DNA of 47,644 nt from positions 1-47,644 of the forward strand of contig SUVR01000015.1 of NCBI GenBank assembly GCA_015061915.1. The letters run 5' to 3'. The position numbers were made by a program, and so were the translations under genes. This document shows positions 1-47,644 of this stretch, piece by piece (positions within the stretch are counted from its first letter, which is position 1; every line of letters starts with the position of its first letter). Below the pieces are notes generated by a model. The model saw only the letters and a program-made list of their open reading frames with translations. It made no database searches and was not told where the DNA came from. This stretch comes from Lentisphaerota bacterium. Lineage in GTDB: Bacteria; Verrucomicrobiota; Lentisphaeria; Victivallales; UBA1829.

Positions 1-40
1 CCGGTTCGATGCTAATGTAATGATTCAGTTGATTGTTCAT
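1..40 (-). CDS. 5' end of an outward-reading gene in the repeat (partial)
   Basis: Thirteen codons are visible, starting with ATG at 40 and running off the left edge, with the Shine-Dalgarno AGGAG six bases upstream. The visible protein start is MNNQLNHYISIEP. It is identical to the start at the right edge of the window. The pattern YISIEP loosely recalls the beginning of DUF433 (VapB-like antitoxin) proteins, but thirteen residues cannot support a family call, and a transposase is equally possible. Confidence 0.55.
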   Translation of the reverse strand, partial: MNNQLNHYISIEP

Positions 41-123
41 GTTACTCCTTTCGTCTGGCGTAAAATGAACTTTCAGCTGACTTTTTTCAAGTAATTTTAA
101 TTTTTTATTTTGAAATTACCTCT
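1..123. repeat. Left copy of a 123-bp inverted terminal repeat
   Basis: Positions 1-123 are the exact reverse complement of 47520-47642. The match stops at 124, where the two inner flanks diverge. The repeat holds a ribosome binding site and the first codons of a gene that reads out of the window, plus an AT-rich inner edge containing GTAATTT and AAATTAC as a short inverted repeat. Both copies sit at the window ends, so this is most simply a multi-copy element at which the assembly stopped. An insertion sequence or duplicated gene cassette is possible but not shown. Confidence 0.93.
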
Positions 124-142
124 TTTATTTTGAAATTACCTC
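103..142. repeat. 20-bp perfect tandem repeat at the inner edge of the left repeat
   Basis: The 20-mer at 103-122 is repeated exactly at 123-142. The outer copy belongs to the inverted repeat; the inner copy encodes the last residues (VISK) and stop codon of the adhesin gene that ends at 125. The right-hand repeat has only one copy. It may be a slippage product, a scar of element insertion, or an assembly artefact. Confidence 0.9.
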
Positions 143-3100
143 ATAATATTTTGCACTGTCCCAGGCAACAGAATATCCTTCTTCGATCTGGCTGTGAGTC
201 AGCATGATATTTTCCGCACCGACATCCGAAGTCCCGTCATATTCACGGGCGGTAAATGTTCCCTTCAAATCCGCATACAACAGCACTTTCGGGGTGATGG
301 TCAGGACTGCATCCTGTTCAGCATACACCAGGTTGTAGTTGCCGGAAGTAAGCGTGCCGCTGATCGTGATGGCATAGCCGCCATAGATGGGGTTGCCTTC
401 GGCGTCGGTTCCGGTAAAGATCACATTTTCGCCGGTGCCGTTTTCACCGCGAACCCAGGTAACATTCAGCCCGATGCTTTCTGCCGTATCGCCATTGACC
501 AGACCGGAGACGACCGTGTAGCAGGTTCCGGCGGCTTCCGCATCGGTCTGACCGTAAACTTTGGAAATTCCCTGCGCCGTGATCGTCAGAGTCGCCTTGT
601 TCACTACGACATTCTGGGAACCGACGGAGGAATCCGTATTGGTGAACAGGTTGTATGCCGTTCCTGCTGTCACATTCAGCACAGTGCTGTTGGCGACGGT
701 TTCGCCGTTGAGCTGCCATTTCCAGCCCAGTTCCGCAACCGTGCCGGAAAGGATCGTTTCGCCCAGATTGTTTTTGGCGGTAATAACGATATCGCCCAGC
801 GTCTGACCATACGTGATTTCGCCAACCGTGATCTGAGCATCGAATACAAATTTGATACCGGTACTGTTGGCATCGGCTGTATTATTGACTTCATTCAACC
901 ACAAGCTGCCATCGCCGGAGGTATTGGTAACGGAAATACCGTTGAAGCTCACGCCGCTGATAAGGGTGCTGGGCGTGGTGTTGTTCCCCGCATCCGAAAG
1001 GGTGAGAGACACATTTTCCGCCGCTGCACCGCGGGTGACCGTGGCATTGGTGGCAGAGAATTCACCGCCGACCGTGACCGCTCCCGCGAGAGTCTTCACA
1101 TCTTCGATCGTGGTCCCTGTCAGCGTCAGATTATGGTACACACCTGCAAGGACCGTCTGATCTGTTCCGTTGTAGGTGACTTTTCCGGCAGTGGCATCGA
1201 CCGTACCGGAGCCGCTGATCGCACCGGAAAGAGTGAGATCGTAAGCAGTTGCGATCTTGGCATCGGCAGCCAGATCGCCGCCCACCGTGACCGCTTCGAG
1301 GAATGTCTTGTCCCCGCCGGAGAGAGTCAGATTATTGTAAATTCCACTGAGAACATTCTGTGATTCTGTACCGTCGTAAGTCACATTTCCAAGCGTATCG
1401 GCAGTTGCACTGAATGAACCACCGACCGCAATGGCGCCGTTGTTGGTGAGGGTACCGGCTGCCAGATCGCCATTCGCGTCCAGTGTAACGCCGGAGTTGA
1501 TCGTGGTGGAGGCTGCAGCGATATCGCCCGTTGCAGTTGCCGTTCCGGCTGTGGCAATGGTCAGATTGTTGTAGGTACCGGAGATAATGGTCTGACCATC
1601 TGCGCCGTTGTATGTCACATTGCCCAGCTGCGTACCGGAGCCGGTGTTGTTCGCACCGGAGAGGGTCAGCGTGCCGTAGTTGGTGATCGCGCCGCCGTCA
1701 AAATTCCCGCTGACATTCAATGCGCCGCGGACCGGAGTCGTAATCCCCGTGTAGGACTGATTCGTGCCGATCGTGGTCGCATCCGCATCAAGATTCCCCG
1801 TGATATTCAGGGTCGTTCCATCGCCGATAATGAGATTATTGGCAGTGATATTGCCGGTAAAATTCACGGTTCCGGTAGCAGATGTGTAGTAGCTTTTTCC
1901 CGATCCACCCCATTTTCCGTCTTCAATCGTTCTGTAAGCTTCTTCACCATACAAGAATACTTTTCTGATCCACGGATTGAGACGATAGTCGTTAGCCACG
2001 GGGTTGCTTCCACGCTTATCAGTAAAGTCATCGGTTCCGTATGCGCCCAAAACGATATCCGCTGAATAAACAGAAAGGTTAGCATAACTGCCTTCAACAA
2101 TATCGGGGGCACCGGGGTCGTAAGCCCATGTGGAGAAGTGAGGTTTTTTCGAGTGCAGTAAACGGATATAAGTTACATTCCCGAAATTTCCGCCTTCTTC
2201 TGCAAGAGAAAAAGAATTTTGCGTACCATAGAGGACAACTTCCCCCTTGTTATCCAATTTTCCGATCTGGAAATTATCAAATGCTGAAAGCGTTGCTTCA
2301 GCTGCAACTGTAACATTGCCTGATCCTGCAACATTAACCTTCTTTTTCGCGCCCGTTCCATTCACTTCAGAGTCATCCCCCATCCCGGGATGACGCGAAA
2401 AAATAATATTACCCTGCACGGTTACATTGACATTGTCGGCAATAGTTATGGTAAGATCTTCGCTTACTTCGCCTTTCGGATTTACAGCAATCATAACATG
2501 ATCATAATAGGTCGAAGCACCAACGATCGTTACATCCTTCTCAATGCTGATATCCGAAGTGATCCAAACATATTGATTGTAGGTATCCGGATTTTTACCA
2601 TCCAAAGAATACCCGAGATCTCCGAATACAATCGTGTATTCATTTCCTTCCACACCATTGTTAACTTGCTGGATCGCTTCTTCGAAAGTGGTAAGCGTAT
2701 CTGTTGAGTTGATACCGCCCTCTATTGTGTTAACCGTAATGGTAATGGCTTCCAGATCGTAGCGGTAGGATTCGGGAGCAAGGGTGGCGGCTTCAATGAG
2801 TCCGGAACGGTATTCCAGATCCCAGTCGCCGTTTGCGCCGGTGGAGTCGGTGGACGCGGCGACGTCTGCGCCGGTCAGGTCGGCGATAGACTGCACAAGG
2901 GCTTTGCCTTCTTCGGACTTGGCGGTATCGCAGCCGTAGATCAGGATATCCGCATCATCGGAAAGGTGTTCCCCGATGGCTTTCCAGTCGGCGGGGTTGA
3001 GGGTGGCGGCTTCGATCCGTTCCCCGTTCAGTGAGATGTAGCCCTCATTGCCGTGGGAGACAATATGGATGGCGGAATATTCCGTATCGGCATGAGCGTC

Positions 3101-3568
3101 AAGGTAGTCGTTGATGGAATCGAGGGCGTCGGTCCCGGTGGTAAGTTTCAGGACTTCCACGTTGTCGCCGAGCCCTGCGATGATGGAATCCGCATCGGCA
3201 ACGGAGGAGTTCAGCACAACAAGGATCCGTTCGGAAGTCTCGGATGCAGCTTCCGAAATGGGAGCGTCAAGGAAAGAAATCGCGTTGGACCCGGCGTCTG
3301 ATTCGGGATCGGCTGCGACATTGCCGGCGGCATCCGCGTCTGCGGAGTCGTCGGCATTGGCGCTGCCCGACATTTCCGGCGGAACAGGCATCTCTGCCAG
3401 ACTTTCCAGCTCTGCACTTTCGCTTTCTGCGCCGTCTGCCGCGCCTGTTTCGCCCGCGCCTGCGGCATCGTTGTTCGCCTGATCGGCGGCTGCGGCTTCT
3501 GCTGCCTGGATCACTGCACCTGCTTCAAAAAGCACCCGTTCTTCCAGCTTGAAGTTTTCGATCTTCAT
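125..3568 (-). CDS. DUF4347/MBG-type surface adhesin, probably truncated at the C-terminus
   Basis: A 1147-residue protein, probably exported and surface-bound. It starts with MKIENFKLEERVLFEAGA, whose LEERVLFEA (8-16) is shared with the protein at 36390-38174 and replaces a classical signal peptide. An Ala/Glu/Asp-rich linker follows, then a DUF4347 domain (about 112-272, with HIVSHG and YGCDTA). Next are beta-rich repeats, three of them containing a VTYxG...Q..L.G.Y.NLT motif (about 640-840), an MBG-like module (about 985-1085, ITAQGISKVYGQ) and the first part of a YDG-like module (REYDGTSDVG). The protein ends abruptly inside that last module, just where the terminal repeat begins, so the natural protein was probably longer. 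DUF4347 proteins are usually large adhesins. The upstream neighbour ends 21 bp before this start, suggesting co-transcription. Confidence 0.85.
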   Translation of the reverse strand: MKIENFKLEERVLFEAGAVIQAAEAAAADQANNDAAGAGETGAADGAESESAELESLAEMPVPPEMSGSANADDSADADAAGNVAADPESDAGSNAISFLDAPISEAASETSERILVVLNSSVADADSIIAGLGDNVEVLKLTTGTDALDSINDYLDAHADTEYSAIHIVSHGNEGYISLNGERIEAATLNPADWKAIGEHLSDDADILIYGCDTAKSEEGKALVQSIADLTGADVAASTDSTGANGDWDLEYRSGLIEAATLAPESYRYDLEAITITVNTIEGGINSTDTLTTFEEAIQQVNNGVEGNEYTIVFGDLGYSLDGKNPDTYNQYVWITSDISIEKDVTIVGASTYYDHVMIAVNPKGEVSEDLTITIADNVNVTVQGNIIFSRHPGMGDDSEVNGTGAKKKVNVAGSGNVTVAAEATLSAFDNFQIGKLDNKGEVVLYGTQNSFSLAEEGGNFGNVTYIRLLHSKKPHFSTWAYDPGAPDIVEGSYANLSVYSADIVLGAYGTDDFTDKRGSNPVANDYRLNPWIRKVFLYGEEAYRTIEDGKWGGSGKSYYTSATGTVNFTGNITANNLIIGDGTTLNITGNLDADATTIGTNQSYTGITTPVRGALNVSGNFDGGAITNYGTLTLSGANNTGSGTQLGNVTYNGADGQTIISGTYNNLTIATAGTATATGDIAAASTTINSGVTLDANGDLAAGTLTNNGAIAVGGSFSATADTLGNVTYDGTESQNVLSGIYNNLTLSGGDKTFLEAVTVGGDLAADAKIATAYDLTLSGAISGSGTVDATAGKVTYNGTDQTVLAGVYHNLTLTGTTIEDVKTLAGAVTVGGEFSATNATVTRGAAAENVSLTLSDAGNNTTPSTLISGVSFNGISVTNTSGDGSLWLNEVNNTADANSTGIKFVFDAQITVGEITYGQTLGDIVITAKNNLGETILSGTVAELGWKWQLNGETVANSTVLNVTAGTAYNLFTNTDSSVGSQNVVVNKATLTITAQGISKVYGQTDAEAAGTCYTVVSGLVNGDTAESIGLNVTWVRGENGTGENVIFTGTDAEGNPIYGGYAITISGTLTSGNYNLVYAEQDAVLTITPKVLLYADLKGTFTAREYDGTSDVGAENIMLTHSQIEEGYSVAWDSAKYYEVISK
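1110..1630 (-). repeat. Internal coding repeats in the adhesin
   Basis: Three related segments (about 1125-1190, 1325-1390 and 1560-1625) encode variants of a VTYNGTDQTVLAGVYHNLTL-type unit. They are spaced by roughly 200-240 bp of more variable sequence. This is the usual architecture of stacked beta-repeat adhesins and a likely site for recombination or copy-number change. Confidence 0.7.
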
Positions 3569-3589
3569 TCGCTTGTTCCTTTTGTGTTT

Positions 3590-4510
3590 TTATATATTAC
3601 TTTTTTGTTCTTCTTCGATGTCCGTTTCTGCGGCACGCAGTTCCCGTTTTTTTGTATTTTCCCAGAGTCGGGTCATTGCCGGCAGATATTTTTCCAGGAT
3701 CCGGACGGTTCCGGCATCCATTTCCAAAACTTTTCCGTAGTGATTTCCCTTTTCCGCACAGAGACTTTCCACGGTCCAGAGGGGATTCCGTGAATAATCC
3801 AGCAGTCCGGCGCAAAGCGCTTCCAACTCCATCGCACCGCCGTGATCCAGCAGAAGCCGGATCACTTTATGGACCGGAGAATTGGTTTGACGCGCCCAGA
3901 GCTGCACCCGGGTCTTCAAGTCGTTTTTCGCTGTTCCGTCCGCACATCCCGCCGTATAGTCAAGCCGGGGATGGCTGAGCCATGTGATCTGCTCATAACC
4001 TTCCGGTTTTGCAGGCGGGAGCATAGTTTCGGGATACCACCCGTAGAGTTCGTATGCCCGGAACGCCAGCAGATCGCAGATCTCCCTGGAGCAATCCACC
4101 AGTTGAGTCAGTTCGCAGGGGAGCAGGACCAGATTGGGGATCGCAGAGAAATATTCCCGTTCGTACGCGGCTTCCTGCCACACATGGCACAGGTTGAATG
4201 TGCCGTTTGCAAATGTAATGCCGCAATGCCGTTTCAGCAGGGTCTTGAGACGGGTATTGGGATAGGTGTTGTCATCGTACCGGATCCCGTTGTACTTGCC
4301 CTTTGGATCATTCATCCGTCTGCGCTGGGCATCGGGAGCCAGCAGGCAGGTTCCATTTTCCGCCTTGAAAGAAAGATACACATCTACGGGACAGAACACC
4401 GCACTGCCGGCGACCAGTTGCAGAACAGGCAGCATATCACAACGGTTCAGATTATCGCGGAATATGGTTTGTCCGTTCAATTCCGCAACATTCAAATCCT
4501 GTTTTCCCAT
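3590..4510 (-). CDS. Unknown protein with a possible HNH-like CHxW...NLVLLP motif
   Basis: A 306-residue soluble protein with no signal peptide or membrane segment. I do not recognise a named family. The central part holds FNLCHVWQEAAYEREYFSAI followed by PNLVLLPCEL and then FRAYELYGWYPE (about 118-180). The order His ... Asn-Leu-Val-Leu-Leu-Pro recalls HNH/beta-beta-alpha-metal nucleases (first His, later Asn), but the usual zinc cysteine pairs and last His are not evident, so this is only a suggestion. The C-terminal third is helical and charged. The gene lies 21 bp upstream of the DUF4347 adhesin on the same strand, so the two probably form an operon. The ATG at 4510 is preceded by a weak purine-rich stretch only. 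Confidence 0.7.
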   Translation of the reverse strand: MGKQDLNVAELNGQTIFRDNLNRCDMLPVLQLVAGSAVFCPVDVYLSFKAENGTCLLAPDAQRRRMNDPKGKYNGIRYDDNTYPNTRLKTLLKRHCGITFANGTFNLCHVWQEAAYEREYFSAIPNLVLLPCELTQLVDCSREICDLLAFRAYELYGWYPETMLPPAKPEGYEQITWLSHPRLDYTAGCADGTAKNDLKTRVQLWARQTNSPVHKVIRLLLDHGGAMELEALCAGLLDYSRNPLWTVESLCAEKGNHYGKVLEMDAGTVRILEKYLPAMTRLWENTKKRELRAAETDIEEEQKSNI

Positions 4511-4730
4511 AAAAGTTGTTTCTCTTTCTTATGCAGTTAGTTTTGTATTTATAAAATATAGTGCGCAACTCTGCAAAAGACAAACCGGGATCGCCCATTT
4601 TTGCGGGCAAAAACAAATCAAAAATACGCAATAATCATACATTTATTGCCGATGCGATATTTTCTATAAATAATTGTCCCAAAACATATCAAAAATTGCA
4701 AAAAATCCTCTAAAAACTGACGGAGCGACA

Positions 4731-4770
4731 CAATAAAAAATCAGGACCACCGGAAAACCGATGATCCTGA
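4731..4770 (-). terminator. Rho-independent terminator of the transporter operon
   Basis: Read leftward, 4770-4741 forms a stem of about 13 bp (TCAGGATCATCGG with CCGGTGGTCCTGA) around a short T-rich loop and is followed by TTTTTT. It lies 25 bp beyond the stop codon of the EamA-like transporter. The rest of 4511-4730 is AT-rich and shows no clear gene. Confidence 0.85.
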
Positions 4771-4795
4771 AGTATTTTTGTGAGTGCAGAATTTT

Positions 4796-5824
4796 TTAAT
4801 AACCGCCGAGGCTCCGGATCCACGGGGCGATGTCCCATCCATGCCACGGGATCACAAACCAATCTTTCGGGAAACAAAGTCCCGCCAGCCCGATCATACA
4901 CAGGACCAGTGCGACGATCTGCACTTTTGTCGCCTTCTCCTTCAATCCGAAAATCGAATAAAGCGAGAAAGAAACAATACAGCTTCCGACCATCAGCGGA
5001 TAGCAGACCGAACCGACTCCGGCACGGCCCATCGCATCCAGACCGGGGTAAAGCAGCACATACGCAAAGAACAGATTAAACGGCTGCATACCAAGAACAT
5101 AAAGATAGAGCCACGGATTCTTCAAACCGCTGAACATCTCCTTTGCACTGCCCCGTTTCCGGATCTCCCGGATAAGAGTCCAGATACAGGCGGCGAAAAG
5201 CGTTCCGGAGGCGCCGCTCAACGAACGGACCACCGGCGACACCAGTTTCGGGCTGTCGAAGTAGGCAGAGGGAGCGGTGGCAAGGTTCTGCTGGATCGCA
5301 ATGATCCCCAACGCCAGAAAGGCATAAAAACGCCATTCGTTCCGGATCTCCACACCCGGTTTCTGTTTCTGATTTTTCGCCATGGCAAAAAAGACCAGAG
5401 CAGACATAACCAGAAGCATACCAAGGATATTTGGAACCGTCAGCGGCTGCGAAAAGAGGATCAGCCCCCCCAGATAGGGGAAGATCAGAGCGGACTGCAT
5501 AATGCCCCACACGGCGCCGTTCGGACCGCATTTCATCCCGGCGCCCATCGCCTGCAGGCCGAAGTAGTTGAAGATACTGGCAACAAAGATCGTGCCGCAG
5601 GTGTAGATCATCTCCTGACGGCTGCAGGTGGTGGGTTCATCAATGATGAAATTGGCAATAAACAGACCGATCAGCAGCGAGCAGGTGGCGCCACAGAACT
5701 GGATCAGCGCCGTCTGCAGCCCGCGCTTGGGGGCGTCACCGAAAATGACGCCCACCATGCACCAGCTTGCCCCCACCAGAAGCAGGGCAATGATCCCGAA
5801 TGCAAGATCAGGTAATCCGAACAT
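4796..5824 (-). CDS. EamA/RhaT-like sugar permease of the DMT superfamily
   Basis: A 342-residue, very hydrophobic protein with about ten predicted membrane segments arranged as two five-helix halves, typical of drug/metabolite transporters. The overall size, the LGG and GxxxxGxxQS motifs and the pairing with a glycosidase suggest a sugar carrier of the RhaT/GRP type; substrate is not known. It acts in the inner membrane. It lies 24 bp downstream of the GH39-like glycosidase on the same strand and ends just before a strong terminator, so it is the last gene of a two-gene operon probably controlled by the divergent AraC-type regulator at 7374. Confidence 0.85.
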   Translation of the reverse strand: MFGLPDLAFGIIALLLVGASWCMVGVIFGDAPKRGLQTALIQFCGATCSLLIGLFIANFIIDEPTTCSRQEMIYTCGTIFVASIFNYFGLQAMGAGMKCGPNGAVWGIMQSALIFPYLGGLILFSQPLTVPNILGMLLVMSALVFFAMAKNQKQKPGVEIRNEWRFYAFLALGIIAIQQNLATAPSAYFDSPKLVSPVVRSLSGASGTLFAACIWTLIREIRKRGSAKEMFSGLKNPWLYLYVLGMQPFNLFFAYVLLYPGLDAMGRAGVGSVCYPLMVGSCIVSFSLYSIFGLKEKATKVQIVALVLCMIGLAGLCFPKDWFVIPWHGWDIAPWIRSLGGY

Positions 5825-5848
5825 AAAAACTGTTGTTCCTTACCTTTC

Positions 5849-7219
5849 TTACCGTTCAAAGGTCACGTAGAACGCAGCGGAACCGTAGTGATTCTTCACC
5901 AGAGTCAGCGTGTTGTTCTTCCAGTAAACCGTGGCAGGGACCTGATTGTGTTCGTTGTCCATGATGATGGCGGAAACTTCTTTCACATCTTCCAGACCTT
6001 CGATCTCGATCTCAATGGTTTCGGATTCGCCGCGGTAGTCCGTGACCAACATCCTGGCATCCTTGCCGTTCTTCGCTTTGGCAGCAAGAGTATAGATCGT
6101 GTTGATCGCACGGCAGGGAGTCGCTTCCACCATTTCATCCGCTTCATCCAACAGGCGTCCAAACATCTTCATGGAGTGGCTGTTCTTGGTTTCCTGACGG
6201 TTTTCATCCCGGAAGCCCCAGGCACCATCCAGAGCGGCACCGTAGTAGAACCCGGTATCCAGCGGACCGCTCTGCCAGCCGGTGAGGACCGCCAGATTGA
6301 AGCAGCCGGAGTCGATCCCGTGGAGACCGCAGGGACCGAGCATGGCACGCTGGCGCAGATCCGTGGAGGCGCTGGACTGGACACCATCCCAGGAGATGAG
6401 GTAGTGCCATTCGTTGATGCAGGTTTCAGTCTTGGTGAAGCCCAGATCATCCAGCAGCTGACGGGCGGAGACCGGCTGTTCCACCAGCTGTTCCACATTG
6501 CTGCCGTAGTAGTGCCAGGAGATGAAGTCCGGAGCAACACCGGCTTCCTTACAGGCATTGAGCAGATCGGTGAAATAGTTTTTATCCAGCCAGGTCATGG
6601 CGGGACCGCCGATCTTCAGTTCGGGGAATTCGGCTTTCAGACGCTTGAGAACGACCACAAAGAACTTGATGAACTGTTCCATATTGCCGCACCACATCCG
6701 GTTGGTCAGGTCCGGCTCGTTCCAGATTTCCCAGTACTGCATATCTTCGTATTCAAAGCCGTCCGCCCAGCCTCTGGTGTAGTGGCGGATGATCCCGGCG
6801 AGGACTTCGGCATACTTTTCAAAGTCATCCGGCACGAGGGTGTTGTAATGTTCTTCCGCACCATTGTAGCTGGTATGTTCAATACTGGTACCGAGACGGT
6901 AGAACACGCGCATATTGCAGCCGTGCGCCAGCTTGATGATGTCGTCGGACGCGCGGAAGTAGTAGTTGGTGGGATCGGTGGGATCCATCTTCATCAGGGG
7001 GAAGATGAAGTGGGTGTCGATCATACGCTGACCGGAGTTCCACAGCGCCCAGTCGTGAGTACGGGTTCCCCAGAAGTTCATCTTCTTGAACTCTTCCGAA
7101 AAGTCGATCAGACTGTGGTTGGAAAGAGCGGGGCAGCTGTTGCTGCCGTGCTGGGCGTGTTTCAGTTTGCCGGTGACTTTGTTGTAGTTCACTTTCACTG
7201 CGGTGTTCAGGTTTGCCAT
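5849..7219 (-). CDS. GH39-like glycoside hydrolase
   Basis: A 456-residue protein without signal peptide, so probably cytoplasmic. It has a TIM-barrel clan-A glycosidase pattern: WEIWNEPD (163-170) gives the likely acid/base Glu168, and CINEWHY gives the likely nucleophile Glu270 at the end of a later strand. A C-terminal beta domain (about 375-456) follows. Family 39 enzymes act as beta-xylosidases or alpha-L-iduronidases; the substrate here is unknown. The start at 7219 has AAGGAGAA upstream. It is the first gene of an operon with the transporter at 4796, which could import the oligosaccharide that this enzyme cleaves inside the cell. Confidence 0.85.
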   Translation of the reverse strand: MANLNTAVKVNYNKVTGKLKHAQHGSNSCPALSNHSLIDFSEEFKKMNFWGTRTHDWALWNSGQRMIDTHFIFPLMKMDPTDPTNYYFRASDDIIKLAHGCNMRVFYRLGTSIEHTSYNGAEEHYNTLVPDDFEKYAEVLAGIIRHYTRGWADGFEYEDMQYWEIWNEPDLTNRMWCGNMEQFIKFFVVVLKRLKAEFPELKIGGPAMTWLDKNYFTDLLNACKEAGVAPDFISWHYYGSNVEQLVEQPVSARQLLDDLGFTKTETCINEWHYLISWDGVQSSASTDLRQRAMLGPCGLHGIDSGCFNLAVLTGWQSGPLDTGFYYGAALDGAWGFRDENRQETKNSHSMKMFGRLLDEADEMVEATPCRAINTIYTLAAKAKNGKDARMLVTDYRGESETIEIEIEGLEDVKEVSAIIMDNEHNQVPATVYWKNNTLTLVKNHYGSAAFYVTFER

Positions 7220-7305
7220 AATGGTTCTCCTTGATTTTGTTGTAACGGTTGTATTTTTTCAAACATCATTCCAAAATCCTCTTGCAAAGAGAGAATATGA
7301 TATAT

Positions 7306-7333
7306 ATATTATCTCCTGAAAATGAAAAATCAA
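7306..7333 (-). promoter_or_regulatory. Predicted sigma70-type promoter of the GH39/transporter operon
   Basis: Read leftward, TTGATT (7333-7328) and TAATAT (7311-7306) are separated by 16 bp. The predicted start lies near 7299, giving a leader of about 80 nt. The -35 hexamer is 10 bp from paired direct repeats at 7343-7375, as expected for an AraC-type activator. Confidence 0.6.
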
Positions 7334-7342
7334 TTCTTTTTT

Positions 7343-7375
7343 CTGCCAAAAAGATACAAAATCCTGCCAAAAGAT
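7343..7375. promoter_or_regulatory. Paired direct repeats, candidate AraC-family operator
   Basis: CTGCCAAAAAGAT (7343-7355) and CTGCCAAAAGAT (7364-7375) start exactly 21 bp apart, two helical turns. They lie just upstream of the promoter of the GH39 operon, and the second copy runs into the start codon of the AraC-type gene. That placement fits activation of the glycosidase operon and autorepression of the regulator. Confidence 0.55.
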
Positions 7376-8234
7376 GAAAAAGCCGAAAATTTACGATTTG
7401 AGAAACCTGGAACGGATGCTGGATTTTCCATTTCCACTGATCCACGTGGGCTGGATGCCGCACCATATCCATTATCATAACGATACGCTCATAACCGATT
7501 GCTTCATCTGCCTTTCCAGCAATGTGGAAAGCAGTTCTGAAAGCATTGTGAACGGAGTAAAACAGATTTCTCCGGAACGGGTTACGCCTCATTTCGGAGT
7601 GATCCGTCCGGGGACCCGTTTCCATACGATCACAGCAGCGTATCACGACGAACTGTTTTTCAGCTATCCGGCAGAATGTTACGAAAAATTGGTAAAACTC
7701 CTGCGGGGCAATACCAGTTTCTGTTTCTCGGCGTACCCCGAAGAACCAATGGCGGACCTGAAACGGGAACTGGAAAATCTGAACGAACCGGGCGCCGCCG
7801 ACCGGGTAGACGTAGCAGCGATCCGGCTTTTTACCGAAATCATTACCAAGTACCGGGAAAAAGGCGAAAATGTCAAAAAACGACAGTGTCTGGATATTCA
7901 CGACCTCGCCGCCGATCTGCTGGACGGAAACGATCTGCAAAGTCTGATTGCCGATTACGGATACAGCGAACGGACTTTCTACCGGGAATGGAACAAGGCA
8001 TTCTCCGAGTCCCCGAAAGAATATGTGATCAAACATAAAATATCGCAGGCGTGCGACCTGCTGGCAGGCACCTCCCTCACCCCGTGTGAAATCGCTACCA
8101 TGTGCAACTTCAAACGGACCGGATATTTTCATCAGGTCTTCAAGCAGCGGACCGGAAAAACACCCGGGGAGTTCCGCGCCGAATATAAAAAACGCTCCCT
8201 CGCCGACTTGGGCGAAAAAAAGCGGGAAAAGTAG
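7374..8234 (+). CDS. AraC-family transcriptional regulator
   Basis: A 286-residue regulator. The N-terminal 165 residues form a putative ligand-binding domain without a clear cupin signature. The C-terminal part has two helix-turn-helix motifs (about 188-207 and 236-260) and ends with TGKTPGEFR (260-268), the AraC/XylS signature. It is divergent from the GH39/transporter operon, with only 154 bp between the two starts, and probably senses the sugar handled there. No strong Shine-Dalgarno precedes the ATG at 7374, which is overlapped by the second half of the direct repeat. The gene runs into the nested palindromic element immediately after its stop. Confidence 0.85.
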   Translation: MKKPKIYDLRNLERMLDFPFPLIHVGWMPHHIHYHNDTLITDCFICLSSNVESSSESIVNGVKQISPERVTPHFGVIRPGTRFHTITAAYHDELFFSYPAECYEKLVKLLRGNTSFCFSAYPEEPMADLKRELENLNEPGAADRVDVAAIRLFTEIITKYREKGENVKKRQCLDIHDLAADLLDGNDLQSLIADYGYSERTFYREWNKAFSESPKEYVIKHKISQACDLLAGTSLTPCEIATMCNFKRTGYFHQVFKQRTGKTPGEFRAEYKKRSLADLGEKKREK

Positions 8235-8235
8235 A

Positions 8236-8655
8236 AATATTGAGCGGGAAAAACCTTTCAGGAAAGGTTCTTTCCCGCACCCTTTTCCAAAGATTTTTAC
8301 GGCGAAACGGCTGTGCAAAGCACCGCCATTTCGCATTTTTTGATGTGGAAGGATTAAAACGCGGGAACGGCAGAGGACAAGGCGCGGCAGTAGCCCTTTT
8401 TTGCGTGGCAAACGCCCGCAAAAAAGGGCGTTATTCTTTTCGCCCGCCCGCGCTTTCAGCGGGCGGAAAGAATAACCGGCGGCAGGCTCACCCTGCCGCC
8501 GGCTGCCGCGCCTTGACCTCTGCCGTTCTGCGGTCTCTGCCATGTCAAAAAAAGTGGGATTGCTCTACTGTTTCAGCGGAGCAATCCCTCCAAAAGTTTT
8601 TGGAAAAAGGGGTTCGGGGAAAAGGACCTTTTGCAAAAGGTCTTTTCCCCGTCAT
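8236..8655. repeat. Large nested palindromic element between convergent genes
   Basis: This 435-bp gap (8235-8669) holds no convincing gene but a symmetric set of hairpins. From outside in: two 35-bp hairpins (8244-8278 and 8616-8650); a long imperfect stem of similar flanks (about 8279-8300 with 8589-8615); side hairpins (8302-8334 and 8556-8588); a near-perfect closing stem (8368-8390 with 8503-8525, one mismatch in 23); and three apical hairpins (8393-8429, 8431-8475, 8476-8502). The whole folds back on itself. It may be a lineage-specific MITE or REP-like repeat, and the outer hairpins could terminate both convergent transcripts. Confidence 0.85.
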
Positions 8656-8669
8656 ATCTTCCTGCGATC

Positions 8670-10304
8670 TTACTTCTTCGGGATCACGGGCAGGATGATG
8701 CAGCTGGCGGCGCCGGGCTTGTGACAGATGGTCTGTTCCGCCTTGCGGACTTCGCTGCTTTCGGTCAGATGCAGTCCGGTATTGGTATTCCGGTCGAAGG
8801 CGGGGAAGTTGCTGCTGCTGACCTGGATCCGGATACGGTGTCCGGCTTTGAAGGTCCACGCAGTCGCCCAGCAGTCGATGTCGTACGCATACACTTTTCC
8901 GGGCTGGAGCAGTTCCTCATGGTCCAATCCGTTGCGGAAACGTGCGCGAATGATGCCATCGCAAATATTCCGTGAAACGCCGTCTTCCGTCACGTCGCAC
9001 AGTTTAACGGTAAAGTCGGTATCTTTTCCATCGGTAGCGGCGTAGAGGGTGGCGCGCACATTGCCGATGACATCCAGATCCTCTTTCATAGGTTCAGAGG
9101 TATAGACCAGCACATCGGGACGGGCTTCGATCTCCGTCTGGATGCGCTGTCCGGCGGGTACGAAACCGAGATGATTTCCGCCGAGGGTCGGCACGGGATC
9201 TTCCGGATCATAGACAAAGACATCATCTTCTTCATCTGCAAGCGGTTCTGCGCAGTCTATCATTCCATTTCCATGCAGATAGAACGGGGTATAAACAGTC
9301 TCTTTCAGAGGCCATTCGTCGGTCTCCCGCCATTCGTTGCTGCCCATAACAAAATAGCGCATCACGGGCTGATCCGGCAGGGGATCGTTTTCCGGATCCC
9401 GAAGCATATTTTCCATAAACTTCGCCCGTGTCTGAATGATCCCGGCGAGATGCCCTTCCCCGTAGTCCACGTCGTGAGTACGCATATCGTGATCCAGCGG
9501 TTCCATGACACAGCGTGAAAATTCCCGTGCGGCTCTGCTTGCACCGTTTTTCCGGATGGATGAGAACGCGTCCAGCGTATCTTTCAGGAACACATCGAAC
9601 CAACCGCCGGTGATGAATGCAGCAGCGGTCACATTTCCGATCTCCGACTTGGCATCGAAAGGTCCGCGCCAGAAATCGCTGTCGCAGGGATGCGCCATCC
9701 AGTCCCGCCAGATCTTCCACGGTTCCAGACCGGCGGCTTCATCTTTCGTATTCATAGGCAGGTGTTTATGGACTTTTGCCCAATCCACGGGATTGTTATC
9801 GTGCAGATGCCGTTTTCGCATATTGAGAGCCCAGCTGTAGCCCATACTGCCGCAGAACGCACCGCCCCGGCGAAGCGCCAGCGGAAACAGGTTCAGCGGG
9901 GCATTGTGGGGCGTGATCCCTTTCAAAATCTCTTTGCCGTGACGCGCCAGCTGCCACTGGGTATGACCCGGATAGGACTCGCCGTTGGTCACGATATTGC
10001 CATCGCAGAAATCCAGATTCTTCACCCACTCCAGAAAGTCCTCGCCGTCATAACACTCCTGACGGCACGGATCGAACTCCCCTTCCGAAGGTCCGGTTCC
10101 GCGAACGGACTGGCAGAGAACACCAAGCCCCTGCTTGCAGAAACTTGCGCAATAGTCCGAAAAACAGGGGGTATCCGGGTCGTAGGGACTCCGCAGGACG
10201 ATAAGGGGATATTTTCCGAAACGGTCCGGCAGGTACACGGAAGAATAAAGCGTAACGCCGTCACGGGTCTTCATCGGCAGATCATAAATCACAGTTACAG
10301 ACAT
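8670..10304 (-). CDS. CocE/NonD-family alpha/beta hydrolase (peptidase S15-like)
   Basis: A 544-residue protein without signal peptide. The N-terminal alpha/beta-hydrolase domain begins with MKTRDGVTLYSSVYLP and has the nucleophile elbow GESYPG with Ser110, the usual arrangement in X-Pro dipeptidyl-peptidase/cocaine-esterase-like enzymes. GGWFDVFLKDTLDAF supplies the probable Asp and MEPLDHDM the probable His. The C-terminal third (about 370-535, TEIEARPDVLVYTSEP) is the jelly-roll X-Pro_C domain. It probably cleaves an ester or acyl bond in the cytoplasm; substrate unknown. It is a single-gene unit divergent from the SecD-like lipoprotein gene, with the palindromic element after its stop. 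Confidence 0.87.
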   Translation of the reverse strand: MSVTVIYDLPMKTRDGVTLYSSVYLPDRFGKYPLIVLRSPYDPDTPCFSDYCASFCKQGLGVLCQSVRGTGPSEGEFDPCRQECYDGEDFLEWVKNLDFCDGNIVTNGESYPGHTQWQLARHGKEILKGITPHNAPLNLFPLALRRGGAFCGSMGYSWALNMRKRHLHDNNPVDWAKVHKHLPMNTKDEAAGLEPWKIWRDWMAHPCDSDFWRGPFDAKSEIGNVTAAAFITGGWFDVFLKDTLDAFSSIRKNGASRAAREFSRCVMEPLDHDMRTHDVDYGEGHLAGIIQTRAKFMENMLRDPENDPLPDQPVMRYFVMGSNEWRETDEWPLKETVYTPFYLHGNGMIDCAEPLADEEDDVFVYDPEDPVPTLGGNHLGFVPAGQRIQTEIEARPDVLVYTSEPMKEDLDVIGNVRATLYAATDGKDTDFTVKLCDVTEDGVSRNICDGIIRARFRNGLDHEELLQPGKVYAYDIDCWATAWTFKAGHRIRIQVSSSNFPAFDRNTNTGLHLTESSEVRKAEQTICHKPGAASCIILPVIPKK

Positions 10305-10339
10305 AGTCAGATCCTTCTGTTGTTTTCTGGTTCTGTTTT

Positions 10340-10367
10340 AATTTAGCCGGACACGATCAAAAATCAA
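10340..10367 (-). promoter_or_regulatory. Predicted promoter of the CocE-type hydrolase
   Basis: Read leftward, TTGATT (10367-10362) and TAAATT (10345-10340) are 16 bp apart, about 36 bp before the start codon. Next to it lies a perfect A8-C-G-T8-type palindrome near 10369-10388. Confidence 0.5.
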
Positions 10368-10389
10368 TAAAAAAAACGTTTTTTTCTTC

Positions 10390-10417
10390 TTGATTTTTCT
10401 GTGGGAAGGGATACTTT
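10390..10417 (+). promoter_or_regulatory. Predicted promoter of the SecD-like lipoprotein gene
   Basis: TTGATT (10390-10395) and TACTTT (10412-10417) are 16 bp apart. The predicted transcript starts just before the ribosome binding site AGAAAGG of the gene at 10446. Confidence 0.4.
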
Positions 10418-10445
10418 TAGTAAAAAACGAAGAAAGGTATCGACA

Positions 10446-11057
10446 ATGAAAAAAATTTTTCTGCGCCTGGTGCTGCTTCCAGCATTAGCGTTCTGTGCAT
10501 TTTTGTGTCAGTCTTGCAACGGATTCGGTAAAAAAAATGTAAAACCGATGAAACTGGAATTCCGTCTTGCTTATCCGGATTACTGCGGAATGAGCTGCAT
10601 TCTTGTGGATATTGATAATGCTTATGAAGCTCATAACAAGGCAAATCCGGAAAACAAAGTTGCGAAGGATGACTTCTACAAGAATGTTTACCGTCCGGCG
10701 CACCCGGAACTGGCAGAATATGATCTGCTTTACACCATTGACGACGCTGGCAGACGCAACTACGACCTGATCTCCACCAAAGTGGAAATGACCGGAGGTA
10801 TCAAAAAAGCCAGTGTCGATAGGACTTTCTTCGGTCAGCTTGAAATTCAGCTTGAATTCAACAGCGAAGGCGCGAAACAGTTCGGCAAGATCACCACGGA
10901 CAATGTAGGTAAACGCCTCGGGATCGTGCTGGATGGTCAGCTTTATGCCGCTCCGAATCTGAATGAACCCATCCTCGGCGGCAGAGCCCAGATCACCGGT
11001 AATTTTACGGAAGAAGAAGCGGAAGAGCTCGCCGCAGGTCTGACTGCCGGCAAATGA
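10446..11057 (+). CDS. Lipoprotein carrying a partial copy of the SecD periplasmic (P1) domain
   Basis: A 203-residue protein starting at ATG 10446 (MKKIFLRLVLLPALAFCAFL), preceded by AGAAAGG; the earlier in-frame ATG at 10401 lacks a good site. A hydrophobic signal ends in CQSC, a loose lipobox, so it is probably lipid-anchored. The remainder, from KLEFRLAYPDY to the stop, aligns end to end with residues about 200-368 of the SecDF encoded just downstream; roughly two thirds of residues match by eye, and stretches such as LGGRAQITGNF and NYDLISTKVEMTG are identical. It lacks the first half of P1 and every membrane helix, and stops where SecD enters its second helix. DNA identity runs to 30 bases or more. 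It appears to be a duplicated domain given a new signal. Function is unknown; interaction with, or competition against, SecDF is only an inference. Confidence 0.85.
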   Translation: MKKIFLRLVLLPALAFCAFLCQSCNGFGKKNVKPMKLEFRLAYPDYCGMSCILVDIDNAYEAHNKANPENKVAKDDFYKNVYRPAHPELAEYDLLYTIDDAGRRNYDLISTKVEMTGGIKKASVDRTFFGQLEIQLEFNSEGAKQFGKITTDNVGKRLGIVLDGQLYAAPNLNEPILGGRAQITGNFTEEEAEELAAGLTAGK

Positions 11058-11140
11058 TTCATTCCGTCATAAACATTGACTCATTCTGTTATCGAAAGGC
11101 GGGAGGGGCTTCTTTTTTTAAAGAAAAAGTGTTTCTGCAC

Positions 11141-11168
11141 TTGTTATCGGGGATTTTGGGTGTATATT
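11141..11168 (+). promoter_or_regulatory. Predicted promoter of yajC-secDF
   Basis: TTGTTA (11141-11146) and TATATT (11163-11168) are 16 bp apart, with TGTATATT matching other likely promoters in the window. The leader to yajC would be about 60 nt. Position 11058-11140 shows no terminator, so read-through from the lipoprotein gene is possible. Confidence 0.45.
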
Positions 11169-11236
11169 GTGCAGTTACCGTTTTTGACGTATATTAAACT
11201 AAATATAAAAGAAACACAAGTTAAGGAGAAAAGAAG

Positions 11237-11680
11237 ATGAGCGCAAGTTTTACTCTCTTTGTCGCTGATGCCGCACAGGCACCTGCAACCGCAACCCAGA
11301 ATGTCGCCGCCGCTGCTGCTGAAGTCAAAGCCCAGGCGACCACAGAACAGCCTGCCAATCCGGAAGCTGCCGCACAGGAAGAACCCGGTTTCTTCAGCGG
11401 TGTCATGGGTATGCTGCCGATGATCCTGATCATCGTTGTGATGTTCTACCTGATGTACCGCGGTCAGAAGAAAGAACAGAAGCGCCGTCAGGAAATGATC
11501 ACCGCCATCAAGAAAGGCGATAAAGTTGTGACCATCGGCGGTATCCACGGCACGATCTTTGAAGTGAAGGAAGACATTTTTGTGATCACGATCGCCCCCA
11601 ACACGAACATTGAAATCGGCAAGGCGGCAATCGGCTCCATCGTTCCCGCAACCACCACCATTGAGGCTGCCCAGAAATGA
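11237..11680 (+). CDS. yajC: Preprotein translocase accessory subunit YajC
   Basis: A 147-residue inner-membrane protein. An Ala/Gln-rich N-terminal segment (1-50) is followed by one membrane helix (about 56-76, MLPMILIIVVMFYLMYRGQ) and the cytoplasmic YajC domain (77-135) with KKEQKRRQEMI and the conserved GDKVVTIGGIHGTI. YajC is usually about 110 residues; the extra length is in the N-terminal extension. It associates with SecDF and the SecYEG holo-translocon. The ATG at 11237 has AAGGAGAA upstream. Its stop overlaps the start of secDF by four bases (ATGA), indicating translational coupling. Confidence 0.95.
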   Translation: MSASFTLFVADAAQAPATATQNVAAAAAEVKAQATTEQPANPEAAAQEEPGFFSGVMGMLPMILIIVVMFYLMYRGQKKEQKRRQEMITAIKKGDKVVTIGGIHGTIFEVKEDIFVITIAPNTNIEIGKAAIGSIVPATTTIEAAQK

Positions 11681-14295
11681 AAACTCCCTTCCTCCTCCGT
11701 TCTCTCTTCGCCGTAGCGGTGGTGGCGGTCTTTGTCTGGAGTATGTTCCCCATGACCCAGACAGACTTTTACGACACCTTCCGCTCCATCTCCAAGGATG
11801 CAGATGATCCGGAACTTGTTGCCCTGATCGATGATGCAAAGGAAAAGCAGAAAGCCGACATCAAGGAATATCCGTACCCCTCCAAGGCGATCGATGCAGC
11901 CGCTAACGACAAGGGCGGCGTGGAACTCAAGAAGTTCCTGCCGGAAAATGTGCTCAAGAACAGCAAGATCAAAACCAATGCCGACGTGATCTCCATGATC
12001 CGTAAGCGTTCCGCCGGTGCTATGCATTTGGGGATCGACCTGAACGGCGGTGCGGAATTTATGCTGGAGCTGACCCCGGTCGGCGAAGATGCGGAAAAAG
12101 ATTTTGAAAAGTTCCGTGACAACGCCATCGAAACGATCCGGAAACGTCTGGAAGCCCAGAACTATCTGGAATGTGAAATCGCACCCGCCGGCGGCAAGCT
12201 GATCTCCGTCCGCGTCCCAACCATCAGCGATGATGAAAAGGCGAAACTGGAACAGCTGATCCTCCGCAGTGCCAAACTGGAATTCCGTCTTGCCTATCCC
12301 GATTACAACGAGCTGGGCAGAATCCTCAACGATATTGATGTGGCGCACGAAGCGTACAATGCGGAAAATCCGGGCAAACTGCTGACCAAAGAGAAATTCT
12401 ACGCAGAAGTTTACCGTCCCGCCCACGCCAATCTGGCAGACTACGATCTGCTTTATACGCTGGAAGACAACGGCAAGCGCAACTACGATCTGATCTCCAC
12501 CAAGGTGGAAATGACCGGCAGCGGCGTGAAGAATGCCATGGTCGGTTACACGCAGTTCGGTCAGCGCGAAATCCAGCTTGAATTCAACGGAGAAGGTGCA
12601 AACCAGTTCGGCAAGATCACCACAGCCAATGTGGGCAAACGCCTCGGTATTGTGCTGGACGGGCAGCTTTACTCCGCTCCGAACCTGAACGAACCGATCC
12701 TCGGCGGCAGAGCCCAGATCACCGGTAACTTCTCCGAAGATGAAGCCAAAGGCGTTGCCGATGCTCTTGTCAGCGGCTCCATGCCTTTTGACATCACCGT
12801 GGTCTCCCGCGCGGACATCGACCCGACGGTTGGTTCCGACACCATCCAGAAGAGTATCTGGTCCGGCATCATCGGTACGATCCTCGTGATGATCTTCATG
12901 ATCATCTACTACCGTCTTGCCGGTGTGATCGCCAATATCTCTCTGGTGGTCAACGCGTTTGTCATGCTGGGCGCCATTGCCGCCTTTGACGTGACCCTGA
13001 CTCTGCCGGGTATTGCCGGTATTGTTCTGACCATCGGTATGGCAGTTGATGCCAACGTTCTGATCTACGAACGAATCCGCGAAGAACTGAACAACGGCAA
13101 GTCTCTTGCCAATGCAGTGAACATCGGTTTCAGCAACGCGTTCTCCGCAATTTTCGACTCCAACATGACAACGCTCTTTGTTGCCCTCATCCTGTTCTGG
13201 CAGGGTTCCGGCGCCATCAAGAGTTTTGCCATTACGCTGGCGATCGGTATTTTCACCACGCTGTTCACCGCAGTGTTCCTGACCCGCCTGCTCTTTGACC
13301 TGATGCTCAAGATCTGCGGCAACCGCCTCAAGACTCTTTCCATGATGCAGTTCTGCAAAAATCCGAAGATCAACTTCCTGAGCCTCAAGAAATACACGAT
13401 CCTGCTTTCTGCGGTTCTGGTCATCGGTTCTCTGATTCTGATCGGCGTCAAAAACAAAGACATCCTCGGTATCGACTTCACCGGTGGTTCGCAGCTGCTT
13501 GTTTCTTACGAAGCAAAGACTGAAAATGCCCAGCGGATCGAAGTTGCAAAGATCGAACAGTATCTCAAAGAGAACGGCTACAACGCACGTGCCAGTTACA
13601 AAACGACCGAAGAAGGAACGGAACAGTTGGAGATCGTGCTGCGCGGCGAAGTGGACAAGGATACCGGCGCCAAGATCATTGAAGATATGGACAAGGCATA
13701 CCCGGATGTGAAGTTTGACATCAAAGCCCAGAACGAACTCGGTGCCCTGATCGGTGCAGAATTCACCAAGTCCGCGATCATCGCACTGGTGCTGGCAATG
13801 ATCGGCATGATCATCTATATGATCATCCGCTTCCAGTTCTCCTACTCCATTGCAGCAAACGTGGCTCTGATCCACGACGTGATCATTTCTCTGGGCATCT
13901 ACCTGGCGTTCGGCGGACAGCTCACGCTGCAGGTCGTTGCCAGCTTGCTGACCCTGATCGGTTACTCGGTCAACGACACGATCGTGACCTTTGACCGTCA
14001 GCGTGAAAACCTGACTCTCATGCGCGGTGCGTCCTACAAGGATATCGTGAACACCAGTATCAACCAGACGCTGGGCAGAACGATCCTGACCTCCACCTCC
14101 GTGCTGCTGATCCTCATTGCCCAGCTCATCTGGGGCGGGGACGGGATCAAGGACTTCATCAGCGTGATGCTTATCGGCTGTATTGTGGGCTGCTACTCCT
14201 CCATCTTCATCTCCCCGACCATCACCGCTTACTGGCACAAGCGTGAGCGGAATGTTTCGGAAGCAGATCAGACGGCGGAAAACACCAACAACTGA
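11677..14295 (+). CDS. secDF: Fused protein translocase subunit SecDF
   Basis: An 872-residue fusion of SecD and SecF, proton-driven inner-membrane factors that assist release of exported proteins. The first helix is at about 5-23, followed by the large periplasmic P1 domain (about 25-370), which includes the block copied in the upstream lipoprotein, ending with LGGRAQITGNF. Membrane helices follow, with the SecD signature GMAVDANVLIYERIREE (Asp about 458, in proton transfer). SecF begins near residue 556 (MMQFCKNPKINFLSLKKY), carries a smaller periplasmic domain with IDFTGGSQLLVSY, and the motif YSVNDTIVTFDRQRE. SecDF fusion is known in several phyla. The gene starts on the yajC stop codon and ends before a clear terminator. 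Confidence 0.95.
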   Translation: MKTPFLLRSLFAVAVVAVFVWSMFPMTQTDFYDTFRSISKDADDPELVALIDDAKEKQKADIKEYPYPSKAIDAAANDKGGVELKKFLPENVLKNSKIKTNADVISMIRKRSAGAMHLGIDLNGGAEFMLELTPVGEDAEKDFEKFRDNAIETIRKRLEAQNYLECEIAPAGGKLISVRVPTISDDEKAKLEQLILRSAKLEFRLAYPDYNELGRILNDIDVAHEAYNAENPGKLLTKEKFYAEVYRPAHANLADYDLLYTLEDNGKRNYDLISTKVEMTGSGVKNAMVGYTQFGQREIQLEFNGEGANQFGKITTANVGKRLGIVLDGQLYSAPNLNEPILGGRAQITGNFSEDEAKGVADALVSGSMPFDITVVSRADIDPTVGSDTIQKSIWSGIIGTILVMIFMIIYYRLAGVIANISLVVNAFVMLGAIAAFDVTLTLPGIAGIVLTIGMAVDANVLIYERIREELNNGKSLANAVNIGFSNAFSAIFDSNMTTLFVALILFWQGSGAIKSFAITLAIGIFTTLFTAVFLTRLLFDLMLKICGNRLKTLSMMQFCKNPKINFLSLKKYTILLSAVLVIGSLILIGVKNKDILGIDFTGGSQLLVSYEAKTENAQRIEVAKIEQYLKENGYNARASYKTTEEGTEQLEIVLRGEVDKDTGAKIIEDMDKAYPDVKFDIKAQNELGALIGAEFTKSAIIALVLAMIGMIIYMIIRFQFSYSIAANVALIHDVIISLGIYLAFGGQLTLQVVASLLTLIGYSVNDTIVTFDRQRENLTLMRGASYKDIVNTSINQTLGRTILTSTSVLLILIAQLIWGGDGIKDFISVMLIGCIVGCYSSIFISPTITAYWHKRERNVSEADQTAENTNN

Positions 14296-14324
14296 ACGGC
14301 AAAACGCAGTTAAAAAACGACCTC

Positions 14325-14354
14325 AAGACGGCAGATTTTTCTGCCGTCTTTTTT
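14325..14354 (+). terminator. Rho-independent terminator after secDF
   Basis: AAGACGGCAG (14325-14334) pairs with CTGCCGTCTT (14341-14350) around ATTTTT and is followed by a T run. It separates secDF from the phosphatase gene that starts 20 bp later. Confidence 0.9.
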
Positions 14355-14374
14355 AACATACAGGATAAAATAAT

Positions 14375-15028
14375 ATGCCGTCGAACGACATCTGTGAAAT
14401 TGTGGTGGTCCGGCACGGGCAGACCCTCGCCAACCGGACCGGTGTTCTGCAGGGACAGTACGACACCCCGCTGGACGAGGTGGGCTTTGCCCAGGCGGAA
14501 GCAATCGCCGAACGCCTGAAAAATGAACATTTTGATGCGGTGTACTCCAGTGATCTGGGCCGCGCTATGGATACCGCCAATACGATCGTGAAATATCACC
14601 CGGATCTGACCGTGATCCCGTCGGAAGGGCTGCGGGAATGGAATCTGGGCGACCTGCAGGGAAAAGAGTACAAGGACCTGCTGCTGCAGTATCCGGCGAT
14701 CATGGACGCCTTCAAAAGCGAAGGGGAAGTACCGCCCATCCCGAACGGGGAAAGTCTGGAAGACTTCCAGAACCGGGTCTCCGGTTTTATGGATCGGATC
14801 GCTGCAGAAAATATCGGAAAACGGCTGCTGTTTGTCAGCCACGGCGGTGCGACCCAGCGGATGTTCACCCATGTGACCGGACCGCTGAAACCGGGCAATA
14901 TCCGTCCCCTCTGTGCCAATGCCAGTCTCTCTGTCTTCCAGCGCAGACCGGCAGGTTGGCAGCTGGTGGCATGGAATGATATTTCACACCTTGCCCACAT
15001 CAAAATGCACGACACCCTGACCTTCTGA
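14375..15028 (+). CDS. Histidine phosphatase family protein (phosphoglycerate mutase-like)
   Basis: A 217-residue cytoplasmic protein of the branch-1 histidine phosphatase superfamily. The phosphoacceptor motif is RHGQT with His14, Glu acid candidates lie in GLREWNLGDLQGK, and the second catalytic His is in VSHGGA (His156). Length and the GxxQGxxDTPLxxxG pattern fit the GpmB/CobC/PhoE-like group of broad phosphatases rather than true cofactor-dependent mutases (about 250 residues). Substrate cannot be assigned from sequence. It follows the secDF terminator, so it probably has its own promoter in the short gap or relies on read-through. Confidence 0.88.
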   Translation: MPSNDICEIVVVRHGQTLANRTGVLQGQYDTPLDEVGFAQAEAIAERLKNEHFDAVYSSDLGRAMDTANTIVKYHPDLTVIPSEGLREWNLGDLQGKEYKDLLLQYPAIMDAFKSEGEVPPIPNGESLEDFQNRVSGFMDRIAAENIGKRLLFVSHGGATQRMFTHVTGPLKPGNIRPLCANASLSVFQRRPAGWQLVAWNDISHLAHIKMHDTLTF

Positions 15029-15071
15029 ACAGCCGGGGCAAGATCCGCTGCTGTATTTTCTGTTTTTACGC

Positions 15072-15101
15072 TTGCACTTTTCGCAAAGAACGGTATATTA
15101 T
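15072..15101 (+). promoter_or_regulatory. Predicted promoter of the XRE-cupin regulator
   Basis: TTGCAC (15072-15077) is followed by GGTATATTATA; TATATT (15094-15099) gives a 16-bp spacer, TATTAT (15096-15101) an 18-bp one. The leader would be about 28 nt, ending with the ribosome binding site AAGGAG. Confidence 0.6.
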
Positions 15102-15134
15102 ACGCAGATGTAAGCACAAATAAGGAGTATAAAA

Positions 15135-15716
15135 ATGAATCTTCTGGAACTTTCTCAGGCGATCCGGCGTGTTCGCCTTTCACAAGGGATGACGGTGGAA
15201 CAGCTGGCGAAAAAGAGCGGTTTCAGCAAGGGCTTTATCTCACAGGTGGAGAACTTCCGCCAAACGCCCTCCCTGAAGGCTCTGATTCGTATTTCGGAAG
15301 CTCTGGGTATGCCGATGAGTTCCCTTTTTTCGGAGAACGGTCCGGCAGTTCCGGAGTTTTCGTTCGGTCGTCTGGATGAAGGGGAAGAACTGCTGCGCAA
15401 CGATGGCGAACAGCACGGGATCCGCTATCTGGCGCTGGCATATCAGCAGATCGGCAGAAAAATGGACCCGTTCATTATCGAATACACGCCGGGTACGCCC
15501 CGCGATTTCATGTTCCACGAAACGGAGGAATTTTTCGTGCTGCTGGAAGGGGAACTGAACTATTATCTTTACGACAATAACGGATTACACCGGATGAAAG
15601 CCGGCGACACCCTGTATATGAAGGCGAATATCCCTCACCGGGTGGAACTGCCGGAGAACTGCACCTACGCCAAAGGGTTCGTAATCTATACCGACCCGGT
15701 TCTGGATGTGCATTGA
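15135..15716 (+). CDS. XRE-family regulator with C-terminal cupin domain
   Basis: A 193-residue regulator with an N-terminal helix-turn-helix of the XRE/Cro type (about 9-63; GMTVEQLAKKSGFSKGFISQ) and a C-terminal cupin (about 110-185; EEFFVLLEGELNYYL, GDTLYMKANIPHRVE). This architecture is common in regulators that sense small metabolites such as polyamines or sulfur compounds through the cupin. It has its own good promoter and ribosome binding site. The stop lies 8 bp from the convergent LacI-type gene. No target can be named; a neighbouring gene or itself is possible. Confidence 0.88.
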   Translation: MNLLELSQAIRRVRLSQGMTVEQLAKKSGFSKGFISQVENFRQTPSLKALIRISEALGMPMSSLFSENGPAVPEFSFGRLDEGEELLRNDGEQHGIRYLALAYQQIGRKMDPFIIEYTPGTPRDFMFHETEEFFVLLEGELNYYLYDNNGLHRMKAGDTLYMKANIPHRVELPENCTYAKGFVIYTDPVLDVH

Positions 15717-15724
15717 TCTCTTTT

Positions 15725-16663
15725 TCAGACGCTTTCCCGCTCGATCAACACATAGGGAAGGACCGTTTTCCGTTTCACCGGCTCCCCGTTGATCCGGCTT
15801 TCGATCACATCTGCCACGGCGCTTGCCAGCTCCGTATAATCGGGGCTGATGGTGGTCTGGGGCGGAATGCCGTACCGGGAGAAAAATGTCTGTTCGGAAG
15901 CAATCAGCGCCACATCTTCCGGGATCTGTTTTCCGAAAAGGGAAAGGGCATACGCCGCTAAAATCCCGCCGCTGCCGCCGGGACAGAACAACGCATCGAT
16001 TTTTCTGCGCAGAAGTTTGCCGATGATCTCCAGATATTCCTGATCGTCACCGAAGTGGATCATCTCCGGCAGATTCTTCTTTTTCATATACTTACGGATC
16101 GCCTCCGCCCGCAAGTCCGCATTGCTGGTGCCGGGCTTGCCGTGGATGATACAGCCGATCCGCTTTCTGCCGGATGCCGTCAGTTTATCCAGCGCCAGCT
16201 CCACACCCATCGCCACATCGGGTCGAACCACATACACATCCGGCGAGTGGGTTTCCATATCCCGGTCGATCATGATCAGCGGCACATTCTGTTCGTTGGA
16301 CCAGTTCCGGAAATCCTCCGGCTCGGCACCGATGGCGGCGGCGGCGCAGAACTGCATACTTGCCAGCCGTTCCAGATTATCGTGAGGCAGGATCTCCAAA
16401 CGGAATCCCCGTTTCGGCAGTTCCCCGGTCAGCGCCATCAGGATCATTTCCACACAGCATTGAGGCGGGTACATACTGCTGTACGGCGTAATGATCACCA
16501 CATTGCGCTGCTTGGCGGTCAGGCGGGGATGATAAGCGTGTTCCCGGGCAATCGCCAGCACTTTCTCCCGGACCTCGTCACTGATGCTGGCATGGTGATT
16601 GAACACACGGGATACGGTCGACGGGGAAACACCCGCCAGTTTTGCGATCTCACCGATTTTCAT
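15725..16663 (-). CDS. LacI-family transcriptional regulator
   Basis: A 312-residue regulator starting with ATG at 16663 (MKIGEIAKLAGVSPSTVSRV), chosen because AGGAGCAGC lies upstream and the helix-turn-helix begins at residue 4; an upstream in-frame ATG would add 18 unconserved residues. The DNA-binding domain (1-55) is followed by a periplasmic-binding-protein-like sensor (about 60-312, VVIITPYSS, DRDMETHSPDVYVV). It is divergent from the dehydrogenase operon at 16843, separated by 179 bp that hold three spaced TGCAA-type repeats, so it probably represses that operon until a sugar or its catabolite binds. Confidence 0.9.
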   Translation of the reverse strand: MKIGEIAKLAGVSPSTVSRVFNHHASISDEVREKVLAIAREHAYHPRLTAKQRNVVIITPYSSMYPPQCCVEMILMALTGELPKRGFRLEILPHDNLERLASMQFCAAAAIGAEPEDFRNWSNEQNVPLIMIDRDMETHSPDVYVVRPDVAMGVELALDKLTASGRKRIGCIIHGKPGTSNADLRAEAIRKYMKKKNLPEMIHFGDDQEYLEIIGKLLRRKIDALFCPGGSGGILAAYALSLFGKQIPEDVALIASEQTFFSRYGIPPQTTISPDYTELASAVADVIESRINGEPVKRKTVLPYVLIERESV

Positions 16664-16691
16664 TGTTTGCTGCTCCTGTTTCACAATTTCA

Positions 16692-16748
16692 TGCAATATT
16701 TTCAATATATCCTGCAATTTTCTGAAATCAAGTGCAAATTTTCACAAT
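16692..16748. promoter_or_regulatory. Three spaced TGCAA repeats in the divergent control region
   Basis: TGCAATATTTTC (16692), TGCAATTTTC (16713) and TGCAAATTTTC (16733) recur in the same orientation 21 and 20 bp apart. The stretch between the LacI gene and the dehydrogenase operon also holds TTTCACAATT and TTTCACAATC. They may be binding sites of the LacI protein or another factor, but LacI operators are normally inverted repeats, so the assignment is open. Confidence 0.35.
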
Positions 16749-16842
16749 CTTTTTCTGTTTTTTCATAAAATCCGGTTGTTTCCCTGTTTTTTGGCTGTAT
16801 GTTTTTCTATGGAACAGAAAAATCAGACACAGGAGATCAGAC

Positions 16843-18003
16843 ATGAAAAAAGTTGCTGTTTTTCTCGATACTTCCAAGCCCACTCTGGGCTTACACGGGC
16901 TGCATACCGCCTTCACCGGATTGCCGGGGGTGGAAGTCTGCGCCTTTTCCGACTCCAATCCGGATGTGGATGAAGCAGAAGTCAAGCGCCGTTTGAATAC
17001 AACCAAACGCTATTTTGACCCGGCGGAAATGCTGGAAAAGGAAAAGCCGGATATTGCCGTGATCACCTCCCGCGAGCCCTTTTCCCATCTGCCCCAGCTG
17101 CGTCTGGCGGCATCTTTCGGCTGTAATGTGTTTACGGAAAAGCCCCTTTCCGCCGATCTGGAGGAAACGGACGAAGCGGTACGGATCGTGGAAGAAAGCG
17201 GGATCACTGTTTGCGTGGCGCATCCCGGCAGATATTGTCCCCAGTTTCAGGCGGTCAAACAGGCGCTGGACTCTGGAAAGATCGGCAAGCCTCTGACCGT
17301 CTCCACCTACGGTAAATGCGACCACCGGGGCGGCGGCGAAGACTTGATGACGCTTGGAACGCATCTGCTGGATCTGATGACATATCTCTTCGGCGATCCG
17401 GAGTCCGTTCGCGCCGAACTGCGCAGCGGCGGGCACGTCACCGGCAAAGACGAATTCCGCAAGACGCTGGAAGACGTTGGTCCCTGTGCCGGGGAGGAAA
17501 TTTTTGCCGATTTCCGTTTTCCGGACAATGTACGCGGCACCTTTGAAAGCCGGATGAACCTTTGCGATTACCGGACCACCACCACCCACATGGGGCTGTC
17601 CATCCGGGGAACGGAAGGGATCGTGACCGCACGTTTTACGGACATCATACCGGACTTTCCGGTAATCTTTTCCAAAACAAGACATCCCGCCGAGTTCGGT
17701 GCGCCTTTCGAGGAGTACCCTGCTACGGAAACACGGATCATTCCCGGCGAAGATACCACCTACCCGGACCATATCCAGACCGTCCCCGGGGTCTGCCACA
17801 CGGACTTCATGATCCGGGGTCTGCATTACGCCGCGTGGGATCTCCTGTGTGCGCTGGACGAACACCGGCAGCCGGTCTCCAACGTCTATAACGCCCGTCT
17901 GGCGCTGGAAATGATCTACGGGATCTATGCCTCCCACCGGAAAGACGGCGCACGGGTCACTTTCCCTCTGAACAGCAGAAAACATCCCCTTTCAGGAGAA
18001 TAA
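16843..18003 (+). CDS. Gfo/Idh/MocA-family oxidoreductase
   Basis: A 386-residue NAD(P)-dependent dehydrogenase, first gene of the operon. The start at 16843 (MKKVAVFLDTSKP) has AGGAG seven bases upstream; an earlier in-frame ATG would begin inside the control region. The N-terminal nucleotide-binding fold lacks a standard GxGxxG. The EKP motif (99-101) supplies the conserved lysine, and the substrate domain carries LMTLGTHLLDLMTYLFGDP with the conserved His. Such enzymes oxidise sugars, inositols or related polyols. Three bases separate it from the next gene, so they are certainly co-transcribed. Confidence 0.9.
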   Translation: MKKVAVFLDTSKPTLGLHGLHTAFTGLPGVEVCAFSDSNPDVDEAEVKRRLNTTKRYFDPAEMLEKEKPDIAVITSREPFSHLPQLRLAASFGCNVFTEKPLSADLEETDEAVRIVEESGITVCVAHPGRYCPQFQAVKQALDSGKIGKPLTVSTYGKCDHRGGGEDLMTLGTHLLDLMTYLFGDPESVRAELRSGGHVTGKDEFRKTLEDVGPCAGEEIFADFRFPDNVRGTFESRMNLCDYRTTTTHMGLSIRGTEGIVTARFTDIIPDFPVIFSKTRHPAEFGAPFEEYPATETRIIPGEDTTYPDHIQTVPGVCHTDFMIRGLHYAAWDLLCALDEHRQPVSNVYNARLALEMIYGIYASHRKDGARVTFPLNSRKHPLSGE

Positions 18004-18006
18004 GTT

Positions 18007-18987
18007 ATGACAGATAAACCGGTACTTGATGAAATTCAGCGTCAGATCGACTCCGGTCTGATCCAGGGCGCCGCCGTCCGCACGAACCGGAACAATGAAA
18101 CGATCGCACGCGGTATTCAGGCGGGGGTTATCCCCATGACGGCGCAATCCCGTTTCGACATCGCCTCCACAGGAAAAGTTTTCACAGCTGCGTGTGTGGC
18201 ACTGCTTGCTCTGGACGGAAAAATCGATCTCGACGCACCGTTTACACAATATCTTCCGGATCATGCACTTGGAAAGAATTGCACCATCACTGTGCGAGAC
18301 CTTGCCGCTCACGCCAGCGGTTTCGATAACGACAAGCCGTACTGCTCAGCGGATCATACGGGGTTCATGCGCAAGCTTTACGCGTGGATGCCGAAAGATC
18401 CCCGCCGGACCACCTGCACTTACTCTTGCGGCAACTACGTGCTGCTGGGCAAGATTGCGGAAAAAGTCAGCGGCATGGATCTGGACACCCTCGCCCGGAA
18501 ACTGCTCTGGGAACCGCTGGGCATGACACATACCACCTGGCTCGCACCCGGTGCCGGTCCGTATGAAGTCCAGCACCACCATCCCACCAGGGAACCGGGC
18601 GTTCATAACGATGAGACCTGCTATCTTGCCGATGTCCCGCTGGGCAACGGTTCCGCCTTCTCCACGGCAGATGATATGTTCCTCTTTCTCAACGACATCA
18701 TCCGGCGGAAAGTTTTTCCTGCCGCCTATTATGACCTGATCCTGAAGCCGGATTTTTACGCAGGTGATGAGATCCGGTCCTTCGGCTGGGATATGAGTCC
18801 GGACGGCAGACCGGAAGGGCTTTCGGAACAGACGATCCACCACACCGGCTGGACCGGGCAAAGTCTTTTTGCGGACCCGGTCACCAGCATCTGCGGCGCT
18901 GTTCTCACCTCCCGCACAGGGGACTGGGGATTGGCGAAAGAGGGCAGAAAACGCATTATGGAATTGATCATTCAAAACTCAAAATAA
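18007..18987 (+). CDS. Serine hydrolase of the class C beta-lactamase/esterase family
   Basis: A 326-residue protein with the beta-lactamase-fold motifs: STGK (Ser54, Lys57), YSCGNY (139-144; YSN-like) and HHTGWTG near 278-284 as the KTG-like third motif. There is no signal peptide, so it is cytoplasmic and more likely an esterase or lactonase-like hydrolase than a drug-resistance enzyme. It lies three bases after the oxidoreductase gene, whose terminal codons contain its AGGAG site. In this context it could hydrolyse a lactone or ester intermediate of the sugar acid pathway, but that is inference. Confidence 0.88.
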   Translation: MTDKPVLDEIQRQIDSGLIQGAAVRTNRNNETIARGIQAGVIPMTAQSRFDIASTGKVFTAACVALLALDGKIDLDAPFTQYLPDHALGKNCTITVRDLAAHASGFDNDKPYCSADHTGFMRKLYAWMPKDPRRTTCTYSCGNYVLLGKIAEKVSGMDLDTLARKLLWEPLGMTHTTWLAPGAGPYEVQHHHPTREPGVHNDETCYLADVPLGNGSAFSTADDMFLFLNDIIRRKVFPAAYYDLILKPDFYAGDEIRSFGWDMSPDGRPEGLSEQTIHHTGWTGQSLFADPVTSICGAVLTSRTGDWGLAKEGRKRIMELIIQNSK

Positions 18988-19006
18988 CATCGAAAAGGAA
19001 AAAATT

Positions 19007-19762
19007 ATGGAGTATCCGGAATTTCAGGGAAAGACAGCGATCGCAACAGGAGCGGCGTCCGGCATTGCCCTGCTGTTTCTTCAGAAGATGGCAGAATACG
19101 GCGCCAATGTGGTGTTGTGTGATGTGAATCAGGAAGCTGCTGAAGCGGAAGCGGAAAAAATCCGAGCCAATGGCGGCAGCGCCATTGCGGCGAAAGTGGA
19201 TGTGCGGAAGTACAGCGAGATCGAGGCGGCAGTCAATCTGGCAATGGAAAAATTCGGACGGGTGGACTACCTTCTGAACTCCGCCGGCGGTAACTCCCAG
19301 CGGATCTTTCAGCAGTCCGGCGGTTTTGCCAAAGCCAGCCCGGAAAGCATTGAATGGGGCGTGGATGTGAACCTGAAGGGGGCGGTCCTCTTCACCCGTG
19401 CCGTGCTGCCGCAGATGATGGAACAGAAGTACGGTGTCATCATCAACATGGGCTCCATCGACGGCGTCACCGGGGCGGCGGGTCTGGACTACACCGCCTC
19501 CAAAGCAGGGATGATCGGGTTGAGTCAGGGGACCGCCAATCTGGGGGCGGATTACGGTGTGCGATCCGTCTGCGTCTCCCCCGGTCCGGTGCTGACAAGA
19601 CCCGCTATGGCACGGATGAAAACCCTGCTGGGCAGAGCGGCAGAAGTAATCGAAGTGGTGAACCTGATCCTGTATCTCTGCTCCGATAAGGCGGCATTCA
19701 TCACCGGTACAAACTATCTGATCGATGGCGGCAGAAGTCTGGCTGCCTCCCGGTTCTGGTAA
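19007..19762 (+). CDS. Short-chain dehydrogenase/reductase
   Basis: A 251-residue SDR. The cofactor motif is TGAASGIA (the usual final Gly is Ala), followed by NSAGG, Ser150 in NMGSIDG and the catalytic Tyr162-x-x-x-Lys166 in YTASK. The end GTNYLIDGG is typical of classical SDRs. It reduces or oxidises a hydroxyl of a sugar-derived compound with NAD(P)H. AAAAGGAAAA precedes its start, and it sits between the serine hydrolase and the epimerase-like gene in the same operon. Confidence 0.9.
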   Translation: MEYPEFQGKTAIATGAASGIALLFLQKMAEYGANVVLCDVNQEAAEAEAEKIRANGGSAIAAKVDVRKYSEIEAAVNLAMEKFGRVDYLLNSAGGNSQRIFQQSGGFAKASPESIEWGVDVNLKGAVLFTRAVLPQMMEQKYGVIINMGSIDGVTGAAGLDYTASKAGMIGLSQGTANLGADYGVRSVCVSPGPVLTRPAMARMKTLLGRAAEVIEVVNLILYLCSDKAAFITGTNYLIDGGRSLAASRFW

Positions 19763-19776
19763 GAAGAGGTCCCGCT

Positions 19777-20781
19777 ATGGGCAAAAAAGTTCTTGTTTCC
19801 GGCGCAACCGGAGCCATGGGGCAATATCTGGTGCCGCGTCTCGCTGAACTGGGATATGAGATCACCGGTCTGACCATTGATGATGCCGTAAGTACCCTCC
19901 CCAATGTGCGTTATCTGAAAAAAGATGCGTACGATGCGGACGGTATGCAGGCGTTCCTCCAACAGGAAAAGTTCGACGGCATTGTGGACTTTATGATTTA
20001 CAACACGGCGCAAAATCCCCGCTTCCTGCCTATGATGCTGGATCATACGGATCATTATATCTACCTTTCCAGTTACCGGGTGTACAGCAGCAACGAACTG
20101 CCCATCCGGGAAAACTCTCCTCAATGGCTGGACTGCGCAGAGGATCTGCCCTTCCGGCACAGCGATGACTACTCGGTCTACAAGGCACGGGGCGAACATT
20201 TTGTGCGTGCATCGGAGAAGAAAAACTGGAGCATCATCCGCCCCGCCATCACCTATTCCCGCAACCGGTATCAGCTGGTGACGTTGGAAATGATCAACAC
20301 CGTCGCCCGGGCAAAAGCCGGCAAAAAAGTTGTGCTGCCTGCACAGGCGAAAGAGATCCAAGCCACCATGACGTGGGCTGGCGATGTGGCACAGATGATC
20401 ACAACGATCCTGTTCAACGGCAAAGCATTGGGCGAGGATTACTCCGTCTGTACGGCGGAACACCGCACCTGGGGCGAGATCGCAGATTACTACAAAGACA
20501 TCTGCGGTCTGGAAGCGGTCTGGGTGGATAAAGAGGATTATCTTGCGATCGTTGCACCGAATCCGTATCAGCGTTTTCACGCCCGCTGGCAGTTGGAATA
20601 TGACCGGCTGCAGCCCCGGATCATGGACAACCGCAAGATCCTGGATCTCTGCGGTTTGCAGCAGAAAGACCTGATGCCCCTCTATGACGGGTTGAAATAT
20701 GAGATCGGGCGGTGTCCTGCCGACCTGAATCTGCCATCCCACGAGCGGATGGATGAATATTTGAAACAACACAATCTTTAA
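19777..20781 (+). CDS. NAD-dependent epimerase/dehydratase family protein
   Basis: A 334-residue extended SDR. GATGAMGQYL gives the cofactor loop (GxxGxxG), and YSVYK supplies the catalytic Tyr and Lys. The remaining sequence keeps the substrate domain of nucleotide-sugar epimerases but nothing that fixes a substrate. It starts 14 bases after the SDR gene with GAAGAGG upstream. As part of the operon it probably works on a free or phosphorylated sugar acid rather than an NDP-sugar, which is inference from the neighbours. Confidence 0.85.
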   Translation: MGKKVLVSGATGAMGQYLVPRLAELGYEITGLTIDDAVSTLPNVRYLKKDAYDADGMQAFLQQEKFDGIVDFMIYNTAQNPRFLPMMLDHTDHYIYLSSYRVYSSNELPIRENSPQWLDCAEDLPFRHSDDYSVYKARGEHFVRASEKKNWSIIRPAITYSRNRYQLVTLEMINTVARAKAGKKVVLPAQAKEIQATMTWAGDVAQMITTILFNGKALGEDYSVCTAEHRTWGEIADYYKDICGLEAVWVDKEDYLAIVAPNPYQRFHARWQLEYDRLQPRIMDNRKILDLCGLQQKDLMPLYDGLKYEIGRCPADLNLPSHERMDEYLKQHNL

Positions 20782-20792
20782 GGAGAAAAAAT

Positions 20793-21815
20793 ATGGAACG
20801 GATCCGTCTTGTACAGGTGGGTATGACCCACGAGCACGCCGGTGGTAAAATGGCAAGCCTCCGGAAAATGGAAGATATTTTTGAGATCGTCGGCTATGTG
20901 GACGACCGGGAGACGGTGAAGCAGCCGTACTACTACAATCCGGTCGGCAGTGAGTACGACGGGCTGAAAAAGCTGTCCGTGGAGGAGATCCTTGCGGACA
21001 ACACGATCCAGGCGGCACTGATCGAGGTCCCCAACGACTACACCGTGGAAACCGCCCTGCCCTTCGCAGAACGGGGCTTCGCCCTGCACATGGATAAGCC
21101 CGCCGGAAAAGAACTGGCGCCGTACAAAAAACTGCTGGATATCTGCAAAGCGAAAGATCTGCCCTTCCAGATGGGCTTTATGTTCCGCGGCAATCCGGGT
21201 TTCCGTTTTGCGGCAGATGCCATCAAAAGCGGTCTGCTGGGAGAGGTTTTTGAGTTTACCGCCACGATGGGGCACGACTACGGGAATGACCGGTATTTTG
21301 AATATATCCACCAGATGCCGGGCGGGCTTGCGTACAATCTGATCTGCCACTATATCGACTTCGCCGCAGAAGTGCTGGGGCGTCCGCAAACGGTCCACCA
21401 CTGGCTGAAATCTGCTCCGGGCGAACCGGATACGCTGAAAAACAACTGTACCTCCCTGCTCTCCTATCCCAACGCCACGGCTGTGATCCGCAGCTGCGGT
21501 CGGGAAGTCCACGGCGGCGATCACCGGCGGCTGCGCATCTGCGGGACCAACGGCACGATCGAAATGTCCCCGGTGGAACGGTACGACGGCAAGCCGCTGA
21601 CCCTTCAGCTGACCCTGAAACAGGATGCAGACGGCTACAAGAAAGGCGAACAGACAGTGGATTGCGGCATCACGCCGGACCGTTACATGGAACAGCTGAA
21701 AAACTTTGCCGGCGTGATCCGCGGTACGGAAAAGGACCCCTTCACCCGGGATCATGACCTGCTGGTGCATGAGATCGTGCTTGCCGCCTCCGGTATGGCA
21801 GACTGGAAGGAATAA
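20793..21815 (+). CDS. Second Gfo/Idh/MocA-family oxidoreductase
   Basis: A 340-residue dehydrogenase with the same general fold as the gene at 16843 but clearly different in sequence. The N-terminal Rossmann fold starts with RIRLVQVGMTHEHAGG, DKP (101-103) carries the conserved lysine, and HYIDFAAEVLGRP supplies the typical His/Asp region. AAGGAG precedes the start. Two Gfo-type enzymes, an SDR and an epimerase in one operon suggest successive oxidations, epimerisation and reduction of one sugar, as in known 3-keto-sugar pathways, though no substrate is named. Confidence 0.9.
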   Translation: MERIRLVQVGMTHEHAGGKMASLRKMEDIFEIVGYVDDRETVKQPYYYNPVGSEYDGLKKLSVEEILADNTIQAALIEVPNDYTVETALPFAERGFALHMDKPAGKELAPYKKLLDICKAKDLPFQMGFMFRGNPGFRFAADAIKSGLLGEVFEFTATMGHDYGNDRYFEYIHQMPGGLAYNLICHYIDFAAEVLGRPQTVHHWLKSAPGEPDTLKNNCTSLLSYPNATAVIRSCGREVHGGDHRRLRICGTNGTIEMSPVERYDGKPLTLQLTLKQDADGYKKGEQTVDCGITPDRYMEQLKNFAGVIRGTEKDPFTRDHDLLVHEIVLAASGMADWKE

Positions 21816-21822
21816 GCCACCT

Positions 21823-22779
21823 ATGAAAGCAATGATCCTTGACGAAAAATTGAATTTCCTCTGGACCGATGTGCCGGATCCCGTCCGGAAAGCCGATGAA
21901 GTGCTGATTCGGGTGAAAGCCGCCGCAGTCAACCGGGCAGACCTGATGCAGAAGGACGGCAAGTACGCCTCCCCGCCGGACTGGCCTCAATGGTGCGGTC
22001 TGGAAGCCGCCGGAGAAGTGGTGGAAGCGCCGGAAGATTCCGGGTTTCAGCCCGGTGATGCGGTCTGCGCCCTGCTGGGCGGAGGCGGTTACTCGGAACT
22101 GGTCACGGTTCCGGCAGGCATGGTGATCCCGGTTCCGGAAGGGTTGAGTTTTGTGGAAGCGGCGACCTTGCCCGAAGTGTGGTGTACGGTCTACTTGAAC
22201 CTGCAGTTTGAGGCTGGCGGCGTGAAGGATGGCGATGTATTTTACATTCAGGCTGCTGCCAGCGGCGTAGGTCTTGCGGCGATCCAGCTGGCAAAACTTT
22301 ACGGGGCAAAAGTCATTGCCTCGGTGGGTTCGGCGGAGAAAGCGGAGATCGTCAGAAAGTTCGGCGCAGATATCGTGGTCAACTACAAGGAAGAAGATAT
22401 CCTGCCGGTTCTGACGGAAAATCCGCCGGACATCGCATTGGACTGCATTGCCGGATCTAAAATGGGCGCCTGCTTCAAGCAGATGAAGTTCGGCGGACGC
22501 TGGATCATGATCGCTTCCATGGCGGGCGGCGCCACGGAAATCGATCTGGAAACGGTCTGGCGGAAACGCCTGAAGCTGATCGGCAGCACGCTCCGCAGCC
22601 GGACCAGCGAAGAAAAGAGCCGGATCATGGCGGCACTGAAAAATGAACTCTCCCCGCTGTTCAGCCAGAAAAAACTGATCAGCAACATCCACGCGGTCTT
22701 CCCCATTCAGGAAGTGGAAGCGGCACACGGCGTGCTGCGCCGCTCGGAGAATGTGGGGAAAGTGGTGCTGACGTTCTGA
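21823..22779 (+). CDS. Zinc-free MDR-family quinone oxidoreductase
   Basis: A 318-residue enzyme of the medium-chain dehydrogenase superfamily, starting at ATG 21823 (MKAMILDEKL) rather than further upstream, since this fits the family start and a GGAA site. AAASGVGLAAIQLA (144-157) is the NADPH-binding loop; the zinc-ligand Cys residues of alcohol dehydrogenases are absent, as in the quinone oxidoreductase/PIG3 branch. It lies seven bases after the previous gene and is the last gene of the six-gene operon, ending before a bidirectional terminator. It likely reduces a carbonyl or quinone intermediate. Confidence 0.9.
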   Translation: MKAMILDEKLNFLWTDVPDPVRKADEVLIRVKAAAVNRADLMQKDGKYASPPDWPQWCGLEAAGEVVEAPEDSGFQPGDAVCALLGGGGYSELVTVPAGMVIPVPEGLSFVEAATLPEVWCTVYLNLQFEAGGVKDGDVFYIQAAASGVGLAAIQLAKLYGAKVIASVGSAEKAEIVRKFGADIVVNYKEEDILPVLTENPPDIALDCIAGSKMGACFKQMKFGGRWIMIASMAGGATEIDLETVWRKRLKLIGSTLRSRTSEEKSRIMAALKNELSPLFSQKKLISNIHAVFPIQEVEAAHGVLRRSENVGKVVLTF

Positions 22780-22799
22780 AAAAACATATCAGCACAAAA

Positions 22800-22843
22800 A
22801 AAATCCGGAACAAGCATGAAAACGAGCCTGTTCCGGATTTTTT
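22800..22843. terminator. Bidirectional terminator between convergent operons
   Basis: AAATCCGGAACA pairs with TGTTCCGGATTT around a loop of about 20 bases, with an A run on the left and a T run on the right. It ends the dehydrogenase operon on the plus strand and the ilv operon on the minus strand. Confidence 0.9.
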
Positions 22844-22849
22844 ATGCGG

Positions 22850-24037
22850 TCAGATCAATTTGTATCCGGCTTGAGCCAGACGGGCTTTGATCTCGTTCAA
22901 CTGCTGAAAATCTCTTGTTTCCATTTTGATATGGAGAAAACAGCCGATGATATCAGCGTGTTCACCGCCGGGATCGTGCCGTACCTGAATGACATTTGCT
23001 CCGCAGTCTGCAATGATGTCGGAAACATCCCGCAACTGACCGGGCTTATCCAGCATGGCGATCTTCAACTCCGCCACTCTGCCGCTTGAGAGCAAGCCCC
23101 GGTTGATGACCCGTGAAAGGATATTCACATCAATATTGCCGCCGGAGACCACGGCACAGACATTTTTTCCGGCGAGGTCCAGTTTCTTTGCCAGTACAGC
23201 GGCAACACCAACCGCACCGGCACCTTCGGCAACCAGTTTCTGTTTTTCCATCAAAGTCAAAATGGCAGTGGCGATCTCATCATCGCTGACCGTAACGATG
23301 CCGTCCACATATTTGCAGCACAAATCTCTGGTGAGCGTGCCGGGGGTTTTTACGGCGATACCATCGGCAAAAGTGGAAACTTTTTCCAGCGTAACGCCGT
23401 GTTTTTCGGCAAATGCTTTGCACATCCCCGGCGCGCCTTCGGCTTGCACGCCGTAAACTTTACACGCGGGATTCAGCTGTTTCAGCGTGAACGCCACTCC
23501 GGAAACCAATCCGCCGCCGCCCACGGGAACGAGGACGGTGTCGACTTCCGGATACTGCTCCAGAATTTCCAGGGCAATCGATCCCTGCCCGGCGATCACA
23601 TCTTCATCATCAAAGGGATGAACAAAGATGCTGTCGTGTTCCTTGCAATATTTTTCCGCCGCCAGATAAGCGTCATCGTAAACGCCGTCCACCAGATGGA
23701 CTTCCGCGCCCAGTTTTTTGGTTGCTTCCACCTTGGATATGGGCGCAATGCTGGGCATGAAAACGACTGCTTTCCGATGCAGTTTTCCTGCCGCCAGCGA
23801 GACGCCCTGCGAGTGATTGCCTGCAGAACATGCCACGATCTCTCTGCCGTCCTGCGGCAGGTTGGCGATTTTGAAGAATGCGCCCCTCAATTTGAAGGAC
23901 CCGGTGAGCTGTAAATTTTCCGCTTTCAAACGCAGTTGACAATCATCGGTCAAACCGTTGCTTTCGATCATGTCGGTATAGCGCGCTACGCTCTTCAACA
24001 AGTGACTTGCCTTGTAAACTTTATCCAGCGTCAGCAT
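22850..24037 (-). CDS. ilvA: Threonine ammonia-lyase with C-terminal ACT domain
   Basis: A 395-residue PLP enzyme turning threonine into 2-oxobutanoate, the first step of isoleucine synthesis. [14 protein letters not shown] gives the PLP lysine (Lys49); VGGGGLVSG is the phosphate-binding loop. The C-terminal residues about 320-395 form one ACT domain, the short form also seen in TdcB-like enzymes with ACT. It begins within the last seven bases of ilvD, with AGGAG upstream, and closes the operon before the shared terminator. Its position with ilvBNCD supports a biosynthetic role. Confidence 0.93.
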
Positions 24038-25659
24038 AGTTTTGCTCCTTTGTCTGCCGATGAGACCAGCGCCGCATAACGCTTGAGATAGCCGGTCAGC
24101 TGCCGTTCTGGGGAAAATACTTTCTTTGCCCGTCTTGCCGCCAGGGTTTCATCATCCACCAGCAGTTCCAGCGAGTAATCCGGGATGTTGATCCTGATCC
24201 GATCGCCTTCCTCCACGAGCGCGATGGTACCGCCGGAAACGGCTTCGGGCGAGATGTGTCCGATCGCAGCGCCTCTGGTCGCACCGGAAAATCTGCCGTC
24301 GGTGATAAGCGCCACATCTGCATCCAATCCCATTCCGGCGATAGCACTGGTGGGGGAGAGCATTTCCCGCATACCGGGACCACCGGCAGGACCTTCGTTG
24401 CGGATCACCACGCAATCGCCTTTGACGATCTTACCGGACAGGATCGCTTTGACCGCATCCTCTTCACACTCAAAGACGCGGGCTTTGCCGGTAAACCGGA
24501 GCATCTCTTTGCGCACAGCGCACCGTTTGACGATCCCGCCGTCCGGAGCAAGATTTCCATAGAGGACCGCCAAACCACCTTCGTCGGCATAACGCTGAAT
24601 GACCTCCCGGTCTTTGACTTCTGCGTTGGCAATGAGTTCACCAAGCGTCATACCGGAAACGGTCGGGCAATCCAGGTTCAGCAGGTGAGAAACTTCTTTC
24701 ATCACAGCCGGAACGCCACCGGCACGGTGAAGATCCTGCATATGGTGCTTTCCTGCGGGGGCAAGGCGACACAAATTGGGTGTACGGGCGCTGATCTCAT
24801 TGACGGTGTGCAGATCGAAATCCACTCCGGCTTCCGCAGCGATGGCAGGCAGATGCAATGCGGTGTTGGTGGAGCAGCCCAGTGCCATATCCACGGTCAA
24901 CGCATTGTGAAACGCTTTCGCCGTCAGGATATCACGGGGGCGGAGATCGCGCTTGAGCAGCTCCATTGCCTTCATTCCGGCGTGTTTGGCGAGATGGATC
25001 CTCTGCGAATAAACCGCCGGGATCGTTCCGTTTCCGGGCAGCGCTATGCCGATCGCCTCGCAAAGACAATTCATACTGTTGGCAGTGAACATACCGGAAC
25101 AGGAGCCGCAGCCGGGACAGCTGGAACACTCGACTTCCGCCAGTTCCGCTTCATTCATTTTTCCGGCATTGACCGCGCCTACCGCCTCAAAGACCGAGTT
25201 CAGATCCCTGCCATCCAGCGAAAGCATAGGTCCGCCGGACACGAAAACAGAGGGCAGATTGCACCGTGCCGCCGCCATCAGCATACCGGGGACGACTTTA
25301 TCGCAGTTCGGGATAAAAACCAGCGCATCAAAACAATGGGCTTTGACCATACATTCGATGCTGTCAGCAATCAGTTCCCTGGAAGCAAGAGAGTAGTGCA
25401 TACCATCGTGCCCCATAGCCAGTCCATCGCAGACAGCAATGGTGTTGAACTCCATGGGGGTACCGCCGGCAGCAAGGACGCCATCTTTCACTGCTCTGGC
25501 GATCTGCTGCAGATGTGCATGACCGGGGACGACTTCGTTAAAACTGTTGACCACCCCGACCAGCGGACGCTTCATCTGCTCCGGGGTGTACCCCAGCGCG
25601 CCAAGCAAAGCACGCTGGGGGGCGGCAGATACTCCTGTTGTCAGTTTTTCGCTGTTCAT
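24031..25659 (-). CDS. ilvD: Dihydroxy-acid dehydratase
   Basis: A 542-residue Fe-S enzyme converting 2,3-dihydroxy acids to 2-keto acids in valine and isoleucine synthesis. Cluster cysteines appear in [10 protein letters not shown] (Cys77), [10 protein letters not shown] (Cys119) and [10 protein letters not shown] (about 181-187). [18 protein letters not shown] is the family signature. The ATG at 25659 ([10 protein letters not shown]) overlaps the ilvC stop by one base (TAATG), indicating re-initiation by the same ribosome; a TTG further upstream is less likely. It overlaps ilvA by seven bases at its end. Confidence 0.95.
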
Positions 25660-26648
25660 TATTTGTTCCAATTCATTTTCGCCCGGAGTTCCGCTCCGAC
25701 AGTTTCCAGCTGGTGTGCTTTGGCGGCTTCACGCTGTTTGGTGAAAAGGGGTCTGCCATCGGCATTTTCCTTCAGCCATTTGCGTGCGAACGTGCCATCC
25801 TGGATCTCGGCAAGGACCTTTTTCATCTCGGCTTTGGTGGCATCGGTGATGAGACGGTGTCCGGTGTTGTAATCGCCATACTCGGCAGTATCGCTGATGC
25901 TGTAACGCATAAAGGAGAACCCGCCTTTGACAACGAGGTCGATGATCAGTTTCATTTCGTGGATGCACTCAAAATAGGCGCTTTCCGGCTTGTATCCGGC
26001 TTCTACAAGCGTTTCAAAACCAGCCTGCATCAATGCGGTAACGCCGCCGCAGAGGACCGCCTGTTCCCCGAAAAGGTCGGTTTCCGTTTCTTCCCGGAAA
26101 GTCGTTTCCAGGATCCCGGCACGACCTGCACCGAGACAGGCGGCATAAGCAAGCGCCAGATCCATGGCATTACCGGAAGCATCCTGCTGAACCGCTACCA
26201 GACAGGGAACGCCTTTGCCTTCAACGAACTGACTGCGCACCGTGTGTCCGGGACCTTTGGGGGCGATCATAACCACATTGACAAAGTCCGGCGGCACGAT
26301 CTCTTTGAAGTGAACGTTGAAGCCGTGGGCGAAACTCAAGGTCATGCCCGGACGCAGATTATCTTTCACGCCGTTTTCGTAGATGGAACGCATTTTTTCA
26401 TCATTGACCAACATCATGACCCAGTCGGCTTTTTTGACGGCATCGGGCGTATTGAGGACTTCAAAGCCATCCGCTTTTGCGACCGCGGCGCTTTTGGAGT
26501 TCTCGTAAAGCCCGACCACCACGTTCACGCCGCTGTCCCGCAGGTTTTGTGCGTGGGCATGGCCCTGGCTGCCGTAACCGATCACGGCGACCGTCAGGTT
26601 TTTCAGGAGTTCACACTTGCAGTCACAGTCATAATACATCTTGCTCAT
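25659..26648 (-). CDS. ilvC: Ketol-acid reductoisomerase
   Basis: A 329-residue class I enzyme that isomerises and reduces acetolactate or acetohydroxybutanoate with [25 protein letters not shown] is the nucleotide loop; the catalytic Glu and Asp lie in the knotted C-terminal domain ([14 protein letters not shown]). The N-terminus has an unusual [11 protein letters not shown], where most relatives have acidic residues. AAGGAAA precedes the ATG, and the stop overlaps the ilvD start. Confidence 0.95.
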
Positions 26649-26695
26649 TTTCTTTTTCCTTTCGGTTTTGAGCGTTATTTGGGTAGAGTGAGTTA

Positions 26696-26944
26696 TTATT
26701 GTCCGGAGTTGCTCAGAAGAGCAACGTTTTTTACATCAAAGAGTTTCCGCAACTGACGCGCCATCTGCCGCTGGATCGCGGTATCGCCCCGGGAGACGAT
26801 CCGCATAACGGAAAGGGTGGGATCGCCAGTCTCATGAACCGTGAGGCTGTCAATGTTATACTTCCGTTTTGCATACAGCCCGGTGATCCGGTTCAGGACC
26901 CCGCAATGGTTTGCGACTTGCAGTTCCACGATAAAACGTTCCAT
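26696..26944 (-). CDS. ilvN: Acetolactate synthase small (regulatory) subunit, short form
   Basis: An 82-residue protein consisting only of one ACT domain ([35 protein letters not shown]). It binds valine or a related effector and activates the large subunit. Small subunits are commonly 160-170 residues, although E. coli IlvN/IlvM-type ones are near 90-95, so this is a minimal form without the C-terminal domain. The ATG at 26944 has AAGGAGAA upstream, and the gene begins just past the ilvB stop. Confidence 0.9.
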
Positions 26945-26945
26945 T

Positions 26946-28604
26946 TTATTTCTCCTTTGTTATGATCAGATCTTTCACACTTCCGCCGGGGGGGATCATA
27001 GGCAGCACAAATTCATCCATATCCAGCTGACAATCCAATACGGTGGGGCGATCCTCCGCCAGATTCTGCAGGGCGGCATGAAGTCCGGCAAGATCGGTTA
27101 TCTTCTTTCCCTCCGCCCCGAACGCTTGCGCCAGAGCGGGGAAGTCCGTTTTCCGTTTCAGCGTGGTCTGAGAGTAATGTTTTTCATAAAACATAGTCTG
27201 CCACTGGCGCACCATTCCGAGGACGCCGTTATTGAAGATCACGATCAGCAGGGGCAGATTTTGCGAGACTGCCGTTGCCAGCTCCTGTAAACACATCCCG
27301 AACGAGCCGTCACCGGTGAAAAGCACGGTCCGTTTCCGGTCGTTTGCGATACAGCCGCCGATGGCTGCGCCGAGCCCGAAGCCCATAGTGCCGAGACCGC
27401 CGGAAGTCAGCAAAGTCCGGGGCAATTTGAACGGGAAATATTGCATGGTCCACATCTGATGCTGTCCCACATCGGTAGCGATGACCGTATCATCGGAGCA
27501 ATAGGAGGCGACCGTTTTCAGCAGGGTCCGCGGCGTCAGAGCCTGTTCCACCGGCAGGGAATCCAGCTTTTTGGCATTGCGGACCGCTTCATCCCAATCC
27601 GGACGGGGCTGAACCGGCAGAACCGCAAGGAGTTTTTTCAAAACATCCTTCACATCACCGCACAATTCGATGTCTGCGGCGGCATTTTTACCGATTTCTG
27701 CGTTATCAATATCCACATGGATGATCTTTTTTCCGTTCCGGTAGCGGGCGACATTGCCGGTGGCACGGTCAGAAAACCGGACGCCCAGCGCCAGGATCAA
27801 ATCGCACTCATCCTGAACACGGGCAGAACTGCGGGAACCGTGCATACCACACATTCCGAGATTCCGTTTATGATCCCGCGGGAGGGCAGTCAACCCCATC
27901 ATACTGAACGCCACGGGCGCAGAAAGACGGTCTGCCAGAAGCGCCAGTTCTTCGCTTGCACCGGAAGCGACGACTCCGCCGCCCGCATAGATCATGGGGC
28001 GTTCTGCTTCATTCAGTGCGGCGAGAGCGTCCGTCAGATCCACTTCCGGCAGCGGCTTGAAGAACAGATCCTGCGGGAAGAATTCCGAATCATCGCAAAG
28101 ATCTGTCTGGATGCTTTTCGGGATATCCACCAGCACGGGACCGGGTCTGCCGGAAACAGCGATTTTGAATGCAGCATCCAGCACGCCGGAAAGCTCCCGG
28201 ACATCGCTGACCGCAAAATTGTGCTTGACGATCTCCTGCGTGATCCCTACGATGTCGACTTCCTGAAAGCTGTCCCGTCCCAACAGGGGAACTGCCACAT
28301 TACCCGTGATGGCAACCAGCGGCACACTGTCCAGATAAGCATTGGCGATCCCGGTCACCAGATTGGTCGCGCCCGGACCGCTGGTGGCGATGACCACACC
28401 CGGTTTGCCGGTCACCCGGGCAAAACCATCCGCCGCATGAGCTGCGTTCTGCTCGTGAGCGCACAACACATGGTTGATGCGGTTGGCGTTCTTGTACAGC
28501 TCATCGTAAATGGGCAGGACTGCACCGCCCGGATAACCGAATACCGTTTGAACACTGTTGCGGCATAATGCCTCAATTACAATGGCTGCTCCTGATCGTT
28601 TCAT
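26946..28604 (-). CDS. ilvB: Acetolactate synthase large (catalytic) subunit
   Basis: A 552-residue TPP enzyme that condenses pyruvate with pyruvate or 2-oxobutanoate. AHEQNAAHAADGFARVTG holds the catalytic Glu51; GDGSFGM followed by NNGVLGM (about 430-458) is the TPP/Mg motif. It is the first structural gene of the operon. Its ATG at 28604 lies 28 bases beyond the second intrinsic terminator of the leader, with AGGAAAG upstream. Expression therefore depends on reading through that hairpin. Confidence 0.95.
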   Translation of the reverse strand: MKRSGAAIVIEALCRNSVQTVFGYPGGAVLPIYDELYKNANRINHVLCAHEQNAAHAADGFARVTGKPGVVIATSGPGATNLVTGIANAYLDSVPLVAITGNVAVPLLGRDSFQEVDIVGITQEIVKHNFAVSDVRELSGVLDAAFKIAVSGRPGPVLVDIPKSIQTDLCDDSEFFPQDLFFKPLPEVDLTDALAALNEAERPMIYAGGGVVASGASEELALLADRLSAPVAFSMMGLTALPRDHKRNLGMCGMHGSRSSARVQDECDLILALGVRFSDRATGNVARYRNGKKIIHVDIDNAEIGKNAAADIELCGDVKDVLKKLLAVLPVQPRPDWDEAVRNAKKLDSLPVEQALTPRTLLKTVASYCSDDTVIATDVGQHQMWTMQYFPFKLPRTLLTSGGLGTMGFGLGAAIGGCIANDRKRTVLFTGDGSFGMCLQELATAVSQNLPLLIVIFNNGVLGMVRQWQTMFYEKHYSQTTLKRKTDFPALAQAFGAEGKKITDLAGLHAALQNLAEDRPTVLDCQLDMDEFVLPMIPPGGSVKDLIITKEK

Positions 28605-28632
28605 TTTTCTGTTTGCTTTCCTGTTGTTGATA

Positions 28633-28665
28633 ATAAAAAAGCCCCACCGGTTTTCCGGCAGGGCT
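28633..28665 (-). terminator. Second leader terminator (T2) directly before ilvB
   Basis: Read leftward, AGCCCTGCCGG (28665-28655) pairs with CCGGTGGGGCT (28650-28640) around AAAA, followed by TTTTTT (28639-28634). A strong intrinsic terminator between a promoter and the first structural gene fits an attenuator. The stop codon of the second leader peptide lies 28 bases upstream. Confidence 0.85.
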
Positions 28666-28693
28666 CGTTGAATTTTCTTCTTTGCTTCTGTTT

Positions 28694-28897
28694 TTATACC
28701 ATGCCGGGCGATTCAATCGGGATAATAATAATCTGAATGAGAATCACAAAAATAATGAGGGCAAGGACGGAGACCGGAGTAAGAAGGAGGGCAGAGGAAG
28801 AGACAACAGCAGAAGAAACGGACACGCTCTGTGCCGCTTTCTGATTTTTATTTTCTCTGATCATCTTCTTCATCATCTTCAAACCCCAAATTGCCAT
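28694..28897 (-). CDS. Second branched-chain-rich leader peptide (LP2)
   Basis: A 67-codon reading frame whose last third is packed with Ile, Leu and Val: SALLLTPVSVLALIIFV then ILIQIIIIPIESPGMV. Such a run just before an intrinsic terminator resembles the IlvL and IvbL leader peptides of enterobacteria. The chosen ATG at 28897 is preceded by GGAGAGG at a distance of 11, which is the 3' arm of the first terminator, so folding of T1 could hide its ribosome site. Later ATGs (28876, 28873, 28864) give shorter versions. A small membrane protein is the alternative. Confidence 0.6.
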   Translation of the reverse strand: MAIWGLKMMKKMIRENKNQKAAQSVSVSSAVVSSSALLLTPVSVLALIIFVILIQIIIIPIESPGMV

Positions 28898-28900
28898 AAA

Positions 28901-28937
28901 CAAAAAAACCTCTCCGGGCTGACTGCCTTGGAGAGGT
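28901..28937 (-). terminator. First leader terminator (T1)
   Basis: Read leftward, ACCTCTCC (28937-28930) pairs with GGAGAGGT (28915-28908), with an inner GGC/GCC pair around a small loop, followed by seven T. It lies after the first leader peptide and before the second. Its 3' arm is the probable Shine-Dalgarno of the second peptide. Confidence 0.85.
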
Positions 28938-28965
28938 CTCAAAAATCTTTTCCGATTCAGTAATC

Positions 28966-29055
28966 TCAACAACAGCAACCAGCCATCCCGCAGCCGATAA
29001 TTACGGCGACGGTAATAAGAATAATGCTGTTAATGTTGTTGAAAAACTGTTTCAT
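28966..29055 (-). CDS. First branched-chain-rich leader peptide (LP1)
   Basis: A 29-residue peptide starting MKQFFNNINSIILITVAVII and ending GCGMAGCCC before TGA. Ile, Leu and Val make up nine of the residues between 8 and 20, and three Cys codons precede the stop. ATG at 29055 follows GAGAAG and lies 27 bases after the predicted transcription start. Stop lies 28 bases before T1. Leader-peptide function is inferred from composition and position; a cysteine-sensing role is possible. Confidence 0.7.
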   Translation of the reverse strand: MKQFFNNINSIILITVAVIIGCGMAGCCC

Positions 29056-29088
29056 TTTTCTTCTCGTAATTTTGTTTTCGTTGCAACT

Positions 29089-29117
29089 AATATACCATGT
29101 TCCCGAAAATTTGTCAA
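29089..29117 (-). promoter_or_regulatory. Strong sigma70 promoter of the ilv operon
   Basis: Read leftward, TTGACA (29117-29112) and TATATT (29094-29089) are separated by exactly 17 bp. The -35 is a perfect match and the -10 is preceded by TGG. It would start near 29082, some 480 bases before ilvB, leaving room for the two leader modules. Confidence 0.85.
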
Positions 29118-29175
29118 GTCAAAAAAGCAAAAAAAATTCAATTTTTTGTGCGTAGAAACACTTTATCCTTTAAAA

Positions 29176-29189
29176 AGAAAGCGCTTGCA
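29176..29189. promoter_or_regulatory. Cre-like palindromic site upstream of the ilv promoter
   Basis: AGAAAGCGCTTGCA matches 13 of 14 positions of the cre consensus (WGWAARCGYTWWCA) bound by LacI/GalR-type proteins in Firmicutes. It lies about 60 bp upstream of the ilv -35. No CcpA would be expected in this phylum, so it may be the site of a LacI-type regulator, or chance. Confidence 0.3.
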
Positions 29190-29215
29190 ATACGGGCTGA
29201 AAACAAGCTGTTTTT

Positions 29216-29266
29216 TTATTTCTTTTTCAGCAGTTCCTTCAGATATTTCACGTATTTTTTGTCACC
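29216..29266 (-). pseudogene. Detached 3' end of a thioredoxin-like gene
   Basis: This 51-bp segment would encode GDKKYVKYLKELLKKK and a stop, and differs at only three of 51 positions from the last codons of the thioredoxin-like gene at 31872-31922. No rest of the gene is present. Both copies point the same way and flank the FAD oxidoreductase gene, so this looks like the trace of a tandem duplication or of insertion of the FAD gene. Confidence 0.8.
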
Positions 29267-29309
29267 TCATTTTTTGCTCTGCGATCGGTCTGAAACATCT
29301 CCATTGCTT

Positions 29310-31856
29310 TCAGAGAGCTTTGAAAGATGCGTTTTTACGGTCATTTTCCTTGACGTAATTTTGCCACAGGAATTTTTCGTGATGATCCAGCGGCATGTTT
29401 TTTACTGCATCGGTGATACTGTGCTTGATGTTCCAACGATCCAGTGCCAAAGCGATGTGCATCCTGAGCAAGCCGTCTGAACGGCGCAGGGGCGCACCAT
29501 CGCCTTTCAACTGCTCGATCATCTGCCAGGAGGTATCTTGAGCTTTAGCAAGCAGTTTTGTGCCGATTTTCTGTCGCACTTTCCAGTGGGCATCGGCAAT
29601 TTTTATCAGCGCCATTACCGTATGACCGAAAAACTTTTCGCAATCCCAATCATCCAGATTCATCATCATCAAATCAACCGCTTCCGTGCGCCGTAATTTT
29701 CCCAGCAGATAAGTTGCTGCGATCCGGCGAGTTGCAGAAAAACGCAAGTTTTCATTGACAGGAGCGATATCGGAATTTTTCAGTATTTCAAGCAGTTGCG
29801 GTACAGATCTTGTATCCCCTGCCAGAGCCAGTGCAAGTGCTGCATTGATTTCTTCAGGCGATTTTTCCGGAGCGGTCTGCAAGATCTTCCATGCGAGATC
29901 CGTTTTGCTCTGCTGTTTCACATTCCAAATGGCGAGGGCAGGATTTTTTCCTGACAATCCTGCAGCGATCTCCTCATCGCTTGCAGAGTGCCAGACGGCA
30001 TTGATATCGCCATCGGGTATCAGCTTTTTCACGCGGACACCGGGATTTTCCGGCAACAGGTGTTTGATGCCGGCAAACTCAATTTCATGGGGCAGGATCT
30101 TTCGTTTTTGCGCCTCCACCGCCAAATTTCCAGCCAACTCTCCGGCGGCAGTCATCAAGGCAATCATCCTCAATGCGCATCCCAGATCATGATCCACTCC
30201 CAGGTGTCGTGCTGCAGCAATCACGCCATAGACTTTTTCCGGAAAAAGCAGATCTATGGGAACGGGGATGGAAACGCGGATCTCCCAGCAGGAGGCAGCA
30301 ATGGTCCAATCCTGATAATCTTCGCTCTCCAAAAAGAGGTCCTGTGCATGGGTATCCAGGTTGGAGATGACATGGAAAAATGCTTCGCCGTGTTGACCTT
30401 TTCCCGCAAAAAAATCCTTGAGTGTATAGGGAGTAACGGGTTTGATCCGCATTCCTTCCCGCACACCGGGATTATCGGAAAGCTGTATGCAGAGCCGTCC
30501 GGTACGAAAATCATCCTGCAAATGCAATCCAGTGCTGTAAAGAAAACTTTTGGAAAAATCTTCCAGATCGTATTGCGCCACCCGCCCGGCATCAAAGTTC
30601 TGCACATAAAGGTATTTTCCGCTGATCTTGCCCATGCTGTTGGTGTAACTGTTGAACTCCCGGTCATACATCCGACCGTAAGTCAGAGGCGCGTTTGCCA
30701 TAGTACAGAGTACGGCATCGGCAGTGGAATCAATAAAAGTGTATGCAGATACCTTGATGAGTTTTCCAGAATGGTTGCGATATATTACAGCAGAAACCCG
30801 CTCGCCGGATTTTTCCACGCTGGCAACAGCTGCGCCGTATTCTAAAGTTACTCCGGCAGAACGGGCGGCATTTTCCAACTCCAACTTCAGACTTTCACTC
30901 ATAGAGTGATAGCCGGAATATTTTTCGGAATTATCCTGTAAAACTTTGGCAAGTCCCCCCACATCCTGAATGTACGACCGGGCAACAAAGCCCCCCGTCC
31001 AGACGCCGCCGGGGTAGAAGTTTTTTTCGATTGCCAATACCTTTGCGCCCCGTCTGGCTGCGGTGATGGCAGCAATGATCCCGGCGGTCCCCAGTCCCGC
31101 GACCACGCAATCAAATTCACAATTTTCCGGAGCGGGGGTATCAGGAATTTCGGTGTATTTGTATTGCTTCTGCAATCCTGCATCCAAAGCAGCACAGGAA
31201 TTGTCAAAAATCCGGCAACTGATACGGGAGGCAGACCAGATCATTTGCGCTGCCGCCAATTCTGCCGGGCGTTCTGCCCAACATTTCTGTAAATTCTGCC
31301 GGACAAGATCCGGTGTATCAGCGGCATCGCAGGGCATTTCCAGCGTATAGATTTTTTCTGTCGGCGTGCGGAACAACTCAAACACGCCATACTTGCCTTC
31401 TGCAAGGGTATTTTCAGAAAAAACGGCTGCCGTAAAGCATTTTTCACCCGTTTGCCCCCGTGCATCGATCACTTTTTCTGCCTGAATACGGATCTCACTG
31501 CCGCCCCAGTCAATGAAGGTATAAATGTTACCGGATTTACGGATAAATTCCAGTCCGAGCAAAGGCTGGATGTGGTGCGACAGACACCATTTCGCCAGCA
31601 CCGGAGCCAGCGCCGCCGGTAAAATCCGGTCATTTTCCAACGCATGGCGGGCAATCAGTTCCCTGCGCAAATCTTCCGCCCCGGAACAGGTCAAAGGCTC
31701 TGACCAGTTTTTCCCCTGCAAAAAAGCAAAAGCGTAATCACTGCCGACCGAAACAGAACTCTCCACCACCAACGAATTTTTAAGAACCGCCGCCAAACCG
31801 CAACCGTAAAATGTTGCGCCTAAAATAAGGGTGTCAATGGAATAATTGACTTTCAT
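29310..31856 (-). CDS. FAD-dependent oxidoreductase with C-terminal HEAT-like region
   Basis: An 848-residue protein. The N-terminal 240 residues begin with DTLILGATFYGCGLAAVLKN, a degenerate nucleotide-binding motif. A second, canonical FAD motif follows: VVAGLGTAGIIAAITAARRG near residue 250, then EKNFYPGGVWTGG and HLGVDHDLGCALRMIALM near 560. This fits the FAD_oxidored family (PF12831) with fumarate-reductase-like fold. The C-terminal 200 residues contain helical HEAT-like repeats. No signal peptide is present. It starts 15 bp after the thioredoxin-like gene stop, so both probably share a transcript. Substrate is unknown; electron exchange with the thioredoxin-fold partner is possible. Confidence 0.82.
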   Translation of the reverse strand: MKVNYSIDTLILGATFYGCGLAAVLKNSLVVESSVSVGSDYAFAFLQGKNWSEPLTCSGAEDLRRELIARHALENDRILPAALAPVLAKWCLSHHIQPLLGLEFIRKSGNIYTFIDWGGSEIRIQAEKVIDARGQTGEKCFTAAVFSENTLAEGKYGVFELFRTPTEKIYTLEMPCDAADTPDLVRQNLQKCWAERPAELAAAQMIWSASRISCRIFDNSCAALDAGLQKQYKYTEIPDTPAPENCEFDCVVAGLGTAGIIAAITAARRGAKVLAIEKNFYPGGVWTGGFVARSYIQDVGGLAKVLQDNSEKYSGYHSMSESLKLELENAARSAGVTLEYGAAVASVEKSGERVSAVIYRNHSGKLIKVSAYTFIDSTADAVLCTMANAPLTYGRMYDREFNSYTNSMGKISGKYLYVQNFDAGRVAQYDLEDFSKSFLYSTGLHLQDDFRTGRLCIQLSDNPGVREGMRIKPVTPYTLKDFFAGKGQHGEAFFHVISNLDTHAQDLFLESEDYQDWTIAASCWEIRVSIPVPIDLLFPEKVYGVIAAARHLGVDHDLGCALRMIALMTAAGELAGNLAVEAQKRKILPHEIEFAGIKHLLPENPGVRVKKLIPDGDINAVWHSASDEEIAAGLSGKNPALAIWNVKQQSKTDLAWKILQTAPEKSPEEINAALALALAGDTRSVPQLLEILKNSDIAPVNENLRFSATRRIAATYLLGKLRRTEAVDLMMMNLDDWDCEKFFGHTVMALIKIADAHWKVRQKIGTKLLAKAQDTSWQMIEQLKGDGAPLRRSDGLLRMHIALALDRWNIKHSITDAVKNMPLDHHEKFLWQNYVKENDRKNASFKAL

Positions 31857-31871
31857 TGTAAAATCTGTTTT

Positions 31872-32378
31872 TTACTTCTTTTTCAGCAGCTCCTTCAGAT
31901 ATTTCACGTATTTTTTATCACCGCCGGGACGATAGCCGGTCCGGGCGATCTCCTTACCTTCGGCATCCACGATCACGATAGTGGGGAAGCCGCGGATCCC
32001 GAATTTCTGCGCCAATTCCATGTTCTGCTTCTGTTGTGCTTCTGAAATCTTTTTTCTTTGCGGGAAGTCCAGTTTCAGAAGGACCAGATCATTTTTTGCA
32101 TACCTGATAAATTCTTTCTGCGTAAAAACTTCCCGATCCAGCTTGATACACCATCCGCACCAGTCCGAGCCGGTAAAATCAATAAAAACAGGGCGTTTGA
32201 GCGACTTTGCGGCGGCAAGCGCTTCCGTATAATTTTCCAGCCAGTCGCCCTGTTTGACTTTGGTGATCACAGCCGCTTCCGCAGTCTGTTTTGCTGCAGC
32301 TTCTTCCGCCGCCTGCATCTGGAATCCGGCACCGAAAGTCAGTGCCCCGAAAAGGATTGAAACGATCAATTTTTTCAT
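31872..32378 (-). CDS. Exported thioredoxin-fold protein
   Basis: A 168-residue protein with a Sec signal peptide (about 1-23, MKKLIVSILFGALTFGAGFQ) and an alpha-rich linker, followed by a thioredoxin domain with SDWCGWCIKLDREVF; the redox pair is Cys74-Gly-Trp-Cys77. GIRGFPTIVIVDAEGKEI supplies the cis-proline loop. The type resembles DsbD-gamma or thioredoxin_7 proteins acting on exported disulfides. CAGGAGAA precedes the start. A nearly identical copy of its last 17 codons lies at 29216-29266. Confidence 0.88.
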   Translation of the reverse strand: MKKLIVSILFGALTFGAGFQMQAAEEAAAKQTAEAAVITKVKQGDWLENYTEALAAAKSLKRPVFIDFTGSDWCGWCIKLDREVFTQKEFIRYAKNDLVLLKLDFPQRKKISEAQQKQNMELAQKFGIRGFPTIVIVDAEGKEIARTGYRPGGDKKYVKYLKELLKKK

Positions 32379-32456
32379 ACATTTTCTCCTGTTTTTCGTG
32401 TTTTATAAAATGCGCTGCACTTCCATAAGGAGTATAGACAGCAAAAAATTCCGTTC

Positions 32457-33275
32457 TCACTCCGGCAGATCATCCATAAGACAGACAATGCCGAAATTTT
32501 CCGCCAGGATCTTCTGTAAAGCGGTCTGATCGGGGATCGGAGTCCGTTCACACGTATTGTCGCAACTCTTCCGGATGCAGAAAGTGCGATGGGTTTCCGG
32601 GGGGACAGGCGCCTCGATGCTGTACTGAAATTCATCCGTCAGACGGTGCATCATGAATTTGGACCGGAACGGGGAGGAAGGCTCCCGGCTGCAATAGTAA
32701 TTCACATAGTTGAAGTCCTGCGGGAAATGGGGATCTTCCGTGAAGGAGAAGTAGTTGACAAATCCTTCCGCTGTTTCCGTCTGGACAACGATCCCCAGAT
32801 GAGCGTCACGGATCAGCCGGTAACGCCGGACATTCCGCTGTTGGGGCGTATTGAATTCAAAATCCAGCGGAGTTGTGGGGCAGAGACATCCCACGCCCGC
32901 ATCGACAACAAACACGCCCTCCGGACAAGTCACTTTCAACACCCGGTGGCGGCGCATAGGGATGGGATCGCTTTCCCCGAAATGCCAGCGGGCGAAATAT
33001 TCGGCGACCTCATAACCGAGACTGCGCAGCAGTTCCGCGAACAGCCCGTTCAACTCGAAACAATATCCTCCCATACGTTTCAGTACGATCTTTTCAAAGA
33101 GCGCCTCCGTGCAGAGCGGTGGCTCCTGCTTTGTCTGATAAATCGTCAGATTGGTATAGGGAACAGCGGCGAGATGTCCCTTTTGAAGACGGAAGAGATT
33201 TCCTTTGGAAACGGTGCGGGAGTCTGCACAGCCAATCCGTTCCAGGTACGCAGTGATCTGATTTTCGTTGAGCAT
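32457..33275 (-). CDS. Arylamine N-acetyltransferase
   Basis: A 272-residue NAT-family enzyme transferring acetyl from acetyl-CoA to arylamines or hydroxylamines. The catalytic triad is visible: Cys72 in RMGGYCFELNGLF, His110 in MRRHRVLKV and Asp125 in VVDAGVG. The start at 33275 (MLNENQITAYLERIG) has AGGAG eight bases upstream and fits the family start; a longer frame to 33386 would add unrelated residues. Length is typical. It appears to be a single gene with no clear terminator and without functional link to neighbours. Confidence 0.92.
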   Translation of the reverse strand: MLNENQITAYLERIGCADSRTVSKGNLFRLQKGHLAAVPYTNLTIYQTKQEPPLCTEALFEKIVLKRMGGYCFELNGLFAELLRSLGYEVAEYFARWHFGESDPIPMRRHRVLKVTCPEGVFVVDAGVGCLCPTTPLDFEFNTPQQRNVRRYRLIRDAHLGIVVQTETAEGFVNYFSFTEDPHFPQDFNYVNYYCSREPSSPFRSKFMMHRLTDEFQYSIEAPVPPETHRTFCIRKSCDNTCERTPIPDQTALQKILAENFGIVCLMDDLPE

Positions 33276-33354
33276 AATTTTCTCCTGTATAATGTCTTTA
33301 TTCAGCACTAATATATCAGGAGTAGAAAAGAAATCAAGGCAGTACAATTTTTTT

Positions 33355-33396
33355 GTACAAAAAAACCGGAGTGCTGCAAAGGGCAACAGCTCCGGT
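33355..33396 (-). terminator. Terminator of the small membrane-protein gene
   Basis: Read leftward, AACCGGAGCTG pairs with CAG..CTCCGGTT (two unpaired bases) around a loop of about ten, followed by TTTTTTT (33360-33354). It lies 24 bases after the stop at 33420. Confidence 0.85.
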
Positions 33397-33419
33397 TCGG
33401 TTCAATCAGTAAGAAATTC

Positions 33420-33884
33420 TTACTTTGTCATCGCGGCGGGAAATGCAAAAACGGTAGATTTTCCGCCATCACGGATCACAATGATGGTGTATTTGACTTT
33501 TTTGTCTTTCTTTGTGATAACATCCCCTTCAAACTTGAAGGCTTCGCCTTTCATGCCGTTCATTTCTTTTTCGTCTGCTTCCTTCAGGAAGACGACATTT
33601 TCAATGGCTTTTGCATTTGCCATTTTCACTGCCTTATCCATTTCACTCTGCGTCATGGAAGGCGTACCGCCGCCCAGAACCAGCACCAGGATCAGGACCA
33701 CGATCAGGGCAAGAACACCGGCAGCGATCATTTTGAATTTTTTGCTTTTCACATCGACTTTTCCGCCGAGTTTTTCATTGATCTGATCCAGCGGCAGTTT
33801 GTTGTACAGCTCATCGGCTTTGTTCAGCGCCTGGGCTTTGACTTCTGCTGCTTTTTCCTTGGCTTCGTTGACTTTTTCGTTCAT
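33420..33884 (-). CDS. Small single-span membrane protein of unknown function
   Basis: A 154-residue protein with start at 33884 (MNEKVNEAKEKAAEVKAQAL) preceded by AGAAAGGAAA. Residues 1-50 form a charged, probably coiled helix, followed by one membrane segment (about 53-72, MIAAGVLALIVVLILVLVLG) and a C-terminal soluble domain of about 80 residues (EAFKFEGDVITKKDKKVKYT, FAFPAAMTK). The topology suggests a cytoplasmic N-terminus and a periplasmic domain. No family is recognised. It is transcribed from a good promoter 280 bp upstream, with a long, structured leader, and ends at its own terminator. Confidence 0.78.
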   Translation of the reverse strand: MNEKVNEAKEKAAEVKAQALNKADELYNKLPLDQINEKLGGKVDVKSKKFKMIAAGVLALIVVLILVLVLGGGTPSMTQSEMDKAVKMANAKAIENVVFLKEADEKEMNGMKGEAFKFEGDVITKKDKKVKYTIIVIRDGGKSTVFAFPAAMTK

Positions 33885-33961
33885 GTTTTTTTCCTTTCTG
33901 TTTTGGAGTTTATGATTGAATGAAAAAGGGTTGTTCCGGGTGCAAAAAAAGACGTACTCCA

Positions 33962-34092
33962 CAGCACGCTCCGGAGGTACGCCAATACCCGCAAAAACCA
34001 TGCAAGCAGAATACGTCCGCATATACAGACGCACCCTTCACGCAACTGGTTTCTGCTCTTTGATTTTGGCGTTTTCCGGAGCAAACCTGCTG
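33962..34092 (-). ncRNA. Candidate structured RNA in the long leader
   Basis: The transcript from the promoter at 34167-34195 carries a 131-nt region that folds into one rod: CAGCA with TGCTG, GCTCCGGA with TCCGGAGC, CGCCAA with TTGGCG, AGCAGAA with TTCTGCT, and an apical GCGTCTG/CGGACGT hairpin. The arms are separated by internal loops. It could be a cis-regulatory element of the downstream gene or an independent small RNA; the rod shape resembles 6S RNA only in outline. The rest of 33885-34327 shows no gene. Confidence 0.5.
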
Positions 34093-34166
34093 AAAAGACT
34101 GCAATTTCAACTTTTTATTCGTTTATTTTCTGTTTTCACTTCTCCTTCGTTAAAAAATACGGGGAG

Positions 34167-34195
34167 AATATACCACAGTTGAAAAGAAAAGTCAA
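34167..34195 (-). promoter_or_regulatory. Sigma70 promoter with a long leader
   Basis: Read leftward, TTGACT (34195-34190) and TATATT (34172-34167) are separated by 17 bp; the -10 is preceded by TGG exactly as in the ilv promoter. The transcript would start near 34160, some 276 nt before the start codon at 33884. Confidence 0.75.
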
Positions 34196-34327
34196 GTTGC
34201 AGATCTGCCTGCATGGCAAAAAAATATAAAAATGACAAACAGCAATAACTCAAAAAATTTTGCGTCTGCATATTATTCGCAGCACAGAACTGTTTTTTGT
34301 CGCGGTTTTTCAAAAAAAATGAAAGAA

Positions 34328-35716
34328 TTATGGAATCAGCGAACGTTGTGTATTGATCAGGCGTTTCAATTCATCCGCCTGAAAGTCTGCAGCCGAAAGC
34401 TGTTTTCCGGTAAAAATATTCTGCAGCCGCTCCCGGATGAGCAGCTCAAAAGCGGCATACTGCATTACCGGATCCGTCGCCAGCATTTCCCGGTATATTT
34501 TCTGCGGATCGCCTGTTCTCTTCCGCCAGTATTCCTGACGCTCTGACAGTTTTTCCGGCTGAATCTCCCGGTGAAAGACAAACAGATTCGGCAGATCGAG
34601 ACAGTATAATTTGTAGGCGGCGTGATCCTTGAAATTTCTGCCGTTCCGCCTCAATTTTCCCAAATCCCGGAATAGTTGCGCATTGTCGATCCCCTTGCAG
34701 GAAAGCAACGCTTCAAAATGCGCCCGCTGCTCGCTCTCCGTTTTTTTCAACAGTTCAGGCGCCGTCTTTTCCGGTATCTTTTCCGCTGCCCGTTTTTCAG
34801 GCACTCTATTTTCCGGGATTGCGATAAAGAAGGAAGGAGGAGAAACCGTCTCAACAGCTGCGGGCTTTTCTTCGGGCAACAGGATCAGCCCGGCAATGAT
34901 CGCGGCAGTCAATAAGCCAACAGCCACCATAAAGATCTTTTTCCGGTCAATGCCTGTTTTCTTACCGGCAAGCAGTTTCCGGAAGGCATCCGCACTGGTG
35001 ATCCGTTTGGAACAGGCAGTCCGGAAGGCATATCCGAGTGCCACATCCATACGGAGCGTAACCTCCTGCGGAAGAGAAGGATAAGAGCGGACCGGCAATC
35101 CGGTCAGTGCGCAATAGATCACCTTTCCCAAGGCGTAAAAATCGTCTGCGGGAGCGGGGGCGGAATCGCCATTCAGAACTTGCGGAGAAATAAACCCCGG
35201 CGATCCGGCAAGGCTGCCCTTTCCGGCGGGAGCGATCAACCCTGCATCAGCAAGGACAGCACGCCCGTTCACCCAGAGGATATTATCCGGTTTGATGTCC
35301 CGGTGGACCAGTCCGTGCTGATGCAAATATTCCAATCCCTGCAGCAGATCCTCCAGCATGGCATGGATCTCTTGTCCCGTCCGTCTGCCGGATTTCCGGA
35401 TCCGGTTTCCGAGGGTATCTGCCAGATATTCCCCCTGTCCCCGGTTCAGATCATCTGCCGCATCCATGGTACAGCAGATGAAGGAATCAGTGATTTCAAT
35501 ATGGTGGATCGCAAGGAGATTGGCGTGTCTGCAATCTTTATAATTTTTCAATCCGGCGAGTTCCCGTTCCGATAAGGCGCCCGTCCGCGGGACAACTTTT
35601 ACGGCGAGGCGTCTTCCGATGGCATCCTCCGCCAGATATACCGTTCCGAACGTACCATTTCCGCATAGCTGCACCACGGTGCAGGAACCGATGCTGTCAC
35701 CTGCTTTCAAGATCAT
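34328..35716 (-). CDS. Membrane-bound Hanks-type Ser/Thr protein kinase
   Basis: A 462-residue kinase. The catalytic domain (about 1-250) has GNGTFGTVYLA (19-29), the ATP-binding Lys40 in LAVKVV, HRDIKPDN (138-145) and DAG (157-159) in place of DFG; the APE motif is SPQ. All residues needed for catalysis are present. One membrane helix follows (about 261-280), and then a charged C-terminal part of 180 residues that would lie outside the cytoplasm, without PASTA repeats. The start overlaps the end of the ECF sigma gene by 20 bases, so the two are translated together. It probably phosphorylates the sigma factor or an anchor protein. Confidence 0.9.
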   Translation of the reverse strand: MILKAGDSIGSCTVVQLCGNGTFGTVYLAEDAIGRRLAVKVVPRTGALSERELAGLKNYKDCRHANLLAIHHIEITDSFICCTMDAADDLNRGQGEYLADTLGNRIRKSGRRTGQEIHAMLEDLLQGLEYLHQHGLVHRDIKPDNILWVNGRAVLADAGLIAPAGKGSLAGSPGFISPQVLNGDSAPAPADDFYALGKVIYCALTGLPVRSYPSLPQEVTLRMDVALGYAFRTACSKRITSADAFRKLLAGKKTGIDRKKIFMVAVGLLTAAIIAGLILLPEEKPAAVETVSPPSFFIAIPENRVPEKRAAEKIPEKTAPELLKKTESEQRAHFEALLSCKGIDNAQLFRDLGKLRRNGRNFKDHAAYKLYCLDLPNLFVFHREIQPEKLSERQEYWRKRTGDPQKIYREMLATDPVMQYAAFELLIRERLQNIFTGKQLSAADFQADELKRLINTQRSLIP

Positions 35717-36323
35717 ATTTTTCCAACCTCAATCCCAGCTCCGGATCACCGTTGTTCATCTGCTCCAGAATGTCCCGCAGAATGGCGAAACAGCGTTTTT
35801 TAGCCTGATAGACCTGATTGACGGAACAGGAAAGATAGGCTGCGATCTTTGCCGGCGACCGCCCCTGAACCGCATAAAGTTCATATGCCAGAAAAGTTTC
35901 AGGCGAGACCTTCTGCTTCAGTTGTTCTTCCGCGTCTTTCAGTACAGTCTTCCGCCATTCCTCCATGAAAACGGAATCACATTCCGGCGGCACAGCTTCA
36001 TCGGAAACGATTTCCGGATCAATGACAGGGAAGCGTTTTTCTTTGCGGAAATGATCTGCGATCTTTGCCTGAATGATCCGCCCGAAAAAGGTACGGAATC
36101 TGGCGCGTTCCGGATCGAAACGGAAAGTCCGGCTCTGCTGAAAAAACTGCAGCATCACCTGCTGGACGATGTCATCTGCAACCGTTTCATTTACGCCGTT
36201 GATCTTTGCGACCGCCCTGATCACGGGGGAATAGCGTTCAAAGAACTCATCCCAGCCGATCTCATCACCGGCGGCGATCCGTTCCAGCAAAGTGCCGGAA
36301 GTTGTGGGGTATCTCAATGTCAT
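35697..36323 (-). CDS. ECF-type RNA polymerase sigma factor
   Basis: A 208-residue sigma factor. Region 2 (about 22-90) contains WDEFFERYSPVIRAVA and VADDIVQQVMLQFFQ with RFRTFFGRIIQAKIADHFR. Region 4 (about 140-190) contains SPAKIAAYLSCSVNQVYQAK as a helix-turn-helix. There is no anti-sigma gene nearby; instead a membrane kinase overlaps its 3' end, an arrangement known from PVC and other ECF groups in which phosphorylation replaces anti-sigma control. AGGAG precedes the start. It lies 66 bp after the Pmp-like gene. Confidence 0.9.
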   Translation of the reverse strand: MTLRYPTTSGTLLERIAAGDEIGWDEFFERYSPVIRAVAKINGVNETVADDIVQQVMLQFFQQSRTFRFDPERARFRTFFGRIIQAKIADHFRKEKRFPVIDPEIVSDEAVPPECDSVFMEEWRKTVLKDAEEQLKQKVSPETFLAYELYAVQGRSPAKIAAYLSCSVNQVYQAKKRCFAILRDILEQMNNGDPELGLRLEKYDLESR

Positions 36324-36389
36324 ACCTGTTTTCTCCTGTTTTTTTAAGATACATCATCAAACGGAGAAAACAAGTTCCTTCTGCAAGAT

Positions 36390-38174
36390 TTACGGAATTG
36401 TGATCATATCCCGAAGCAGTTTTTCGTAGTCCGTGAGCAGATTTCCCGGTTTTTCCAGCAGACTGCCCGCAAGTTCGCAGACTTCTGTCTCCGGGTCGAA
36501 GAAGCAAAACGGCTCCCGGTCAAGCGTTACAGCCGACGGCAGCTGGAGATCCGGTGCAGGAAAAAAGACGGGACTGGAACACATACTGATCGTAACCAGT
36601 TGGGGATAACTCATCGTGTAGATGTTGCCGGTTGTCCGGTCTTCCGCCAGCAAAACACCGCGGATGGAAAGGATCACAGCAGTCGGTCCGGATGTACCGC
36701 CTGCACGGAGGATCTCCGTTTCCGCCGGAGAAGGCGGTGATTGCGGCATTGCCGGAGCTGGTGGAGCGGGTGGAGGTACGGGAGGGATATACGGTGCCGG
36801 AAGGACTGTCAGGGTTCCCGGCTGATAGTGAAACGATGCTGTTGCGCCGTTGGCGAATTGCGCCTGCGAGGGCGTCAGGACATACGTTCCGATGGCGATG
36901 ACCGGCGATGGTTCGGGTGTAACCACAGCATCCACCGGGTGATTTTCAATGGGCGTGCCATCGGCATAAGTCAGGGTCAAATTTTCCACGGGTGTAATCG
37001 GATCACCGGTAAAAACGGCGGTGTAATCCTGTTGATCCGCCATCACACCCGCGCGGGCAGTGACGGCGCCGATGGTGTACTTTCCGGTCAGCCCCAGCTC
37101 CGTATTGATCCGGTCACGGCTCACCCCCAACTGATCTTCCGTCTCCAAACGGACTCCGGACCAGGCGGCAGGATGAAAGGGATCCACTTGTATGGTATGC
37201 GTTTCCCGGTCATAAACATTGTTCCCGAAAACATCAGCCGCCGTCACGCCCTGCACCGATCCGGAACCGATGGATACAATACCGGTCCTGCCGTAGGAAT
37301 ATCCGGTAAAGAGAGTATGTTCCAGCATCATAGAACCATTGTTTCCCTGAAAAAGATCAAAGGGACCGTTGCTGACGACAAGGGTATTCTGTATGGTAAG
37401 GTTACCGTTTCCGTTGTGGATCGCACCGCCATCCGTTCCGACTGCTTCGTTTCCGGTAAATGTGCAGTCCATAACGGTACAGCTGCCTCCGTTTGCGCCG
37501 TATGTCACGAACATTCCGCCGCCAAGCGCACCGAGGTTATTGTAAAATGTGGAATTGCGGATCATTGCCGGTCCGGCAAGATCACGGATCAGCACTGCGC
37601 CGCCGTTACCGGATGTGGAAAGGACCATATTGTCTTCAAAAGCACAGCGGGTAATGGTGATCGAATCCATATTTTCCAGCGCCAGCGCCCCGCCTCCGGA
37701 AAGCGCCCGGTTATCCGAAAAAAGGGAATCTTCCACCAGAAACGTGCCGGTCTGCATAAGCACTGCGCCCCCTGCCCCGTCTGTCCGGTTATCCGTAAAA
37801 GTGCAGTTCCGAACCGTAAAAGCATCCAGATTTTGAACGGTAAAAACGGCGTTCCCCTGCGTACCGGTAAAGGTCAGATTATCCAGAGTAATCCGGATTT
37901 CTTTCTGGGGAGCGGCACGGAAAGAGATCATTCCATTCTCCAGCGTTGTGCCGGGTTCTCCTTCAAGGATCAACTCCAGATCCTGCGTGAGATCGACCGT
38001 AACCGGGCTGGAAAGGTCCAGATCCTCCACGATCCGGATGGTCTGTTCTCCCCCCTGTTGTGCGGCATTTTCCAATGCGTTTTCCAGTGCAGCGGCTGTT
38101 TCGACCGCAACGGTGTTTTCAGCAGCACCACCCTCGAAGAGGACCCGTTCTTCCAGCCGGAAGATCCCGTTCAT
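36390..38174 (-). CDS. Pmp-like beta-helix surface protein with LEERVLFE N-terminus
   Basis: A 594-residue protein starting at ATG 38174 (MNGIFRLEERVLFEGG), where ATGA overlaps the lipocalin stop; longer frames upstream lie within the lipocalin gene. The LEERVLFE segment at 7-14 matches residues 8-15 of the adhesin at 125-3568. The central part (about 80-330) is a right-handed beta-helix with at least five FxxN plus GGA(V/L/I) pairs, for example CTFTDN...GGAVL, SLFSDN...GGAL and CTFTGN...GGAIH, as in chlamydial polymorphic membrane proteins. A proline-rich linker (PPVPPPAPPAPAMPQ, about 490-515) leads to a C-terminal domain of about 110 residues. No autotransporter barrel is visible. Probably exported. 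Confidence 0.83.
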   Translation of the reverse strand: MNGIFRLEERVLFEGGAAENTVAVETAAALENALENAAQQGGEQTIRIVEDLDLSSPVTVDLTQDLELILEGEPGTTLENGMISFRAAPQKEIRITLDNLTFTGTQGNAVFTVQNLDAFTVRNCTFTDNRTDGAGGAVLMQTGTFLVEDSLFSDNRALSGGGALALENMDSITITRCAFEDNMVLSTSGNGGAVLIRDLAGPAMIRNSTFYNNLGALGGGMFVTYGANGGSCTVMDCTFTGNEAVGTDGGAIHNGNGNLTIQNTLVVSNGPFDLFQGNNGSMMLEHTLFTGYSYGRTGIVSIGSGSVQGVTAADVFGNNVYDRETHTIQVDPFHPAAWSGVRLETEDQLGVSRDRINTELGLTGKYTIGAVTARAGVMADQQDYTAVFTGDPITPVENLTLTYADGTPIENHPVDAVVTPEPSPVIAIGTYVLTPSQAQFANGATASFHYQPGTLTVLPAPYIPPVPPPAPPAPAMPQSPPSPAETEILRAGGTSGPTAVILSIRGVLLAEDRTTGNIYTMSYPQLVTISMCSSPVFFPAPDLQLPSAVTLDREPFCFFDPETEVCELAGSLLEKPGNLLTDYEKLLRDMITIP

Positions 38175-38701
38175 GGTTGTTTCTGCCAGTTCATCCATTG
38201 CAGTTTCTCCAGAGGGAATCCCCAACGGCGGATGTAATCCAGATACTGAACCTTTTTCGCCTCGGGAAGTTCCGGGGTACGGCTCAAGATCCACAGATAA
38301 TCCTTGCTGGAGGAAGTCACGATCGCTGCCGAATAATCCTTTTCCAGAAAAATGATCCGGTATTCCCCGTAGAACGGACGGAAAAACGAGACTTTGAGGA
38401 GACCGATCCCTTTTTCCGGCTGGAAAGCCACGCCCTTTGTCACGCTCCGTTTTCCAACGGGTTTGAAACCGCTGTTTTCCACGGACACGGTGCCGTTTTC
38501 TTCCAGTTTGTAGACGGCTGTAACATTGTGAAGATCCCGCTCAAACCAATGGGGAAAGCGGGCGACCTCATACCACAGCCCCATATATTTTTCCGTCTCG
38601 AACCCGCTGACCGGTTCCAGATTTTCCGTAGATCCGGCGCTGCGGCAACCGGCGAACAATGCGCAGATCGCTGCGCAGACAACTGTAAAACATCTTCTCA
38701 T
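38171..38701 (-). CDS. Lipocalin-family outer-membrane lipoprotein (Blc-like)
   Basis: A 176-residue lipoprotein. The signal ends with the lipobox FAGC (Cys19). The mature protein starts the lipocalin barrel with YMGLWYEVARFPHWFERDL (the GxW motif at 41-43), then SVENSGFKP and YLWILSRTPELP, as in bacterial lipocalin Blc. Such proteins bind lipids or help repair the envelope. The ATG at 38701 has an almost ideal AAAGGAGGTG site. It is first in an operon with the Pmp-like protein, sigma factor and kinase, and its stop overlaps the next start. Confidence 0.92.
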   Translation of the reverse strand: MRRCFTVVCAAICALFAGCRSAGSTENLEPVSGFETEKYMGLWYEVARFPHWFERDLHNVTAVYKLEENGTVSVENSGFKPVGKRSVTKGVAFQPEKGIGLLKVSFFRPFYGEYRIIFLEKDYSAAIVTSSSKDYLWILSRTPELPEAKKVQYLDYIRRWGFPLEKLQWMNWQKQP

Positions 38702-38860
38702 GATCCACCTCCTTTGTTACTGGCAGAGACACGGAAATTGATTGGAAGTTTTTAGAAAAAACGACTGAAACAACGCCGGGATTGCAATAAAAAAACGGCT
38801 GAAATACAGTCAAATTCCGGATTCTTTGAAAAAATTTTCCGATTTTTTCTTTTTTGACCC

Positions 38861-38888
38861 TTGATTTTTGTTTGCGCCCCGTTAGATT
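38861..38888 (+). promoter_or_regulatory. Predicted promoter of the orphan gene at 39003
   Basis: TTGATT (38861-38866) and TAGATT (38883-38888) are 16 bp apart. The leader of about 105 nt contains a CCGCC/GGCGG-type hairpin near 38900-38917 and two copies of AAAGATCAAAG about 30 bp apart. The remaining part of the 301-bp gap (38702-39002) shows a weak leftward promoter with TTGACT at 38813-38808. Confidence 0.45.
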
Positions 38889-39002
38889 ACACTTGGAAGC
38901 CGCCTCTCCGGGGCGGAAAGATCAAAGTTCCAGGCTCATTAAAATCCCCAAAGATCAAAGTCCGGAATCCAAACCATACTCACCAAAGAAAGGATCATCG
39001 CT

Positions 39003-39482
39003 ATGACCAAAAAAGCTGACTTCCCGCACTTCACCCCGAAGTTCTCCGTTGGTACGCTCGTTTTCTGCACCGGCCCGTTCCATTGTGCAGACGGTGCGTT
39101 TGAAGATCCGAACAATGACATCTGCTACAAAAAAGCCATGCCCATGGTCATCACCAAGATCATCGCTGAAGTCGATAACGACGGTATGCGCTATCAGTAC
39201 AAACTCCGCGGCACGAAAATCTCCAAGTCCCCCACGGAATATGAAGCAGTATGGGATGAAGATGATCTCTACTCCACCGCCCGTGAAGCCCTCCTCGATC
39301 AGTATGAAAGCGCTCACGAAAGACTGACCCGCAGACTCGCCCTCTGTGAACAGTTCAAGGCGGAAATCGACCAGCTTCCCGCAATTCCGGAAACAATCGA
39401 CGAAACGCCCCTCAATGAAACGCTGGACTATGTAGACGCCGAAAAGGCTGCCCGCTTCGTCACCGATACGGAGGAAGCATAA
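39003..39482 (+). CDS. Orphan soluble protein of unknown function
   Basis: A 159-residue protein with no signal peptide or membrane segment. The N-terminal 80 residues begin MTKKADFPHFTPKFSVGT and include three Cys (CTGPFHC, ICYKK) and a beta-rich stretch VITKIIAEVDNDGMRYQYKL. Residues about 90-125 form a charged helix (YSTAREALLDQYESAHERLT). The C-terminus is acidic. No family is recognised. Codons are strongly biased to C-ending forms (AAC, ATC, GAC), unlike its neighbours, which suggests high expression. It has AAAGGA upstream and ends at its own terminator. Confidence 0.8.
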   Translation: MTKKADFPHFTPKFSVGTLVFCTGPFHCADGAFEDPNNDICYKKAMPMVITKIIAEVDNDGMRYQYKLRGTKISKSPTEYEAVWDEDDLYSTAREALLDQYESAHERLTRRLALCEQFKAEIDQLPAIPETIDETPLNETLDYVDAEKAARFVTDTEEA

Positions 39483-39518
39483 GAAAAGACTTCACCGTCT
39501 GAGTAAAACAACCCTTCA

Positions 39519-39547
39519 GGTCAGGCTCCGCGCCTGACCTTTTTTTG
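39519..39547 (+). terminator. Rho-independent terminator of the orphan gene
   Basis: AGGTCAGG (39519-39526) pairs with CCTGACCT (39534-39541) around CTCCGCG, with a T run after it. It lies 36 bases beyond the stop codon. Confidence 0.9.
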
Positions 39548-39582
39548 TGTCTGAAAAACGGTTCGCGAAAAAAGTTTTTTTT

Positions 39583-41475
39583 TCAAGAAACAGTGATTGC
39601 AAAGGACCGGGGCGGCAGAGCAAACGGTGCGCCGTCACAAGTGCCGTTGACCGTATCCCGCGACCAGTTGGCAAGAATCGTGGCGATACGTCCATCCGGG
39701 CTGCGAAACCGCGCGGCAAAGACCTGTTTCCGGCGGTGACGGCAGGGACGCATAGCGCCTTCTTTCGTATAAATAAAGCGGGTCATAAAATCCACATCCT
39801 GTTCCGGGCAGATGATCTCCGGTTCTTTCAGCAGTTCGCCGTCAAAGAGAAAGTCCCGGTGTGCGTGGTAGAACCGGACAGCATCGCACAGGAAGCGATA
39901 GACTTCTGCATATTTTTCCTCCGTGCAATGGTGCAGCTGCAGGTTGGCAATAGTGGGAATATTGCCGTAAACGATCTGCCGCGCCAGTTCCAGAAACACC
40001 TGATCCGGATACAGCTGCAGCCAGTCTTTTTCCTCTTTCCAGCGCCCTTCCGGAGGCCATGCCGGATCGTAAGGCGGAATCCCGTCCGGCAAAGTATAAC
40101 TGCCGTAGATGGGCATAATACCGTGATAGATCACATTGTACGCAGGGACCGGCGTCAGATCAGGGTCATGCAGGAAGCGTTCGTGGCAGGTCATAATGCC
40201 GATAAAAAGATCCATAAGATCGATGTAATCCTCCCCGCATTCCTCCGTGGAAAATAGCAGATCCGGATACATTTCACGCATCTCCCGGATCATCTTCCGG
40301 TAGCCGTGGTAATGGTAGTCCCCTCCCCCCGGTGCGTGACCGTGCCCCGTATGATAACAGGGACGGTGGTTGGCATTGCCGATCATGTCCAGATACACCC
40401 CGGTCAAGCCGGATTCCGCCAGATATGACACTTCCCGTTTCAGACGCCGCTGAAATTCTTTTGAACATCCGCAGATCGACCCCAGCCGGTGATGATTGAA
40501 GATATTGTACGGGACCGCCTCCGGCGTACCATCCCGCCGGACAACAACAGAATCCAAGCCATCTTCCCACGTACTGCATCCATCCAGATCCCAGGTCATA
40601 CCATTGAGATACGCCTGCACATAACAGCCGCGCTCCGTCAGGGAGCTGATCGCTTTCCGGAATATCTCCTCCCCTTCCCGGGGCGGCCAGAAATCCGGAT
40701 AATCCGTATCGTAGGGATTGTGATGCCACCAGTACCAGGAAAGTCCGGCTTTTGTTCCGGTATCTTCGCTCAACTTCAAAACGGGCGGGACAACAGACTC
40801 CGCCAGACCCCGGTTCCAACACAGACAGGAGATCTCCCGCACCGCAGAAAGTCTCTTTTTCTCTGTGACCCAATGCTGTTGAAGCGCCCAGTTCCGGTAC
40901 AGACGCGCCGCCTCATACCAGCCGCCATCAAACGCCGTGATCCCGCAGGGAAACGGCAGTTCGTATGCGGTCCGTCCCGCATCCATGGGAACCAGATGTT
41001 CCCCGTAGAATGTCAGCGTACCGGGTTCAGGCAGCGTGTAAAAACAGCGTTTCTGCATCCAGGTCTGATCCCGGAAATCAAACAGAAAAGAGCCGGAAGG
41101 CGTCATTGCCGCACTGGCACGCATCGTGATCATCTCCGAAGCGGCGATCTGGGGTTCCGCAGAAATGAGCCATTGTTTATCCGCCGGGATCACATGGTTC
41201 AGCACATTGTGCAGAACTTTTCCGTAAAAATCCGGCAGCAGCAGTTCCCCATCCTCCGGGAAATCACGCCACCGGATGTACGGAAAATAAATGTACTCCA
41301 CATCCGTCAGACCGCGGTAAGAAAACGACCCGAGGACTGTCTTTTCATCCGTCTGCCTCCATTCGGCACTGACCGATGCTCCCGCAGGCAGATTTTCCGG
41401 CGTGATCACCGTTCCATCCCGGCAGACAAGCCGCCAGGAAATATCCAGTTTTTCAAAGAGGGGTTCTGTCTGCAT
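39583..41475 (-). CDS. DUF6259-like putative glycoside hydrolase
   Basis: A 630-residue protein without signal peptide. It seems to contain an N-terminal beta domain (about 1-200) and a TIM-barrel region (about 220-560) with GLSWYWWHHNPYDTDYPDFW, GVYLDMIGNANHR and STEECGEDYIDLMD, where the Asp and Glu are candidate catalytic residues. It resembles the DUF6259 proteins that are frequent in Lentisphaerae, as far as I can recall the family. It lies nine bases after the GH36 gene and probably works on the same glycan. Confidence 0.7.
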   Translation of the reverse strand: MQTEPLFEKLDISWRLVCRDGTVITPENLPAGASVSAEWRQTDEKTVLGSFSYRGLTDVEYIYFPYIRWRDFPEDGELLLPDFYGKVLHNVLNHVIPADKQWLISAEPQIAASEMITMRASAAMTPSGSFLFDFRDQTWMQKRCFYTLPEPGTLTFYGEHLVPMDAGRTAYELPFPCGITAFDGGWYEAARLYRNWALQQHWVTEKKRLSAVREISCLCWNRGLAESVVPPVLKLSEDTGTKAGLSWYWWHHNPYDTDYPDFWPPREGEEIFRKAISSLTERGCYVQAYLNGMTWDLDGCSTWEDGLDSVVVRRDGTPEAVPYNIFNHHRLGSICGCSKEFQRRLKREVSYLAESGLTGVYLDMIGNANHRPCYHTGHGHAPGGGDYHYHGYRKMIREMREMYPDLLFSTEECGEDYIDLMDLFIGIMTCHERFLHDPDLTPVPAYNVIYHGIMPIYGSYTLPDGIPPYDPAWPPEGRWKEEKDWLQLYPDQVFLELARQIVYGNIPTIANLQLHHCTEEKYAEVYRFLCDAVRFYHAHRDFLFDGELLKEPEIICPEQDVDFMTRFIYTKEGAMRPCRHRRKQVFAARFRSPDGRIATILANWSRDTVNGTCDGAPFALPPRSFAITVS

Positions 41476-41484
41476 CTTGTCTCC

Positions 41485-43938
41485 TTAACTCAATTTCCGG
41501 TAGAAGACCAGGTGCATGGTGCGGGGTTCGGGCATATCCAGCAGATAGTTCTGCAGCTCAATGCCCCGGACTGTTTTGGTCTTTCCGTTGTAGATTTCGA
41601 TCTCGTAAGTCGCTGCATAATCGATCTTCTGCAGCGTGATGATGCGTCTGGACTCATCCCCTTCCGGACGGCGGAAGGCAACAAAATAGCCTCTGCCTTC
41701 TTCGGGAACATCGCACTGGTACGCATAGATATTGCGGTGTGTTTCCGGCAGTTCCGCCAGCAGATACCAGTCACCGGAGCAAAGTTCCCGCATCCGTTTT
41801 ACGGTGGCGAAGGTCTTACGCACCCAGTCATAATCAATATCGTCACAGACCTGGATCGGACAGGCTCCTCCGGGAATGGAACCGGCAAAAAAGCTGTAAT
41901 CATCGTGATCGATAAAAGTGGTGCCGCCGCCCTGAACGGGAACCCAGCGGGAGAGATAAGTGCTCATGATCTGGCTGGCTTCGGAGGCGTCATACCACGG
42001 ACGCCCCAGCATATCGGACCGGTAGAGGCAGATACTGCGGCTGCAGGTCTCGAAGTCGATCCGGCGACCGCCGCTGGCGCAGTTATCGATCATCATATCC
42101 GGGAACATTTCCAGCAGGGTATCCCAGAACTTGTAAAGTCCGGCAATATGCTTCATCTCGGTCACGCCGACCCGGTCCGGTGTATCATTTTCCCGCCAGA
42201 AGGGGATCGTGTTGAAATTGAAGTCCTGCCGGTAATAATTCAGCCCGTGTTCCCGGACCATATACGCCACCTGCTCCACCGCCCATTCCACTGCTTCCGG
42301 AATACCAAGATTCAGAAGATAATGCCCGGATGGACCATTGATCCCCAGCATCCATTCCGGATGTTCATCAGCAACAGGCGTCCCCTTCATGACCCGTTCC
42401 ATCTCATACCAGAGCAGGAACTTGAGACCGGCTTTATGGGCGGCATCCGCAACGGGCTTGAAGCCTTCCGGGTGTGCCCAGCGGTTGATCCGCCAGTCGC
42501 CGACCGTACAATACCAGTCACTTCCCTCAAACTCATTGGAGGAAACGGGGCGGTCATTGCCGAACCATCCGGCATCCACCCAATAGACCTCGTATCCCGG
42601 CTTTTCTTTTTTGAGCGATTCGAGGTACTTGAGGTGATTTCCCGTCTTATCGCCGCCCCAGGTACTGAAGGACAACGGCACGGAACGTACAGAGCCATCC
42701 GCTCTGCGGGGCGTATGATATTTCAACGCAAAACGGCGGAACTGATTCTGCCCGTCCTCCACACTCAAGCCGTCCCGATGATGCAGGATCATAGAGACCT
42801 GCCGTAACGTTTCCCCGGGCAGGACGCGGAAATTTGTCTCCGGCATCCCGGTCTGAACATTCAGTTCCCGATCCCCCATCCGGAAATCCGCATACCAAGC
42901 CCCGGACCAGCCGACGGCGATATTCAGCCCCTGTTCCTCCGTTTCATCCAAACCGAAATAAGGCAGCCACACAGCGGAACTGCGGCCTTCATCCGTGTCC
43001 AGCCGGATATGATTTTCCGGATAACGGGGGCGGAGCCAAACGGTTTCTTCGATGAAGTCACTCTGGCAGTTTTTGCTGCCGAGGGTACGCCGCAGCGCCA
43101 CATCGTGAATCGCATAAGGAGCTGAAAAACCGTTTTTCGTTTTGAGATAGCCGGTGGAGCGGTCCACCAGATCCAGCGTCAGATCCAACGGTTTGAACCC
43201 GCTGACGATCCCGCTGGGTCTGTCGGAACGGTTCAGGAACTCGGGCAGATATTCAATGACCGGAAAATCTTTGTAGAGCGTCACGGTGGAACGCAAAGTC
43301 AACGTGCCGTCTGCAGAAACATCTTCCATCACAAACTTTTGATAATCAACGGTCTCTTTCACCATTTCAACGGTGCTGGATGCTGTTTCAAATGGCACAC
43401 CGTCATACAGAAAAGTATTGATGGGCGCTCTGGCATAGGAGGAAAAATCATTGCCGCAGATCCGGGTATCATCCTGCAGAACAACCATCGGATCGCACCA
43501 TGCGATGTTAGCGGCAGTCCAGCCTTTTTCCGCCGCTTCAAGCGCCACAGAACGGATCACAAAATCCCGGCAACCGGGAAGATCCGCAGAAAGCAGCTGC
43601 ACCTCATCCTGCGCAGTCAGCGGCCCCACACTTGCCAGCACATTGCCCGCCATATCTTCCACAGAGAAAACGACCTGCCCTTCCGGATCGCTGAGTACGC
43701 CGACCAACGCGTCAAATTTCACAGCATTCCCCGGAACATGAATGATATGTCTGCTGCAGGCATGGTCTCCCCAGCCATCGGTAAAGGTACGGGAACCGAT
43801 TTTCATGGGTTGTCCGGCGATCCCGGCACCAATACGCATCCGATTGCTCCAACCGATCTCCATGGTGCGGATCGTGGGGATGTCCGGACGCTCGATCAAC
43901 TGCTTTTTCAGTTCAGAATAAAAATTTTTCAGAAACAT
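41485..43938 (-). CDS. GH36-like alpha-galactosidase
   Basis: An 817-residue protein, likely cytoplasmic. An N-terminal beta-supersandwich (about 1-400) precedes a TIM barrel with VYWVDAGWFGNDRP, FLLWYEMERV and NYYRQDFNFN; the Asp in RQDFN (about residue 575) is the candidate nucleophile and the Asp in YRSDMLGRPW (about 645) the acid/base. DNCASGGRRIDFE is characteristic of melibiase-type enzymes. Family 36 hydrolyses alpha-galactosides and related alpha-N-acetylgalactosaminides. It is the first gene of its own unit, with a promoter and two direct repeats upstream (43981-44047). Confidence 0.88.
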   Translation of the reverse strand: MFLKNFYSELKKQLIERPDIPTIRTMEIGWSNRMRIGAGIAGQPMKIGSRTFTDGWGDHACSRHIIHVPGNAVKFDALVGVLSDPEGQVVFSVEDMAGNVLASVGPLTAQDEVQLLSADLPGCRDFVIRSVALEAAEKGWTAANIAWCDPMVVLQDDTRICGNDFSSYARAPINTFLYDGVPFETASSTVEMVKETVDYQKFVMEDVSADGTLTLRSTVTLYKDFPVIEYLPEFLNRSDRPSGIVSGFKPLDLTLDLVDRSTGYLKTKNGFSAPYAIHDVALRRTLGSKNCQSDFIEETVWLRPRYPENHIRLDTDEGRSSAVWLPYFGLDETEEQGLNIAVGWSGAWYADFRMGDRELNVQTGMPETNFRVLPGETLRQVSMILHHRDGLSVEDGQNQFRRFALKYHTPRRADGSVRSVPLSFSTWGGDKTGNHLKYLESLKKEKPGYEVYWVDAGWFGNDRPVSSNEFEGSDWYCTVGDWRINRWAHPEGFKPVADAAHKAGLKFLLWYEMERVMKGTPVADEHPEWMLGINGPSGHYLLNLGIPEAVEWAVEQVAYMVREHGLNYYRQDFNFNTIPFWRENDTPDRVGVTEMKHIAGLYKFWDTLLEMFPDMMIDNCASGGRRIDFETCSRSICLYRSDMLGRPWYDASEASQIMSTYLSRWVPVQGGGTTFIDHDDYSFFAGSIPGGACPIQVCDDIDYDWVRKTFATVKRMRELCSGDWYLLAELPETHRNIYAYQCDVPEEGRGYFVAFRRPEGDESRRIITLQKIDYAATYEIEIYNGKTKTVRGIELQNYLLDMPEPRTMHLVFYRKLS

Positions 43939-43980
43939 AATGCCTCTCCTGCGTTGGTTGGTCTTTCCGTTTTCAGGACT

Positions 43981-44009
43981 ACTTTAGCACAGCAGAAAGC
44001 ACTTTACAA
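43981..44009 (-). promoter_or_regulatory. Predicted promoter of the GH36/DUF6259 unit
   Basis: Read leftward, TTGTAA (44009-44004) and TAAAGT (43986-43981) are 17 bp apart. The -35 abuts the first of two direct repeats at 44009-44047, so an activator could sit directly next to RNA polymerase. Confidence 0.45.
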
Positions 44010-44047
44010 TGAACAAAACTCCTGTTTCATGAATAAAATCCCTGTTT
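44009..44047. promoter_or_regulatory. Paired direct repeats before the GH36 gene
   Basis: ATGAACAAAACTCCTGTTT (44009-44027) and ATGAATAAAATCCCTGTTT (44029-44047) match at 16 of 19 positions and start 20 bp apart. The spacing and position are typical of AraC/XylS binding sites. No such regulator is encoded next to it in this window. Confidence 0.5.
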
Positions 44048-44051
44048 TTGC

Positions 44052-44999
44052 TCAATGGGTCATCAGCATTTCTTCGGTCACTTCGTGTTCCAGCGGCACC
44101 CCGGCGGCAAAATGGAGATAATCCCCGATCACATAGTCTGCCATCCGGTGGACTTCATCGTTGAGGGACCCCGCAATGTGAGTGGTCAGACGCACATTGG
44201 GGAGCGTATAAAGTTCCGATCCGGCTTCCGGCGGTTCGGGAAACGTCACATCCAGCAGCGCCGTCAGGTCGGGACGGGCTTTCAGGACTTCGATCAAGCC
44301 CGCTTCATCCACCTGCGCGCCGCGCCCGGTATTGATGAAGGTGGCGCCCTGACGCATAGAGGCAAACATTTCTCTGGTCAGGACTTTCTGATTATCTTCC
44401 CGGTTGGGCAGGTGATTGCTCACCACATAGGCGGTCCGGAAAGCTTCTTCCAGCGAAACCGTGCGCCGTTCGGGACGGGACGGGATCACCAGCACATTCA
44501 GGTTCATATTCAGAACTTTCAGCATCTCCTGCAGTTTGCTGCTGATGGCACCGGCGCCGATCAATGCCACAGTCTCCCCGTAGCAACCCGGTCCGGCAAA
44601 CTTGTTGGTCCAGTTGTTGGAAAAATAATTTTTCATAGAAAGGATGATCTGCGCCAGCACAAATTCCGCCACCGGAATGGCGTTTGCCTTCCATGCGCTG
44701 ATCACTTTGATCCCCCGGGCAAGCAGAGGACGGGCAAAATAGTCCGTGGCACCCGCGCCGTAAAAGACCGCTTTCAAATTGGGCATCCGGTCCAGCTGTT
44801 CATCGGTGAAACACATCATGCCCCAGGTGGAAAAAATGACTTCAACATCCTTCAGGTCCACACTGTCAAAATTTCCGGCATTCACGATCTCCGGCATCAG
44901 ATCCGTCACTTCCGCGATCTGCTTCCGCTGGGCTTCGGAATAAACATAATCCACGGTTTCTTTTTTCGCGCAGACAAATACGGCTTTCATCTTTTTCAT
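44052..44999 (-). CDS. D-isomer-specific 2-hydroxyacid dehydrogenase family protein
   Basis: A 315-residue NAD-dependent dehydrogenase. LIGAGAISSKLQ is a divergent GxGxxG-type loop, TGRGAQVDEAGL holds the catalytic Arg, TFPEPP the Glu, and THIAGS the His. Such enzymes oxidise D-2-hydroxy acids or reduce the keto acids. It follows the ThuA-like gene directly (three bases) and lies before the GH36 unit. A role in a sugar acid or glycan catabolic path is likely. Confidence 0.88.
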   Translation of the reverse strand: MKKMKAVFVCAKKETVDYVYSEAQRKQIAEVTDLMPEIVNAGNFDSVDLKDVEVIFSTWGMMCFTDEQLDRMPNLKAVFYGAGATDYFARPLLARGIKVISAWKANAIPVAEFVLAQIILSMKNYFSNNWTNKFAGPGCYGETVALIGAGAISSKLQEMLKVLNMNLNVLVIPSRPERRTVSLEEAFRTAYVVSNHLPNREDNQKVLTREMFASMRQGATFINTGRGAQVDEAGLIEVLKARPDLTALLDVTFPEPPEAGSELYTLPNVRLTTHIAGSLNDEVHRMADYVIGDYLHFAAGVPLEHEVTEEMLMTH

Positions 45000-45002
45000 C
45001 GT

Positions 45003-45668
45003 TCATTTTCCTTTCAAAAGATAGTCGATCATCGTTTCAATATTGGCGATCAGGTCCTTCCCCGCCGTCTCTGCCGGACTGTGTCCCGGGAGAAAGCTCA
45101 GGAATGTCCCGCCCCAGGGAGTGACATTCTCAAAACATTGAGGATAAACACCTTCTTCAATTTTTGTATCCATCAGGATCACAGCGGGCGAGACCTGTTC
45201 CAGCTCGGTATAGATCTCGTCCGTCCCCAGCGAAAAGGGAATCAGTTTTTCCGCCAGCGGATGCCGCACCTTGCACAGCCGCACCTCATAAGGCTTGACC
45301 GGATGAGTGGATGCAGCAACGCCATCCGGATCGCCGGGACGGACCCAGCGGAAGCCCACGATCTTCCGCCACCAGTCCCACTGCCAGAAGGCGGCGCTGG
45401 ACCCGTGCAGAAGCAGCATATTCCCGCCCCGTTCGCAGTAGGAACGGACCGCTTTTTCCGCGCCCGGTCCGGGGTGCGGCAGATTGCAGGTGGTGCCGAT
45501 GAGATTCAGGATCAGCAGTTCGCAATCGTCGAGCCAGCTGCCGGATTCCAGCAGGGTCCAGTCATTTTCCACAAAGGTGATCTGTGCCTTCCGTTCCGGG
45601 AAGAGGTGTTCAAAAATCGTTTTCCCGCAATGGGCGTTGTAATGGTCATCCGCAAAAAAGTAAATCAT
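45003..45668 (-). CDS. ThuA-like domain protein
   Basis: A 221-residue cytoplasmic protein resembling the ThuA/class I glutamine amidotransferase-like fold (PF06283): MIYFFADDHYNAHCGKTIF, CELLILNLIG, NMLLLHGSSAAFWQWDWWRK, VRHPLAEKL and TPWGGTFLSFLPGHS. ThuA domains occur in sugar catabolic clusters together with Gfo/Idh/MocA enzymes; their reaction is poorly known. It follows the heparinase gene by three bases. Confidence 0.85.
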   Translation of the reverse strand: MIYFFADDHYNAHCGKTIFEHLFPERKAQITFVENDWTLLESGSWLDDCELLILNLIGTTCNLPHPGPGAEKAVRSYCERGGNMLLLHGSSAAFWQWDWWRKIVGFRWVRPGDPDGVAASTHPVKPYEVRLCKVRHPLAEKLIPFSLGTDEIYTELEQVSPAVILMDTKIEEGVYPQCFENVTPWGGTFLSFLPGHSPAETAGKDLIANIETMIDYLLKGK

Positions 45669-45671
45669 ATC

Positions 45672-47486
45672 TTATCCTTTGGTAAAGATGAGCTTATAGT
45701 GTTTTTCCGATCCGGTGAGTTTCAGTTCGTAGAGTTTTTCATCCCAGACCGGATTGGCGCCGGGGTAAAGTTTATCCACACACGCAACACTTTCCGCTTT
45801 CAGTCCTTCCGGGATCAGTTTGACTTTCCCCAGCTTCACGGAGCCGTCCTTATTGATCTTCGGTTTGCCGAACACGATCAGGTTAATGGCAACGGGCTGT
45901 TTCTTTTTCAATTTGAGCGTATCTTCCACCACCACCTGATCCGGCGCAAAGTTCAATTCCCGGATAAAGGATTTCACGCCCGCTTCTGCCGGATAAGCGT
46001 TAGAAAGATCGCTTTTCAGAACCGTTTTCGCTTCATTCACATCCAGCGTGGCGGTATAGTTGCGCCCGAATTGCTGTTCCATGCCGCCGATCACGGGTGC
46101 ATTGTGTCCATTGCCCCGGGTGTACCAGAGCGTATAACGCTGATCGGAGAAATTGATCTTGGCATAGCGTCCGGTACCGGCATCCACGACCACCGGTTCG
46201 CCGTCGTAGAACACCTCAAAATGCCCCAGGTCGTTATGATTGTGATTTTCCGCATTGTGTCCGCCCTTGAGGGTCGCCGTAAAATGTTCGGAACGCAGGA
46301 TCCCCAGACGGTCTTTGTAGCAGGTACACGGCATACCGGCAGATTCTTTCTCCGGAACCTGTTTCGCGGGATAATCGAATAGGAGCGCCAGCGATTCCGT
46401 GATCATATCCCCGCAGGATCCCAGATACGCCGGACGGTCCACACCGAATTCCAGCATTGCCTTCGACCCGATCAGGGCACCGGCGGGAACAATACAGGAG
46501 AGCATTGTCGGCAGTTTGCAACCGCCGTCCGAAAAGGAAACAACATAATTTTTTCCCAGCCGGATGCGTGCAATGAATTCAAAAATCGCCCGGATCTTCG
46601 GATCCTGATATGTCTTTGCCGCACTGCCCGGACGCAGCTTATCCATCAGGTCCACCGCCCGGAACAGCATGGCTCCGGCGCGGGTATAGTACCCTGCCCC
46701 TTCATCGCAGTAGCCGTCCTCGTTGTAACTGTCGGCAAAAAGAGATGCGGTATTGTAGAATTTCCGCAGGATCATCGCCAGTTTTTTCGGATCTTTCTCA
46801 AACTGGACCGCTGTCGCCATACAGTTGTACCCGCACCAGATCGTCCAGTTGTTGGTCCCGGAACCGTTATACCACCAATGCCAACGGACTTCTTCATTTT
46901 CCAGCACATTGTAAACCACCCGTTCCAAAGCCTGTCCGGCGATCCAGTCTGTGATCCCGCGCCATTCTTTTTCCAGTTCATCCCCAAGGATTTTCACCAC
47001 TTCCGCCAGCATGGCACCGGTGGCGCAGCAGAAGAGATCGGAGGGATAGGGCTTTTTGGGTGCGCCGCTCTCCGGATCCCAGTCCATGTGCGCCGGGATA
47101 CACCAGGTGAACTCCTCCAATATTGCAATCAGACGGTCCATCAGGTGGGGCATATATTTTTCTTTGTCGCCGGTCAGACAGATCGCCAGCGCAAGAACGG
47201 AAAGTTCATTGCCCCGCCCGAAAAACAACGTCTCATATTTTGCCCGGTCGCCATTGATCTGGAACTCTTTATAAGCGGAATAAAGGAGCTGTTGAACCGG
47301 TGTTTCTGTGGCGGCATCCGCAAGCGCAATCAGACGGTCTGCCACCTCACACTTCCTCACTTTTTTCCACGCTTTGCGGTCGGCGAACTTGGGATAATAG
47401 TCCGTCCGGTACTCTCCGGCTGCAATCTTTTTGAAAAAATCTGCAGGTAAAAGTTTTTCCATCGTGGTACTTTTTTTAACAGCCAT
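45672..47486 (-). CDS. Heparinase II/III family polysaccharide lyase
   Basis: A 604-residue protein starting at 47486 (MAVKKSTTMEKLLPADFFKK), preceded by GAGGTGAT. It has no signal peptide. The N-terminal alpha/alpha toroid (about 30-350) carries WHWWYNGSGTNNWTIWCGYN and DEGAGYYTRAGAML. The beta-sandwich part (about 370-604) has HNAENHNHNDLGHFEVF with the family's catalytic His near 410-420. Family members cleave uronic-acid-containing glycans such as heparin, heparan sulfate or alginate oligosaccharides. It is the first gene of a unit with ThuA and 2-hydroxyacid dehydrogenase. Its control region is only 33 bp of unique sequence followed by the terminal repeat. Confidence 0.87.
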   Translation of the reverse strand: MAVKKSTTMEKLLPADFFKKIAAGEYRTDYYPKFADRKAWKKVRKCEVADRLIALADAATETPVQQLLYSAYKEFQINGDRAKYETLFFGRGNELSVLALAICLTGDKEKYMPHLMDRLIAILEEFTWCIPAHMDWDPESGAPKKPYPSDLFCCATGAMLAEVVKILGDELEKEWRGITDWIAGQALERVVYNVLENEEVRWHWWYNGSGTNNWTIWCGYNCMATAVQFEKDPKKLAMILRKFYNTASLFADSYNEDGYCDEGAGYYTRAGAMLFRAVDLMDKLRPGSAAKTYQDPKIRAIFEFIARIRLGKNYVVSFSDGGCKLPTMLSCIVPAGALIGSKAMLEFGVDRPAYLGSCGDMITESLALLFDYPAKQVPEKESAGMPCTCYKDRLGILRSEHFTATLKGGHNAENHNHNDLGHFEVFYDGEPVVVDAGTGRYAKINFSDQRYTLWYTRGNGHNAPVIGGMEQQFGRNYTATLDVNEAKTVLKSDLSNAYPAEAGVKSFIRELNFAPDQVVVEDTLKLKKKQPVAINLIVFGKPKINKDGSVKLGKVKLIPEGLKAESVACVDKLYPGANPVWDEKLYELKLTGSEKHYKLIFTKG

Positions 47487-47519
47487 ACATCACCTCAACT
47501 TGTTGATATTTTTAATGTT

Positions 47520-47642
47520 AGAGGTAATTTCAAAATAAAAAATTAAAATTACTTGAAAAAAGTCAGCTGAAAGTTCATTTTACGCCAGACGAAAGGAGTA
47601 ACATGAACAATCAACTGAATCATTACATTAGCATCGAACCGG
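47520..47642. repeat. Right copy of the 123-bp inverted terminal repeat
   Basis: Exact reverse complement of 1-123. It starts 33 bp upstream of the heparinase gene, with the partial gene reading away from it. Here the inner edge carries a single copy of the 20-mer that is doubled at the left end. Confidence 0.93.
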
Positions 47643-47644
47643 AC
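47603..47644 (+). CDS. 5' end of the outward-reading gene in the right repeat (partial)
   Basis: Fourteen codons (MNNQLNHYISIEPD), with AAGGAG upstream, identical to the left-hand copy. The gene runs off the window. See the left copy for possible identities. Confidence 0.6.
   Translation, partial: MNNQLNHYISIEPD

Follow-up and report, generated by a model that had tools for sequence, protein, structure and literature searches.

What is a gene for one piece of SecD doing on its own in front of yajC and secDF? This question is raised by the window, by which we mean the whole stretch of 47,644 nucleotides that was analysed, from a gut-dwelling member of the Lentisphaeria. The product of the gene is a domain derived from SecD rather than a SecD itself, and we refer to it as the free head, after the P1 head of SecD.

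The free-head gene and its product

The relevant features, in order along the window, are:

10390..10417, + strand: possible promoter, TTGATT-16-TACTTT (weak; seen by eye, and not reported by the consensus scan)
10430..10437, + strand: ribosome-binding site AAGAAAGG, about 8 nt 5' of the ATG (read from the sequence; also present in the sister species, L033)
10446-11057, + strand: free-head ORF, intact, 203 codons plus stop, 203-aa product
10446..10517, + strand: export signal MKKIFLRLVLLPALAFCAFLCQSC, with possible lipidation at Cys24 in a non-canonical lipobox, C-Q-S-C
10518..10541, + strand: linker NGFGKKNV, 8 residues (pLDDT is low as far as residue 26)
10542..11054, + strand: copy of the SecD P1-head domain, residues 33-203 (from sequence, Pfam and predicted fold)
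11055..11057, + strand: stop codon TGA; the end of the copy faces SecDF residue 368
11141..11168, + strand: promoter-like site before yajC, TTGTTA-16-TATATT (consensus scan; chance level similar)
11237..11680, + strand: yajC (PF02699, E=1.5e-25)
11677..14295, + strand: secDF, fused, 872 aa (profile matches), 0.6 kb downstream of the free head
12265..12780, + strand: parental P1-head segment within secDF (sequence match to the free head)

The reading frame is uninterrupted and the start signals are in place, as the preliminary description had it. Along 173 aa that align with residues 196-368 of the downstream SecDF, the protein has 69% identity (E=3e-79), and it matches the SecDF_P1_head family PF22599 with 92.7 bits (E=1.9e-26; residues 107-202, profile positions 13-110 of 114), above the curated cut-off of 27 bits. 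With TIGR01129, the SecD equivalog, it scores 71.8 bits, which is below the cut-off of 244.4 and leaves it outside that family, and a hydrophobicity scan found no hydrophobic segment beyond residue 27. The conserved LGGRAQITG motif, to which attention had already been drawn, is intact, and of 30 columns conserved to 90% or more among SecD heads the free head retains 27; two of its three deviations sit near the C-terminus, where the P1-base context is lost. The domain also has a genus-specific insert in common with the SecDF of the same genome. By sequence, the free head is a near-complete SecD head and derives from the SecDF of its own genus.

A P1-head fold is confidently predicted. The AlphaFold2 model (35 SecD-head sequences) has a mean pLDDT of 85.6, with ten-residue blocks between residues 31 and 200 averaging 87-97 and only residues 1-26 modelled poorly. 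It superimposes on residues 106-248 of Thermus thermophilus SecDF (3aqo_C) with Z 16.7 and an rmsd of 2.0 over 120 residues; in the comparison with the PDB no non-SecDF fold was prominent, and unrelated folds scored Z 4 or less. The match to 106-248 indicates that the copy comprises the P1 head plus the lead-in LEFRL strand. At its other end, the free head runs out at the counterpart of SecDF residue 368, short of SecDF's second hydrophobic stretch, which starts at about residue 392; missing from the copy is therefore the final part of the P1 base, MPFDITVVSRADIDPTVGSDTIQK. The gene is therefore a copy of part of SecD P1, as had been proposed, but the part is the head subdomain rather than a segment that reaches TM2; the copy does not end exactly at the second helix, but about 23 residues short of it.

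Residues 1-24 are positively charged and hydrophobic, as fits an export signal, and the sister-species copy keeps both a good export signal and the Ser-Cys pair. The protein is probably exported and tethered. Since both elements are present, lipidation is possible; the C-Q-S-C lipobox, with a Cys at -3, fails the canonical PROSITE PS51257-type pattern. The lipid anchor proposed earlier is therefore only probable, depending as it does on a non-canonical lipobox.

A search of the window genome for the source of the signal peptide gave matches at chance level only, and a plasmid collection searched with the free head returned only SecD-type or unannotated places, the best of which covered less than half of the query. 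The palindrome AAAAAACGTTTTTT at 10371 has two genomic sites, which equals the control count. GC3 is 0.52 in the free-head gene as against 0.71, which hints at modest expression. Downstream, the promoter-like site at 11141..11168 means that yajC-secDF could have its own transcript, so that transcription separate from the free head is suggested, but only suggested. RNA folding of 11020-11300 gave a z of -0.35, a value for the whole stretch that is compatible with local pairing near the ribosome-binding site.

Divergence and selection

In a 69-codon core outside a variable patch, the free head and the parental segment differ with dS 0.59-1.02 and dN 0.035-0.049, corresponding to an omega of 0.05-0.06. 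Constraint between the paralogues is looser elsewhere, with omega 0.20-0.31 in the 5' half and 0.29-0.62 in the last 16 codons. When neutral evolution was simulated, the frame stayed open in 1-9% of the runs and mean identity dropped to 37-65%; the observed free head has no stop and is 70-73% identical to SecDF. Judged by these substitution patterns, the core is under strong purifying selection and the gene is no dead duplicate, with a dN/dS far from the value near 1 that had been named as the sign of a chance duplication. The long near-identical blocks of the preliminary description exist at the protein level, in the 3' half; at the DNA level, the synonymous sites have diverged strongly (dS 0.6-1.0).

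Between the two species of the genus, the free-head gene has an omega of 0.49, a weak figure because it rests on only 29 changes, about half of them in one patch; SecDF, with 0.09, is under tighter constraint than this value from few sites would indicate for the free head. The interspecies dS is 0.08 for the free-head gene (about 0.04 outside one patch) versus 0.25 for SecDF, and the 3' intergenic region of the free head is 98% identical. We considered constraint at the nucleotide level as the reason for this low divergence and set it aside, since the entire locus shows patchy divergence (0-26% per 100 nt) and recombination is the simpler reading. Within secDF itself, the comparison with the sister species (L033) gives 20-26% divergence at 13376-13575 and about 1% at 13976-14275, which likewise suggests recombination. 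One local DNA tract suggests sequence exchange between the free head and SecDF: in a 23-codon patch (aa 113-135), the sister-species copy is SecDF-like, possibly by gene conversion with SecDF, the alternative being that it has retained the ancestral state.

Occurrence in the genus and family

The sister species, a MAG from water deer cecum, has the gene intact at the identical position and with 93% identity, so both genus genomes examined carry a free head. Orthologues in close relatives had been proposed as a check, and the sole other genus member examined thus supplies one; presence in two independent assemblies makes an assembly artefact unlikely. Frame, start signals and motif had been said to argue for function, and selection together with the second species now favours function, the role itself being what we infer below.

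Across the family, free heads above the Pfam cut-off occur in five of 36 genomes (G000, G001, G005, G015 and G021), so most members manage without one. G005 encodes, upstream of yajC-secDF and in the same position as in the window, a diverged head that has a signal peptide; in nine further genomes of the family whose upstream sequence is long enough, no free head is found there. The G005 head may be an old orthologue, in which case SecDF sequence would later have replaced that of the window copy, or it may have arisen by a separate duplication. Diverged free P1 heads are also found in two species of another genus of the family, g8 (L082:1633-2193 and L083:1846-2352), with no yajC within the stretch examined.

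An apparent TAG sense codon in a related genome

In the course of these comparisons, G005, which belongs to the same family as the window genome, was seen apparently to use TAG as a sense codon (L081, G005:C72:20000-26000; L087-L106, on other G005 contigs). In-frame TAG occurs within the conserved genes yajC, secDF, secY, lepA, prfB and nrdD, several times in some genes (three in pheT, three in a sigma factor, two in dapA), and on nearly all G005 contigs sampled. When TAG is read as sense across 222 kb, ORFs average 399 aa instead of 339 aa and contain 86 internal TAG; the mean is 344 aa for TAA as sense and 386 aa, with 420 internal codons, for TGA as sense. About 98 in-frame TAG codons were counted in the 222 kb. 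Release factor RF1 (TIGR00019) is present in 11 of 12 relatives and was not found in G005 (78% complete) or G001 (72% complete).

The codon is probably read as Gln. At the TAG column of yajC, relatives mostly have Gln, Glu or Ala, and the residues aligned to G005 TAG are mostly Q, E, K, D and R, which fits Gln but is no proof. No CUA anticodon occurs among the tRNAs detected in G005; tRNA-Gln was found with both CUG and UUG anticodons. According to a 2021 screen, the bacterial stop reassignments known at that time all concern UGA, and UAG is not listed among them (PMC8629427).

Recurrence across Verrucomicrobiota and beyond

Our survey of the phylum covered 240 Verrucomicrobiota genomes, 239 of which have a SecDF-type head. 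About 18 of the 240 also have an above-cut-off head in a frame that lacks the SecD membrane part; 23 genomes were inspected for such free heads, nearly all of them with extra matches. Most of these proteins begin with a signal or have just one hydrophobic segment, and many are encoded away from sec genes. Canonical lipoboxes are found in seven free heads, three of which are at or below the Pfam cut-off. In two further genomes, G005 and G178, the head lies directly upstream of yajC-secDF; in G178, from a distant family, a TM-anchored free P1, yajC and secDF are ordered as in the window (L044:3963-5643, - strand).

A quick tree joins the window gene to its own SecDF (100), L045_free to the SecDF of G240 (95), L063_free and L048_free to the SecDF of their respective families (94 and 91), and L044_free to the SecDF of G178; being built on a single domain with long branches, it is only moderately reliable, and short branches underlie the window-gene, L044 and L045 joins. 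From such groupings, free heads appear to have been born separately at least five times, and their recurrence across the phylum speaks against the free head as a one-off accident.

Three individual proteins deserve mention. G246, a genome of the same order, encodes a lipoprotein in which Sel1 and TPR repeats accompany a P1 head (L063:1706-3277, - strand). Two chance finds come from outside the phylum. One, from the Acidobacteria, has a signal-like N-terminus and carries two P1-head repeats in tandem (L039:6001-6684); the other, from Marinifilum (Bacteroidota), is a lipoprotein-like protein in which a SecD P1-like region occurs without a membrane domain (L038:5167-6273). A free P1-type protein is thus not unique to the window genome: many Verrucomicrobiota genomes, one Bacteroidota record and one Acidobacteria record have such proteins.

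Possible roles

In SecDF, the P1 head is reported to hold the substrate-binding cavity and to contact PpiD (PMC11470409), and proton-driven movement of the head has been proposed to pull the chain (PMC11470409, PMC9508474). With neither P1 base nor TM motor, the free head cannot pull. We tentatively favour a model in which it is a membrane-tethered, unenergised accessory that binds the emerging polypeptide near the translocon. A coding segment for the SecD P1 head would have been copied behind an export signal, giving rise to a functional paralogue. Its product would cross the inner membrane and stay tethered by its N-terminus, through a lipid or an uncleaved anchor, and would bind substrates passively, independently of protons, close to the exit of SecYEG-SecDF-YajC. 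It could hold emerging chains at this site or hand them on, as an extra SecD gripping subdomain or a helper of the PpiD/YfgM type, and it might additionally contact SecDF. The neighbourhood is no proof of a joint role, because tandem duplication can place a copy beside its parent, and a tandemly duplicated segment that included yajC and the beginning of secD could be enough to yield the order head-yajC-secDF.

It is rather unlikely that the free head instead binds ligands in the periplasm or at the outer membrane, in a job outside Sec for which its fold was reused, for example with hydrophobic peptides or lipids as ligands. The location of many free heads in the phylum away from sec genes, the Sel1 and TPR repeats of L063 and the seven canonical lipoboxes would suit an envelope role of this kind; the window copy, however, adjoins yajC-secDF and keeps nearly all conserved SecD-head columns, and the head-yajC-secDF order returns in two more genomes. 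The broader form of the accessory model, a recurrent translocon accessory in which tethered, motor-uncoupled SecD heads were invented at least five times in one phylum, and two to three times before yajC-secDF, is unlikely as well. A competitive modulator that would bind substrate or a SecD partner surface and so limit SecDF activity seems improbable: the head core is near-identical to SecDF and the motor domain is absent, as expected of a decoy, but the changes in the free head cluster in the 5' half and the C-terminal tail.

A recent chance duplication without function is very improbable; the narrow distribution and the interspecies omega, with its few sites, could be taken that way, but the core omega of 0.05-0.06 at a dS of 0.6-1.0 contradicts and largely excludes it, and the frame is intact in two species. 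Hardly credible is a translation-arrest secretion monitor of the SecM, VemP or ApdA type controlling yajC-secDF. A signal-bearing ORF of about 200 aa directly 5' of secDF does lie where monitors of this kind are found (PMC7897499, PMC10987492), but the free head is predicted to be folded, is under selection, ends in AAGLTAGK with no RAPP-like, SecM, VemP or MifM motif (as given in those two papers), and is followed by intergenic RNA of unremarkable overall structure and a promoter-like site ahead of yajC.

Comparison with known systems

We found no paper describing stand-alone P1-head proteins in the open-licence literature, in agreement with the earlier statement that no protein of this type is known in the translocon. 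The domain itself is already known, and its free, tethered form is a variant, and a recurrent one. How the P1 head handles the emerging chain, and whether binding by the head helps without proton-driven movement, is debated. Natural free heads, selected and re-created repeatedly, separate head binding from the motor and so bear on whether the head alone aids secretion.

Among the closest known counterparts is the SecDF P1 head of Thermus thermophilus (3AQO, 3AQP, 5YHF), which the free head resembles in fold, in its boundaries (106-248) and in the conserved core LDG..Y.AP....I.GG.A.I.G. Unlike SecDF, the free head is a separate, exported protein that lacks the P1 base, the TM helices and the proton pathway, and it has the genus-specific insert. 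With VemP, ApdA and ApdP it has in common a signal-bearing ORF upstream of secDF; it differs from them in having a folded, selected domain, no arrest motif and intergenic RNA that is not, overall, unusually structured. The likeness to PpiD/YfgM is only proposed, as a membrane-anchored periplasmic factor at the SecY exit, and we do not claim a relation in sequence. Within the phylum, L045 (G240), L044 (G178), L063 (G246), L055 (G168) and L051 (G114) are likewise exported or tethered heads without the SecD motor, and several of them were clearly copied from their own SecDF, as in the window. They differ from the window copy in having independent origins, some with a whole P1 or with added TPR/Sel1 repeats, and several with canonical lipoboxes.

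Follow-up and report, generated by a model that had tools for sequence, protein, structure and literature searches.

What does RNA polymerase meet between the promoter and the first structural gene of the ilv operon in this gut Lentisphaerota bacterium: one regulatory decision or two, and if two, are they linked? A sequence-only reading of the locus had proposed two leader peptides in tandem, each followed by a terminator, with folding of the first terminator coupled to translation of the second peptide. We analysed the locus within the whole stretch of DNA, referred to here as the window (SUVR01000015.1, positions 1 to 47,644, 47,644 nucleotides; Lentisphaerota bacterium, GCA_015061915.1). 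Leader and operon all lie on the minus strand and, read 5' to 3', the leader comprises a promoter, the first leader peptide (LP1), the first terminator (T1), the second leader peptide (LP2), the second terminator (T2) and then ilvB.

The promoter (29089..29117), TTGACA-17-TATATT with an extended TG, has 11 of 12 consensus matches, bearing out its earlier description as near-consensus, and a TTGACA/TTGACT-16/17-TATATT element also lies upstream of LP1 in most relatives. The genes that follow are ilvB, encoding the 552-aa large subunit of acetohydroxyacid synthase (AHAS; 26946..28604, start at 28604; Pfam TPP_enzyme N/M/C), a gene for an ilvN/ilvM-type AHAS small subunit of 82 aa (26696..26944; ACT_AHAS_ss), ilvC for ketol-acid reductoisomerase (25659..26648; KARI_N, KARI_C), ilvD for dihydroxyacid dehydratase (24031..25671; ILVD_EDD), and ilvA for a threonine deaminase-type PALP enzyme with an ACT domain (22850..24037; Pfam). 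Since all five are supported by their Pfam domains, the name ilvBNCDA given to the operon was correct.

Taken from sequence comparison and folding models, the leader very probably contains two classical ribosome-mediated transcription attenuators in series before ilvBNCDA. The classical attenuators of E. coli ilvGMEDA, ilvBN, trp, his and leu have one module each, and this is the textbook model; relative to that single leader, the novelty here is best read as two stop-or-go switches in series, each with its own peptide. The modules had been called translation attenuators: attenuation stands, but the wording was loose, as the anatomy is that of ribosome-mediated transcription attenuation with intrinsic terminators.

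The ORF scan and conservation define both peptides. LP1 (28966..29055) has 29 codons, with an Ile/Val run at codons 11-20, and reads MKQFFNNINSIILITVAVIIGCGMAGCCC up to its stop. LP2 (28694..28897) has 67 codons from its first ATG, contains Leu, Val and Ile control codons, and reads MAIWGLKMMKKMIRENKNQKAAQSVSVSSAVVSSSALLLTPVSVLALIIFVILIQIIIIPIESPGMV up to its stop; alternative internal ATG starts are possible at 28876, 28873 and 28864. When ATG frames of 12-80 codons were scanned on both strands of the whole 47.6-kb window, only LP1 and LP2 (the latter also from its internal starts) contained at least eight Ile, Leu or Val per 10 codons. Among dinucleotide-shuffled versions of the leader (n=3000), one such Ile/Leu/Val-rich ORF appeared in 0.2% and two in none. 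LP1 of the window contains 6 Ile, 2 Val and 1 Leu, and LP2 11 Ile, 8 Val and 7 Leu, with Leu-Leu-Leu at codons 37-39. These codon counts suggest that both modules read one set of amino acids, Leu being more frequent in the window LP2, and each frame is short, translatable and furnished with a cluster of codons for products of the pathway, as in ribosome-mediated attenuators.

Translation of the leader frames is supported by in-phase distances between CCGG boxes and by their Ile/Val-rich middles. Across 14 species the box-to-box distance in LP2 takes 7 values, from 72 to 96 nt, all of them multiples of 3, and in the same species set the spacing from the LP2 stop to T2 is spread over all phases; the window LP2 is without the first box. 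The middles of the leader peptides differ in length and order among species yet remain Ile/Val-rich. Codon position 3 is just mildly more variable than positions 1 and 2, and such a weak excess is expected because RNA pairing constrains the ends of the peptide frames.

In module 1, folding, shuffles and covariation all identify the T1 hairpin (28905..28940, U-tract to about 28898). Its energy is -20.7 kcal/mol (z -5.4; 0/200 shuffles equally stable), and on the alignment it is 94.3% paired, with 4 pairs showing changes on both sides and a count of double-change cells that 0/500 shuffles reached. The final LP1 codons and stop form segment 2, the switch arm (GGCUGGUUGCUGUUGUUGAG, 28965..28984; folding and alignments), which has two alternative partners. 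One is segment 1, the 5' arm of a protector, immediately 5' of the Ile/Val codons (CAACAACAUUAACAGC, 29026..29041; RNAalifold and alignment); the other is the T1 5' arm plus loop, where segment 3, the antiterminator 3' arm within T1, is placed by alignment pairing (CUCUCCAAGGCAGUCAGCC, 28917..28935). Segment 1 is nearly invariant across the module 1 alignment, and the RNAalifold consensus found the protector, in which segment 2 pairs with CAACAACAUUAUCAGC (in the window the version given above), unprompted. The protector is clear in the consensus and in the window fold, and for several species the antiterminator still forms when the leader is not translated.

The module 1 antiterminator (AT1) has energies of -21 to -31 kcal/mol across species, and 97.8% of its cells are paired over 14 species, against 11-58% with the partner slid. 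Among these 14 close species AT1 shows no double-sided changes, and in some of them, the window included, the duplex is not stronger than letter-shuffled partners (window z -0.3). In the strongly diverged relative G111, both arms have changed and pairing is retained (CUUUGCUGUUG with CGGCGGUAAAG).

Module 2 is built in the same way. The T2 hairpin (28639..28666, U-tract to about 28633; folding and shuffles) has an energy of -21.7 kcal/mol (z -5.2; 0/200 shuffles equally stable). Its switch arm, segment 2, lies at the LP2 end (CCGGCAUGGU, 28698..28707; folding and alignment), and segment 3 is the T2 5' arm (GCCCUGCCGG, 28655..28664; alignment pairing). The module 2 antiterminator (AT2) joins the LP2 end, CCGGCAUGG, to the T2 5' arm, CCCUGCCGG; on the alignment 99.3% of cells are paired, against 19-44% with the partner slid, and energies run from -14 to -23 kcal/mol across species. 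The protector of this module is a clear 9-pair helix in G111 and is weak in the window. Hairpins with U-tracts thus stand upstream of the first structural gene in both modules, and the positions first proposed, T1 at 28901-28937 and T2 at 28633-28665, were right to within a few bases.

We then asked how far this arrangement is kept. A search of genome contigs for IlvB retrieved 14 Lentisphaeria MAGs at 77-82% identity that included the ilvB start, plus two truncated contigs. In 13 of the 14, LP1, LP2, T1 and T2 stand in the same order upstream of ilvB; the remaining one (L034/G100) has retained module 2 alone. G111, whose IlvB is 62% identical, has both modules, strongly diverged. LP1 is kept in all 13 aligned relatives having module 1, and in G111, and LP2 in 14 aligned relatives. 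The possibility that the leader frames are not conserved in relatives was examined in the upstream DNA and did not hold: the comparative alignment showed that the frames, the terminators and the mutually exclusive pairings are conserved in both modules. With peptides and terminators conserved, and an antiterminator belonging to each module, there is strong support for the proposal that two peptide/terminator modules stand in tandem upstream of ilvB. The anatomy read from sequence is that of a tandem attenuator in which both modules are complete and either occurs alone in some genomes.

A covariance model of module 1 matched 17/137 genomes of the order and 12/388 genomes drawn from the phylum, all of them from family f4 plus the window's own genome, and the module 2 model matched nearly the same set. 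The sister species, in the same genus, dropped out of the comparison: its contig breaks inside ilvB, and its genome gave no match to either model.

To follow the switch, we folded the emerging leader with the ribosome front at each codon in turn, withholding the final 11 nt of the terminator as if still unemerged. In these simulations, in both modules and in every species, the antiterminator formed with the A site in the Ile/Val(/Leu) run and was lost once the ribosome was within the last ~7 codons. Folding and alignments thus give each module an antiterminator that excludes its terminator and that a ribosome positioned at the frame's 3' end can block. With no ribosome, neither antiterminator formed in the window, which predicts termination of leaders that are not translated; for several relatives the folds predict that module 1 pairs its antiterminator even in the absence of translation. 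Folding to equilibrium with the whole terminator present was rejected as a display of the switch, the terminator outcompeting the antiterminator almost everywhere. The switch must therefore be kinetic (co-transcriptional), and the model rests on kinetics, as is typical of known attenuators. Swapping switch arms between close species did not separate own from foreign partners, because these arms are nearly identical there.

Under the model of two attenuators in series, a ribosome would translate an Ile/Val-rich leader peptide in each module (in the window LP2, also Leu). When charged tRNA is scarce it would stall in the run, and the exposed 3' part of the peptide frame would capture the 5' arm of the terminator that follows, allowing RNA polymerase to read on. 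When charged tRNA is plentiful, the ribosome would reach the stop codon and cover the switch segment, and the terminator would form; for LP1, pairing between segments 1 and 2 could close the switch arm in the absence of translation. As T1 and T2 lie in series, RNA polymerase would have to pass both to transcribe the operon; two similar sensors would then form an AND, expected to multiply repression and make the response steeper.

The conserved arms also bear on readings that dispense with attenuation or with one of its modules. LP1 and LP2 are hydrophobic and conserved, as small proteins with their own function might be, the hairpins then being ordinary terminators between short genes; yet conservation tracks the RNA pairing arms (the FNNI..S and AGCCC ends of LP1, the PPG end of LP2), the peptide middles vary in length and order, and the terminators hold arms complementary to the frames, which leaves this reading highly improbable. 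We give almost no credence to control by a known riboswitch or T-box with incidental peptides: T-boxes are common regulators of ilv genes in Firmicutes, but at gathering and relaxed thresholds Rfam yielded nothing relevant for the window leader or for any leader tested from its relatives and from clostridia, no family reaching threshold and the best sub-threshold match, T2 against PyrG_leader, falling far below the cut-off. That one module regulates while the other is left over from an older leader and decaying could be argued from the single-module leaders, namely L034/G100 with module 2 only and L123 and L130 with module 1 and a broken LP2, which indicate that single modules are tolerated. 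Both modules are nevertheless intact in the window, in 13 relatives and in G111, with pairing constraint in both, and we therefore consider a leftover very unlikely.

More room is left for the two modules to differ in what they read or to depend on each other. LP1 may respond to Ile/Val and LP2 to Leu/Val/Ile, which would make the leader a two-input gate instead of one sensor doubled. The residue counts of the window peptides point this way, as does the Leu-Leu-Leu run, where a simulated stall still freed the antiterminator; seven Leu codons, three of them consecutive at an antiterminator-freeing site, make a leucine input plausible in this genus. In relatives, however, both peptides are mostly Ile and Val, with just about 1-2 Leu in LP2, and we consider a difference in the amino acids read less likely than not. 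The sequence-only reading had further suggested that GGAGAGG in the T1 3' arm (28909..28915) is the ribosome site of LP2, so that T1 folding would hide it and module 1 would set both read-through and translation of module 2. In the window this is possible: LP2 starts 7 nt past the T1 hairpin, and GGAGAGG lies 11 nt from its ATG and may act as a Shine-Dalgarno sequence in this genome. One relative (L044) has the same layout at 7 nt, with LP2 starting 5 nt past T1. The placement is not conserved, though, since the distance from T1 to the LP2 start is 21-115 nt in 12 of 14 leaders, and only in the window and L044 does LP2 start near the T1 3' arm; T1-dependent initiation of LP2 is therefore not a property of the system. 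Moreover, the internal ATG starts of the window LP2 would not need GGAGAGG, and other purine-rich stretches lie upstream of LP2 in several relatives. We accordingly regard a coupled two-step device as unlikely, and rather more so its combination with distinct inputs, in which module 1 would read Ile/Val, T1 would hide the module 2 ribosome site and module 2 would read Leu/Val/Ile. If true, such a hierarchical gate would subject the operon to two sequential, linked decisions; a literature search found no such device for a biosynthetic operon.

The preferred reading, two attenuators acting in series, has partial counterparts among known systems. The classical E. coli attenuators and a recent case, Listeria Rli60 before ilv-leu (PMC5864092), likewise have, upstream of a biosynthetic operon, a peptide rich in the amino acids that the pathway makes and an intrinsic terminator that excludes an antiterminator, but with one module, whereas here two complete modules with unrelated pairing sequences lie in series on one transcript. 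Salmonella mgtCBR has tandem attenuators, mgtM and mgtP, presented as a singular example; it senses ATP and proline, and its stem-loops are unlike intrinsic terminators, the authors suggesting Rho (PMC3641672). Both leaders contain two short frames, each a ribosome-mediated attenuator (here by anatomy), but mgtCBR is not a biosynthetic operon, whereas the modules described here have intrinsic terminators and appear to read the operon's own products. In the msrD macrolide-resistance operon, two attenuators form a 'double-lock' (PMC10314930), with leader-peptide stalling preventing an intrinsic terminator, as predicted here, although stalling there is drug-induced and not set by amino-acid supply. 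ErmB induction also involves two peptides in one leader, ermBL and ermBL2 (PMC8274638), but this is translational attenuation of a resistance gene with no terminator pair. Tandem T-boxes, whose modes of action a review calls unknown (PMC7583486), and tandem riboswitches similarly have serial sensors upstream of genes of amino-acid or other metabolism, but bind tRNA or metabolite directly by RNA, with no leader peptide. In some Gammaproteobacteria the rimP-leader has an additional terminator further upstream, and an antiterminator is possible for one of the two (PMC2965389); it shares two tandem terminators in one leader, but without described amino-acid leader peptides. A pair of leader-peptide attenuators in series upstream of an amino-acid operon was not described in the literature searched, which left most subscription journals outside, nor was leader-peptide attenuation in the window's phylum, where this leader would now document it by prediction.

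As to origin, the window IlvB shares about 44% identity with those of its own family, about 80% with those of family f4 genomes and 93% with that of the sister species, and in the ilvB tree it groups with f4 operons in a starred clade. It is therefore probable that leader and operon came as one unit from family f4, or are shared with it. The wider IlvB clade consists mainly of clostridial and Treponema gut bacteria, most of which have a single, different leader peptide, often ending LRCA. In Peptococcaceae UBA6096 (L056:4520-5000, DIWW01000024.1), two clostridial-type ilv attenuator modules lie in tandem upstream of ilvB, with peptides MFLAMTSNIAIIIISMIIRDRAILRCAG and MDLLNC...IDIIMISITILGSALWRCADRGS, each ended by a stop, and an antiterminator and terminator in each module. 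With this independent tandem, stacking probably arose at least twice on the ilvB tree. The module 1 and module 2 models each weakly match the other module, which might reflect a common origin by duplication, but Ile runs, hairpin and U-tract could also produce such a cross-match.

The presence of both modules together in about 16 Lentisphaeria genomes, and of the Peptococcaceae tandem, suggests that stacking has been selected as a way to make control tighter or steeper. Genomes that naturally carry both modules, module 1 only or module 2 only are ready-made constructs for asking whether attenuators in series multiply.

Several further observations were made on these leaders. The LRCA(D/E)-type single ilv leader peptide is widespread in gut Clostridia and Treponema (L046-L110; for example L053, L066, L069 and L080); it matched no Rfam family at the loci tested and seems to represent a leader family not yet described. 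In L123 (1501-1960) and L130, where module 1 and the LP2 start remain and the LP2 3' end and T2 are lost, the leader precedes an apparent LysR-type regulator gene, not ilvB. One contig (G129:C170) carries two tandem leaders, L116 and L128, about 8 kb apart, with an ilvB match of just 185 residues after the first, which may reflect duplication or a chimeric assembly (the bin is 6% contaminated). L036 and L038, from two species, have identical sequence in module 2 (about 180 nt before ilvB), from the middle of LP2 up to the start of ilvB, and differ in module 1, through either recombination or assembly mixing. In G091 (L074:489-3007), a single diverged module 1 precedes genes that by eye are cupin/HTH-like and acyl-CoA synthetase-like, followed by ilvB and then ilvA, without ilvC or ilvD between; in L034, too, ilvA comes soon after ilvB. 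Finally, Ile is encoded by AUU at 14/17 codons of the window leaders (28694-29055), and by AUC at 101/145 in the neighbouring genes.
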